A DNA stretch of 64,000 bases, taken from NCBI GenBank assembly GCA_932294295.1, contig OW028578.1, positions 35,875,685 to 35,939,684 on the forward strand, given 5' to 3'. The stretch's first letter is position 1; each line of letters begins with the position of its first letter. Source of the stretch: Alitta virens. Lineage: Eukaryota > Annelida > Polychaeta > Phyllodocida > Nereididae. The notes beneath the pieces were generated by a model. It saw only the letters and a list, made by a program, of their open reading frames with translations, had not been told where the DNA came from and did not search any database. The translations under genes were made by a program, and so were the position numbers. Shown here in pieces: positions 1-64,000 of the stretch.

Positions 1-1807
1 CAAGCCTTATTAAATTTGCTCTGTATAATGCCAAGGCACAACTAAGAATATCACACACTAGTCTATAATGGATTTTACTGGTAACTTTAATCATAAAGAG
101 CTGCCCATGAGAACTTCACTGAATTACGATGAATTTTATGTCTGAAAATTGATACTTCGTTCAACAGTGGTCACTTAGATTAACAGTGGTCACTTAGTTT
201 AACAGTGGTCACTTAGTTCAACAGTGGTCACTTAGGTCAACAATCAGACAATGGTCACTTAGTTTAACCTTGGTCACTTAGTTTAACAGTGGTCACTAGG
301 TTGACAGTGTTCACTTAGTTTAACAGTGGTCACTTAGTTTAACAGTGGTCACTTAGTTCAACAGTGGTCACTAGGTTGACAGTGGTCACTTAGTTTAACA
401 GTGGTCACTTCGTTTAACAGTGGTCACTTAGTTTAACAGTGGTCACTTCATTTAACAGTGGTCACTTAGTTCAACAGTGGTCACTTCATTTAACAGTGGT
501 CACTTAGTTCAACAGTGGTCACTTAGTTTAACAGTGGTCACTTAGTTCAACAGTGGTCATATTTTGCCACCAATTGCATTGAGCAACACAATATGGTCAG
601 AAATGTTTGGAATAATCCTAACTTTCTAGATAATATAACAAAACCACTTCTTGGAAAGACAAGTCTTGAAGTTTGTTATTTTATCTATGGTAATTGGAGC
701 TGCTTCTTTATGATCATAAAAATTGACAAAAAGTGATCATGGGTGGAGTAGCGCTTTGCCTCTTTTATTTCTGCTCCTGATGGACCATTAAGGACTAAAT
801 TGTACTGAGAGCAGTTGGTGAAAGAGGGAAAAAAGCAACAAATTGTCTGGTGTGTTACATAGTATTGAGAAACAAAAGCTGACAAAAGTGAAAGTAGATA
901 TATAGATGTATATTGTAGATTCCCAATATCCGGATTAATAATAATCTATGAATTTACCTTCAAGAGAATTTTAAAATATCAATGCCATAATTTTCGGCGA
1001 CGTCTCGTTGTCTTCGTCAGCCATAACTCAGGCACTGACTAAGACGATGAGACGTCGCCAAAAATGATGGCATTGATATTTTAAAATTCTCTTGAAGGTA
1101 AATTCATTGATTATAAGATATATAGAGATGACTGGTTATGATAATCATTATGGTTTAGAAAGTTGGGATTTTACTTTTGTTAAGATTTACATCTATTCTG
1201 TGGTTCTCCACGACATATATGTGAAAATAGGACAACAAATCAAGCAGACGTTTAATCAATTAATCTTTGCATCGCTATTATTATATTATAAACTAGTATT
1301 TATTAGTATGCCAAGAGTATGAATAAAGATGATATATATATACATATATATATATTTGGATTATACAATAACAATAATCTAGATAATATATAGTAGAATT
1401 CATTAAAATATGGTTTGGTTTTTTCGAATTCGTACAGAAGCAATAGCTTTACATCAAATATGAATTCGAACAAAATGTCAATATAAAACGGTCTATAGGT
1501 CTACAACAGTTGAACTGGCTGGAGCTGACAAACCAAAGCCAGCCACTCTTAATTATCGCTGCCTAGATGTTGGGTTAATAATACAAAGCAAAAATTATTT
1601 CTTTATATTCATTTTGCATCCAGTTTTAAAATGATAAAGAAAAAAAAACTTCAATTTTAACGTGGAGAAAAAAGTCATTTTCTGAATCTGTAATGAACTT
1701 TAATTGACATAACGTAGCGAATGTTCGAGAGTTAATGATCTAATCAAAATAATTTCCAAGTAACATTGGTTTAATTTCTCGATATTAGAAAAGCAGTAGA
1801 ACATTAT
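1..1807. repeat. Array unit 1
   Basis: Minisatellite (AACAGTGGTCACTTAGTTT, 19 bp, about 21 copies with variants) at 161-560; SINE-like core around 739-795; hairpin with arms near 940-1017 and 1037-1113; TA-rich stretch near 1331-1355. The unit begins at or before the window edge. Confidence 0.95.
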
Positions 1808-3634
1808 CAAGCCTTATTAAATTTGCTCTGTATAATGCCAAGGCACAACTAAGAATATCACACACCAGTCTATAATGGATTTTACTGGTAACTTTAATCA
1901 TAAAGAGCTGCCCATGAGAACTTCACTGAATTACGATGAATTTTATGTCTGAAAATTGATACTTCGTTCAACAGTGGTCACTTAGATTAACAGTGGTCAC
2001 TTAGTTTAACAGTGGTCACTTAGTTCAACAGTGGTCACTTAGGTCAACAATCAGACAATGGTCACTTAGTTTAACCTTGGTCACTTAGTTTAACAGTGGT
2101 CACTAGGTTGACAGTGTTCACTTAGTTTAACAGTGGTCACTTAGTTTAACAGTGGTCACTTAGTTCAACAGTGGTCACTAGGTTGACAGTGGTCACTTAG
2201 TTTAACAGTGGTCACTTCGTTTAACAGTGGTCACTTAGTTTAACAGTGGTCACTTAGTTTAACAGTGGTCACTTCATTTAACAGTGGTCACTTAGTTCAA
2301 ACAGTGGTCACTTCATTTAACAGTGGTCACTTAGTTCAACAGTGGTCACTTAGTTTAACAGTGGTCACTTAGTTCAACAGTGGTCATTTTTTGCCACCAA
2401 TTGCATTGAGCAACACAATATGGTCAGAAATGTTTGGAATAATCCTAACTTTCTAGATAATATAACAAAACCACTTCTTGGAAAGACAAGTCTTGAAGTT
2501 TGTTATTTTATCTATGGTAATTGGAGCTGCTTCTTTATGATCATAAAAATTGACAAAAAGTGATCATGGGTGGAGTAGCGCTTTGCCTCTTTTATTTCTG
2601 CTCCTGATGGACCATTAAGGACTAAATTGTACTGAGAGCAGTTGGTGAAAGAGGGAAAAAAGCAACAAATTGTCTGGTGTGTTACATAGTATTGAGAAAC
2701 AAAAGCTGACAAAAGTGAAAGTAGATATATAGATGTATATTGTAGATTCCCAATATCCGGATTAATAATAATCTATGAATTTACCTTCAAGAGAATTTTA
2801 AAATATCAATGCCATAATTTTCGGCGACGTCTCGTTGTCTTCGTCAGCCATAACTCAGGCACTGACTAAGACGATGAGACGTCGCCAAAAATGATGGCAT
2901 TGATATTTTAAAATTCTCTTGAAGGTAAATTCATTGATTATAAGATATATAGAGATGACTGGTTATGATAATCATTATGGTTTAGAAAGTTGGGATTTTA
3001 CTTTTGTTAAGATTTACATCTATTCTGTGGTTCTCCACGACATATATGTGAAAATAGGACAACAAATCAAGCAGACGTTTAATCAATTAATCTTTGCATC
3101 GCTATTATTATATTATAAACTAGTATTTATTAGTATGCCAAGAGTATGAATAAAGATGATATATATATACATATATATATATTTGGATTATACAATAACA
3201 ATAATCTAGATAATATATAGTAGAATTCATTAAAATATGGTTTGGTTTTTTCGAATTCGTACAGAAGCAATAGCTTTACATCAAATATGAATTCGAACAA
3301 AATGTCAATATAAAACGGTCTATAGGTCTACAACAGTTGAACTGGCTGGAGCTGACAAACCAAAGCCAGCCACTCTTAATTATCGCTGCCTAGATGTTGG
3401 GTTAATAATACAAAGCAAAAATTATTTCTTTATATTCATTTTGCATCCAGTTTTAAAATGATAAAGAAAAAAAAACTTCAATTTTAACGTGGAGAAAAAA
3501 GTCATTTTCTGAATCTGTAATGAACTTTAATTGACATAACGTAGCGAATGTTCGAGAGTTAATGATCTAATCAAAATAATTTCCAAGTAACATTGGTTTA
3601 ATTTCTCGATATTAGAAAAGCAGTAGAACATTAT
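1808..3634. repeat. Array unit 2
   Basis: Almost a copy of unit 1. Minisatellite at 1968-2386, about one repeat longer than in unit 1; hairpin at about 2767-2943; TA-rich stretch near 3158-3182. Confidence 0.95.
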
Positions 3635-5646
3635 CAAGCCTTATTAAATTTGCTCTGTATAATGCCAAGGCACAACTAAGAATATCACACACCAGTCTAT
3701 AATGGATTTTACTGGTAACTTTAATCATAAAGAGCTGCCCATGAGAACTTCACTGAATTACGATGAATTTTATGTCTGAAAATTGATACTTCGTTCAACA
3801 GTGGTCACTTAGATTAACAGTGGTCACTTAGTTTAACAGTGGTCACTTAGTTCAACAGTGGTCACTTAGGTCAACAATCAGACAATGGTCACTTAGTTTA
3901 ACCTTGGTCACTTAGTTTAACAGTGGTCACTAGGTTGACAGTGTTCACTTAGTTTAACAGTGGTCACTTAGTTTAACAGTGGTCACTTAGTTCAACAGTG
4001 GTCACTAGGTTGACAGTGGTCACTTAGTTTAACAGTGGTCACTTCGTTTAACAGTGGTCACTTAGTTTAACAGTGGTCACTTAGTTTAACAGTGGTCACT
4101 TCATTTAACAGTGGTCACTTAGTTCAACAGTGGTCACTTCATTTAACAGTGGTCACTTAGTTCAACAGTGGTCACTTAGTTTAACAGTGGTCACTTAGTT
4201 CAACAGTGGTCATATTTTGCCACCAATTGCATTGAGCAACACAATATGGTCAGAAATGTTTGGAATAATCCTAACTTTCTAGATAATATAACAAAACCAC
4301 TTCTTGGAAAGACAAGTCTTGAAGTTTGTTATTTTATCTATGGTAATTGGAGCTGCTTCTTTATGATCATAAAAATTGACAAAAAGTGATCATGGGTGGA
4401 GTAGCGCTTTGCCTCTTTTATTTCTGCTCCTGATGGACCATTAAGGACTAAATTGTACTGAGAGCAGTTGGTGAAAGAGGGAAAAAAGCAACAAATTGTC
4501 TGGTGTGTTACATAGTATTGAGAAACAAAAGCTGACAAAAGTGAAAGTAGATATATAGATCTAGAATGTAGATAATCGATCATGGGTGTAGTAGCGCTTT
4601 GCCTCTTTTATTTCTGCTCCTGATGGGCCATTAAGGACTAAATTGTACTGAGAGCAGTTGGTGAAAGAGGGAAAAAAGCAACAAATTGTCTGGTGTGTGA
4701 ATAGTATTGAGAAACAAAAGCTGACAAAAGTGAAAGTAGATATATAGATCTAGAATGTAGATTCCCAATCTCCAGATCCATGATAATCGATGAATTTACC
4801 TTCAGGAGAATTTTGAAATATCAATGCCATAATTTTTGGCGACGTCTCGTCGTCTTCGTCAGCCATAACGCAGCCTCTGACTAAGACGAGACGTCGCCGA
4901 AAATTATGGCATGGATATTTTAAAATTCTCTTGAAGGTAAATTCATCGATTATAAGATATATAGAGATGACTGGTTATGATAATCATTATGGTTTAGAAA
5001 GTTGGGATTTGACTTTTGTTAAGATTTACATCTATTCTGTGGTTCTCCACGACATATAGACGAAAATAAGACAACGAATCAAGCAGACGTTTAATCAATT
5101 AATCTTTGCATCGCTATTATTATATTATAAACTAGTATTTATTAGTATGCCAAGAGTATGAATAAAGATGATATATATATACATATATATATATTTGGAT
5201 TATACAATGACAATAATCTAGATAATATATAGTATAATTCATTAAAATATGGTTTGGTTTTTTCGAATTCGTACAGAAGCAATAGCTTTACATCAAATAT
5301 GAATTCGAACAAAATGTCAATATAAAACGGTCTATAGGTCTACAACAGTTGAACTGGCTGGAGCTGACAAACCAAAGCCAGCCACTCTTAATTATCGCTG
5401 CCTAGATGTTGGGTTAATAATACAAAGCAAAAATTATTTCTTTATATTCATTTTGCATCCAGTTTTAAAATGATAAAGAAAAAAAAACTTCAATTTTAAC
5501 GTGGAGAAAAAAGTCATTTTCTGAATCTGTAATGAACTTTAATTGACATAACGTAGCGAATGTTCGAGAGTTAATGATCTAATCAAAATAATTTCCAAGT
5601 AACATTGGTTTAATTTCTTGATATTAGAAAAGCAGTAGAACATTAT
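3635..5646. repeat. Array unit 3 with 190-bp internal duplication
   Basis: Minisatellite at 3795-4211. The segment 4388-4577 is repeated at 4578-4767, which accounts for the extra length over units 1 and 2. Hairpin at about 4781-4955 with changed arms that still pair. Confidence 0.95.
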
Positions 5647-7659
5647 CAAGCCTTATTAAATTTGCTCTGTATAATGCCAAGGCACAACTAAGAATATCAC
5701 ACACCAGTCTAAAATGGATTTTACTGGTAACTTTAATCATAAAGAGCTGCCCATGAGAACTTCACTGAATTACGATGAATTTTATGTCTGAAAATTGATA
5801 CTTCGTTCAACAGTGGTCACTTAGATTAACAGTGGTCACTTAGTTTAACAGTGGTCACTTAGTTCAACAGTGGTCACTTAGGTCAACAATCAGACAATGG
5901 TCACTTAGTTTAACCTTGGTCACTTAGTTTAACAGTGGTCACTAGGTTGACAGTGTTCACTTAGTTTAACAGTGGTCACTTAGTTTAACAGTGGTCACTT
6001 AGTTCAACAGTGGTCACTAGGTTGACAGTGGTCACTTAGTTTAACAGTGGTCACTTCGTTTAACAGTGGTCACTTAGTTTAACAGTGGTCACTTAGTTTA
6101 ACAGTGGTCACTTCATTTAACAGTGGTCACTTAGTTCAACAGTGGTCACTTCATTTAACAGTGGTCACTTAGTTCAACAGTGGTCACTTAGTTTAACAGT
6201 GGTCACTTAGTTCAACAGTGGTCATATTTTGCCACCAATTGCATTGAGCAACACAATATGGTCAGAAATGTTTGGAATAATCCTAACTTTCTAGATAATA
6301 TAACAAAACCACTTCTTGGAAAGACAAGTCTTGAAGTTTGTTATTTTATCTATGGTAATTGGAGCTGCTTCTTTATGATCATAAAAATTGACAAAAAGTG
6401 ATCATGGGTGGAGTAGCACTTTGCCTCTTTTATTTCTGCTCCTGATGGACCATTAAGGACTAAATTGTACTGAGAGCAGTTGGTGAAAGAGGGAAAAAAG
6501 CAACAAATTGTCTGGTGTGTTACATAGTATTGAGAAACAAAAGCTGACAAAAGTGAAAGTAGATATATAGATCTAGAATGTAGATAATCGATCATGGGTG
6601 TAGTAGCGCTTTGCCTCTTTTATTTCTGCTCCTGATGGGCCATTAAGGACTAAATTGTACTGAGAGCAGTTGGTGAAAGAGGGAAAAAAGCAACAAATTG
6701 TCTGGTGTGTTACATAGTATTGAGAAACAAAAGCTGACAAAAGTGAAAGTAGATATATAGATCTAGAATGTAGATTCCCAATCTCCGGATCCATGATAAT
6801 TGATGAATTTACCTTCAGGAGAATTTTGAAATATCAATGCCATAATTTTTGGCGACGTCTCGTCGTCTTCGTCAGCCATAACGCAGCCACTGACTAAGAC
6901 GAGACGTCGCCGAAAATTATGGCATGGATATTTTAAAATTCTCTTGAAGGTAAATTCATCGATTATAAGATATATAGAGATGACTGGTTATGATAATCAT
7001 TATGGTTTAGAAAGTTGGGATTTGACTTTTGTTAAGATTTACATCTATTCTGTGGTTCTCCACGACATATAGATGAAAATAAGACAACGAATCAAGCAGA
7101 CGTTTAATCAATTAATCTTTGCATCGCTATTATTATATTATAAACTAGTATTTATTAGTATGCCAAGAGTATGAATAAAGATGATATATATATACATATA
7201 TATATATTTGGATTATACAATGACAATAATCTAGATAATATATAGTATAATTCATTAAAATATGGTTTTGTTTTTTCGAATTCGTACAGAAGCAATAGCT
7301 TTACATCAAATATGAATTCGAACAAAATGTCAATATAAAACGGTCTATAGGTCTACAACAGTTGAACTGGCTGGAGCTGACGAACCAAAGCCAGTCACTC
7401 TTAATTATCGCTGCCTAGATGTTGGGTTAATAATACAAAGCAAAAATTATTTCTTTATATTCATTTTGCATCCAGTTTTAAAATGATAAAGAAAAAAAAA
7501 CTTCAATTTTAACGTGGAGAAAAAAGTCATTTTCTGAATCTGTAATGAACTTTAATTGACATAACGTAGCGAATGTTCGAGAGTTAATGATCTAATCAAA
7601 ATAATTTCCAAGTAACATTGGTTTAATTTCTTGATATTAGAAAAGCAGTAGAACATTAT
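5647..7659. repeat. Array unit 4 with 190-bp internal duplication
   Basis: Same structure as unit 3: minisatellite 5807-6223, duplicated segments starting at 6400 and 6590, hairpin at about 6794-6967. Differs from unit 3 by scattered substitutions. Confidence 0.95.
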
Positions 7660-9566
7660 CAAGCCTTATTAAATTTGCTCTGTATAATGCCAAGGCACAA
7701 CTAAGAATATCACACACCAGTCTATAATGGATTTTACTGGTAACTTTAATCATAAAGAGCTGCCCATGAGAACTTCACTGAATTACGATGAATTTTATGT
7801 CTGAAAATTGATACTTCGTTCAACAGTGGTCACTTAGATTAACAGTGGTCACTTAGTTTAACAGTGGTCACTTAGTTCAACAGTGGTCACTTAGGTCAAC
7901 AATCAGACAATGGTCACTTAGTTTAACCTTGGTCACTTAGTTTAACAGTGGTCACTAGGTTGACAGTGTTCACTTAGTTTAACAGTGGTCACTTAGTTTA
8001 ACAGTGGTCACTTAGTTCAACAGTGGTCACTAGGTTGACAGTGGTCACTTAGTTTAACAGTGGTCACTTAGTTTAACAGTGGTCACTTAGTTCAACAGTG
8101 GTCACTAGGTTGACAGTGGTCACTTAGTTTAACAGTGGTCACTTAGTTTAACAGTGGTCACTTAGTTTAACAGTGGTCACTTCGTTTAACAGTGGTCACT
8201 TAGTTTAACAGTGGTCACTTAGTTTAACAGTGGTCACTTCATTTAACAGTGGTCACTTAGTTCAACAGTGGTCACTTCATTTAACAGTGGTCACTTAGTT
8301 CAACAGTGGTCACTTAGTTTAACAGTGGTCACTTAGTTCAACAGTGGTCATATTTTGCCACCAATTGCATTGAGCAACACAATATGGTCAGAAATGTTTG
8401 GAATAATCCTAACTTTCTAGATAATATAACAAAACCACTTCTTGGAAAGACAAGTCTTGAAGTTTGTTATTTTATCTATGGTAATTGGAGCTGCTTCTTT
8501 GTGATCATAAAAATTGGCAAAAAGTGATCATGGGTGGAGTAGCGCTTTGCCTCTTTTATTTCTGCTCCTGATGGGCCATTAAGGACTAAATTGTACTGAG
8601 AGCAGTTGGTGAAAGAGGGAAAAAGCAACAAATTGTCTGGTGTGTTACATAGTATTGAGAAACAAAAGCTGACAAAAGTGAAAGTAGATATATAGATCTA
8701 GAATGTAGATTCCCAATCTCCGGATCCATGATAATCGATGAATTTACCTTCAGGAGAATTTTGAAATATCAATGCCATAATTTTTGGCGACGTCTCGTCG
8801 TCTTCGTCAGCCATAACGCAGCCACTGACTAAGACGAGACGTCGCCGAAAATTATGGCATGGATATTTTAAAATTCTCTTGAAGGTAAATTCATCGATTA
8901 TAAGATATATAGAGATGACTGGTTATGATAATCATTATGGTTTAGAAAGTTGGGATTTGACTTTTGTTAAGATTTACATCTATTTTGTGGTTCTCCACGA
9001 CATATAGATGAAAATAAGACAACGAATCAAGCAGACGTTTAATCAATTAATCTTTGCATCTCTATAGTTATAGTATAAACTAGTATTTATTAGTATACCA
9101 ATAGTATGAATAAAGATGATATATATACATTATCTAGATAATATATAAAAGAACTCATTAAAATTGTTTTTTTTCTTTTTCGAATTCGTACAGAAGCAAT
9201 AGCTTTACATTAAATATGACTTAGAATAAAATGTCCATATAAAACGGTTGACTAATATTCTATAGGTCTGTCTGTAGCGATCAACAACAGTTGAACTGGC
9301 TGGAGCTGACGAAGCAAAGCTAGCCACTCTTAACTATCGCTGCCTAGATGTTGGGTTAATATTCATTGTGCATCCAGAGTTTCAAAATTACAAAGAAAAA
9401 AAAAAACTTCAATTTTAACGTGGAGAACAAAAATCATTTTCTGAATCTGTAATGAACTTTAATTGACATAACGTAGCGAATGTTCGAGAGTAAATGATCT
9501 TATCAAAGTAATTTCCAAGTAACATTGGATTAATTTCTCGATATTAGAAAAGCAGTATAACCTTAT
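7660..9566. repeat. Array unit 5 with expanded minisatellite
   Basis: The minisatellite at 7819-8351 is about 533 bp, versus about 417 bp in units 3 and 4, from about six added 19-bp repeats. It lacks the 190-bp duplication. Hairpin at about 8730-8903. From about 9060 it diverges from the other units by substitutions and small deletions. Confidence 0.93.
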
Positions 9567-9720
9567 TAAGCCTTGTTAAATTTGCTTTGTATAATGCCAA
9601 GGCACAACTAAGAATATCACACACCAGTCTATAAAGGATTTTACTGGTAACTTTAATCATAAAGAGGTGGACATGAGATTTTCACTGAACTATGATGAAT
9701 TTTACTGTCTGAAAATCGAT
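9567..9720. repeat. Partial, diverged sixth array unit
   Basis: Matches the first ~155 bp of the unit (the segment running from the unit start to the GATGAATTTTA stretch) with several substitutions, then ends before the minisatellite. Confidence 0.85.
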
Positions 9721-9751
9721 AATGACAAATTTGAGTGTGATGACTCCCAAG

Positions 9752-9847
9752 TGAGAACAGACAGACAGACAGACAGCTAGACAGACAGCTAGCTAAACAG
9801 AAAGACAGAAAGACAGACTGACTGACTGACTGACACAGACAGATAGA
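9752..9847. repeat. GACA/GACT microsatellite
   Basis: Degenerate run of GACA, GCTA and GACT tetranucleotides immediately after the 1.8-kb array. It makes a spurious Cys/Ser-rich open frame on the minus strand. Confidence 0.95.
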
Positions 9848-10368
9848 CACTACTTTATTATTCTAGACGAGAAATTTGTTTAGCGTTTACGGGCTTCAAT
9901 ATTTCACATCAGGATTTTTACCATATCGTATATGTCAAATGTTGAATATTTGGCTGAATATATACAGCTGTTTGACATAATGATTTATAGGGAAATTCTG
10001 GCAAAATTGATTAAGTTGTGCGTTGATAAAATTGTGGGTGTATATTATTAATACTACATTATTAGAAGCACTGTGGAAAATCGAAACTCACAACCAAATT
10101 TGGTCTAGATCCGATTAGTAGTAAGCTGAGAAATAGCTTAATAAAATATATTTCTTACATATTTTTGATGGGTACATCACAGAAAATTCAATGAAGATAT
10201 CTCAAGATAGGTTTTCAGGTATTATTTACCAGCACGATTCCAATATTTATTGATTTATCATTTCAAACTCATAAAATCTTTAACATTCAATAATGACCGT
10301 TCTGATCTATTCACAAATTCTTATCTCATATCTAAGAAATAAAGCATTTTGATTTTTCTTTGTTTCAG
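9848..10368. other. Unique AT-rich stretch, probable intron
   Basis: No repeat or open frame of note. Its 3' end has a pyrimidine-rich tract and TTTCAG just before the exon at 10369, so it is probably intronic. Confidence 0.4.
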
Positions 10369-10654
10369 ATTTGGTATGCCCAGTTTTGACGACCTTTCAA
10401 TTTTAGCTCCCATATCTCAATGTTGCTTGATGAGATATTCAACTTTAGTGAAGCTTCTGCACTTTAACGATGGACCGTTTCGATTATCTGATGCGATGAG
10501 GGCTTCCCTCGACAAAGACCCCGTTGCTCCCGTATTACTGGACAAAAACTTTGCCGCGCTGGACCGAAGAGTAAAAATTATACTAAAGATGCTTTATAAC
10601 TGTTCGAGCAAATCAAAAGCACCTTATAAATCAGTTATTGATGACGGGTTTTAA
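10369..10654 (+). CDS. Terminal coding exon, unassigned protein
   Basis: A strong acceptor (pyrimidine tract then TTTCAG ending at 10368) opens a frame of about 94 codons ending in TAA at 10652-10654. The first exon base completes a codon begun in an upstream exon outside the visible sequence. The peptide is mixed and soluble-looking, with a stretch AALDRRVKIILKML that could form a helix, and no membrane segment. An AATAAA lies 80 bp after the stop, supporting a genuine last exon. I do not recognise the family, and no upstream exon is convincing within the window. It could also be the surviving last exon of a dead gene. Confidence 0.6.
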
Positions 10655-10734
10655 AGTAAATACATATTAAGTTATGAATGTGCAACAGATGTTAGACAGA
10701 ATATAAACTGGTGTGTGAATGAGAATGAAAGCTG

Positions 10735-10740
10735 AATAAA
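10735..10740 (+). terminator. Poly(A) signal AATAAA
   Basis: Canonical hexamer 80 bp downstream of the stop codon of the exon at 10369-10654. Confidence 0.6.
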
Positions 10741-10914
10741 AATTGTGAATTTACTGAAAGGTTTTGAGTTTTTATTGATGAGGGGGTTTAATGCAGTCTG
10801 GAGATTAGAGAAATGTCTAATCCGTATTGAAATACATTATGTTGATATTGAATATTGAAGTTATTGTATTGTCTATATGTGTTCTTAGTTTGAAGTTTGG
10901 TCCACATAGTATGT

Positions 10915-10966
10915 AATCACCAGCTAATAAAGGCAGACATAATGATAAGATGATAAGGGGTAACTA
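10915..10966 (-). repeat. SINE-like core fragment (family B)
   Basis: On the minus strand it reads TTATCATCTTATCATTATGT followed by CTGCC and GCTGGT, matching the core of the copies at 32890, 34820 and 40345. Only the core is recognisable. Confidence 0.6.
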
Positions 10967-10974
10967 AGCCTGGG

Positions 10975-11062
10975 TGTACTCCTCTATCTATCTCTCTATC
11001 TCTCTCCCCTGTCTCTCTTCCTATCTCTCTCATCTATCTCTCTCCGCCTATCTCTCTGGCCA
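10975..11062. repeat. CT/CTAT-rich low-complexity stretch
   Basis: Degenerate TCTC and TATC run. The Ser/Tyr/Leu-rich frame through it is a by-product. Confidence 0.9.
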
Positions 11063-12164
11063 GACGAACCGTAATTGCGGGGACGTTGGTCCAGTTATAT
11101 GGATTGTTGGGACACTGCTTTCCCAAAGTTATTTTAACTATATTTTGTTGGGCATTCTCATATTTCGTATTATTAATCCCAATCTCTCTTTGTTCTACAC
11201 TGTAGTAACATTTTTTCTAGATTTCAGTGAGAAACACTGCGAGGACAACGGTCGTGTCCTTACAAAATTTTAACCGTTTTTAACGGTCAATTTATCTCTT
11301 TTGTCCTCATAAACTCATCTCTTTTGTCCTCATTGCTCAAAAATTTAATCACTTATCTCTTGCCTCACTCCAGATGCTGAGTCAATGTTTTATTTAAAAA
11401 GCTAAATAAAAACTAGATCATCCTTCATATATTGTTTATGAAATCAATTATCAAGCTGCTTGCAGCTCTACCCCTCTACTATGTGCAGAGGTGCATATGG
11501 TCAGTGCCCCCTTGTGAGCAAGGTGTTAAATAATATGACCAAAAAAACCAACGTCTGGGAGGCGTAAGCAAACCAGCAATTTCACACCCAAATGAAAAGA
11601 TGTTATTTGTGTACTTTCCTACACTGCATTCAAGTCAGTGGCCAGTCATACTTGAGGAGTGCCAGAGACAGAACTGGGACGTTATGGAACCGCCTTTGTG
11701 CCATCTAAGTGATATTTGCCATCCTAAGTTTGAACTGTGGTTCTATGATGTAATGGACTTCAGAAATTGTTTGTCATTCCTAATCTCCCTCGGAGTCAAC
11801 TTTATATCAGTCTTAATTCATTAGAGCTGTGGTCACTTCTTGTGGAGAAGAATGAACATTACTAGGGAGCCCATGTTAATATTCAAAAATGGGAGACACT
11901 GAACTTTTGAATGCTGTTGCACCTTGGACATACAAAGTGTAGATCTTACCAAATCTGTGAACATGTTGTACCAAATACTAATGTTTCACATGGACATCAA
12001 TTCATAGTTTTATATTCACAATTTTTAATATTGTATTGGTAAATCAGTTAATAAAAGATCATGTTGTAAATTAACAGAATAGGTCATTAATTGCAGTTAT
12101 TATTATCAAGACTGCTGATTAGTCTAAGCTTGCTCTGAAATCACAATTTTTGTAAGGTAATAGC
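11063..12164. other. Stretch with no supported gene
   Basis: Holds a GTCCTCAT-type motif pair near 11300-11335, related to the TGTGAGGACAC modules at 22-27 kb. A 74-codon ATG frame at 11600-11824 (+) has no splice or poly(A) context and no recognisable domain, so it is not called. Confidence 0.5.
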
Positions 12165-12492
12165 CTACTCAGAGGCTGTTGGCGATTCCCCTGTTAGGGG
12201 GGTCATCCATTTTCCTGGGCCTATGACATATTGCAGTATGGTGCCCAGTTTTTGAGTCATTGCCTTTTACCTTCGCCAGCCAGAAGCTGCCAGGTATCCA
12301 TTTGTTGGGTAGACAGGAGGATGGCTGACTACCAGGACTCATCCCAAGGGATTTGAACCCAATCAGCTTGATATACAAGACCCTAGCCACTCTGCCATTC
12401 CATCCTCTAACAAATTAAAGATATAGCCAGCCACCAGAACGGTTAACTGCCTTCAGTGTCAAGCTCTTCCAGCTGAGCTATCTAGGCCGGCA
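12165..12492 (-). mobile_element. tRNA-derived SINE with two tRNA-like heads
   Basis: On the minus strand an outer tRNA-like head (A-box-like TAGCTCAGCTGGAAGAGC, 12463-12481) is followed ~75 bp later by a second head with A box TGGCAGAGTGG (12386-12396) and near-perfect B box GGTTCAAATCC (12349-12359). The A-B spacing of ~30 bp suits RNA polymerase III. The outer head has only a degenerate B box. A two-headed (dimeric) SINE is the simplest reading; the alternative is one SINE inserted next to a tRNA relic. Confidence 0.75.
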
Positions 12493-13386
12493 TACTCCAT
12501 TCTTGATTTTCTACCCAAAATCTACTATAGCAGTAAAAACATAGAAAATAAGGAAAAAATAGGATAACGTGTGAGGATGTCTTTTATTACTAAAAGAGAA
12601 GTCCCAACAGTCAAGATCAATGATAATCACATGCATATTTGCCATCATAACTATATTGCCCAGTCAAAAACCTCATGTACCAGAAAATATTTTAAAGCAT
12701 CATGTGTCCATCTCTTTGGCTGTAGCTATTATGTGGTATGGCACTTACAAATACAATGCAAAAATTACTCAAAATGGTTTTCAAACAAACAAAAAATACG
12801 GTATTTATGATATCAGCATCTAAAATAACATTCTCTATATAAATGTAAAGAATCATTTCTGTTAACATGTATGCATAACGCACTAATTAAACAACCTTGA
12901 AGTTAATCTGAATTATCAGAGAAAACAGCTTATCTCTAAGACAACAATCTGAGAACTACATACTAGTGGAAGGAAAGGTTTCAACATTGTTAATCAGAAT
13001 AATCTGGTATGCCGCTTACTTACATTTCTCTGTACGTCCAATACCAAAAAAAGATTATTATTTAATTTAACTCATGAAGTATTTAAATCAAGTTCATGAA
13101 AACCTGTATGCAAAGCACAATCATATACAGGAAGAAGCAGGTGTGTGCATTTGCTGGTAGTCGTGGTAATTTGCATTTCCAGATGTGACTTTCAATGAAA
13201 TAAGTTTGTATTATTAAAACTGCATACCATGTTAAATAAAAAGTGCCCAATCATGTGGCATCATCTTGAGTTACATGATATTATATAATGCCCTAACAAA
13301 TTTGCTCTAGTCCACAGTCATGGAACGAACTTGCATATATATATATATATATATATATATGGTTACATTTTCAATAGTAAATATGT
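12493..13386. other. AT-rich stretch without a supported gene
   Basis: Overlapping short open frames on both strands at 12571-12883 shadow one another and lack domains. A TA dinucleotide run lies at 13337-13360. Confidence 0.5.
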
Positions 13387-13392
13387 TTTAAT
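13387..13392 (-). terminator. Possible variant poly(A) signal ATTAAA
   Basis: ATTAAA on the minus strand about 265 bp after the stop of the terminal exon at 13658-13869. It is the only near-canonical hexamer noticed downstream, but the match is weak evidence. Confidence 0.25.
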
Positions 13393-13657
13393 GACCAATG
13401 TTTCATTCTTTCTATGTAAACTTTACCAAGGAACCATTTGGCATAGTATATGCAATGCCATGTGAAAACTACAGCAACGACTGGCTGTAGCAAGGGACTC
13501 AAGCTGTAATTCACAGAGGGCATGGGGTGAATTGGTCAAGTTATTCTTCTATGGTATTGTCACATACAAATCATTGTTATATGTCATATTGGCCTCCTTT
13601 GTACATCTACCTCCCCTACAATGGTCTTTTTGACTTTATGGAATTGAATTACAACTT

Positions 13658-13869
13658 TTATGCAGTAAGTTTTTTTGCTAAAGCCAGTTGTTGCTGCACC
13701 CTTGTCCAAACAGTGTATTTTATTGACAACCAGGATTTTGCCGCCAAACATCCACATTTCTTTTGAAGTCCAATGATAGCTGCTTTTTTCGGGGGCTTTA
13801 TAGCCCTGAAACATTCTGAGACAAGGGGTTGAAGGGCCTCTTTCTCTCCAGAAGTCCATCGTTGTTTTT
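13658..13869 (-). CDS. Terminal exon of host gene, conserved RW-x-EK basic domain
   Basis: A strong acceptor on the minus strand (ATGTTTCAG) precedes a phase-1 frame of 70 codons ending in TAA at 13658. The peptide starts KQRWTSGEKEALQPLV and continues with IKPPKK, a Cys-Gly-Cys, then AKSWLSIKYTVWTRV. This follows the pattern RWT-x-EEK... PGK... C... R-x-W... IK-x-V-x-NR, which I recall as a C-terminal domain of many uncharacterised invertebrate and fish proteins, often with acidic and basic linkers upstream. Incoming phase fits the two small exons upstream (14154 and 14498). A Myb/SANT-like DNA-binding role is possible but is inference. A longer overlapping minus-strand frame at 13584-13910 is out of phase with the exon series. 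Confidence 0.6.
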
Positions 13870-14153
13870 CTGAAACATGACACAACATCTAAGAACTTGT
13901 TCATGCTCATGCGTGGCTGCTCTTCCCAACTACTTCTTATCCAATCGACACCTAGCTGCCACAGACATGGTGGAGCAAAGGAGTTGGTATATCCTCACTT
14001 TTCCAATTTCCCGAAACCATTGTGATTTTTGTTTTTTAAAGAACTCTCTGGAATGCCCACCCATCATAGTGGCTTATACAGATAATTGTATTGCTCACTC
14101 ACTAGGTTAAAATATAGAAATATAACTGGCTTAAATTTTTCTTGATCACTCAC

Positions 14154-14201
14154 CTTTCTTAAGCGCACCAGCATTCTTAACCTTTGGCTCCAGACTTTCC
14201 C
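14154..14201 (-). CDS. 48-bp symmetric linker exon of host gene
   Basis: Flanked on the minus strand by acceptor CATTCAACAG and donor GTGAGTGATC. It reads ESLEPKVKNAGALKK with two leading bases and one trailing base, so it is phase 1-1 and can be skipped without a frameshift. It is clearly related to the exon at 14498, including the flanking donor intron sequence. Confidence 0.65.
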
Positions 14202-14497
14202 CTGTTGAATGTGAAATAACAATGTGAGATACATATAATTGAAGCACTGAAATTGATCCAAGAACATTTAGCATACATATGATACATTGCATCTTAATTT
14301 AAATACCTACGCATAGTATGCTCTACCTTCAGCCAATATAACTGACATATTCACATAATCATGATAATGTAGATACAATATTTGGTAACTTGTACAGGGA
14401 ATTAACAAATTAATCATGTTACTCTCTGAATACTGGCAGTGAAAATGTGAAATTACAGAAATACAATTGGCGTAAAAGAAATTTATTGATCACTCAC

Positions 14498-14551
14498 CTT
14501 TGTTACATGCAGCACTGTTTGCCTTCTCAACCTTTGGCTTCTGACTTTTAC
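14498..14551 (-). CDS. 54-bp symmetric linker exon of host gene
   Basis: Flanked by acceptor CTCTCAACAG and donor GTGAGTGATC on the minus strand; reads KSQKPKVEKANSAACNK in phase 1-1. It shares the K/PKV core and splice-site context with the 48-bp exon, indicating exon duplication. The encoded peptide is a basic linker. Confidence 0.65.
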
Positions 14552-15288
14552 CTGTTGAGAGTAAAAATAAACGATGTGATACACATAGATGAAATACTGG
14601 AATTGAGCCATGGTCTTTGCACTCAGCATACTTATAGATGATACTTTTGAGTCCAAAAGCACATAATAAGAAAAATACTTGTGCAAAGCATGTAAAACCC
14701 TCAGTCAGCAGACATGACAGAATGAGTGTGGCTGTCAATGTGCTGACAGACGAAATCAGTCTTGAAAGCCAGATTTTTGCAATACCCTATAATGGCCTGT
14801 GTGTTAAAAACATTTGTTAGTAGATGATGAAGCACAGTAACTTGCTGATATGAATAGTGTACATTTGTTGCGACAGATAACATATCCAGACTGAGCTGCC
14901 TGTTCTCATATGTTGTGGCAGTTAAATCATTGCATTGCCATTCCTTTATTGTCTTCGAGCATTAATTGACAACTACGCCAAGACGCAACCACAATGGATG
15001 AGAAGTGGGCATCCTTCCCCAAAACAGCCAGGAATTTGGCGAAAAATAAAATATAAATATTCGTCAAACATGGTATGTTGGTTAAATTGAGTAGGAGAAT
15101 AAGTTTTGTTGAATGCCAATGCCATTTTTGATGGCATAACATGGATTTTGAAGAGTATTGCTCACCACAAATGACAAAACAAACTGCATATACCATTGTA
15201 TTGCGGACTATGTGTATACATAGTTCACATTAAAAATAAAGTATTCACAAGACTTGTAGAAATTGCAAACTCACAGCCCAATACTTAC

Positions 15289-15369
15289 TTTGTTTTGTTG
15301 AGTGCTTGCGAATAACACATGATGTGGAAACTTCCTTGGTGGAAATATTATCCTCATCGTCACCGGAAT
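15289..15369 (-). CDS. Acidic linker exon of host gene
   Basis: A donor (CAAA then GTAAGTATTG on the minus strand) is clear. With the acceptor after AAATGCAG at 15370 the exon is 81 bp in phase 1-1, matching its neighbours, and reads SGDDEDNISTKEVSTSCV followed by IRKHSTKQ. An alternative acceptor 20 bp upstream (CTTCACAG, exon to 15389) is stronger as a splice site but puts the frame out of phase with the next exon. The exon is open in the chosen frame and acidic then basic. Confidence 0.55.
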
Positions 15370-15389
15370 CTGCATTTCTGAGCCTGAAA

Positions 15390-15642
15390 CTGTGAAGTAA
15401 CACGTATCAGAATGTTTCTATCAATAGTAAATATACACCTCATGGCATCCATTTTCAAACACAAGGAATGCAATGACCTCAACAAGGGACCACCATTTTT
15501 AAGAGACATATATAGCTGCATCATTGTGAGGACACATGGAAGAAAAATAAAAAAACCATAAAAAATGTTTTTTATACCATACATTTACATACTTAAAGTA
15601 TAGTTTCAGAGGAATTTAATGTTTTCATAATTGTATGACTTA
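15390..15642. other. Host intron left of the transposon
   Basis: AT-rich; no open frame of note. Carries one copy of the TGTGAGGACAC motif near 15523. The TTA target-site duplication occupies 15640-15642. Confidence 0.6.
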
Positions 15643-15688
15643 AGCCCCGTTCCCACATAGCCGAGTTACTCGTAGTCAACTCGTAGTA
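15643..15688. repeat. Left terminal inverted repeat of Harbinger
   Basis: 46 bp identical to the reverse complement of 20563-20608. The identity resumes (ATTACGTAACAC) after an indel of about 11 bp. Confidence 0.97.
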
Positions 15689-15886
15689 TTACGTAACACG
15701 CCTCTCGGGCCCAACTCTTACTAAACTCGGCGATTACTCCTCGCACTCGAGAGATGCTCGGCGAGTAACTCCTGAGTCTCGTAGCGAACTCGTGAGATTT
15801 GGAGCCGAGTTTGCCGAGTCTCCCGAGTATGCCGTGCTGCACGGCACACTCGGCGAATTATCCAGGAGTCCAAAAACTTGGCCATG

Positions 15887-15982
15887 ACTCGCCGAGTTAC
15901 TCCTCGAACTCGCCGAGTTACTCCTCGAACTCGCCGAGTTACTCCTGGAACTCGCCGAGTTACTCGCCGAGTTACTCGGCGC
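15887..15982. repeat. Left subterminal 21-bp repeats, set 1
   Basis: Tandem 21-bp units of the form CGCCGAGTTACTCCTCGAACT containing the near-palindrome ACTCGCCGAGT. Probable binding sites for the transposase or the Myb-like partner (inference from position and periodicity). Confidence 0.85.
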
Positions 15983-16026
15983 TAATTTCACTCGTATTAC
16001 ACTCGACTGGATGTTCAGGAGTGCGA

Positions 16027-16114
16027 GGAGTAATTCGCCGAGTTGTAGGAGTAATTCGCCGAGTTGTAGGAGTAATTCGCCGAGTTGTAGGAGTAATTCG
16101 CCGAGTTGTAGGAG
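16027..16114. repeat. Left subterminal 21-bp repeats, set 2
   Basis: Four tandem 21-bp units GGAGTAATTCGCCGAGTTGTA, in opposite relative orientation of the GAGTAA element to set 1. Lies 150-240 bp upstream of the TATA box of the + strand gene. Confidence 0.9.
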
Positions 16115-16263
16115 TGCCAGAATTCAGTCGAGGGGGTTTAAAGTGTCACTCCGTGGGTTTAACCAGTGAATGATGTAGATCCAACGCGCTTGGACTAACT
16201 GCAAATGACGCAATGGTATCTGGGTTTGTTATGTCATCACAGCGGGGTACGCTCTCTAGGTAG

Positions 16264-16298
16264 TATATAAAGATTGACCAGTGATCAGGGGATCATTC
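16264..16298 (+). promoter_or_regulatory. Core promoter of the MADF/Myb-like gene
   Basis: TATATAA at 16264-16270, then GATCATTC at 16291-16298, 27 bp downstream and suited to an initiator. The 5' UTR would be about 55-60 nt. The transposase gene has the same pair of elements on the other strand. Confidence 0.7.
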
Positions 16299-16353
16299 AG
16301 CATTTTGCTAACACACATAGAAGACCAAAAGACCGCTCCAGAAATTTTTTATC

Positions 16354-18015
16354 ATGCCGATGAAAAAGACCAGGTTCGCCAAAAGGCCTGCAGTGGACAC
16401 AGAACTATCTGCTGGATCTTCTGATGACTCTGAAAACCCGACAAAGACATCGCAGAAGACTGCTCTTCCTGTGAAGAAAATGAAGAAGTCTGCTCCAAGA
16501 TCTCCTGCCAAGAGGACTGCTGCTGCAAGATCTCCTGGCAAGAAGACTGCTGCTGCTGCAAGATCTCCTGCCAAGAGGACTACTGCTGCTGCAAGATCTC
16601 CTGCCAAGAGGACTGCTGCTGCAAGATCTCCTGCCAAGAGGACTGCCAAGACGCGTCTGCCAGTGCCAGTAAGAACGTCATCAGATGCTGGCAGTAGTAA
16701 TGATGAGCCCCAGGTTGCTACTCCTGCGTCTGCTGCAGCACCTGCTACTTCTTCGCCTGCACCTGCTCCTTCGCCTGCTCCTTCGCCTGCTCCTTCGCCT
16801 GTTCCTTCGCCTGCTCCTTCGCCTGCTTCTTCGCCTGTTCCTTCGCCTGCTCCCTCGCCTGCTACTTCACCTGCTACGTCCGAAGTGCCTGCTACACTTT
16901 CCTATGTTGCCAGGAAAAAACAGGAAAAGTTGTTCCTGCCAGCCACTGATGAGCAGGATATCGCTGACTGGTTTAGAGACAATCCCATTTTTTATGACCG
17001 GACCTTGAAAGCCTACAAGGATTCAGGCAAGAAAATGGCCCTCATCAATGAGATGGCAAGCAAACTGAGTGTCCCCTGCACTGGATACCAATTGAAAACC
17101 TGGATGGAATCCATGCGGACTGTCGCAGGGAAACTAGTGCGACAGGGACCATCTGGAACTGCGAAGAGGAACCCCACAGAGAAGGAGTTGTGGATTATAT
17201 CGAATTTTGGATTCCTTGTGGACCACATTACACGTATTCCAAGTCGCCGGGGGAACACTGCCCTCCAGAAGAAAATTGGCAAGGCACGGGAGACACTTAA
17301 AAATCTCGAGGAAGAAGAAGGGAGCTCTACTCCAGCTGATGATTCCGGGCCCCAGGAAATTTCTGATCCGGACATTTCTATGGATATCCCTCCTGTCCGG
17401 CAGACGAAGGGTGGTCCATACAAGAAAAGGAAAAGGTCCACGCCACCGCAATCTGGCATAGAAAATCTTGTTAACATTGCCAGACAGTCTACTGGAGTCA
17501 TCCAGCAGACTATGCAGCAAATGGCCGTTCCTCCAAAGGATTTGAAGGAGAGGCGAATCCGGGCGATGGGGGAGTTCATTGTCATGGAATGCCTGTCCAT
17601 GGATGATGAAGCATTTGAAGACCTGCACAGCAACCTGATCCCCACACTCATGCAGCTCAAAGCGAATGCCATTAGAGCCAGGTTCCAGCTGCAGCATCAA
17701 CCCCAGCATCAACCTCAGCAATTCATGCAGCACCAGCAGCATCACCAGCAGCATCACCAGCAGCAGCACCAGCAGCAGCACCAGCAGCAGCACCAGCAGC
17801 ACCAGCAGCACCAGCAGCAGCACCAGCAGCAGCACCAGTTCTATCCTCCTTCTGGGTCCCAGCATCAGGTGCACTTCCCACCAATGATAAGTCCAGAAAA
17901 GAATTGGCCAGCGGGAACCTCAGCAATGCCTCCTTCCGGACCTCCATCCATGATTTCCGAGATTCCCACCACTTCAACTCCTGCTTTGAACATAAGCCAG
18001 TTTTTGAATGTTTGA
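16354..18015 (+). CDS. Harbinger MADF/Myb-like DNA-binding protein
   Basis: 553 codons, no intron evident. Residues ~48-98 are five repeats of the type RSPAKRTAAA, like a histone H1 tail. Residues ~133-175 are Pro-Ala-Ser repeats encoded by CCTGCTCCTTCG. Residues ~197-297 form a MADF/Myb-SANT-like domain with signature tryptophans and aromatics (DWFRDNPIFYD, AYKDSGKK, LKTWMESMRT). KKRKR near 357 is a likely nuclear signal. Residues ~446-496 are Gln/His-rich, from CAG/CAC runs. In PIF/Harbinger elements the second protein is known to bind subterminal DNA and help bring the transposase to the nucleus. Start chosen as the first ATG after the TATA/GATCATTC pair. The stop is followed 26 nt later by a histone-type stem-loop. 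Confidence 0.93.
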   Translation: MPMKKTRFAKRPAVDTELSAGSSDDSENPTKTSQKTALPVKKMKKSAPRSPAKRTAAARSPGKKTAAAARSPAKRTTAAARSPAKRTAAARSPAKRTAKTRLPVPVRTSSDAGSSNDEPQVATPASAAAPATSSPAPAPSPAPSPAPSPVPSPAPSPASSPVPSPAPSPATSPATSEVPATLSYVARKKQEKLFLPATDEQDIADWFRDNPIFYDRTLKAYKDSGKKMALINEMASKLSVPCTGYQLKTWMESMRTVAGKLVRQGPSGTAKRNPTEKELWIISNFGFLVDHITRIPSRRGNTALQKKIGKARETLKNLEEEEGSSTPADDSGPQEISDPDISMDIPPVRQTKGGPYKKRKRSTPPQSGIENLVNIARQSTGVIQQTMQQMAVPPKDLKERRIRAMGEFIVMECLSMDDEAFEDLHSNLIPTLMQLKANAIRARFQLQHQPQHQPQQFMQHQQHHQQHHQQQHQQQHQQQHQQHQQHQQQHQQQHQFYPPSGSQHQVHFPPMISPEKNWPAGTSAMPPSGPPSMISEIPTTSTPALNISQFLNV

Positions 18016-18036
18016 AGACAACAGTTTTAAAACCAT

Positions 18037-18078
18037 CCCCGGCCTTTTTCAAGGCCACCAAATCCTCCCAAAAGAGCA
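18037..18078. repeat. Left copy of 42-bp inverted repeat (shared 3' end)
   Basis: Identical over 42 bp to the reverse complement of 18745-18786, so both convergent genes carry the same sequence in the sense orientation. Weaker similarity continues downstream through GTACAC to an A-rich run. Confidence 0.93.
18041..18077 (+). terminator. Histone-type 3' end: stem-loop plus downstream element
   Basis: GGCCTTTTTCAAGGCC (18041-18056) matches every position of the metazoan histone mRNA stem-loop consensus GGYYYUHHUHARRRCC: a 6-bp stem with a UUUC loop. ACCA follows at 18057-18060, where histone cleavage is expected, then after 9 nt comes AAAAGAGC (18070-18077), like the U7 snRNA-binding downstream element. 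The stem-loop begins 26 nt after the stop codon, in the range of histone mRNAs. No AATAAA was seen between the stop and 18300. Confidence 0.85.
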
Positions 18079-18315
18079 CGCCTTGTACACATATCTGTGT
18101 ATAAACAATCAATCAAAAAAAAAAGTTCCAAAACCCTCCAAACTTTTCTCTATCTTTGTCCACGAAAGTATAATATTTTAGTCCAAAATCAATTTCTTCA
18201 CATCAAGTAACTTGTTCATATTTCCTTTTCATTACAGCACAGATATTGGTCCATTTTTTTGTAATATTTCTTTTAATAAGGGTTAATAATTTTGATGAAA
18301 GAAGACATACTTTTT

Positions 18316-18681
18316 TTGGTTCAGAAGTGCCGTAGTTGTTGGTTGTTCAGAAGTGCCATACTTTTTTTTTGTTCAGAAGTGCCGTAGTTGTGTCTTGTTC
18401 CGAAGTGCCGTATTATTTTTTTTGCTTCAGAACTGCCGTAGTTTTTTCTTGTTCAGAAGTGCTGTATTATTTTTTTTGCTTCAGAACTGCCGTAGTTTTT
18501 TCTTGTTCAGAAGTGCCGTATTATTTTTTTTGCTTCAGAACTGCCGTAGTTTTTTCTATTATACTGCAATGAAAATAATGAAAGTACGGCACTTCTGAAC
18601 AAGAAACAACTACGGCAGTTCTGAAGCAAAAAAAAGTACGGCACTTCTGAACAACCAACAACTACGGCACTTCTGAACCAA
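18316..18681. repeat. Foldback of GTTCAGAAGTGCCGTAG repeats between convergent genes
   Basis: The left part (to ~18560) is a tandem series of ~54-bp units alternating TTCAGAAGTGCCGTA and TTCAGAACTGCCGTAG with T-rich spacers. The right part (18588-18681) is the inverse. The outermost ~55 bp of the two sides pair almost perfectly, starting TTGGTTCAGAAGTGCC. It may be a separate foldback insertion or a built-in element separating the two transcription units. No clear target duplication was found. Confidence 0.85.
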
Positions 18682-18744
18682 TAAAATATTTTGTGTGGGT
18701 CAGACAGAAACTTTTTTTTTATTACACAAGAAGTGTACATGGTC

Positions 18745-18786
18745 TGCTCTTTTGGGAGGATTTGGTGGCCTTGAAAAAGGCCGGGG
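18745..18786. repeat. Right copy of 42-bp inverted repeat (shared 3' end)
   Basis: Reverse complement of 18037-18078. Lies downstream of the transposase reading frame on the minus strand. Confidence 0.93.
18746..18782 (-). terminator. Histone-type 3' end of the transposase gene
   Basis: On the minus strand GGCCTTTTTCAAGGCC (18767-18782), ACCA (18763-18766), then AAAAGAGC (18746-18753), same spacing as in the partner gene. It starts 20 nt after the TAA at 18803-18805, the apparent original stop of the transposase. An AATAAA also lies downstream on the minus strand (18718-18723) and could serve as a back-up poly(A) signal. Confidence 0.85.
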
Positions 18787-18802
18787 TTGTTTTGTGGAAT
18801 CT

Positions 18803-18952
18803 TTATACCATGTCATCTTGCCATGGCACTCTTCCTTCTTCTGAATTGACAAAGTCCACCAAGTACTGCCGTTGATTCTTGGCTGCTTCAGTCATAGAAT
18901 GCTCTCTATTTGTTGGTGGCATTTCATCGATTTCTCCAGCTGCCCTCTAAGT
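18803..18952 (-). pseudogene. Former C-terminal tail of the transposase, cut off by nonsense codons
   Basis: After the in-frame TGA at 18953-18955 the same frame holds one ACT codon, a TAG, and then 45 open codons ending in TAA at 18803. It includes EIDEMPPTNREHSMTEAAKN and later EEGRVPWQDDMV, protein-like and in the same frame. Substitution of one base in each stop would leave a continuous frame of about 441 codons. No GT donor allows the pair of stops to be spliced out. Readthrough or a functional truncated protein cannot be excluded. Confidence 0.75.
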
Positions 18953-20128
18953 TCATGGGATGATACGATGTGTGATTGGATCTTCATGGTCCAGCATGAT
19001 GTTCTGAGCAGTCGGATAAGTTATTCTCATCAGATTGTGGAGGCAGCAACATGCAATGACTATAGATTCCACTGTCTTAGTTCTTTGTGGCATGGTAGTC
19101 AGGAGACACCTGAACCTTGCTGCAAGGATCCCAAATGCGTTTTCCACAATTCTTCTTGCCCGGGAGAGGCGGTAATTGTATATCCTCTGTTCTTTGGTCA
19201 TGTTTCTGAGAGGCAGTGGCTTCATCAGCCAGGTTCTCAAGGGGAAGGCATCATCTCCGACAATGAAGTAGGGAAGAGGTCTGTGACCAGGAAGAATTGG
19301 TTCAGGTGGAGGTAATCCAATGGTCCCTTCTTCAAGTCCTTCTCTCAGGAGTGTATCATTAAAAACTCCTCCATCAGATCCAGCGCCGTTTGCTCCACAG
19401 TCTACATAGAGGAACTTGTAATCAGCATCCACAAGAGCCATGAGTACGATGGAATGGTAGCCCTTGTAATTGAAATACACTGAACCACCTTTTGGAGGAC
19501 ATTTGATGGCCACATGCTTCCCATCAATGGCTCCAATACAGTGAGGAAAGTTCCACCTTGAATAGAACAGTTTCGCAACTTCTCTCCACTCTTCTGGAGT
19601 TGTGGGGCATGCCAGGACATCTTCATTATACTCCGCAATGATGGCTTCACAGACTTCTCGAATTATGTTGCTGATGGTATTGTAAGCCACTCTGAAGCCA
19701 TACATGAGGGACCTGTAGCTGTTTCCAGTTGCCAAATAGCGGAGGGTGATGGCAAGTCTGAGTCCTGGCTCCAAAGCTTTCCTCCAGAAGGTGTCTTCTT
19801 TGGTAATCCTATGACCTATTTTGCCAAGGATCCCTTGAAACATGGCTGGTTCCATTCTCAAAAAGTTAGTATAACTAGAAGTGTCCTCTTGCATCAGTTC
19901 AGTCAGTAGACGCTCATACTGTCCCATCTGAGGTCTTCTCAGCAGCCAGGGCCTCACCCAATACCTCCTCCTCCTCTTCCTCCTCATGGCTGCTAATCTT
20001 CTTTCTTCTTTCTTCTTACTCTCCTCATCCTCAAGTAATGCTGCTGCAACAACAGCAAGTTGCAGATTCGCATGAGCAGCTAGTAGTACCAAGACTCTAT
20101 TCTGATGTTCTGTCTGATGCATGTCCAT
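18953..20128 (-). CDS. Harbinger transposase (HARBI1-like, DDE_Tnp_4 family)
   Basis: 391 codons to the first stop. N-terminus is coiled and basic (KKKEERRLAAMRRKRRRR near residues 39-55), then a helix-turn-helix-like region (~120-180: LRYLATGNSYRSLMYGF, TISNIIREV). The catalytic triad is intact: D199 in GAIDGKH, D243 in YVDCGANGAGSDGG, E329 in RRIVENAFGIL. This enzyme cuts and pastes the element at TWA targets. ATG lies in a good context (ACCATGG), about 32 nt after the GATCATTC initiator. The truncation removes about 49 C-terminal codons but not the catalytic core, so activity is plausible. The missing tail follows in the same frame at 18803-18952. Confidence 0.96.
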   Translation of the reverse strand: MDMHQTEHQNRVLVLLAAHANLQLAVVAAALLEDEESKKKEERRLAAMRRKRRRRYWVRPWLLRRPQMGQYERLLTELMQEDTSSYTNFLRMEPAMFQGILGKIGHRITKEDTFWRKALEPGLRLAITLRYLATGNSYRSLMYGFRVAYNTISNIIREVCEAIIAEYNEDVLACPTTPEEWREVAKLFYSRWNFPHCIGAIDGKHVAIKCPPKGGSVYFNYKGYHSIVLMALVDADYKFLYVDCGANGAGSDGGVFNDTLLREGLEEGTIGLPPPEPILPGHRPLPYFIVGDDAFPLRTWLMKPLPLRNMTKEQRIYNYRLSRARRIVENAFGILAARFRCLLTTMPQRTKTVESIVIACCCLHNLMRITYPTAQNIMLDHEDPITHRIIP

Positions 20129-20156
20129 GGTCCTCTCTCTTCAGCAGCTACAGACA

Positions 20157-20195
20157 GAATGATCAAGAACAGAAGATGCAGCCCCTATTTATATA
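20157..20195 (-). promoter_or_regulatory. Core promoter of the transposase gene
   Basis: On the minus strand TATATAA (20189-20195) followed 31 bp later by GATCATTC (20157-20164), the same pair as in the + strand gene of the element. Suggests co-ordinated transcription. Confidence 0.7.
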
Positions 20196-20274
20196 TTTTT
20201 GTAATTAAACACAGCTATTTGCATAATAATTTAAGTAATAACCCTGATGAGTATCATGAGTATAACTCGTCGAC

Positions 20275-20498
20275 TTTACGAGTTACTCCTGGTACTCGGC
20301 GAGTTACTCCTGGTACTCGGCGAGTTACTCCTGGTACTCGGCGAGTTACTCCTCTAACTCGCCGACACTCTCCTCGAGATCGTTCACTAATTGGCTGCAA
20401 CTCGGCGAGTCACTCCTGGTACTCGGCGAGTCGCTCGCTGAACCCGCCGAGTAACTCGGCGAGTAATTCGGCGAGTAACTCGGCGAGTCACTCCTGGT
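20275..20498. repeat. Right subterminal 21-bp repeats
   Basis: Tandem and dispersed units TGGTACTCGGCGAGTTACTCC (four in a row from ~20290), then further CTCGGCGAG sites to ~20498. Related to the left subterminal sets through the GAGTTACTC core. Confidence 0.9.
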
Positions 20499-20562
20499 CA
20501 TTTTTTCCGCAAAAATTCGTCGCCAACTCCTCGAATTTTGGGTGTTACGTAATTTTTGTTAT

Positions 20563-20608
20563 TACTACGAGTTGACTACGAGTAACTCGGCTATGTGGGA
20601 ACGGGGCT
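20563..20608. repeat. Right terminal inverted repeat of Harbinger
   Basis: Reverse complement of 15643-15688 with no mismatch; followed by the TTA duplication at 20609-20611. Confidence 0.97.
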
Positions 20609-20612
20609 TTAC

Positions 20613-20654
20613 AGTGAAAATTTGGGTCTGCATCAGTGTCATCTTCGCTGCATT
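20613..20654 (-). CDS. Acidic exon of host gene, donor site hit by Harbinger
   Basis: Acceptor TTTCCTTGTAG on the minus strand opens a 42-bp phase 1-1 exon reading CSEDDTDADPNFH. Removing the transposon and one TTA copy rebuilds CACT then GTAAGTCATAC, a consensus donor. With the transposon present the donor reads GTAAAG, losing the +5 G. The exon joins in phase to the neighbour at 20755 and to the phase-1 exon at 15289. Confidence 0.6.
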
Positions 20655-20754
20655 CTACAAGGAAAGTTAAAGAATATTAACTGCAGAAAATTTTATTTTG
20701 AAATATTTTTCTAAAGGTTAACATAATAAAGTGTCATTAACAGTAAGTTCTTAC

Positions 20755-20814
20755 CCGCACAATACGTGGTTTTGGAAGTGAAGAGGCGCTTTCTTGTCCT
20801 CATAGATGAAGACC
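20755..20814 (-). CDS. Basic exon of host gene, possible start codon
   Basis: Strong acceptor (CTGGTTTGTTTTTAG) and donor GGTAAGAAC on the minus strand; 60 bp, phase 1-1. Reads SSSMRTRKRLFTSKTTYCA. The in-frame ATG could be the translation start if the exon upstream (21474-21563) is untranslated, since that exon has stops in all frames. Confidence 0.55.
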
Positions 20815-21244
20815 CTAAAAACAAACCAGAGAATAACTTAAGGAATTGAGATATGATGGCATTTGAACAATAGATAAGTTTCTTAAGTTATTTTGGAAAG
20901 CATAGCATAGAATGAGCCAGCAGTGTATCATCAATTTAATATTTTCTTAGTGTTCTATGTGTATTTTGCTTCACACCTTGAGGATCATTCCGTTTGATCT
21001 GTGGCATGGAGATAGAAATGATACTGTCAGGTTTCAGAGTTGGAAAATGCAAACAGCCATTTCTTAAAATGACTAGCAGCATTAAATAATAAAAGGCATG
21101 ACAAGTTACTCTGGTCTTAATTTCAATATTTTCCGCTTGATTATGGGTTTTATGTAAGACAGTGTTTCACCTAATGCATATGAAAATGAGCAACATCCCT
21201 GGATTTCTTTCGGATGAGACATTAAATTGGCCTTCCCTTGTATT

Positions 21245-21325
21245 CAGTTTCTATGCTGAGAGAAAATCCCACCCATGGGGTAAGGGTGTAACATGGGTGG
21301 ACTCCTCTCTCTCACCTTATCAATC
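21245..21325 (+). repeat. SINE-like fragment (family B)
   Basis: TTTCTATGCTGAG, AAAATCCCACCCATGGGGTA and CTCACCTTATC match the part of the 34820-35125 copy between its head and its core, and the 32890 copy on the opposite strand. Then it diverges. Confidence 0.5.
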
Positions 21326-21473
21326 AACCCTCGATTGCGGCAAGAACTTGCCCTAGAGCGCTTTCTAAATATATCTATCTATCTGTAACTATTACTCTAG
21401 GATTAACTGGGTTCAATTCTGGATTTGAATAACAGTTTCCACCAACCAAAGAAAGACATTAACTCCTTACATA

Positions 21474-21563
21474 CCTGCTAATGAGTCAAGGGTGGCTTAT
21501 ATCTGGAACGGACGACAGCACCTGTTCTAATGCATGGCTGCCACAAATGTAAAATTTCCCATC
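21474..21563 (-). other. Candidate 5' untranslated exon of host gene
   Basis: Acceptor TTATCTTTGCAG and donor GCAG then GTATGTAAGG on the minus strand delimit 90 bp. All three frames contain a stop, two of them only near the 3' end, so it would be 5' UTR or belong to another transcript. Confidence 0.4.
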
Positions 21564-22020
21564 TGCAAAGATAATATACAACTAGATGTCACACTATACT
21601 GTGGTACAGTGAAATAATTCACCATTATCACCTTCACCCAGATTTAAATTGAGTCTATATTATAATTAAAGTATTCATGTTAATGTTGGCAGGATAAATG
21701 TTACCGAGTCAATTTTAGCTACATGAGCATTTCAGAGCAGTTTACTTCATGATTCCAGGTATACTCTGGATAAAGAGCAATGCATTTTAACAAACTTAAA
21801 AAAAATCAGATGACATGAATTTTTTCAGTTGCTTAATATGTTTATACAAATACCTATGAACAATTCCTAAGCAAAACTAACTGTATTATCTGTTCAGAGA
21901 TCCATGCATTTTTTTATGATTATTCAACAAGATCTAGTGCAGACAAATTATAGTTCCAAAATCATGAGAATTCATTCATATATTGTAGTTCATTAATTTT
22001 CATATTATCCTTCCTAAATG
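21564..22020. other. AT-rich stretch without a supported gene
   Basis: No significant open frame, repeat or splice-site pair noticed. Confidence 0.4.
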
Positions 22021-25000
22021 TTAATGTGCTTACACAGTGTGAGGACACCATCTCTTTCTCACTCTCTCTCCCAATTTATGAAAATGGTTTAATCTCAACC
22101 AAAAGTTTCATTTAGGCTGCATAAGTAAAGTGAAAAAGCTGAAATGACTTCACTCACTGGGGCTCACACAGTCTGAGGTTAAAATTTTAATAACTTCCAC
22201 CACTTCTCACTCAACCTGTCTAACTGTAAAGGATGGCACTAATGGAACACATTTAGATACTCGAAACAGAACACCAACTTACAATGCAAATGATCACTCC
22301 AACGTGGCCAAATGTCCTGCTCACGAGAGCTACACAACTCATACCATTGGCCTGGTACCAGACCATGATTATACCATAATTCACCCCATTCCCCATTCTC
22401 TAACTGGTCTTCAGATAAAAAATATATCAACTTAAAGGATCACATAGTGTTCGCCTTCATTAATAATGGGTTCTGTTTTGAGCAAATCCACCCTATGTCT
22501 CACATTTGTGCTCACTCTGTGTGAGGACACAATATCTCAGTTAAGGATAACTTGTCAATTAACATGAATATCAATAGATGAGGTTTTAATTCATAGATGT
22601 CTTCTTGGACATACCCGACTTACTCATTCACATATTTTGAGCAAGCCAACCACAGTTTGTGAGATGTCAAGTGGTACAAACTAAATTTACTCAACTCAGT
22701 TGTGCTCATACAGAGTGAGGACACTATCTCTCTAATTCTGTCTCACTTCATGAAAATAGATTTATTCTCTTTCAACTTTACAATTATTTCTCTCACTTGT
22801 TTGTACTCAGTGTGAGGCCCTTATCATTCAATTGCCTCACCTACTTTTCATCATAGCCTGTCTGAGTAAATATCTTTTGAATGGTTACTATCTGATGGTT
22901 TTCTTTCATCAAATTAAGTAAGAGATTACTCTGTCTAAAAACAACTAGGTTGAAGGACATCACACTTCTGACCACCTTTCCAGGTGAAAGGATCGCACTA
23001 ACATGACCACCTTTCCTGGTTAAAGGATTGCACCAATTGTTTACCTTCAACAATAATGCAGTTTGTTACTTCTCTGACATATACAGAGTTTGAGGCCACT
23101 GTCTCTCACTAACTAAACATGCATCAAATGACAAAATTACTGCTCCCATCTGTGCTATCATCGTGTCATTATTCTGTGAATTCAACCATTTTTAACTTAT
23201 CAAGTATCAGTATACATAACTATGAATATGTTACTCACTTATATGTCATTATTGTTGTTACCTAGCAAAGTCCATTTCACTATGTTCTAACATAACTAGT
23301 TTGAAGGATTTCACACTTATGACAATCTTTCCAAGGTTACAGGATCATACTAAGTATTCACCTCCAACAATGGGTATTCAGTTTCTAGACAATCTACCGT
23401 TTACCCACTTTTGTGTGAGGACAAAATTTCTCAGTTTTTTACCTTTAATCTTTCATTTTCCTTTCAGAACTCACTAATGCTCACTGTTTATGAGAATACA
23501 TTCACAAATCTACATAAAATTTTATCCTATGCTTCCTAAATGTTCATAATTAATTAAAAACTACTTCTCTCCTTTGTGCTTACACAGTGTGAGGACACTC
23601 TCTTTCTCTCTTAATTCATCAAAATAGTTCAATCTCTATCATCAGTTTCATTTAAAGTGGAATAAAAAATTAAACATTAATGCTTGAACAGTGTGAGGTA
23701 ATCATCTTTCACTTACTTCTCACTCATCCTGTTTCAGTGTAAATAAGTTGTTTATCACTAATCAGATATTATTATTTTGTCGAATTACACAGATTAGCAT
23801 GTCCTAAACTAACTTATTAGAATGATTTCATACTTATGACCATCCTTCCAAGTCAAAGGATCACCCCTACATGACTATCTTTCCTTAAAAAAGCTCACAA
23901 GAGTAACACAAACCGTACCATTGGCCCGGTACCAGACCACGATTTGGCCATAATTGACCTCATTCCCAATTTCGTAAAACTGGTATTCAGATAAAACACC
24001 TATCAGCTTGAAGGATCACATATTTTTCGCCTTCATTAATAATGTGTTCTGTTTTGAGCAAATCCACCCCATGTCTCTCATTTGTGCTCACTCTCTGTGA
24101 GGACACAATCTGGCATTTTTCAATCATATCTATTATCTGCTTTTCCATACTTTCATTTCTCTGCAGAGGTGACAATCCCATAATCACCTTCACACACTTT
24201 TCTCCATGATTTTTTGCGTGCTACAATCTGAAATTACACCTCTCAGTTGTGCTCAAACAGAGTGAAGACACTATCTCTCTAATTCTGTCTCACTTCATGA
24301 AAATAGAATACTCCTTGATCTTTCTAGGCTAAATAAGTTACGTAAAAAAATCTAAAATTATTTCTCTCACTTGTACGTACTCAGTGTGAGGCCCTCATTC
24401 TTAAATTGCCTCACCTACTTTTCATCTAGGTTGTCTGAGTAAATAGCCTAAAATTGATACTCTCTCATCTTTTTCTTTTATCAAATTAAGTGAGCAATTA
24501 GTCTGTCAAAACACAACTAGGTTGAAGGACATCACACCTATGACCACCTTTCCAGGTGAAAGAATCGCACTAATGTGACCACCTTTCCTGGTTAAAGGAT
24601 CGCACCAAGTGTTTACCTTCAACAATAATGCAGTTAGAATGCTACCAAAGTGCAAATAAGTAAATTACTTCTCTGACTCATGCCTACACAGCGTGAGGAC
24701 ACTATCTCTCTCACTAATTCTCCTTTACATATCATAAAAACTATTCATTAATCAAAATATTCTACACAGCATACCCATGTACCATCAATTGCTAAAATTA
24801 CTGCTCTCATTTGTGGTATCATAGTGTGAGTAATGCAACAACTTTTAATTGATCATGTCTGAGTATGTATAACTATCAATATGTCAATCACTTATCTGTC
24901 ATTATTGTTATAATTTTCAATGTAACAATTACAATTACATCACTATTTTTGCTATCTGTAGAGACAATCTCTCAGCTCATTCCTTCAATTCAACCCTGGT

Positions 25001-25960
25001 ACTCAAGCCATAATTAATGACTTAATTCCCTAACTAATTGCTTACAAATTGTGAGGGCACCATCTCTCTGCCACCATCTCTCATATCAAGAATAAATATT
25101 TTTCATAAGTTTCCTTTGCTGCCCATGTTCTGTAAAAATTAGTTCTTTCATTTGTAAAGTCATTATCCTTGAGGTACCTTAACCATTTTCCATTTAACCT
25201 GTCTTAGTATCAATATGTTACTGACTCATCTGTTACGTTTTGTCGAATTAAATGAGAGCAAAATCATCTATCTTTGCCATTTTCATGAGATACATTTGCT
25301 TAATTGATTTCATTTCAGACAACCAAAGTTCAAATAACTAAAATAACCTCTCGTACTTGTCCTCACACATTGTGAGGACACTGTCTTTTACTTCATAAAA
25401 ATCAATTTTCTGTCATATATTCCATTCTATTTCAGACTGCAAAGTCTAAATGACTATTTTCTCGAAATACATGAAGGCAAAGTGTATTTGTATGTCCTAA
25501 TAAACTAGTTAGAAGGATATCACTTATGGCCGCCTTTCCCAGTTAAGAATCACTCCAAGTGTTCATCTTGAATGTTAGTGTATTGTGTTTCTATGTATTA
25601 ATTCCTACCTACTTGTCTCACGTGTTCACACTGTGTGGGAGAATGCAACTTCTACTTGAATTTATTAAACCTTTTCATTCAATTTCCTTAACTTCTTGAC
25701 AGACCCTGAATTCATACTTATAGTTCATTTTATTCTACACTAGTGTAAATAACTAAACTTCTGGCATGTGTGCTTACACAGTGTGAGGACACTCTCTGAC
25801 ACTCTCTCATAGGTTGCCAGTATGAAAATTGTTAAAATGAATATTTTCTCAAACTACACTGCAGTTAAGTATATTTCACCACCCTAATAAACCAGTTTTA
25901 AGGATATCACTTACAAGGTAAATAACTCCTACACATATTTCTCGTTTTATGTTTACTCTG
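22020..25960. repeat. Degenerate array of TGTGAGGACAC modules with ~1.57 kb higher-order period
   Basis: The motif CACAGTGTGAGGACAC or a near variant recurs about every 100-250 bp (for example near 22037, 22520, 22707, 23413, 23596, 24087, 24688, 25360, 25770), usually followed by an ATCTCTCTC-like tract. Longer segments also recur: a block with GGTACCAGACCA at 22354 and 23928 (1,574 bp apart), TGACCACCTTTCC blocks near 22970 and 24545, and GTACTCAGTGTGAGGCCCT near 22803 and 24374. This implies tandem duplication of a ~1.57 kb unit that itself grew from ~150-bp modules. No gene is supported inside it. Confidence 0.8.
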
Positions 25961-27019
25961 CACGAAAAAACAATTTCTAACTTCAAGTATTTAAATTCAT
26001 TTTGGGTACCCGTTGACTCTCAATCACCAGTTAATGAGAAACATTGTATCCTATTCCATTAAAATTATTTCCTGGAAAAATATCAAACAAAATAAAATAT
26101 CTTCACTTTTAACAATGGTTAACATCTGTGTTGCTCATCTTGAGTACGAGTATTTAAGATTTGGTGCTCATCCTGACAAAAGGACAAATACAATTTCTGT
26201 TGTTTACTTGATAATACCAAAGAATGAGACATTTAAATTAACATTAGTAAGAGCACCAGAAATTTGAATGAGGCCATGTCAGCCTGCTCAGTGCATGAGA
26301 GCGGTACCTTCTTATTATGTCTTGACAACACCTGCTGGATGTTAAAATGAAAGTAAAAAACTTAAATTTAAGCACTTGGGGACTAGGGTTGCAGGTTTTC
26401 ACGGAATTTGGTCCTCAATGAAGTAGGTACACTAACTCACACCTTGTGGCAATTGAGAAGTTTCCCTCCATAATGCATTGTGAAAAAGAATTTGTGATAG
26501 CTCACACATTCCTGACAAACTAGTTCACAAGCCACCAAAACCATGATTCAACTGTACCAGACATCATAAATACTTGAATATGAAGGCCCTGAATGCCTTT
26601 GATCAATTGATGACAGAAAGAAACAGAAATAAACTCACCTTCTTGTAAAGTGCAGCTCCTCCACAGACAAAATGGCTGCCTTGCTGCCCAGCCTCACTTT
26701 GGTGTGAGGACCAATCTCTCATATGTTGGTGAGGACACTTTCAAATTATCTCTGACATGCTCAGTCCATGCCTATTCAAATATTTGAATTATAGAGGGCA
26801 GCAGTGCATATAAGTGAGATAAGCACGGAAGATGGTCATGTTCACAGTGAAATTGTCCTCAGAGTCTGATTTTTTGTATCTAGGTGTTTCATATGAAAAA
26901 TATTCAAAATAGACAACCGTAACTGTGAGGACAGGGGGTTTGTCCTCACAATCCAATTTCGTCCTCCCAGAAAGGGTCGTAGGCAATAAAATGTGCTCAC
27001 AACCCAGGGATGTTCAGCA
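25961..27019. other. Stretch with dispersed GTGAGGAC motifs, no supported gene
   Basis: An 84-codon ATG frame at 26013-26267 (+) has no domain or splice context and is not called. GTGAGGAC motifs recur near 26703, 26733 and 26925. A perfect 10-bp hairpin (TGTGAGGACA ... TGTCCTCACA) spans 26924-26950. Confidence 0.5.
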
Positions 27020-27118
27020 CTCTCTCTGCCAATCTCTATCTCTCCCTCTCTCTCTTCTATCTCTCGACCTTTCGATATCTCTCTCTGTCTATCTCCCCTT
27101 TTCTCTCTCTCTCTGGCA
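27020..27118. repeat. CT-rich microsatellite
   Basis: Degenerate TCTC/TATC run abutting the 3' part of the SLC16-like exon. It extends that frame artificially with Arg/Glu residues. Confidence 0.9.
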
Positions 27119-27470
27119 GCTCCTTGAGGCTGGTTATTAAAGTCCGCAGTGACTTTTTGATATTTGTCATAAACGAAGCAGAATTCTTTACGCGAACTTC
27201 GCTGTAGTTTTCAACGCAATAACCCATCAGATTTGTGGGTTTTTTCAGCAACCAAGCCAAAGGTATCCCATTCAGATTTATGGCTCCCATGAGAAGTAAA
27301 GTCCCACGCCATGCAAATGTATCCATAAGCCATCGTATCAGGACAGCGAAGATGAATACACTGACCGAAGAACCAGCGGTCACTATTCCAGAAGCCAAAG
27401 CACAACGCTTCGTAAAGTACTGTTGCACCACCACGACACATGGGAACAAATTGTAGAGCCAATCCGAGAC
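27113..27470 (-). pseudogene. SLC16-like (monocarboxylate transporter) exon with a frameshift
   Basis: On the minus strand, after acceptor ATTTAAACAG at 27471, the frame reads LGLALQFVP, then the MCT-like sequence continues one frame over as CVVVVQQYFTKRCALASG, with TAGSSVSVFIFAVLIRW, AWRGTLLLMGAINLNG and a Lys-rich loop. These correspond to transmembrane segments 4-6 of the 12-helix SLC16 major-facilitator fold and the start of the central loop. The jump between frames at the CCC-A-TGT position fits a single extra base. No donor is seen before the GA-rich run. It is either a decayed copy or a real exon with a sequencing or assembly error. No other SLC16 exon was found in the window. Confidence 0.75.
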
Positions 27471-27479
27471 CTGTTTAAA

Positions 27480-28060
27480 TAAATAATAATATAATCAAAA
27501 CATAATCAAAATCCATCATTATACCCTTTAACTCCATCATGAGTGCAATATATGTCCTTGCATAACATGATTAGCATAATAAATCGAACTGGTAAATTTC
27601 CGCATTGGGTTTTAACCAACAAAAATTTCCCTACTACTGCGGATATAATTTTATCCACACACTACGTAGTAAATAAAATCAAACATTTAGAGTCAGTGAC
27701 TAATATATTCAATGGCTGTATAACCATTTATGTACAGTACTAGGTATAGTATAGCTACATAGGCATATAACCAGGGTGTGCATTGCATAGAGCCCTGTGT
27801 TGGCCAGTGGGGTTTGATCTTGAGATAGTGTTACCACCCTCCCACAAGGAGGCCTAGGACTTCGAAGGGCTTTTAAAAAGTTAGAAAGAGCTGTGACCTA
27901 CGAAAGTCATGTGACTACTTTCAAAAATTGTTCTAAATAATGCTGACACATACCTAATCACACACCAGGATTTTATTTTTCATAATTTACAACCCACGCC
28001 ATAAAACAGTGATTCTTATCTTATTACATGGTTTTGATTTAGATTTTTTATCTGTTCCAG
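27480..28060. other. Unique AT-rich stretch, no supported gene
   Basis: A 66-codon frame at 27543-27743 has no support. The last 20 bp are a pyrimidine tract and acceptor for the exon at 28061. Confidence 0.4.
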
Positions 28061-28195
28061 ATTAAAGATACCCCAGACAGCATTCAAAATCTTATCAACG
28101 TCGGCGTAATATCAGCGATTTCAAAACGAAACAACAGGACTTTTTTTTACTATGTAGCAAGACAAATAAGAATGGCTCTCAAAGATAAAATTTAA
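28061..28195 (+). CDS. Candidate terminal exon, unassigned
   Basis: Acceptor TTTTTTATCTGTTCCAG at 28060 opens 44 codons, beginning IKDTPDSIQNLINVGVISAI and ending RMALKDKI with TAA at 28193-28195. AATAAA follows 7 bp later, overlapping a second one. No upstream exon or family is recognised. The signals around it make a real last exon plausible, though its length alone could arise by chance. Confidence 0.35.
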   Translation: MKDTPDSIQNLINVGVISAISKRNNRTFFYYVARQIRMALKDKI

Positions 28196-28201
28196 ATTTG
28201 A

Positions 28202-28207
28202 AATAAA
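28202..28207 (+). terminator. Poly(A) signal AATAAA
   Basis: Directly after the stop of the candidate exon at 28061-28195; a second AATAAA starts a few bases later. Confidence 0.35.
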
Positions 28208-28375
28208 AATAAATATAGAAGGTACAAATTGATGGTAGACTACATATCAAAGGTCTTATAAAATCGATTGGCCCAGACGCTTACTGTTGCCAAAACTAGA
28301 CATTTAGAAAAGTGCTTGTTTACAAACCAACCACCTTACATAAATCAATTAATAAAATATTGCCACCGATAGAAC

Positions 28376-28505
28376 CGATCAGGACAGGCAGCTGCCAAGG
28401 CCATAAGGCGACGATGAAGCAACCTTCTAACATTGGCTAGATTTGTCCCCAGGACTCAGCGGTTGGCAGCCCAGCACTCTACCACTGAGCTAGGCCTCTG
28501 CTCTC
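28376..28505 (-). mobile_element. tRNA-derived SINE (family A), short copy
   Basis: On the minus strand GGCCTAGCTCAGTGGTAGAG (A box at 28477-28492) begins a tRNA-like head with a degraded B box near 28440-28450, followed by a body related to the neighbouring copy (CAGGACAGG, CATAAGGCGACGATGAAG on the plus strand). Confidence 0.8.
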
Positions 28506-28569
28506 TAGTAAATTTTGTTTAAATTTTTTTTTATATAAACGATTATATCAGATTTTATGTATTTATTAT

Positions 28570-28800
28570 TAACAGTGCCCATGAGGGCTTTAGCCACACA
28601 ATGAGTGTGGGTCGAGGTGCCTGCTTTATGTCCTGTATTTCTGCACCTGATGGGCTAATTAGGACAGGTAGGGACCATGGCAATGAGATGAAGGATGAAA
28701 CAGCCATCCAACTTAGGCCACACCGGGAATCGAACCAGGGACCCTGTGGTTGGAAGCCCAGAGCCCTACCATTGAGCTAGGCCCCCGCCCCGGAAGAAAC
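28570..28800 (-). mobile_element. tRNA-derived SINE (family A), well-preserved head
   Basis: Minus strand: A box TAGCTCAATGGTAGGGC (28763-28779), B box GGTTCGATTCC (28726-28736), tRNA-like head of about 75 bp, then a body containing TATTTCTGCACCTGATGGGC on the plus strand. The body resembles the core inside each unit of the 1-9.7 kb array. Confidence 0.88.
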
Positions 28801-29181
28801 AACGTACAGCAAGCAAGAATTCCATTAATTAATACAAATAAATGGCTATCTAGTTCCCTTGACAGATGAAACAGTTTGGTATTATACAAACTATGTCATA
28901 TGGATTTAAAAAATTACTTTTTACTTTAGGGGTAAAGACTTTTTCAGAGAAGTTAAGAATTCTTTTCAAGTCAGTTGTCAGGTCACTCCAAACACAACCT
29001 CTCTTGTGGACCAAGATGCTTTTTTAGTATTCATATGGTATATTAGGAACATGAATATCAGTGTGTGATCGTGTAACATGAGCATAAATGTCAGAATTTG
29101 AGGGAAATAAGGAATATATTTCGGGAAGGAGTTTTACGGATTGCATTATGGTACTTTGCAGCACTTCAACCTATAGAGTCC
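28801..29181. other. AT-rich stretch, no supported gene
   Basis: Would be the 3' flank or 3' UTR of the minus-strand exon at 29182; no canonical poly(A) hexamer on that strand was seen. Confidence 0.4.
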
Positions 29182-29439
29182 CTAGACTGGTTTTGAAATG
29201 CAGTAAACTTGTGCACCATATTCTATGCATTTGACAAGCAAACCTTCATAAACATCCGTTGGCTCAGTGACTCGAATGCGCACAAAACCTGGGTAAGTTT
29301 GTGATGAGTCGACATAGAAGATGGCATTGTTTTCAACAGCCTGCTCATAACTGTTGTAAATTTCAATGTTTTCTATCATTAATTGGTCATCATCTGCATC
29401 TTCCATGTTGATAATGCCACCTTCATTAACATGGTACAT
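29182..29439 (-). CDS. Terminal coding exon, unassigned protein
   Basis: Minus strand: acceptor TGTCTTCCACAG, then 85 codons ending in TAG at 29182. Sequence features include EDADDDQLMIENIEIYNSY, then VDSSQTYPGFVRIRVTEP and the C-terminus YCISKPV. It is acidic at first and beta-strand-like later, with no membrane segment. The exon begins ATGTAC, so the first codon may be an internal Met or a start. I do not recognise the family and found no convincing upstream exon. Confidence 0.5.
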   Translation of the reverse strand: MYHVNEGGIINMEDADDDQLMIENIEIYNSYEQAVENNAIFYVDSSQTYPGFVRIRVTEPTDVYEGLLVKCIEYGAQVYCISKPV

Positions 29440-29879
29440 CTGTGGAAGACACAGTCCTTCAGCCTAACCACCCGATATGAGTTTCACACAATACATGACA
29501 TCCCCAAAAAATCCACTTTCCGTTTCTGTTCTATTTGCTTAGCTATATGTATTGGAATGAAATGACTGATGGCGTATGTCATGATGATGTCATAGCAGGA
29601 TCACGACATGCAATGAGCTTGTCTTAGTCAGTCTGGCTTTGAGCATTCCCCATGGTTGTGGTTTGAAATGTTGATCAGTGTTTCATTGCATTCTGCAACA
29701 AAAAAGGTGATATAAATAAATGAAAAGTATGAAAATTACGCTTATTTTCAACCATATTACTTATAATCAAAAATTACATTAAGTTTCCTGAGAACAACAA
29801 AAACATGCTTGACTGCTTGTTCTTAGAAATACTAGATTACAGAAACTGTAATCAAAAACTGTAATCAGCAAGATGATAA

Positions 29880-30190
29880 GAACATTGTACTTAGTGTGAT
29901 CTATCATTCACCCCAAATTTTCCAAGTATTAATAAAAAAAATGGGTCTAGTTTACTTGACATCATTAGCAACGAAAACAAAATCATTTGGAACTCACAGG
30001 TGATTTAAATATTGACTTACTTCAAATTAATTTCAACAGCCACGCTACAAATTACCTCGACTTATTGATATCCAGCAACCTTCCCCACAAGACAATCCTT
30101 CCCACCCGAGTCACTTACTCCACTGCTTCCCTGATTAACTACATTTTTTCCAATGTACTTTATAGCTGCACTGTTTATCAAAATCGCAAG
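29880..30190 (+). pseudogene. Non-LTR retrotransposon endonuclease remnant
   Basis: Reads LTGDLNIDLL, then TNYLDLLISSNLPHKTIL, PTRVT and ASLINYIFSN, the GDFNIDLL...PTRIT...LIDNIF signature of APE-type LINE endonucleases. Upstream, a damaged stretch near 29895 resembles the IYHSP segment of the same domain. The reverse transcriptase is absent; a 5'-truncated or internally decayed fragment. Confidence 0.8.
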
Positions 30191-30199
30191 TGTCTAGGA

Positions 30200-32160
30200 A
30201 TATATCAACTTATTTAAAATTTCGTTAATAAATCAAAACATACTAAATTTATATCAGCTAGACAGTCTATCAGGCATTAATTGAAAAAAAATTAATCAGA
30301 AATTGAAAGAAAACCCAGAACGAAACATTGGAAACACTGGAAATGGCGTCATAACCCATTTTATATTGAATTTGCTGTGCAAAAATGTGCACATTCTTGG
30401 ATATTGCAGTATAACTGATATGTATCAAAACAAATCTTGCGAACCATGTTTATTTTGAATGCGATCATTAGTGATTTGTTGAAATCTATAACTACTGAAC
30501 ATTTTGAAATCTTAAAAGAATCATTCCAAGAATAACTTGAAGAAAAATTAAATTTGTAAGGTATTTATCTTTTTTTTTTTATCAATGTGCGAATATATCA
30601 TACTTGTGCAACTATGCAATTATCAGCCATTGATTATCTAAATCATATATTTAACTTTTGGGTAATCAAGAATCGTTCCTTGACATGTTTTGAAGAATTA
30701 AGGTTTTTATTGTTTTTATGTATTAAAGTATAAAAAAAAACCTATGCTATTGCTGTTATGTAGCGTATTGTAATTTTTCTTAAAGATTATAAGTTTATAA
30801 CTATCAGGTTCATTTATTTTACTTCAAATACATACATATATTATAAAATCAAAATCACAAAACTCACATTTAATATCTAATGTGAGGAGACCCCACTAAG
30901 AAGGTATGCATTCGCTATTGTGGAGCCACCTACAGGGATTCAAGATAAACATAATATTTTATATACTATTTCAAATTAACAAAAAAATATATATAAACAG
31001 CACTTCATCAATGATGACATATATGGAGGGTGCTGCATTCATTGGTGCTTACGGCAAATAAACTAACATTACCATTTTATCAATAATCAAAACACAGCTC
31101 CTTTAGTTTTCGTCCAATTTTCAAAATTCCAAATTTATTTTGTACATTAATGTAGGTGTTTCGCTTGTAGCAAGTATTTGAAACCATTCCGACCTCAAGT
31201 TTTCCTAAACGACTCCGAAATCGCGAATCAGCGACACTAATTATAACGTTGTAATGCCAATTTGCTTACCAAACATACCAGTAACTGTTCTGGTCAGCGT
31301 GATTAGTTTTTGCCAAATAAGCTAAATAACCTGCCAAAAAACATTTGTCAAAGGTATTGTAGTTAAAAGTTGTCAATGTGAAACTAATTATAAAATATTG
31401 CAGCATGATTCTTCAATCATTTTAGGTATGCATTTAATTAATATTTTCCCAACACTCCCTGATAATATGATGCAAACGTTTTGTGCTTGTAGGGCTGGTA
31501 TTGCATGCAATGAAATTCGTAACATTTTGAGAATTAAAATTCATTTAAATATATTTTTCAAAATTTGGTAACTTTTTTGTCATATTCTTTGTATATAAGA
31601 TTTACAATGAGAAAAATGAAAAACCCAAATATATATTTTCCCAAACCACGTCTCAACTGCTGTTATACGTATGTAATGTTATTAAGCTGTGAAAATGTCA
31701 CAATCATACCACTTTCACTTTCAAAACTTCAGCTTGACTTTCATTTTATACTTCTTTTTATATGTTTTATCATTTCCATATTTGTGAGTTTATGTCACAG
31801 CGAAAAAATAAGTACAATACACTCCCAAACCCATCAAGGATTTGTAAGTCACTGAACATATATCATATTTATCAGAAAATAATATTTTTTGAGGACTGAT
31901 AAGCTATGATAATTATGATCTATAATAAACAACAACGCACATTGCAGAAATTTGTGAGGATATGGGTCTTCTGAAAAATATAGCACAATAACATATTAAA
32001 ATTGTCCAATTATATATATATGATTTTTTCATGCACGGTATAGATATGGGAATATCTATATAGATCTATAGATATAATATAACAATTATATGTACAGTAG
32101 TAATATATGATTAAAATTTAAGAATTAAATGTTAAATAGGCATAAAATATCGGATACAAA
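30200..32160. other. AT-rich stretch, no supported gene
   Basis: Contains a small palindrome (ACTCACATT ... AATGTGAG near 30865-30890) and short TA runs. A 96-codon frame at 31565-31855 (+) is low-complexity hydrophobic and unsupported. Confidence 0.5.
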
Positions 32161-32211
32161 TATAAGCCTAAAGATATATTTACATTTGTACATGGCCAAT
32201 TGTGCCATGGG

Positions 32212-32321
32212 CGTTTTTCATGTGTTTGGATAAATGCATGGAAAACGCATGGTTTTTGCCTCATTATAATTTGCTAGAAACCATGCATTTTCCGTGCATT
32301 TATCCTTCTCATGGAAAACAC
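32212..32321. repeat. Imperfect inverted repeat (hairpin)
   Basis: Arms of about 44 bp (32212-32255 and 32278-32321) around a 22-bp loop. The inner 28 bp (GGATAAATGCATGGAAAACG, then CATGGTTT) pair with two mismatches; pairing weakens outward. The size would suit either a small palindromic transposon relic or a microRNA-like precursor. Confidence 0.8.
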
Positions 32322-32885
32322 ACGTCGCACAGTTTGCCATGTATGCCATTATATCATTTGCTGGTATATGAATATTCACAAAACATTTGTGTTTTACACA
32401 TGGCGAAAATGTGCTTAACTAATTTGCTGACCTTTCGCTATTTTTAGTTCACCCTATGAATTTAAAAAAGGAAATATAAATGCGATTTTATTATTTAATG
32501 TTGTCTATACTTTTGTCTTCTTGCTCTGATGTCCACTTGGCAAAATACCAAATGTTTACTATTTCAAGAAAAAGAGCGTCATATTTTCTGGAATCTGGCA
32601 GACATTTTGATCAGTTTGAAGTCCAGCTTTAGAAGTGGTGTGTCATGTTTTAAAATTTTATACTGGGTGGTCTTAAAGCAAACCTTTATTGTGACGTGCC
32701 ACTGTACACAATTTTCTTGACGTATTTGTAGTTGCAACATACCTGCTGTCAGCAATTTTTAGGAACTTTTATTTATAAAAACTTCACAAGGTGACCTCTA
32801 AAAGGCCAAAATATGTAAATGCTGTCCTTGTGACATAATACATATAGTATATATAGGTTTTATGTCTCAATGGTACTTGGTCTGA
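32322..32885. other. Stretch without a supported gene
   Basis: Short open frames only; no repeat or signal noticed. Confidence 0.4.
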
Positions 32886-32889
32886 AGCT

Positions 32890-33015
32890 TAATTAGCTTA
32901 TATGACCAGCTGCCAGAGGCAGATGTCATGATGAGATGATACGGCATGGATACCACACTATATCAAACATTTACCCCATGGGTGGGGTATTTTACTTGTC
33001 TCAGCATAGACACCA
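32890..33015 (-). mobile_element. SINE copy (family B)
   Basis: On the plus strand TATATGACCAGCTGCCAGAG, GCAGATGTCATGATGAGATG and ATTTTACTTGTCTCAGCATA match, in reverse complement, the copy at 34820-35125. The tRNA-like head is not visible here. Confidence 0.8.
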
Positions 33016-33334
33016 AGCACAAGGCAAACATAATCATTTGATCATAATGTCACATCAAAATTATTCTTCCATGTTTTGGCTTTTAAAATAAAATAAAATA
33101 CAGATATCTACGTTTCTGTTACACAAAGAGGGAATATATATTTTTAAATGACATGGCAGTCACAGATAGTCGTGAACATACATTACTGAATGATGCTATA
33201 ATATGGCAAAGGAGAGTTCCTACAGATAAATTATTTCCATTTTAAAAAGTATCTTCTTATTTTTTTCCTGTTACTGCTGCAGCTGTGAGCTACTCCGAAT
33301 GCTTAATGTTCATCCAGTATGGGTATGTTGTACT

Positions 33335-33450
33335 GCAAAAGAGTATATTGGACAGCTACTAAGTATATTGTAAAGCTGCTAATTAAGATTGTTGGGCAGC
33401 TTCTAAGTATGTTGGATGACTGCTGTGTATGTTGGATGGCTGCGCATTGT
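33335..33450. repeat. Short minisatellite, ~24 bp units
   Basis: Variants of AAGTATGTTGGATGGCTGCT repeated about five times; gives the Gln/His/Ile-rich minus-strand frame here, which is not called as a gene. Confidence 0.75.
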
Positions 33451-34175
33451 ATTTGTAAAATGTGGAAAATTTGAGCAATGGTAGTGTGTATAATGGTTTT
33501 GTGGGTTTGCCTTAGCCAATATATATTTTCTTCATCCCACAAAACTCAATGTTGAACTTATCATCCACAATGGTATATATGGTATCATATCAAAACATTA
33601 CATAGCAAAAGGGTCCTATCCAGTTGCTACTAGTTGCGGTTACAACAAAAAAAATGTCAATACCCTACCATGTTTGTGCATGTAATTTAAAAACAAATTG
33701 ATACAAAGATGCATGCCTTATCAATGCACTTTTTGATGGCACCAATGTCAAGAATTCATATTAAAATATTCTAATTTGTACATATGTAAAGGTCATTGCT
33801 GAAAAATAGTTTGCACTGAGCAATTTAACCCTTTTAAAATAACTTAATAGATAAATAAAATATTGGAAATGTATCCCAGCTTGGTACGACATTATCTGAT
33901 GTCAAGTTCATGCGAAAAAAGGTTCTTAAATGTTCAATATGGAACCTAGGGCTTCCATATGGAACCTGAATTTTTGAAAGTTCATGTAAAGGTTCCGAAT
34001 GGTTCTTGAAGGTTCAATGTGCATTTAGTTGGCTAAAAGTGCAACAACAACAACAAAAACAACAACAACATGGCATCCAACACCTGCCATGCTAAGTATT
34101 CATTAAAGAAAATTAGAAAATGCTATATTTCACTATCATAAATCTGTATATGTTATGTTGAATGCTACTTTTACA
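33451..34175. other. Stretch without a supported gene
   Basis: Near 33915-34015 the motifs GGTTC and GAACC alternate in a small cluster. Otherwise unremarkable AT-rich DNA. Confidence 0.4.
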
Positions 34176-34177
34176 AA

Positions 34178-34210
34178 GTATACAGTGGATTGCAAAAGTG
34201 TTCGTGCCTC
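34178..34210 (+). mobile_element. Solo Tc1/mariner-like terminal repeat
   Basis: TA followed by CAGTGGATTGCAAAAGTGTT and CGTGCC, the form of many Tc1/mariner ends. No matching inverted end or transposase was found within the next kilobase. Confidence 0.4.
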
Positions 34211-34249
34211 TAGATTTTGCAGGTAGTTATGACAGCTATAATATATATA

Positions 34250-34520
34250 TATATTTTACATGAAAAATAATGGGCTATCGGCTGACTATAAATTTATATA
34301 GGACAAAACGGGACATGAAAGTAACACTAATGTTTTGGAGGTGATAAATCACCACATGTTGTAAATGTGCAAGCCACTTTGCAACTGTTATGTAATGTTT
34401 CGTATGAAATAGCAAATTGTTTCATTGTTGCACTGCATTTTCCATCAAATTTTATATGAAGTTTCTGAAATTCATTTTTGAAAAACATTTTACATGAAAA
34501 ATAATGGACTATCGGCTGCC
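34250..34520. repeat. Direct repeat pair
   Basis: A ~33-bp segment (TTTTACATGAAAAATAATGG then CTATCGGCTG) occurs at about 34254 and 34489. Confidence 0.8.
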
Positions 34521-34664
34521 TGGCTGAAAATATGAGGGACTCTGGTAAAACGATAAATTGACACTAAAAGCATCAAAATGACATCTTATTTTCAAAAGCC
34601 AATCTTTGGATCTTGTTAACTATTGCAAAATATTCTTAGAATTTTCATTAAAACTTTGGGCCTC

Positions 34665-34679
34665 GGGGGGGGGGGGGGG
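34665..34679. repeat. G15 homopolymer
   Basis: Fifteen Gs; faces a C17 run at 35162-35178. Could form G-quadruplex structures; length is also prone to sequencing error. Confidence 0.95.
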
Positions 34680-34819
34680 CGCATGTAAAAAGTGTATATA
34701 CCCCCTGCCCAATGCTGTTACAATGACAGATATGGTCAGTAAATCGAACTGCAGTTGGAAAAATTGCCTGACCCTAACAGCAGAAATATTACATACCGTA
34801 AAATATGCCCTGGAATTGA

Positions 34820-35125
34820 TATCACATATTTTGATGCTAAAGGCCTGATGGTCAAGACAACCCCGAATTCCACATTGGCCAGCTTAGACGCAGGTCTCGG
34901 GTTTAATCCCTTTATTAAATTAACTGTGCCTTGCTCTGACTTGACTTGGCACTGGCGGTACCCCCTCTGGATCCGCTTGTACTCCGTGTCTATGCTGAAG
35001 CAAGTAAAATTCCCCATTTCTACGGTAAATGTGTGGCATGGTGTGAACTCCAAGCCTTATCATCTCATCATTATGTCTGCCACTGGCAGCTCGTCATATA
35101 AGCTTCAAACCCAGTAGCATTGGGG
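34820..35125 (+). mobile_element. tRNA-derived SINE (family B), longest copy
   Basis: A degenerate tRNA-like head (GGCCTGATGGTCAAGAC near 34842, B-box-like CGGGTTTAATCCC near 34898) is followed by a body with GTCTATGCTGAAGCAAGTAA and the core TTATCATCTCATCATTATGT, then CTGCCACTGGCAGCTCGTCA. The core and body recur at 10915, 21245, 32890 and 40345. Confidence 0.7.
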
Positions 35126-35161
35126 TTTAATCCCTTCCCCTTGGCCCGTAATATATTTTAA

Positions 35162-35178
35162 CCCCCCCCCCCCCCCCC
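35162..35178. repeat. C17 homopolymer
   Basis: Seventeen Cs immediately after the SINE, complementary to the G15 run 480 bp upstream. Confidence 0.95.
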
Positions 35179-35227
35179 TCGTTAATGTTTGGCTAGTCAA
35201 AAGTCGCTGGGTTAGTAACAGCAAATA

Positions 35228-35325
35228 TGTTGTTCACACTTTCAGGTGCTTTCACAGTTTCCAGCTAGGGGCCCTCGAGACTCGAGGGTAGGCCTAACGA
35301 ACACAGACTGCAGACAGATTCCTAG
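35228..35325 (+). other. Candidate non-coding first exon
   Basis: The stretch contains a GGGCCCTCGAGACTCGAGGG palindrome-like sequence and ends in a good donor (CCTAG then GTATGTTG). No start codon frame of note. It may begin the plus-strand transcript whose later exons lie at 37852, 40833 and 41347; the 5' limit is a guess. Confidence 0.25.
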
Positions 35326-35329
35326 GTAT

Positions 35330-37390
35330 GTTGTTGTTTTGTAATTTAACAATTCATTGCATGCTAAATTTTAATAACAATTTACACAAGATGATTATTA
35401 TTATAGGCCTACCTAATTTACAAAGCGCCGTATTAAAAGTACATCCAAATCTGCTTTTGTGCACTTTACAATTATGAAATGGTGTATTTACTTAAATTAT
35501 GAAACACAGATGCTTGGGTTCAGTGAATTTTTAATGATTTCTGTGATATTTGGTCTTCACTCAGCTTTGATTACGACCTATGTTAAATCTGTATAGGCCT
35601 ATATATTCTATGGTGTAGCACGTTTTGAACTTTTTCCTAGTTTCTTAACCAAATGAGTATCATATCACTTGTTTTTGGTAAGTGATTTAAGAAGTTCCTG
35701 AGTTAACAGTTCATTGATCGAAACACTAGATGCTCCAAGTAAATTGTAATGATTTCTTTTGATATGTTTTGCGGTGAATGTTTTCAACAAATATATGTTG
35801 AAGGCCTATCATGTAAAATGCCCAGCAACTCAACAAAAGCTTAATATATACTTACATTATTTCATTCCCTTGAAAACTGGTGTGATTTAAAGAAAAATCC
35901 ATTATGAATTTCTGCTTGTGATGCTGCTGTGGGCATCTGGCTATGGCCAGTTGAGTGACACACCCCCACTCTGACCTATAAAATCACTATTCTCTCCCTT
36001 TCTTAAGTGAAACAGTGTAATAACACAAATTGGATTTGTCAATTGCTCTTTATGTTTCTGATAGCTGATTGCATTTGAAACTGTACACTGTAATTAATTA
36101 CAAGGAATTACAAATAGGCCACCGTTAAAATGAAATTATTTATCAAACTGTTTTAAACTCCAGATATGCAGTTCAAAAATGTTACAAACACTGAACCCGC
36201 CAATTATGTATGTTAATGAAATATGATTATACATGTTTTTGATTTGGATCTGAATTATTTTATTAGATTTGCAAATTATGTCACATTTTTCTCAGTTTTT
36301 TTGTTTTTTTTTGCTGCAAATTACAGAAAACTACTTAAAGTATTTAGGTATATAAAAAGAACACAAAATAATTCTATGCAACTTATAGCAGAAAAGTTTG
36401 AAATATATATATTATGCTTTTTCATAGTATGACTAACAAACAAAGGTCTCTTTTTATAATTACTAATACTATAGATGGTGCAAGTGGTTGATTTGCAGAC
36501 AGTCGTGGGTAGCTAGGCAAGAGTAGCGATGATCTATGGAAAAGTACATTTTATAGCACGTTCGGCAATAAATACAAAGACATAAACTTATATGAGCTAT
36601 TACAATTAGTTGTAATATTTTGACATGATACCTTGTCAGTATCTGTTGCCAGCAACTAATACCCTTTAGTCTGTAAAAATAGATCAATTCATTTTTTTTT
36701 TTTTTTGCATGCAAGGGTTAAGAGAGTTTTTCTTGTTATATTTAGTAACTTGGCAGTTGTTGCATTTTTCTGTGTTTCCAGTGCTTTTGTGAAATGTTCT
36801 TGCAGCAAAGTAATATGACTCAGCACATTAAATAAAAAGTACAACACATAACTGGGTAAAGCTAAAGGCTGTTTAAAAAGTAACTGTTATGGATGACTTA
36901 TTATTCTTAAAGTAAAGAGCATGACTTGCAGTGTTGTCATCAAAGGTTTTGATTTTGATTTCTAGAAATTAAGAAATTTTCGTTTATAATTTCGGTTTGG
37001 TTTTGTTTCCTACCTGAACATCTATGTAGCTTTAAAATTAAGTTTAATGAAATGTGAAGACTTGCAGTGTTGTCAAACCCTGAACAATCTAAGGCAAGGA
37101 ACATGTTCATGTGCTTTTTTTCTCATCATAGCCTGGAAATTGAGAAGTTCCTAAGTTAACTGTTTGACACATTATGGTTTTATTTCATAACTTGAAATTA
37201 AGACATTTTTCACAATTTGTACTAAGTTCTTCTACTTTAAGCTCATCTGTTTGTCAAACAGACAAGTTAAGAATTGTTCAATTAGAAGAAATAGTTACTC
37301 TGGGGGTATGATGAAAGCATGGTAACTTTTATGAGTGAAGCGCATAGCATGGGCTGGTGCTGTTATTCAGTTGGGGGTCTGAAAGTTGTA
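35330..37390. other. AT-rich stretch, no supported gene
   Basis: Short hydrophobic frames and a T14 run near 36693-36706; nothing with domain or splice support. Confidence 0.45.
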
Positions 37391-37394
37391 TGGT

Positions 37395-37735
37395 TGTCTT
37401 GGAGTAATTACCCTCTGATGGGTAAAATGCTAAACTTCAGTTCAGGTTATCAGTTTCGATTTGGTTTGTATACCTTACAGGGTCTTTGTATCATGTTATA
37501 ACATTTATCGGTTTGCTGTGGGGCAATTACCCCATCATGGGGTAAAATTCTATAACTGCTGGTTGAGTGATCAGATTTGCTTCACATTTGGTTTGCACAC
37601 TCTATACAGCGTGTTAGCATCATGTTCTAACACTATCGTGTTGCCATGGGGTAATAACCCCATGATGTGGTGAAATACTACAACTATTGTTTATGTGATC
37701 AAATTTTTGCATACTCTACAGGATGTTAGCATCAT
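37395..37735. repeat. Tandem repeat, three diverged ~122-128 bp units
   Basis: Units aligned by TAATTACCC/CAATTACCCC...GGGTAAAAT near 37404, 37523 and 37651, followed by a GTGATCAG-like segment and a TGTTAGCATCATGTT-like segment. The two short + frames across it are repeat by-products. Confidence 0.8.
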
Positions 37736-37851
37736 CTATCTATATGAATAGATAAACCCCAAATTGTGCGTCTATGCATGTGGTCGTTTTGTCTGTACAA
37801 AGTTAAAATCTCAAATTAACTAAAATTCAATTTGTTTGCACTTATTTTCAG

Positions 37852-38085
37852 GTCACAGTTGGTGGGCATGAAGTAGATAGACCCCTCCATCAGCAGTCGA
37901 CTCCCATGAACTGACCTAATCAGAAGTTACTGAGTCATCCATCTCAAAATCACAAAGTCCTCGGGTCAAGAATACTACAATTACATAAGTGCAATCAAAG
38001 TTCCTATGGCTGGGTTTTGAGTTTGACCATGTTACCCTTTTCAGTTAAAAATAATGTCCCATTAAATCTAAAGTCCCCCAAATAT
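37852..38085 (+). other. Candidate internal non-coding exon
   Basis: Good acceptor (TGCACTTATTTTCAG) at 37851 and a possible donor (ATAT then GTAAGA) after 38085. All frames have early stops, so it would be untranslated. Confidence 0.25.
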
Positions 38086-38616
38086 GTAAGACAACCTCTT
38101 AAACTGAGGTCACCTTGAATTTTGACACATTTTGACACAAGGTTATCCATGTTAGTTCTTCTATTCAAGAACGATATTACTCATTTTGAATAAACCCAAG
38201 TTAGACAATGTTTATAATGAATCTGGAGTTAATGGCACAATTTCAAACACTCATTGCAATATCAGACATAAAATCCTTGGTGGAATTTTTGTCTGGGAAA
38301 TAATGATTGCAGAGACAATTACACCAAAGAATAAGTAATAGCTCCAGTTTGGTAAATGCCTGTAAATGACAGTACTTCTATATTTTGTTTTTGGTTTTCG
38401 ATATGGAAGACCCTATGTACAGCAGCCAATTAATCTACCAATTAAAATGCAAGATGGAAAGGAAAAAGGTATCAGAAACTAAATCTTAACCTAACAGATA
38501 TCTCTACACCAGAGAAGGGTGTTTAGCTGGTGATGCTGGGAGAGTGCTAATTGCAGTTGAGGTATGTGATATGAAAAAAAGAGAAATAATGTCCTCTTCA
38601 GTGTAGGAAGCCATAA

Positions 38617-40262
38617 CTATTGGGTTGAGCTGACCAACAATTTGTCCATTTATGTAATGCCCCAAAGTTATAAGAATTATTCATAACATTTTCTATAATT
38701 TTTGCAGTCTTTAGTCACTCTAATTGAATTCCTGTGATAAATTTTTGTAATTGTGAAGCTGTTTATTTAATGCTAATATTTTAAGGCAAACTGAGAATAT
38801 AGCTTGAGGCACCTGACCCACATGGAGCATACACCATACAAGCCAAATCCCATGAGTGACACTCGCTACGAGCAATCATATCTAAGGTTGAGCAAGTGGG
38901 TAACCTCTGTGTTGGTGTCAAGGTATCTCAACCTTAAGTGCTCATTTTACAGTTTTTTAGGCTATGAATTGTGAGATTTTTCGCAGAGGTGATCTGTTGT
39001 ATTTTTTGCATTTATATACAGAGAATTCAATTGGTTGTGCTTTTTTTCCCTGAAGTTTACAGAACTGTTTACATTTAAGTATGACGTGTGCCACCCAGTG
39101 TCCGCAAAATCAATGGACACTGGATTTTACAGACGTATGAATTAAGTATTACAGATTTACTTTGATGTGATTGATTAATGTAAAGAGATCTACAAAGTAA
39201 CCAAAATATAGCAACAATACACAATGTAACAAAAATAATGGACCAGACATGAACAATGCTCATTATATTGCAGAAGACTAGAGATTTTACCTTTTTTTGG
39301 GTATATTTATTTTTAATAATCATATATTTTTACCTTAAAGATATCAGTTCAATCGAAAAGTTGGCAATAGCAGAACTCCACTTCTAGAAATGATAAAAAT
39401 ATGCAGTTTTATACTAACCCTTTGAAATTCTTTTTTGCATAACTGCTTGGTTTTTTTTTTCATTATTTTTGTAACTACTGGGTTGAGCTGACCAACAATT
39501 TGTCCATTTATGTGCTGCACCGAAGTAATAAGAATTATTCATAAAATATTCTATAGTTTTCGCAGTCTTCAGTCACTCTAATTGAATTCCTGTGATAAAT
39601 TTTTGTCATTGTGAAGCTGTTTATTTAATGCTAATATTTTAAGGCAAATTGAGCATATAGCTTGAGGCACCTGACCCACACGGAGCATACACCATACAAG
39701 CCAAATCCCATGAGTGACACTCGCTACGAGCAATCATATCTAAGGTTGAGCAAGTGGGTAACCTCTGTGTTGGTGTCAAGGTATCTCAACCTTAAGTGCT
39801 CATTTTACAGTTTTTCAGGCTATGAATTGTGAGATTTTTCGCAGAGGTGATCTGTTGTAATTTTTGCATTTAATATTCACAAGGAATTCAATTGGTTGTG
39901 CTTTTTTTTTCCTGAAGTTTACAGAACTGTTTACATTTAAATATGACGTGTGCCACCCCGTGTCCGCAAAGTCGCATGGACACTGGATTTTACAGACGTA
40001 TGAATTAAGTATTACAGATTTACTTTTGATGTGATTGATTAATGTACAAAGATCTACCAAGTAACCAAAATATAGCAACAATACACAATGTAACAAAAAT
40101 AATGGACCAGACATAAACAATACTCATTATTTTTTGATAATCATATATTTACCTTAAAGATATCAGTTCACTCCAAAAGTTGGCAATAGCAGAAACCACT
40201 TCTAGAAATGATAGAAATATGCAGTTTTATACCAACCCTTTGAAAATCTTTTGTGCATAACT
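38617..40262. repeat. Direct tandem duplication, 858-bp offset
   Basis: Segment from 38617 to about 39440 recurs from about 39475 to 40262 (for example TGGGTTGAGCTGACCAACAA at 38621 and 39479) with scattered substitutions and an indel of ~50 bp near 39290/40130. Minus-strand frames at 39075-39323 and 39815-40120 are copies of the same unsupported hydrophobic frame. Confidence 0.95.
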
Positions 40263-40344
40263 ATTCAATTTTCTTTTACTCATTCTTTGCATCCTCTTTA
40301 TGTTCTAATGTCTCAATGCTGCTGAACTTGTACCTTAGTCATTT

Positions 40345-40460
40345 TATATGACCAGCTGCCAGAGGCCGATGTAATGATGAGATGATAGGCTTTAAGTTCA
40401 TACCATGTTACACATCAACCCTTTAGGTTTTACTTGCCTCAGCCTAAACAGGACACACCA
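40345..40460 (-). mobile_element. SINE copy (family B)
   Basis: Plus strand has TATATGACCAGCTGCCAGAG and GATGTAATGATGAGATGATA, then TTTTACTTGCCTCAGCCTA; same order as at 32890. Confidence 0.8.
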
Positions 40461-40832
40461 GCCTTAAATTCTTATACTTTTGTTTAACAATGTTGTATTT
40501 TGATGTTTAAGTATATTAACCTGCGTGCGAAAACTAATTGTGAGAATTTAGTCAGAGAAAGCACTCAAATGTCAGAATTGAAATTATTTTGTGTTTAACC
40601 ATTAAAAATAAATTTCGATTTAAAGAATCTCTAGAAATCTTTTCTGAAACAGGCGCTATACAAATTTATATATTTATTATTATTTTACTTAAACTTGTAT
40701 GATCACTAGAGTAGCGCCAAAGTTAAAAACAAGAACTGAAAATGAACAATTAATTGATATTACTAATTATTAGGGAATACCACATGATTAAAATGACAAC
40801 TCTTACTATGCTTTAATCCATGTCTGTTTCAG

Positions 40833-40956
40833 GCAAAGGGGTTATGTAATGGAACAATATCACACTGATTATGATGATGAACCAATGGATGTGAACTAAT
40901 TTAACAGTGTTTACAACGCCTCGACTTACCACCAAAGGAAACCCAACCTAGTTTAG
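40833..40956 (+). CDS. Candidate exon with short acidic C-terminus
   Basis: Acceptor CATGTCTGTTTCAG at 40832 and donor TTTAG then GTGAGTGTC after 40956. One frame is open from the acceptor: QRGYVMEQYHTDYDDEPMD, then VN and TAA at 40897-40899. The donor lying 57 bp after the stop would mark the mRNA for nonsense-mediated decay unless the exon is alternative. An alternative donor (GGAT then GTGAAC) would splice before the stop. Confidence 0.35.
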
Positions 40957-41346
40957 GTGAGTGTCGTTTGGACAAATACTTAACTTAAAGGCTTCAATGG
41001 CTTTGACTGTAACCAATGGCTTTGACTGTAACCAATGATGTCATCATAGGATAAAATGATCTGAGTGGGTATTGACCCTTATAGGGTGTTAGCACATCAC
41101 AGTGTTTCCTAATGCAGACAATTACTGGTCACATGAAGGAAAGTTTCATTCCTTGGACCTCGGGATCATTCATCGCTGGGACTACTGTAACTTTTTAATC
41201 CATAAACTTAATTAACTGTATCTTATTTTCTATGTAGCTTGTCTGTGTAGCAGTAAATATGCATTTGACAATCCTCATATTTTGATTATATCATGTATAA
41301 TTGTAATTTGAAACAATAATAAACATTCTGCTTTGTACTTATGCAG

Positions 41347-42020
41347 TCGAGGATGACAAGGAAGATGGAGATGAGACTGGAAATGAAGAAGATGAAGAAA
41401 TATTTCTTGATGGACATTCTGACTGGTTAAGAAGAATATATTGATATATATATATGGTCTGAATATTGGGATTGGTCTTGTGGGTTTGTTGTAAGTCTGT
41501 TATTTGTTCTTAAACACATCATTGTCACAGATGAGGTATTGCATGTATTTTACATATACTATTTGCAGTTATTATATCCCCAATATTTCGGAACTCATCT
41601 TAATGATCAGAGTCTTGGGAGGGGCAGGGAGGCACAGTGCACCCTGTCATCCTCGGTCCTTATTGGCCTAAAAATGTGCTAATTGGCCTAAAGATGTGCC
41701 ATCTTTGATACTGAAGTTAGTCATCAGCACCCAAACCACAAAAAATTGCTAGCTCCTTTAAAGTGATGGAATTTTGTATTAGGCCTTGTTTGTAAAAACA
41801 CTAGCCTGACTACTTCCAGTTGTAACAGCTGCAGTGGAAGCTATGCTATACAGTCAAGTCAAATATTATTCATACACTTTTTTAACTCATCTGTTTTTCT
41901 AACATGCGAGTTATTGTTGTCACTTTGTCAGCGTTGTTGGCTTTGGTGTCGTTGGCTACATTAGCGCCTTCTGATTATGGCTTTTCATTGAGTTCTTCAA
42001 TAAAAGAAAGATTAATTCTG
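41347..42020 (+). CDS. Candidate last exon, acidic C-terminal tail
   Basis: Acceptor TTTGTACTTATGCAG at 41346 opens EDDKEDGDETGNEEDEEIFL followed by DGHSDWLRRIY and TGA at 41442-41444. The rest would be 3' UTR to an AATAAA at 41999-42004. A second frame across the same exon is also open (SRMTRKMEMRLEMKKMKKYF), so the coding frame is uncertain. The family is not recognisable from an acidic tail. Confidence 0.4.
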
Positions 42021-42419
42021 GGGATATGATATTTTGATGGCAGCATGATTATATTTCTGAATGAAGAATGGAACATAGAATTTTATTCGGGGTTGGGGTT
42101 GCCATGCGGAAAAATGCTATAACTTTGCTTTGAATTTGAAGTCAGTGTAACTATTTAAAATTCATAGCTATTCAATCTTCTTCTTCTTCTTCTTTAGTGG
42201 TAAATACTTCTTGTGTGGAAATATCTTCATCTGGGGTGAAGTAGCACGACATTCCCAAAATTTGCAAACTATCTACTATTCCATTGAAAATTCCACTCAA
42301 GTCTACAAGCCATTCTCAGACTGGATACTTCTCCTTCTTAAATTGAGGAGATACATTCAGCCATCAGGTGTAGTTCAACAATAGAGTGGTTATTGTCGAA
42401 CAAAATTATAATTAATTGG

Positions 42420-44000
42420 ATTCTAGTTATTATTATTATTACGATTCACCATCACTATAGTGAATCATATTGTTTTTGTTAAGATTATTATTATTATGAT
42501 GATTCGCCATCACTATGGTGAATCATATTGTTTTTGTTAAAATTATTATTAATATGATGATTTGCCATCACTATGGTGAATCATATTGTTTTTGTTAAAA
42601 TTATTATTAATATGATGATTTGCCATCACTATGGTGAATCATATTGTTTTTGTAATTATTTTTATTGTTAATCTTCGCAACCAAATTTTAATCCTACCGG
42701 GAAAAACAAAATACATTAATACGAATGACCTCTGGTCAAAGGTCAAGGTCACAGGTGACCTCAAATTTTCGAATTTAAAATGGCTGTTTCTCTTCTAATT
42801 TTGATCAATGAGTTTCCATCATGAAGTTGTACAAATTGTCAGGGGCCATTTCAGATGACCTCTGGTTAAAGGTCTACACTACAATATGGTGAATCATTTC
42901 TATCTGTTCCCCTGGAACAGAATGGAGTCTTGTTATTATTATTATTATGATTTACCATCACTATTGTGAATCATATTGTTTTTATTAAAATTATTATTAA
43001 TATGATGATTTGCCATCACTTTGGTGAATCATATTGTTTTTGTAATTATTATTATTGTTAATCTTCGCCAACAAATTTTAATCCTACCGGGAAAAACGAA
43101 ATACATCAATACGAATGACCTCTGGTCAAAGGTCAAGGTCACAGGTGACCTCAAATTGACGATTTTAAAACGGCTGTTTCTCCTTTAATTTTGATCAATG
43201 AGTTTCCAGCATGAAGTTGCACGAATTGTCAGGGGCCATTTCAGATGACCTCGGGTTAAAGGACTACACTACGGTATGGTGAATCATTTCTATCTGTTCC
43301 CTTGGAACAGAATGGAGTCTAGCTTTGATTATTATTAGGATTCACCATCACTAGAGTGAATCATATTGTTTTTGTCATAAGTATTATTATTATTGGTAAT
43401 CTTCGCCAACAAATTTTGGTCCCACCGGGAAAAAACGAAATACATTAATACGAATGACCTCCGGTCAAAGGTCAAGGTCACAGGTGTCCTCAAATTTTCG
43501 AATTTAAAATGGCTGTTTCTCTTGTAATTTTGATCAATGAGTTTCCAGCATGAAGTTGTACGAATTGTCAGGGGCCATTTCAGATGACCTCGGGTTAAAG
43601 GACTACACTACGGTATGGTGAATCATTTCTATCTGTTCCCTTGGAACAGAATGGAGTCTAGCTTTGATTATTATTAGGATTCACCATCACTAGAGTGAAT
43701 CATATTGTTTTTGTTATAAGTATTATTATTATTGGTAATCTTCGCCAACAAATTTTGGTCCCACCGGGAAAAAACGAAATACATTAATACGAATGACCTC
43801 CGGTCAAAGGTCAAGGTCACAGGTGACCTCAAATTTTCGAATTTAAAATGGCTGTTTCTCTTGTAATTTTGATCAATGAGTTTCCAGCATGAAGTTGTAC
43901 GAATTGTCAGGGGCCATTTCAGATGACCTCTGGTTAAAGGACTACACTACGGTATGGTCAATCATTTCTATCTGTTCCCTTGGAACAAAATGGAGTCTTG
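42420..44000. repeat. Satellite, long ancestral-type monomers (~335-390 bp)
   Basis: Monomers carry a palindromic block (GATTCACCATCACTA ... GTGAATCATATTG), a TTCGCCAACAAATTTT block, AATGACCTCTGGTCAAAGGT followed by CAAGGTCACAGGTGACC, a TCAGGGGCCATTTCAGATGA block and a CTGTTCCCTTGGAACAGAAT palindrome. At 42440-42655 the palindromic block alone is repeated four times with a ~59-bp period. Confidence 0.95.
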
Positions 44001-47000
44001 TTATTATTATTATTATGATTTACCATCACTAAGGCCAAGGTCACAGGTGACCTCAAATTGACGTTTTTAAAATGGCTGTTTCTCCTTTAATTTCAATGAG
44101 TTTCCAGCATGAAGTTGTACGAATTATCTGGGGCCATTTCAGATGACCTCTGGTTAAAGGACTACACTACGGTATGGTCAATCATTTCTATCTGTTCCCT
44201 TGGAACAGCATGGAGTCTAGTTATTATTATTATTACGATTTACCATCACTAAGGCTAAGGTCACAGGTGACCTCAAATTGACATTTTTAAAATGGCTGTT
44301 TCTCCTTTAATTTCAATGAGTTTCCAGCATGAGGTTGTACGAATTGGCAGGGGCCATTTCAGATGACCTCTGGTTGAAGGACTACACTACGGTATGGTCA
44401 ATCATTTCTATCTGTTCCCTTGGAACAGCATGGAGTCTAGTTATTATTATTATTACGAATTACAATCACTAAAGCCAAGGTCACAGGTGACCTCAAATTG
44501 ACGATTTTAAAACAGCTGTTTCTCCTTTAATTTTGATCAATGAGTTTAAAGCATGAGGTTGTACGAATTGTCAGGGGCCATTTCAGATGACCTCTGGTTA
44601 AAGGACTACACTACGCTATGGTCAATCATTTCTATCTGTTCCCTTGGAACAGAATGGAGTCTAGTTATTATTATTGTTACAAATTAGAATCACTAAGGCC
44701 AAGGTCACAGGTGACCTCAAGTTGACGTTTTTAAAACGGCTGTTTCTCCTTTAATTTTGATCAATGAGTTTACAGCATGAAGTTGTACGAATTGTCAGGA
44801 GCCATTTCAGATGACCTCTGGTTAAAGGACTACACTACGGTATGGTCAATCATTTCTATCTGTTCCCTTGGAACAGAATGGAGTCTAGTTATTATTATTA
44901 TTTTGATTTACCATCACTAAGGCCAAGGTCACAGGTGACCTCAAATTGACATTTTTAAAATGGCTGTTTCTCCTTTAATTTCAATGAGTTTCCAGCATGA
45001 AGTTGTACGAATTATCTGGGGCCATTTCAGATGACCTCTGGTTAAAGGACTACACTACGGTATGGTCAATCATTTCTATCTGTTCCCTTGGAACAGCATG
45101 GAGTCTAGTTATTATTATTATTACGATTTACCATCACTAAGGCCAAGGTCACAGGTGACCTCAAATTGACGTTTTTAAAACGGCTGTTTCTCCTTTAATT
45201 TCAATGAGTTTCCAGCATGAAGTTGTACGAATTGTCAGGGGCCATTTCAGATGACCTCTGGTTAAAGGACTACACTACGGTATGGTCAATCATTTCTATC
45301 TGTTCCCTTGGAACAGAATGGAGTCTAGTTATTATTATTATTACGATTTACCATCACTAAGGCCAAGGTCACAGGTGACCTCAAATTGACGATTTTAAAA
45401 CGGCTGTTTCTCCTGTAATTTTGATCAATGAGTTTACAGCATGAAGTTGTACGAATTGTCAGGGGCCATTTTAGATGACCTCTGGTTAAAGGACTACACT
45501 ACGGTATGGTCAATCATTTCTATCTGTACCCTTGGAACAGAATGGAGTCTAGTTATTATTATTATTATGATTTACCATCACTAAGGCCAAGGTCACAGGT
45601 GACCTCAAATTGACGATTTTAAAACGGCTGTTTCTCCTTTAATTTTGATCAATGAGTTTACAGCATGAAGTTGTACGAATTGTCAGGGGCCATTTCAGAT
45701 GACCTCTGGTTAAAGGACTACACTACGGTATGGTCAATTATTTCTATCTGTTCCCTTGGAACAGAATGGAGTCTTGTTATTATTATTATTATGATTTACC
45801 ATCACTAAGGCCAAGGTCACAGGTGACCTCAAATTGACGTTTTTAAAATGGTTGTTTCTCCTTTAATTTCAATGAGTTTCCAGCATGAAGTTGTACGAAT
45901 TATCTGGGGCCATTTCAGATGACCTCTGGTTAAAGGACTACACTACGGTATGGTCAATCATTTCTATCTGTTCCCTTGGAACAGAATGGAGTCTAGTTAT
46001 TATTATTATTACGAATTACCATCACTAAGGCCAAGGTCACAGGTGACCTCAAATTGACGATTTTAAAACGGCTGTTTCTCCTGTAATTTTAATCAATGAG
46101 TTTACAGCATGAAGTTGTAAGAATTGTCAGGGGCCATTTTAGATGACCTCTGGTTAAAGGACTACACTACGGTATGGTCAATCATTTCTATCTGTACCCT
46201 TGGAACAGAATGGAGTCTAGTTATTATTATTATTATGATTTACCATCACTAAGGCCAAGGTCACAGGTGACCTCAAATTGACGATTTTGAAACGGCTGTT
46301 TCTCCTTTAATTTTGATCAATGAGTTTACAGCATGAAGTTGTACGAATTGTCAGGGGCCATTTCAGATGACCTCTGGTTAAAGGACTACACTACGGTATG
46401 GTCAATCATTTCTATCTGTTCCCTTGGAACAGAATGGAGTCTAGTTATTATTATTATTACGATTTACCATCACTAAGGCCAAGGTCACAGGTGACCTCAA
46501 ATTGACGATTTTAAAACGGCTGTTTCTCCTGTAATTTTGATCAATGAGTTTACAGCATGAAGTTGTACGAATTGTCAGGGGCCATTTTAGATGACCTCTG
46601 GTTAAAGGACTACACTACGGTATGGTCAATCATTTCTATCTGTACCCTTGGAACAGAATGGAGTCTAGTTATTATTATTATTATGATTTACCATCACTAA
46701 GGCCAAGGTCACAGGTGACCTCAAATTGACGATTTTAAAACGGCTGTTTCTCCTTTAATTTTGATCAATGAGTTTACAGCATGAAGTTGTACGAATTGTC
46801 AGGGGCCATTTCAGATGACCTCTGGTTAAAGGACTACACTACGGTATGGTCAATTATTTCTATCTGTTCCCTTGGAACAGAATGGAGTCTTGTTATTATT
46901 ATTATTATGATTTACCATCACTAAGGCCAAGGTCACAGGTGACCTCAAATTGACGTTTTTAAAATGGTTGTTTCTCCTTTAATTTCAATGAGTTTCCAGC

Positions 47001-50000
47001 ATGAAGTTGTACGAATTATCTGGGGCCATTTCAGATGACCTCTGGTTAAAGGACTACACTACGGTATGGTCAATCATTTCTATCTGTTCCCTTGGAACAG
47101 AATGGAGTCTAGTTATTATTATTATTACGAATTACAATCACTAAGGCCAAGGTCACAGGTGACCTCAAATTGACGTTTTTAAAACGGCTGTTTCTCCTTT
47201 AATTTTGATCAATGAGTTTCCAGCATGAAGTTGTACGAATTGTCAGGGGCCATTTCAGATGACCTCTGGTTAAAGGACTACACTACGGTATGGTCAATCA
47301 TTTCTATCTGTTCCCTTGGAACAGAATGGAGTCTAGTTATTATTATTATTACGATTTACCATCACTAAGACCAAGGTCACAGGTGACCTCAAATTGACGA
47401 TTTTAAAACGGCTGTTTCTCCTTTAATTTTGATCAATGAGTTTACGGCATGAAGTTGTACGAATTGTCAGGGGTCATTTCAGATGACCTCTGGTTAAAGG
47501 ACTACACTACGGTATGGTCAATTATTTCTATCTGTTCCCTTGGAACAGAATGGAGTCTTGTTATTATTATTATTATGATTTACCATCACTAAGGCCAAGG
47601 TCACAGGTGACCTCAAATTGACGTTTTTAAAATGGTTGTTTCTCCTTTAATTTCAATGAGTTTCCAGCATGAAGTTGTACGAATTATCTGGGGCCATTTC
47701 AGATGACCTCTGGTTAAAGGACTACACTACGGTATGGTCAATCATTTCTATCTGTTCCCTTGGAACAGAATGGAGTCTAGTTATTATTATTATTACGAAT
47801 TACCATCACCAAGGCCAAGGTCACAGGTGACCTCAAATTGACGATTTTAAAATGGCTGTTTCTCCTGTAATTTTAATCAATGAGTTTACAGCATGAAGTT
47901 GTACGAATTGTCCTGGGCCATTTTAGATGACCTCTGGTTAAAGGACTACACTACGGTATGGTCAATCATTTCTATCTGTACCCTTGGAACAGAATGGAGT
48001 CTAGTTATTATTATTATTATGATTTACCATCACTAAGGCCAAGGTCACAGGTGACCTCAAATTGACGATTTTAAAACGGCTGTTTCTCCTTTAATTTTGA
48101 TCAATGAGTTTACAGCATGAAGTTGTACGAATTGTCAGGGGCCATTTCAGATGACCTCTGGTTAAAGGACTACACTACGGTATGGTCAATCATTTCTATC
48201 TGTTCCCTTGGAACAGAATGGAGTCTTGTTATTATTATTATTACGAATTACCATCACTAAGGCCAAGGTCACAGGTGACCTCAAATTGACGTTTTTAAAA
48301 CGGCTGTTTCTCCTTTAATTTCAATGAGTTTCCAGCATGAAGTTGTACGAATTGTCAGGGGCCATTTCAGATGACCTCTGGTTAAAGGACTACACTACGG
48401 TATGGTCAATCATTTCTATCTGTTCCCTTGGAACAGAATGGAGTCTAGTTATTATTATTATTATGATTTACCATCACTAAGGCCAAGGTCACAGGTGACC
48501 TCAAATTGACGATTTTAAAACGGCTGTTTCTCCTTTAATTTTGATCAATGAGTTTACAGCATGAAGTTGTACGAATTGTCAGGGGCCATTTCAGATGACC
48601 TCTGGTTAAAGGACTACACTACGGTATGGTCAATCATTTCTATCTGTTCCCTTGGAACAGAATGGAGTCTTGTTATTATTATTATTACGAATTACCATCA
48701 CTAAGGCCAAGGTCACAGGTGACCTCAAATTGACGTTTTTAAAACGGCTGTTTCTCCTTTAATTTCAATGAGTTTCCAGCATGAAGTTGTACGAATTGTC
48801 AGGGGCCATTTCAGATGACCTCTGGTTAAAGGACTACACTACGGTATGGTCAATCATTTCTATCTGTTCCCTTGGAACAGAATGGAGTCTAGTTATTATT
48901 ATTATTACGATTTACCATCACTAAGGCCAAGGTCACAGGTGACCTCAAATTGACGATTTTAAAACGGCTGTTTCTCCTTTAATTTTGATCAATGAGTTTA
49001 CAGCATGAAGTTGTACGAATTGTCAGGGGCCATTTCAGATGACCTCTGGTTAAAGGACTACACTACGGTATGGTCAATTATTTCTATCTGTTCCCTTGGA
49101 ACAGAATGGAGTCTTGTTATTATTATTATTATGATTTACCATCACTAAGGCCAAGGTCAAAGGTGACCTCAAATTGACGTTTTTAAAATGGTTGTTTCTC
49201 CTTTAATTTCAATGAGTTTCCAGCATGAAGTTGTACGAATTATCTGGGGCCATTTCAGATGACCTCTGGTTAAAGGACTACACTACGGTATGGTCAATCA
49301 TTTCTATCTGTTCCCTTGGAACAGAATGGAGTCTAGTTATTATTATTATTACGAATTACCATCACTAAGGCCAAGGTCACAGGTGACCTCAAATTGACTA
49401 TTTTAAAACGGCTGTTTCTCCTGTAATTATAATTAATGAGTTTACAGCATGAAGTTGTACGAATTGTCCTGGGCCATTTTAGATGACCTCTGGTTAAAGG
49501 ACTACACTACGGTATGGTCAATCATTTCTATCTGTACCCTTGGAACAGAATGGAGTCTAGTTATTATTATTATTATGATTTACCATCACTAAGGCCAAGG
49601 TCACAGGTGACCTCAAATTGACGTTTTTAAAATGGTTGTTTCTCCTTTAATTTCAATGAGTTTCCAGCATGAAGTTGTACGAATTATCTGGGGCCATTTC
49701 AGATGACCTCTGGTTAAAGGACTACACTACGGTATGGTCAATCATTTCTATCTGTTCCCTTGGAACAGAATGGAGTCTTGTTATTATTATTATTATGATT
49801 TACCATCACTAAGGCCAAGGTCACAGGTGACCTCAAATTGACGTTTTTTAAATGGCTGTTTCTCCTTTAATTTCAATGAGTTTCCAGCATGAAGTTGTAT
49901 GAATTATCTGGGGCCATTTCAGATGACCTCTGGTTAAAGGACTACACTACGGTATGGTCAATCATTTCTATCTGTTCCCTTGGAACAGAATGGAGTCTAG

Positions 50001-53000
50001 TTATTATTATTATTACGAATTACCATCACTAAGGCCAAGGTCACAGGTGACCTCAAATTGACGTTTTTAAAACGGCTGTTTCTCCTTTAATTTCAATGAG
50101 TTTCCAGCATGAAGTTGTACGAATTGTCAGGGGCCATTTCAGATGACCTCTGGTTAAAGGACTACACTACGGTATGGTCAATCATTTCTATCTGTTCCCT
50201 TGGAACAGAATGGAGTCTAGTTATTATTATTATTACGATTTACCATCACTAAGGCCAAGGTCACAGGTGACCTCAAATTGACGATTTCAAAACGGCTGTT
50301 TCTCCTTTAATTTTGATCAATGAGTTTACAGCATGAAGTTGTTCGAATTGTCAGGGGCCATTTCAGATGACCTCTGGTTGAAGGACTACACTACGGTATG
50401 GTCAATCATTTCTATCTGTTCCCTTGGAACAGCATGGAGTCTAGTTATTATTATTATTACGATTTACCATCACTAAGGCCAAGAAGGTCACAGGTGACCT
50501 CAAATTGACGATTTTAAAACAGCTGTTTCTCCTTTAATTTTGATGAATGAGTTTACAGCATGAAGTTGTTCGAATTGTCAGGGGCCATTTTAGATGACCT
50601 CTGGTTAAAGGACTACACTACGGTATGGTCAATCATTTCTATCTGTTCCCTTGGAACAGCATGGAGTCTAGTTATTATTATTATTATGATTTACCATCAC
50701 TAAGGCCAAGGTCACAGGTGCCCTCAAATTGACGATTTTAAAACGGCTGTTTCTCCTTTAATTTTGATCAATGAGTTTACAGCATGAAGTTGTAAGAATT
50801 GTCAGGGGCCATTTTAGATGACCTCTGGTTAAAGGACTACACTACGGTATGGTCAATCATTTCTATCTGTTCCCTTGGAACAGAATGGAGTCTAGTTATT
50901 ATTATTATTATGATTTACCATCACTAAGGCCAAGGTCACAGGTGACCTCAAATTGACGATTTTAAAACGGCTGTTTCTCCTTTAATTTTGATCAATGAGT
51001 TTACAGCATGAAGTTGTAAGAATTGTCAGGGGCCATTTTAGATGACCTCTGGTTAAAGGACTACACTACGGTATGGTCAATCATTTCTATCTGTACCCTT
51101 GGAACAGAATGGAGTCTAGTTATTATTATTATTATGATTTACCATCACTAAGGCCAAGGTCACAGGTGACCTCAAATTGACGATTTTAAAACGGCTGTTT
51201 CTCCTTTAATTTTGATCAATGAGTTTACAGCATGAAGTTGTACGAATTGTCAGGGGCCATTTCAGATGACCTCTGGTTAAAGGACTACACTACGGTATGG
51301 TCAATCATTTCTATCTGTTCCCTTGGAACAGAATGGAGTCTAGTTATTATTATTATTATAAATTACCATCACTAAGGCCAAGGTCACAGGTGACCTCAAA
51401 TTGACGTTTTTAAAACGGCTGTTTCTCCTTTAATTTCAATGAGTTTCCATCATGAAGTTGTACGAATTGTCAGGGGCCATTTCAGATGACCTCTGGTTAA
51501 AGGACTACACTACGGTATGGTCAATCATTTCTATCTGTTCTCTTGGAACAGAATGGAGTCTAGTTATTATTATTATTATGATTTACCATCACTAAGGCCA
51601 AGGTCACAGGAGACCTCAAATTGACGATTTTAAAACGGCTGTTTCTCCTTTAATTTTGATCAATGAGTTTCCAGCATGAAGTTGTACGAATTGTCAGGGG
51701 CCATTTCAGATGACCTCTGGTTAAAGGACTACACTACGGTATGGTCAATCATTTCTATCTGTTCCCTTGGAACAGCATGGAGTCTAGTTATTATTATTAT
51801 TACGATTTACCATCACTAAGGCCAAGAAGGTCACAGGTGACCTCAAATTGACGATTTTAAAACAGCTGTTTCTCCTTTAATTTTGATCAATGAGTTTAAA
51901 GCATGAAGTTGTATGAATTGTCAGGGGCCATTTTAGATGACCTCTGGTTAAAGGACTACACTACGGTATGGTCAATCATTTCTATCTGTTCCCTTGGAAC
52001 AGCATGGAATCTAGTTATTATTATTATTATGATTTACCATCACTAAAGCCAAGGTCACAGGTGACCTCAAATTGACGATTTTAAAACGGCTGTTTCTCCT
52101 TTAATTTTGATCAATGAGTTTACAGCATGAAGTTGTAAGAATTGTCAGGGGCCATTTTAGATGACTTCTGGTTAAAGGACTACACTACGCTATGGTCAAT
52201 CATTTCTATCTGTTCCCTTGGAACAGAATGGAGTCTAGTTATTATTATTATTACGAATTACCATCACTAAGGCCAAGGTCACAGGTGACCTCAAATTGAC
52301 GTTTTTAAAACGGCTGTTTCTCCTTTAATTTCAATGAGTTTCCGGCATGAAGTTGTACGAATTGTCAGGGGCCATTTCAGATGACCTCTGGTTAAAGGAC
52401 TACAATACGGTATGGTCAATCATTTCTATCTGTTCCCTTGGAACAGAATGGAGTCTAGTTATTATTATTATTTTGATTTACCATCACTATGGCCAAGGTC
52501 ACAGGTGACCTCAAATTGACATTTTTAAAATGGCTGTTTCTCCTTTAATTTCAATGAGTTTCCAGCATGAAGTTGTACGAATTATCTGGGGCCATTTCAG
52601 ATGACCTCTGGTTGAAGGACTATACTACGGTATGGTCAATCATTTCTATCTGTTCCCTTGGAACAGCATGGAGTCTAGTTATTATTATTATTACGATTTA
52701 CCATCACTAAGGCCAAGAAGGTCACAGGTGACCTCAAATTGACGATTTTAAAACAGCTGTTTCTCCTTTAATTTTGATCAATGAGTTTACAGCATGAAGT
52801 TGTACGAATTGTCAGGGGCCATTTTAGATGACCTCTGGTTAAAGGACTACACTACGCTATGGTCAATCATTTCTATCTGTTCCCTTGGAACAGAATGGAG
52901 TCTAGTTATTATTATTATTTTGATTTACCATCACTAAGGCCAAGGTCACAGGTGACCTCAAATTGACATTTTTAAAATGGCTGTTTCTCCTTTAATTTCA

Positions 53001-56000
53001 ATGAGTTTCCAGCATGAAGTTGTACGAATTATCTGGGGCCATTTCAGATGACCTCTGGTTAAAGGACTACACTACGGTATGGTCAATCATTTCTATCTGT
53101 TCCCTTGGAACAGAATGGAGTCTAGTTATTATTATTATTACGAATTACCATCACTAAGGCCAAGGTCACAGGTGACCTCAAATTGACGATTTTAAAACGG
53201 CTGTTTCTCCTGTAATTTTAATCAATGAGTTTACAGCATGAAGTTGTACGAATTGTCCTGGGCCATTTTAGATAACCTCTGGTTAAAGGACTACACTACG
53301 GTATGGTCAATCATTTCTATCTGTACCCTTGGAACAGAATGGAGTCTAGTTATTATTATTATTATGATTTACCATCACTAAGGCCAAGGTCACAGGTGAC
53401 CTCAAATTGACGATTTTAAAACGGCTGTTTCTCCTTTAATTTTGATCAATGAGTTTACAGCATGAAGTTGTACGAATTGTCAGGGGCCATTTCAGATGAC
53501 CTCTGGTTAAAGGACTACACTACGGTATGGTCAATCATTTCTATCTGTTCCCTTGGAACAGAATGGAGTCTTGTTATTATTATTATTATGATTTACCATC
53601 ACTAAGGCCAAGGTCACAGGTGACCTCAAATTGACGTTTTTAAAATGGCTGTTTCTCCTTTAATTTCAATGAGTTTCCAGCATGAAGTTGTATGAATTAT
53701 CTGGGGCCATTTCAGATGACCTCTGGTTAAAGGACTACACTACGGTATGGTCAATCATTTCTATCTGTTCCCTTGGAACAGAATGGAGTCTAGTTATTAT
53801 TATTATTACGAATTACAATCACTAAGGCCAAGGTCACAGGTGACCTCAAATTGACGTTTTTAAAACGGCTGTTTCTCCTTTAATTTTGATCAATGAGTTT
53901 ACAGCATGAAGTTGTAAGAATTGTCAGGGGCCATTTTAGATGACCTCTGGTTAAAGGACTACACTACGCTATGGTCAATCATTTCTATCTGTTCCCTTGG
54001 AACAGAATGGAGTCTAGTTATTATTATTATTACGAATTACCATCACTAAGGCCAAGGTCACAGGTGACCTCAAATTGACGTTTTTAAAACGGCTGTTTCT
54101 CCTTTAATTTCAATGAGTTTCCAGCATGAAGTTGTACGAATTGTCAGGGGCCATTTCAGATGACCTCTGGTTAAAGGACTACACTACGGTATGGTCAATC
54201 ATTTCTATCTGTTCCCTTGGAACAGAATGGAGTCTAGTTATTATTATTATTTTGATTTACCATCACTAAGGCCAAGGTCACAGGTGACCTCAAATTGACA
54301 TTTTTAAAATGGCTGTTTCTCCTTTAATTTCAATGAGTTTCCAGCATGAAGTTGTACGAATTATCTGGGGCCATTTCAGATGACCTCTGGTTGAAGGACT
54401 ACACTACGGAATGGTCAATCATTTCTATCTGTGCCCTTGGAACAGCATGGAGTCTAGTTATTATTATTATTACGATTTACCATCACTAAGGCCAAGAAGG
54501 TCACAGGTGACCTCAAATTGACGATTTTAAAACAGCTGTTTCTCCTTTAATTTTGATCAATGAGTTTACAGCATGAAGTTGTACGAATTGTCAGGGGCCA
54601 TTTTAGATGACCTCTGGTTAAAGGACTACACTACGGTATGGTCAATCATTTCTATCTGTTCCCTTGGAACAGCATGGAGTCTAGTTATTATTATTATTAT
54701 GATTTACCATCACTAAGGCCAAGGTCACAGGTGACCTCAAATTGACGATTTTAAAACGGCTGTTTCTCCTTCAATTTTGATCAATGAGTTTACAGCATGA
54801 AGTTGTAAGAATTGTCAGGGGCCATTTTAGATGACCTCTGGTTAAAGGACTACACTACGCTATGGTCAATCATTTCTATCTGTTCCCTTGGAACAGCATG
54901 GAGTCTAGTTATTATTATTATTACGATTTACCATCACTAAGGCCAAGAAGGTCACAGGTGACCTCAAATTGACGATTTTAAAACAGCTGTTTCTCCTTTA
55001 ATTTTGATCAATGAGTTTAAAGCATGAAGTTGTATGAATTGTCAGGGGCCATTTTAGATGACCTCTGGTTAAAGGACTACACTACGGTATGGTCAATCAT
55101 TTCTATCTGTTCCCTTGGAACAGCATGGAATCTAGTTATTATTATTATTATGATTTACCATCACTAAAGCCAAGGTCACAGGTGACCTCAAATTGACGAT
55201 TTTAAAACGGCTGTTTCTCCTTTAATTTTGATCAATGAGTTTACAGCATGAAGTTGTAAGAATTGTCAGGGGCCATTTTAGATGACTTCTGGTTAAAGGA
55301 CTACACTACGCTATGGTCAATCATTTCTATCTGTTCCCTTGGAACAGAATGGAGTCTAGTTATTATTATTATTACGAATTACCATCACTAAGGCCAAGGT
55401 CACAGGTGACCTCAAATTGACGTTTTTAAAACGGCTGTTTCTCCTTTAATTTCAATGAGTTTCCGGCATGAAGTTGTACGAATTGTCAGGGGCCATTTCA
55501 GATGACCTCTGGTTAAAGGACTACAATACGGTATGGTCAATCATTTCTATCTGTTCCCTTGGAACAGAATGGAGTCTAGTTATTATTATTATTTTGATTT
55601 ACCATCACTATGGCCAAGGTCACAGGTGACCTCAAATTGACATTTTTAAAATGGCTGTTTCTCCTTTAATTTCAATGAGTTTCCAGCATGAAGTTGTACG
55701 AATTATCTGGGGCCATTTCAGATGACCTCTGGTTGAAGGACTATACTACGGTATGGTCAATCATTTCTATCTGTTCCCTTGGAACAGCATGGAGTCTAGT
55801 TATTATTATTATTACGATTTACCATCACTAAGGCCAAGAAGGTCACAGGTGACCTCAAATTGACGATTTTAAAACAGCTGTTTCTCCTTTAATTTTGATC
55901 AATGAGTTTACAGCATGAAGTTGTACGAATTGTCAGGGGCCATTTTAGATGACCTCTGGTTAAAGGACTACACTACGCTATGGTCAATCATTTCTATCTG

Positions 56001-59000
56001 TTCCCTTGGAACAGAATGGAGTCTAGTTATTATTATTATTTTGATTTACCATCACTAAGGCCAAGGTCACAGGTGACCTCAAATTGACATTTTTAAAATG
56101 GCTGTTTCTCCTTTAATTTCAATGAGTTTCCAGCATGAAGTTGTACGAATTATCTGGGGCCATTTCAGATGACCTCTGGTTAAAGGACTACACTACGGTA
56201 TGGTCAATCATTTCTATCTGTTCCCTTGGAACAGAATGGAGTCTAGTTATTATTATTATTACGAATTACCATCACTAAGGCCAAGGTCACAGGTGACCTC
56301 AAATTGACGATTTTAAAACGGCTGTTTCTCCTGTAATTTTAATCAATGAGTTTACAGCATGAAGTTGTACGAATTGTCCTGGGCCATTTTAGATGACCTC
56401 TGGTTAAAGGACTACACTACGGTATGGTCAATCATTTCTATCTGTACCCTTGGAACAGAATGGAGTCTAGTTATTATTATTATTATGATTTACCATCACT
56501 AAGGCCAAGGTCACAGGTGACCTCAAATTGACGATTTTAAAACGGCTGTTTCTCCTTTAATTTTGATCAATGAGTTTACAGCATGAAGTTGTACGAATTG
56601 TCAGGGGCCATTTCAGATGACCTCTGGTTAAAGGACTACACTACGGTATGGTCAATCATTTCTATCTGTTCCCTTGGAACAGAATGGAGTCTTGTTATTA
56701 TTATTATTATGATTTACCATCACTAAGGCCAAGGTCACAGGTGACCTCAAATTGACGTTTTTAAAATGGCTGTTTCTCCTTTAATTTCAATGAGTTTCCA
56801 GCATGAAGTTGTATGAATTATCTGGGGCCATTTCAGATGACCTCTGGTTAAAGGACTACACTACGGTATGGTCAATCATTTCTATCTGTTCCCTTGGAAC
56901 AGAATGGAGTCTAGTTATTATTATTATTACGAATTACAATCACTAAGGCCAAGGTCACAGGTGACCTCAAATTGACGTTTTTAAAACGGCTGTTTCTCCT
57001 TTAATTTTGATCAATGAGTTTACAGCATGAAGTTGTAAGAATTGTCAGGGGCCATTTTAGATGACCTCTGGTTAAAGGACTACACTACGCTATGGTCAAT
57101 CATTTCTATCTGTTCCCTTGGAACAGAATGGAGTCTAGTTATTATTATTATTACGAATTACCATCACTAAGGCCAAGGTCACAGGTGACCTCAAATTGAC
57201 GTTTTTAAAACGGCTGTTTCTCCTTTAATTTCAATGAGTTTCCAGCATGAAGTTGTACGAATTGTCAGGGGCCATTTCAGATGACCTCTGGTTAAAGGAC
57301 TACACTACGGTATGGTCAATCATTTCTATCTGTTCCCTTGGAACAGAATGGAGTCTAGTTATTATTATTATTTTGATTTACCATCACTAAGGCCAAGGTC
57401 ACAGGTGACCTCAAATTGACATTTTTAAAATGGCTGTTTCTCCTTTAATTTCAATGAGTTTCCAGCATGAAGTTGTACGAATTATCTGGGGCCATTTCAG
57501 ATGACCTCTGGTTGAAGGACTACACTACGGAATGGTCAATCATTTCTATCTGTGCCCTTGGAACAGCATGGAGTCTAGTTATTATTATTATTACGATTTA
57601 CCATCACTAAGGCCAAGAAGGTCACAGGTGACCTCAAATTGACGATTTTAAAACAGCTGTTTCTCCTTTAATTTTGATCAATGAGTTTACAGCATGAAGT
57701 TGTACGAATTGTCAGGGGCCATTTTAGATGACCTCTGGTTAAAGGACTACACTACGGTATGGTCAATCATTTCTATCTGTTCCCTTGGAACAGCATGGAG
57801 TCTAGTTATTATTATTATTATGATTTACCATCACTAAGGCCAAGGTCACAGGTGACCTCAAATTGACGATTTTAAAACGGCTGTTTCTCCTTCAATTTTG
57901 ATCAATGAGTTTACAGCATGAAGTTGTAAGAATTGTCAGGGGCCATTTTAGATGACCTCTGGTTAAAGGACTACACTACGCTATGGTCAATCATTTCTAT
58001 CTGTTCCCTTGGAACAGAATGGAGTCTAGTTATTATTATTATTATGATTTACCATCACTAAGGCCAAGGTCACAGGTGACCTCAAATTGACGATTTTAAA
58101 ACGGCTGTTTCTCCTTTAATTTTGATCAATGAGTTTACAGCATGAAGTTGTAAGAATTGTCAGGGGCCATTTTAGATGACCTCTGGTTAAAGGACTACAC
58201 TACGGTATGGTCAATCATTTCTATCTGTTCCCTTGGAACAGAATGGAGTCTAGTTATTATTATTATTACGAATTACCATCACTAAGGCCAAGAAGGTCAC
58301 AGGTGACCTCAAATTGACGATTTTAAAACGGCTGTTTCTCCTTTAATTTCAATGAGTTTCCAGCATGAAGTTGTACGAATTGTCAGGGGCCATTTCAGAT
58401 GACCTCTGGTTAAAGGACTACACTACGGTATGGTCAATCATTTCTATCTGTTCTCTTGGAACAGAATGGAGTCTAGTTATTATTATTATTACGATTTACC
58501 ATCACTAAGGCCAAGGTCACAGGTGACCTCAAATTGACGTTTTTAAAATGGCTGTTTCTCCTTTAATTTTGATCAATGAGTTTAAAGCATGAAGTTGTAT
58601 GAATTGTCAGGGGCCATTTTAGATGACCTCTGGTTAAAGGACTACACTACGGTATGATCAATCATTTCTATCTGTTCCCTTGGAACAGAATGGAATCTAG
58701 TTATTATTATTATTATGATTTACCATCACTAAAGCCAAGGTCACAGGTGACCTCAAATTGACGATTTTAAAACGGCTGTTTCTCCTTTAATTTTGATCAA
58801 TGAGTTTACAGCATGAAGTTGTAAGAATTGTCAGGGGCCATTTTAGATGACCTCTGGTTAAAGGACTACACTACGCTATGGTCAATCATTTCTATCTGTT
58901 CCCTTGGAACAGAATGGAGTCTAGTTATTATTATTATTACGAATTACCATCACTAAGGCCAAGGTCACAGGTGACCTCAAATTGACATTTTTAAAATGGC

Positions 59001-62000
59001 TGTTTCTCCTTTAATTTCAATGAGTTTCCAGCATGAAGTTGTACGAATTATCTGGGGCCATTTCAGATGACCTCTGGTTAAAGGACTACACTACGGTATG
59101 GTCAATCATTTCTATCTGTTCCCTTGGAACAGAATGGAGTCTAGTTATTATTATTATTACGAATTACCATCACTAAGGCCAAGGTCACAGGTGACCTCAA
59201 ATTGACGATTTTAAAACGGCTGTTTCTCCTGTAATTTTAATCAATGAGTTTACAGCATGAAGTTGTACGAATTGTCCTGGGCCATTTTAGATGACCTCTG
59301 GTTAAAGGACTACACTACGGTATGGTCAATCATTTCTATCTGTACCCTTGGAACAGAATGGAGTCTAGTTATTATTATTATTATGATTTACCATCACTAA
59401 GGCCAAGGTCACAGGTGACCTCAAATTGACGATTTTAAAACGGCTGTTTCTCCTTTAATTTTGATCAATGAGTTTACAGCATGAAGTTGTACGAATTGTC
59501 AGGGGCCATTTCAGATGACCTCTGGTTAAAGGACTACACTACGGTATGGTCAATCATTTCTATCTGTTCCCTTGGAACAGAATGGAGTCTTGTTATTATT
59601 ATTATTATGATTTACCATCACTAAGGCCAAGGTCACAGGTGACCTCAAATTGACGTTTTTAAAATGGCTGTTTCTCCTTTAATTTGAATGAGTTTCCAGC
59701 ATGAAGTTGTATGAATTATCTGGGGCCATTTCAGATGACCTCTGGTTAAAGGACTACACTACGGTATGGTCAATCATTTCTATCTGTTCCCTTGGAACAG
59801 AATGGAGTCTAGTTATTATTATTATTATGATTTACCATCACTAAGGCCAAGGTCACAGGTGACCTCAAATTGACGATTTTAAAACGGCTGTTTCTCCTTT
59901 AATTTTGATCAATGAGTTTACAGCATGAAGTTGTACGAATTGTCAGGGGCCATTTCAGATGACCTCTGGTTAAAGGACTACACTACGGTATGGTCAATCA
60001 TTTCTATCTGTTCCCTTGGAACAGAATGGAGTCTTGTTATTATTATTATTATGATTTACCATCACTAAGGCCAAGGTCACAGGTGACCTCAAATTGACGT
60101 TTTTAAAATGGCTGTTTCTCCTTTAATTTCAATGAGTTTCCAGCATGAAGTTGTATGAATTATCTGGGGCCATTTCAGATGACCTCTGGTTAAAGGACTA
60201 CACTACGGTATGGTCAATCATTTCTATCTGTTCCCTTGGAACAGAATGGAGTCTAGTTATTATTATTATTACGAATTACAATCACTAAGGCCAAGGTCAC
60301 AGGTGACCTCAAATTGACGTTTTTAAAACGGCTGTTTCTCCTTTAATTTTGATCAATGAGTTTACAGCATGAAGTTGTAAGAATTGTCAGGGGCCATTTT
60401 AGATGACCTCTGGTTAAAGGACTACACTACGCTATGGTCAATCATTTCTATCTGTTCCCTTGGAACAGAATGGAGTCTAGTTATTATTATTATTACGAAT
60501 TACCATCACTAAGGCCAAGGTCACAGGTGACCTCAAATTGACGTTTTTAAAACGGCTGTTTCTCCTTTAATTTCAATGAGTTTCCAGCATGAAGTTGTAC
60601 GAATTGTCAGGGGCCATTTCAGATGACCTCTGGTTAAAGGACTACACTACGGTATGGTCAATCATTTCTATCTGTTCCCTTGGAACAGAATGGAGTCTAG
60701 TTATTATTATTATTTTGATTTACCATCACTAAGGCCAAGGTCACAGGTGACCTCAAATTGACATTTTTAAAATGGCTGTTTCTCCTTTAATTTCAATGAG
60801 TTTCCAGCATGAAGTTGTACGAATTATCTGGGGCCATTTCAGATGACCTCTGGTTGAAGGACTACACTACGGAATGGTCAATCATTTCTATCTGTGCCCT
60901 TGGAACAGCATGGAGTCTAGTTATTATTATTATTACGATTTACCATCACTAAGGCCAAGAAGGTCACAGGTGACCTCAAATTGACGATTTTAAAACAGCT
61001 GTTTCTCCTTTAATTTTGATCAATGAGTTTACAGCATGAAGTTGTACGAATTGTCAGGGGCCATTTTAGATGACCTCTGGTTAAAGGACTACACTACGGT
61101 ATGGTCAATCATTTCTATCTGTTCCCTTGGAACAGCATGGAGTCTAGTTATTATTATTATTATGATTTACCATCACTAAGGCCAAGGTCACAGGTGACCT
61201 CAAATTGACGATTTTAAAACGGCTGTTTCTCCTTCAATTTTGATCAATGAGTTTACAGCATGAAGTTGTAAGAATTGTCAGGGGCCATTTTAGATGACCT
61301 CTGGTTAAAGGACTACACTACGCTATGGTCAATCATTTCTATCTGTTCCCTTGGAACAGAATGGAGTCTAGTTATTATTATTATTATGATTTACCATCAC
61401 TAAGGCCAAGGTCACAGGTGACCTCAAATTGACGATTTTAAAACGGCTGTTTCTCCTTTAATTTTGATCAATGAGTTTACAGCATGAAGTTGTAAGAATT
61501 GTCAGGGGCCATTTTAGATGACCTCTGGTTAAAGGACTACACTACGGTATGGTCAATCATTTCTATCTGTTCCCTTGGAACAGAATGGAGTCTAGTTATT
61601 ATTATTATTACGAATTACCATCACTAAGGCCAAGAAGGTCACAGGTGACCTCAAATTGACGTTTTTAAAACGGCTGTTTCTCCTTTAATTTCAATGAGTT
61701 TCCAGCATGAAGTTGTACGAATTGTCAGGGGCCATTTCAGATGACCTCTGGTTAAAGGACTACACTACGGTATGGTCAATCATTTCTATCTGTTCTCTTG
61801 GAACAGAATGGAGTCTAGTTATTATTATTATTACGATTTACCATCACTAAGGCCAAGGTCACAGGTGACCTCAAATTGACGTTTTTAAAATGGCTGTTTC
61901 TCCTTTAATTTTGATCAATGAGTTTAAAGCATGAAGTTGTATGAATTGTCAGGGGCCATTTTAGATGACCTCTGGTTAAAGGACTACACTACGGTATGAT

Positions 62001-64000
62001 CAATCATTTCTATCTGTTCCCTTGGAACAGAATGGAATCTAGTTATTATTATTATTATGATTTACCATCACTAAAGCCAAGGTCACAGGTGACCTCAAAT
62101 TGACGATTTTAAAACGGCTGTTTCTCCTTTAATTTTGATCAATGAGTTTACAGCATGAAGTTGTAAGAATTGTCAGGGGCCATTTTAGATGACCTCTGGT
62201 TAAAGGACTACACTACGCTATGGTCAATCATTTCTATCTGTTCCCTTGGAACAGAATGGAGTCTAGTTATTATTATTATTACGAATTACCATCACTAAGG
62301 CCAAGGTCACAGGTGACCTCAAATTGACATTTTTAAAATGGCTGTTTCTCCTTTAATTTCAATGAGTTTCCAGCATGAAGTTGTACGAATTATCTGGGGC
62401 CATTTCAGATGACCTCTGGTTAAAGGACTACACTACGGTATGGTCAATCATTTCTATCTGTTCCCTTGGAACAGAATGGAGTCTAGTTATTATTATTATT
62501 ACGAATTACCATCACTAAGGCCAAGGTCACAGGTGACCTCAAATTGACGATTTTAAAACGGCTGTTTCTCCTGTAATTTTAATCAATGAGTTTACAGCAT
62601 GAAGTTGTACGAATTGTCCTGGGCCATTTTAGATGACCTCTGGTTAAAGGACTACACTACGGTATGGTCAATCATTTCTATCTGTACCCTTGGAACAGAA
62701 TGGAGTCTAGTTATTATTATTATTATGATTTACCATCACTAAGGCCAAGGTCACAGGTGACCTCAAATTGACGATTTTAAAACGGCTGTTTCTCCTTTAA
62801 TTTTGATCAATGAGTTTACAGCATGAAGTTGTACGAATTGTCAGGGGCCATTTCAGATGACCTCTGGTTAAAGGACTACACTACGGTATGGTCAATCATT
62901 TCTATCTGTTCCCTTGGAACAGAATGGAGTCTTGTTATTATTATTATTATGATTTACCATCACTAAGGCCAAGGTCACAGGTGACCTCAAATTGACGTTT
63001 TTAAAATGGCTGTTTCTCCTTTAATTTGAATGAGTTTCCAGCATGAAGTTGTATGAATTATCTGGGGCCATTTCAGATGACCTCTGGTTAAAGGACTACA
63101 CTACGGTATGGTCAATCATTTCTATCTGTTCCCTTGGAACAGAATGGAGTCTAGTTATTATTATTATTACGAATTACAATCACTAAGGCCAAGGTCACAG
63201 GTGACCTCAAATTGACGTTTTTAAAACGGCTGTTTCTCCTTTAATTTTGATCAATGAGTTTACAGCATGAAGTTGTAAGAATTGTCAGGGGCCATTTTAG
63301 ATGACCTCTGGTTAAAGGACTACACTACGCTATGGTCAATCATTTCTGTCTGTTCCCTTGGAACAGAATGGAGTCTAGTTATTATTATTATTACGAATTA
63401 CCATCACTAAGGCCAAGGTCACAGGTGACCTCAAATTGACGTTTTTAAAACGGCTGTTTCTCCTTTAATTTCAATGAGTTTCCAGCATGAAGTTGTACGA
63501 ATTGTCAGGGGCCATTTCAGATGACCTCTGGTTAAAGGACTACACTACGGTATGGTCAATCATTTCTATCTGTTCCCTTGGAACAGAATGGAGTCTAGTT
63601 ATTATTATTATTTTGATTTACCATCACTAAGGCCAAGGTCACAGGTGACCTCAAATTGACATTTTTAAAATGGCTGTTTCTCCTTTAATTTCAATGAGTT
63701 TCCAGCATGAAGTTGTACGAATTATCTGGGGCCATTTCAGATGACCTCTGGTTGAAGGACTACACTACGGAATGGTCAATCATTTCTATCTGTGCCCTTG
63801 GAACAGCATGGAGTCTAGTTATTATTATTATTACGATTTACCATCACTAAGGCCAAGAAGGTCACAGGTGACCTCAAATTGACGATTTTAAAACAGCTGT
63901 TTCTCCTTTAATTTTGATCAATGAGTTTACAGCATGAAGTTGTACGAATTGTCAGGGGCCATTTTAGATGACCTCTGGTTAAAGGACTACACTACGGTAT
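44000..64000. repeat. Satellite, ~220-bp deletion-derived monomers (about 90 copies)
   Basis: Monomers of ~220-225 bp (e.g. GGAACAG marks at 44871, 45091, 45311, 45535). Relative to the long monomers, the stretch from the palindromic block to the first GGTCAAAG is deleted, giving the junction CCATCACTAAGGCCAAGGTC. Two main length classes differ by AATTTCAATGAG versus AATTTTGATCAATGAG. No gene; every frame is closed at short intervals. The array runs off the window edge. Confidence 0.98.
51800..64000. repeat. Higher-order repeats of ~2.9-3.5 kb within the satellite
   Basis: Rare variants recur together: GTGCCCTTGG at 54431, 57552, 60894 and 63792 (intervals 3121, 3342, 2898); TGAGTTTAAAGCATGAAGTT at 51891, 55012, 58577 and 61919; CTACAATACGG at ~52402 and ~55523. 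So blocks of 13-15 monomers have been duplicated as units. Confidence 0.9.

Follow-up and report, generated by a model that had tools for sequence, protein, structure and literature searches.

Histone-type 3' ends behind both genes of a PIF/Harbinger transposon and in other dispersed repeats of the same genome

Introduction

PIF/Harbinger transposons are recognised by their terminal inverted repeats and by a 3-bp TWA target duplication. Their two-protein system is treated in sections of PMC9710019. The element described here resembles the known PIF/Harbinger transposons in its two genes, its DDE_Tnp_4 transposase, its MADF partner, its terminal inverted repeats and its 3-bp TTA duplication, but differs from them in carrying histone-type 3' ends on both genes.

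Replication-dependent histone mRNAs are the only animal protein-coding mRNAs known to end in a stem-loop rather than in poly(A), as stated in a passage of PMC6303110. In the histone system, as outlined in parts of PMC1924863, PMC7026596 and PMC5011920, SLBP binds the loop, U7 pairs with the histone downstream element (HDE) and cleavage takes place a few nucleotides past the loop. The ends reported below share with this mRNA end (Rfam RF00032 plus the U7-binding HDE) the 16-nt stem-loop, the ACCA, the AAAGAG core and the extended downstream element as they stand in the H2A, H2B, H3 and H4 genes of the host, and also a short distance from stop to loop and single-frame genes. Unlike replication-dependent histone genes, however, the genes in question belong to a mobile element and encode a transposase and its MADF partner.

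A preliminary description of this DNA had stated that no DNA transposon with such an arrangement was known, and our search of the open literature by title and abstract, whose coverage excludes Repbase and most subscription journals, likewise revealed no precedent and no histone-type 3' end in any transposon. In the main text of PMC9710019 and of PMC9179366, the terms 'stem-loop' and 'polyadenylat' do not occur; 'histone' occurs twice in the former and four times in the latter, where all four instances concern something else.

Results

A PIF/Harbinger element with two convergent genes

The window (the whole 64-kb stretch of DNA analysed) contains an element (Table 1) that belongs to PIF/Harbinger by its DDE_Tnp_4 transposase, its MADF second gene, its terminal inverted repeats and the TTA on both sides (15640-15642 and 20609-20611). 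The two genes are convergent. Pfam identifies the transposase domain (PF13359, E 1.7e-30) and the MADF domain (PF10545, E 4.7e-5, 24.1 bits against a cut-off of 22), and no histone domain; the element encodes no histone. Its genes end like histone genes but are not histone genes.

In the window, two in-frame stops near the C-terminus disrupt the transposase, so that its frame is open only from 20128 to 18953 (391 aa). In an intact relative (P0001, 441 aa, with 99% identity across the query) the frame terminates at the original stop. Relatives found in the protein search with the transposase carry the name HARBI1, and one credible relative of the MADF protein (P0121) was present among the nine listed; the MADF domain region alone, used as query, returned none. 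DNA of relatives was not found in the viral contig collection, and the genome contig collection held a single relative locus, whose contig stops where the coding frame ends and where Rfam lists no Histone3. No read-through into the block was visible by eye in the tails of the 120 transposases listed. The MADF protein also has a run of SPAKR/SPGKK repeats near its N-terminus (16490-16646), which resembles the tails of histone H1 or sperm histones.

Table 1. Features of the window, and two groups of dispersed repeats found elsewhere in the host genome
Feature	Position or loci	Strand	Remarks
PIF/Harbinger element, 4,966 bp	15643..20608	.	Terminal inverted repeats of about 49 nt; TTA duplication
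MADF gene, 553 aa	16354..18015	+	Stop 18013-18015
MADF stem-loop, histone-type, GGCCTTTTTCAAGGCC	18041..18056	+	25 nt past stop
HDE core of MADF gene, AAAAGAGC	18070..18077	+	
TTCAGAAGTGCCGTA, 13 copies (9 forward, 4 inverted; at most 2 mismatches)	18311..18686	.	Between the stem-loops
AATAAA, possible backup poly(A) signal	18718..18723	-	43 nt past transposase stem-loop
HDE core of transposase gene, AAAAGAGC	18746..18753	-	Also aligned with host histone ends
Transposase stem-loop, histone-type, GGCCTTTTTCAAGGCC	18767..18782	-	20 nt past original stop
Transposase gene, originally 441 codons	18803..20128	-	Original stop 18805-18803
Virus-like dispersed repeat	L049-L060		PC4, RING-like and Ser/Thr-rich frames; block behind at least 2 frames
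SGNH-hydrolase-like dispersed repeat	L038-L047, L068, L078		GGCCCTTTTAAGGGCC 49 nt behind frame in the copies measured

Histone-type ends behind both genes

Each gene is followed, in sense, by the stem-loop and then by ACCAAATCCTCCCAAAAGAGCA, with AAAGAG starting 14 nt past the stem-loop; thus an RF00032-type stem-loop and a purine-rich HDE are both present. The short stop-to-loop distance noted earlier was reproduced, the loops starting at the 26th nucleotide after the MADF stop and at the 21st after the original transposase stop. Similarly, the 42 nt that had been reported as common to both gene ends are indeed identical (18037-18078 on the forward strand and 18745-18786 on the reverse). Randomly reordering the core and 3' flank columns produced 42 consecutive identical columns in 4 of 200,000 trials, and reordering with both flanks included did so in 0 of 200,000. 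The flank behind the 42-nt core is also related between the two genes (its score was reached by 0 of 2000 shuffles), but the agreement extends to only 32 of 53 columns; the flank before it has no significant similarity (441 of 2000 shuffles are as good).

The fit to the histone consensus, another point of the preliminary description, was borne out by Rfam, where RF00032 (Histone3) matches all 46 positions at both sites, with 30.7 bits (E 8e-5) and 28.8 bits (E 4.3e-4), the E values being computed for the 64-kb window against 4227 families. Both scores are below the gathering score of 34, and a default Rfam scan therefore lists no Histone3 in the window. With up to two mismatches, GGCCTTTTTCAAGGCC has only these two matches in the window (mean 0.02 in shuffles), and the stem-loop was part of the minimum-energy fold in all four stretches folded. 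The combined pattern of stem-loop, ACC and AAAGAG likewise occurs twice in the window and is absent from 100 shuffles and from IMG/VR, where the sole exact 19-mer match (L002) is not followed by AAAGAG. A chance origin of the stem-loops is excluded by the shuffles, by IMG/VR and by the window-level Rfam E values. Furthermore, neither gene has an AATAAA before its loop, as had been observed, nor an ATTAAA, within the gene itself.

The same block ends the histone genes of the host

Of the 54 matches found by a PF00125 search of the host genome (671 Mb, 23 contigs), 46 fall in a tandem array at C12:25.15-25.28 Mb. Its repeats are each about 5.9 kb long, and one of them (L079) served for the comparison that follows. 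In this repeat H2A, H3 and H2B end in GGCCTTTTTCAAGGCC and H4 in GGCCTTTTTAAAGGCC; the loops of all four are followed by ACCAAATCCTCCAAAGAGAGCAGACCATGTACAC or a close variant, and they lie 38 (H2A), 37 (H4), 28 (H3) and 30 nt (H2B) past the stops. An H2A.X-like gene on C4 (L067) carries the block as well, as GGCCCTTTTCAGGGCC ACCCAAATCCTCCCAAAAGAGC, 34 nt past its stop. Aligned with the ends of H2A, H4, H3 and H2B, the transposase unit matches in 53/59, 53/58, 53/59 and 54/58 columns and the MADF unit in 50/58, 51/59, 49/58 and 51/59; against H2A.X the figures are 47/59 and 50/61. From these matches we conclude that the 3' end of the transposon is that of the host histone genes, its long downstream element included. 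Thus the earlier interpretation of these ends as histone-type is strengthened by the host itself, whose H2A, H2B, H3 and H4 genes carry an almost identical 58-nt block at their ends.

Other copies of the family

A 60-nt query taken from the MADF-side block had at least 40 matches (40 scored of 971 candidates), all 100% identical and the window included; from the at least 39 further copies, 20 were fetched. Copies lacking the stem-loop would have told against the preliminary description. Both stem-loops are present in 20/20 copies, and none lacks one on either gene, a fair test for the transposase side only, since the search had used the MADF-side block. Both element ends (exact 17-mer) are present in 19/20.

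Letter differences were counted from the best alignment per copy and, as the copies are related, serve as a guide. The invariance of the MADF-side block (0/798 letters differ) is uninformative, because these young copies were found through that very sequence. On the transposase side, 1/672 letters differ in the core against 83/4127 in the spacer. The corresponding counts are 134/7576 and 330/12608 in the outer non-coding parts, 141/21166 in the transposase and 381/31092 in the MADF coding sequence; the short segment from the MADF stop to the loop is as unvaried as the block (0/475).

Other Harbinger groups and other dispersed repeats

An RF00032 search of the host genome gave at least 76 matches (75 scored of 130,344 candidates), so that all counts from it are lower bounds; 68 have E values up to 0.0013, and only 2 of the 76 listed exceed the gathering score. 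The tandem histone array is not among the matches listed. At E up to 10, the model finds matches in 14/14 prokaryote control genomes, none of them over the cut-off. We read 48 of these at least 76 ends (30 given as loci and 18 chosen by hand) and sorted them by similarity: 43 lie in dispersed repeats (19 in Harbinger elements, 12 in an SGNH-hydrolase-like repeat and 12 in a virus-like repeat), one in a histone gene (L067), two in paralogous frames (L048, L077) and two in no named group (L037, L075).

In two Harbinger groups besides that of the window, both genes carry the block. In L033, L034 and L036 the partner gene, which was not the search hit, also has the block behind it; in L031 no second stem-loop was seen. 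Between the window's family (A) and family C, the transposases agree at 54% of 123 residues and at only 13 of 28 fourfold sites, and the blocks are identical at 53/58 letters (a hand count from the alignment). In L034, of family C, the first loop stands 15 nt past the MADF stop and 27 nt past the transposase stop, and both ends have tandem loops, one of them mismatched. Decay has affected several of the Harbinger copies, so that an intact frame does not precede the loop in every case (e.g. L070, L071). Tandem stem-loops, spaced by about 26-38 nt, were observed behind Harbinger genes in L061 (up to four), L072, L073, L076, L036 and L034, and several of these loops, the last one excepted, have no ACC behind them.

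In the virus-like repeat (L050, L053) the PC4 frame is identified by PF02229 (E 1.3e-9) and the RING match is weak; the block lies 18 nt past the RING-like frame and 34 nt past another frame, of 105 aa, at whose stop stands a degenerate first loop. The label SGNH-hydrolase-like was read by hand from motifs, Pfam giving nothing convincing, and one member of that group (L078) has its first base changed and fails the strict pattern. In the paralogous frames, each of about 165 aa, the block stands 30 nt (L048, 1506-1521) and 41 nt (L077, 1153-1168) behind the stops; Pfam has no match for them, and they are possibly a non-histone gene or another repeat.

Covariation in the stem, the loss of which would have spoken against a histone-type element, was assessed in 22 hand-picked units (20 distinct). 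In two of the six pairs both sides have changed, over 4 cells in total, and pairing is kept in 99.2% of cells. The covariation score was reached by 0/500 shuffles, the two both-side-changed pairs by 26/500 and the count of further pair types by 500/500. We take the result as support only, because the unit set was found with a structure model. At the level of sequence, it is confirmed that several dispersed repeat families share the host histone mRNA end and that in Harbinger groups it stands on both genes.

Discussion

Proposed processing of the element mRNAs

We assign a probability of about 0.8 to the reading that both genes bear the replication-dependent histone 3' end of the host and that their mRNAs would be processed by SLBP and U7 and coupled to replication. 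Its sequence-level part is the right place and strand on both genes, the host's own block and the recurrence in other dispersed repeats. From this we infer that the mRNAs are cleaved near the ACCA and lack poly(A), and that transposase and MADF protein are expressed jointly in S phase. In the mechanism that we propose, SLBP and the U7 snRNP would cut the element mRNAs a few nucleotides past the loop, and the cut mRNAs would have no poly(A) tail and would be stable and translated mainly during DNA replication; the transposase and its MADF partner would therefore be made together in S phase.

The candidate pairing partner for the 5' end of the host U7 is AAAGAGAGCAGACCATG. Against human U7, pairing of the downstream stretch was equalled in 16 and 14 of 1000 shuffles for the two sites; against fly U7, there was no clear excess (67 and 242 of 1000 shuffles as good). 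The preliminary description had called the matching U7 'vertebrate-type', which is too narrow: CUCUUU, the complement of AAAGAG, is present in both human and fly U7, as given in a part of PMC7026596.

Beyond the window, we lean, with less assurance, towards the view that mutually unrelated mobile elements, at least three Harbinger groups together with the virus-like and SGNH-like repeats, have adopted the host histone 3' end, so that their mRNAs would belong to S phase and lie outside the poly(A) pathway; this would link mobility to DNA replication and perhaps hide the mRNAs from poly(A)-dependent surveillance. The pattern points to mobile DNA having coupled its messages to the period of DNA copying. 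If so, transposon genes would form a second class of stem-loop-ended animal mRNAs, and such mRNAs would escape poly(A)-selected RNA-seq. The arrangement would also couple transposition in a simple manner to DNA replication, the period in which a cut-and-paste element is able to increase its copy number, and S-phase sensing by DNA transposons would become open to direct testing.

Alternative explanations

The alternative that survives best, and which we nevertheless regard as unlikely, is that downstream cleavage and polyadenylation produce most of the element mRNAs, the histone block being kept within the 3' UTR in a lesser role or for use in certain cells. The AATAAA 43 nt past the transposase loop would allow this, and in other animals, too, histone genes have poly(A) signals past the hairpin; however, according to the same passages of PMC1924863, the nematode and fly cases normally use the hairpin end. 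Moreover, the first AATAAA on the MADF strand is at 18680, 624 nt past the loop, and the whole block, HDE included, has been kept across distant families. Between the loops, the copies of TTCAGAAGTGCCGTA make up a long inverted repeat, and read-through RNA would form an extended hairpin there. This region (18311-18686) also gives sub-threshold matches to plant microRNAs in Rfam.

Far less probable is that the block is a passive leftover, with histone 3' ends captured by recombination or gene conversion and now functionless. Recent copying would indeed give blocks nearly identical to those of the histone cluster. Against it, the block stands in sense shortly behind both stops in at least three Harbinger groups and also behind two frames of another repeat, the element has no other histone gene sequence, and the core differs less between copies than the spacer does. 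Finally, it is scarcely credible that the inverted 42-mers are a DNA-level feature (a nested foldback insertion or protein-binding sites) that mimics a histone end: although they are inverted repeats enclosing further inverted repeats, L034 and L036 have the block in tandem, in sense and behind stops, and a nested foldback is rejected by the missing direct duplication around the pair of 42-mers and by the match to the host histone genes, which carry the same block.

Promoters and flanking satellite

Histone promoters are also characterised by a cap motif and an octamer motif. Both promoters of the element share TATATAAA and, at the expected start, GATCATTC (16264-16298 on the forward strand and 20224-20157 on the reverse), the CATTC of the latter lying 28 and 32 nt after TATAAA. 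The 43.8 kb that lie outside the satellite contain GATCATTC four times, twice at these promoters. Both promoters also share TGCAAAT, and the transposase gene has the full octamer ATGCAAAT. In the one host histone repeat read, there was no TATA box with CATTC at 20-45 nt and no octamer, and for this reason we do not claim mimicry of a histone promoter. The right third of the window (43807-64000) is occupied by a 20-kb satellite array with units of 224/444 bp.
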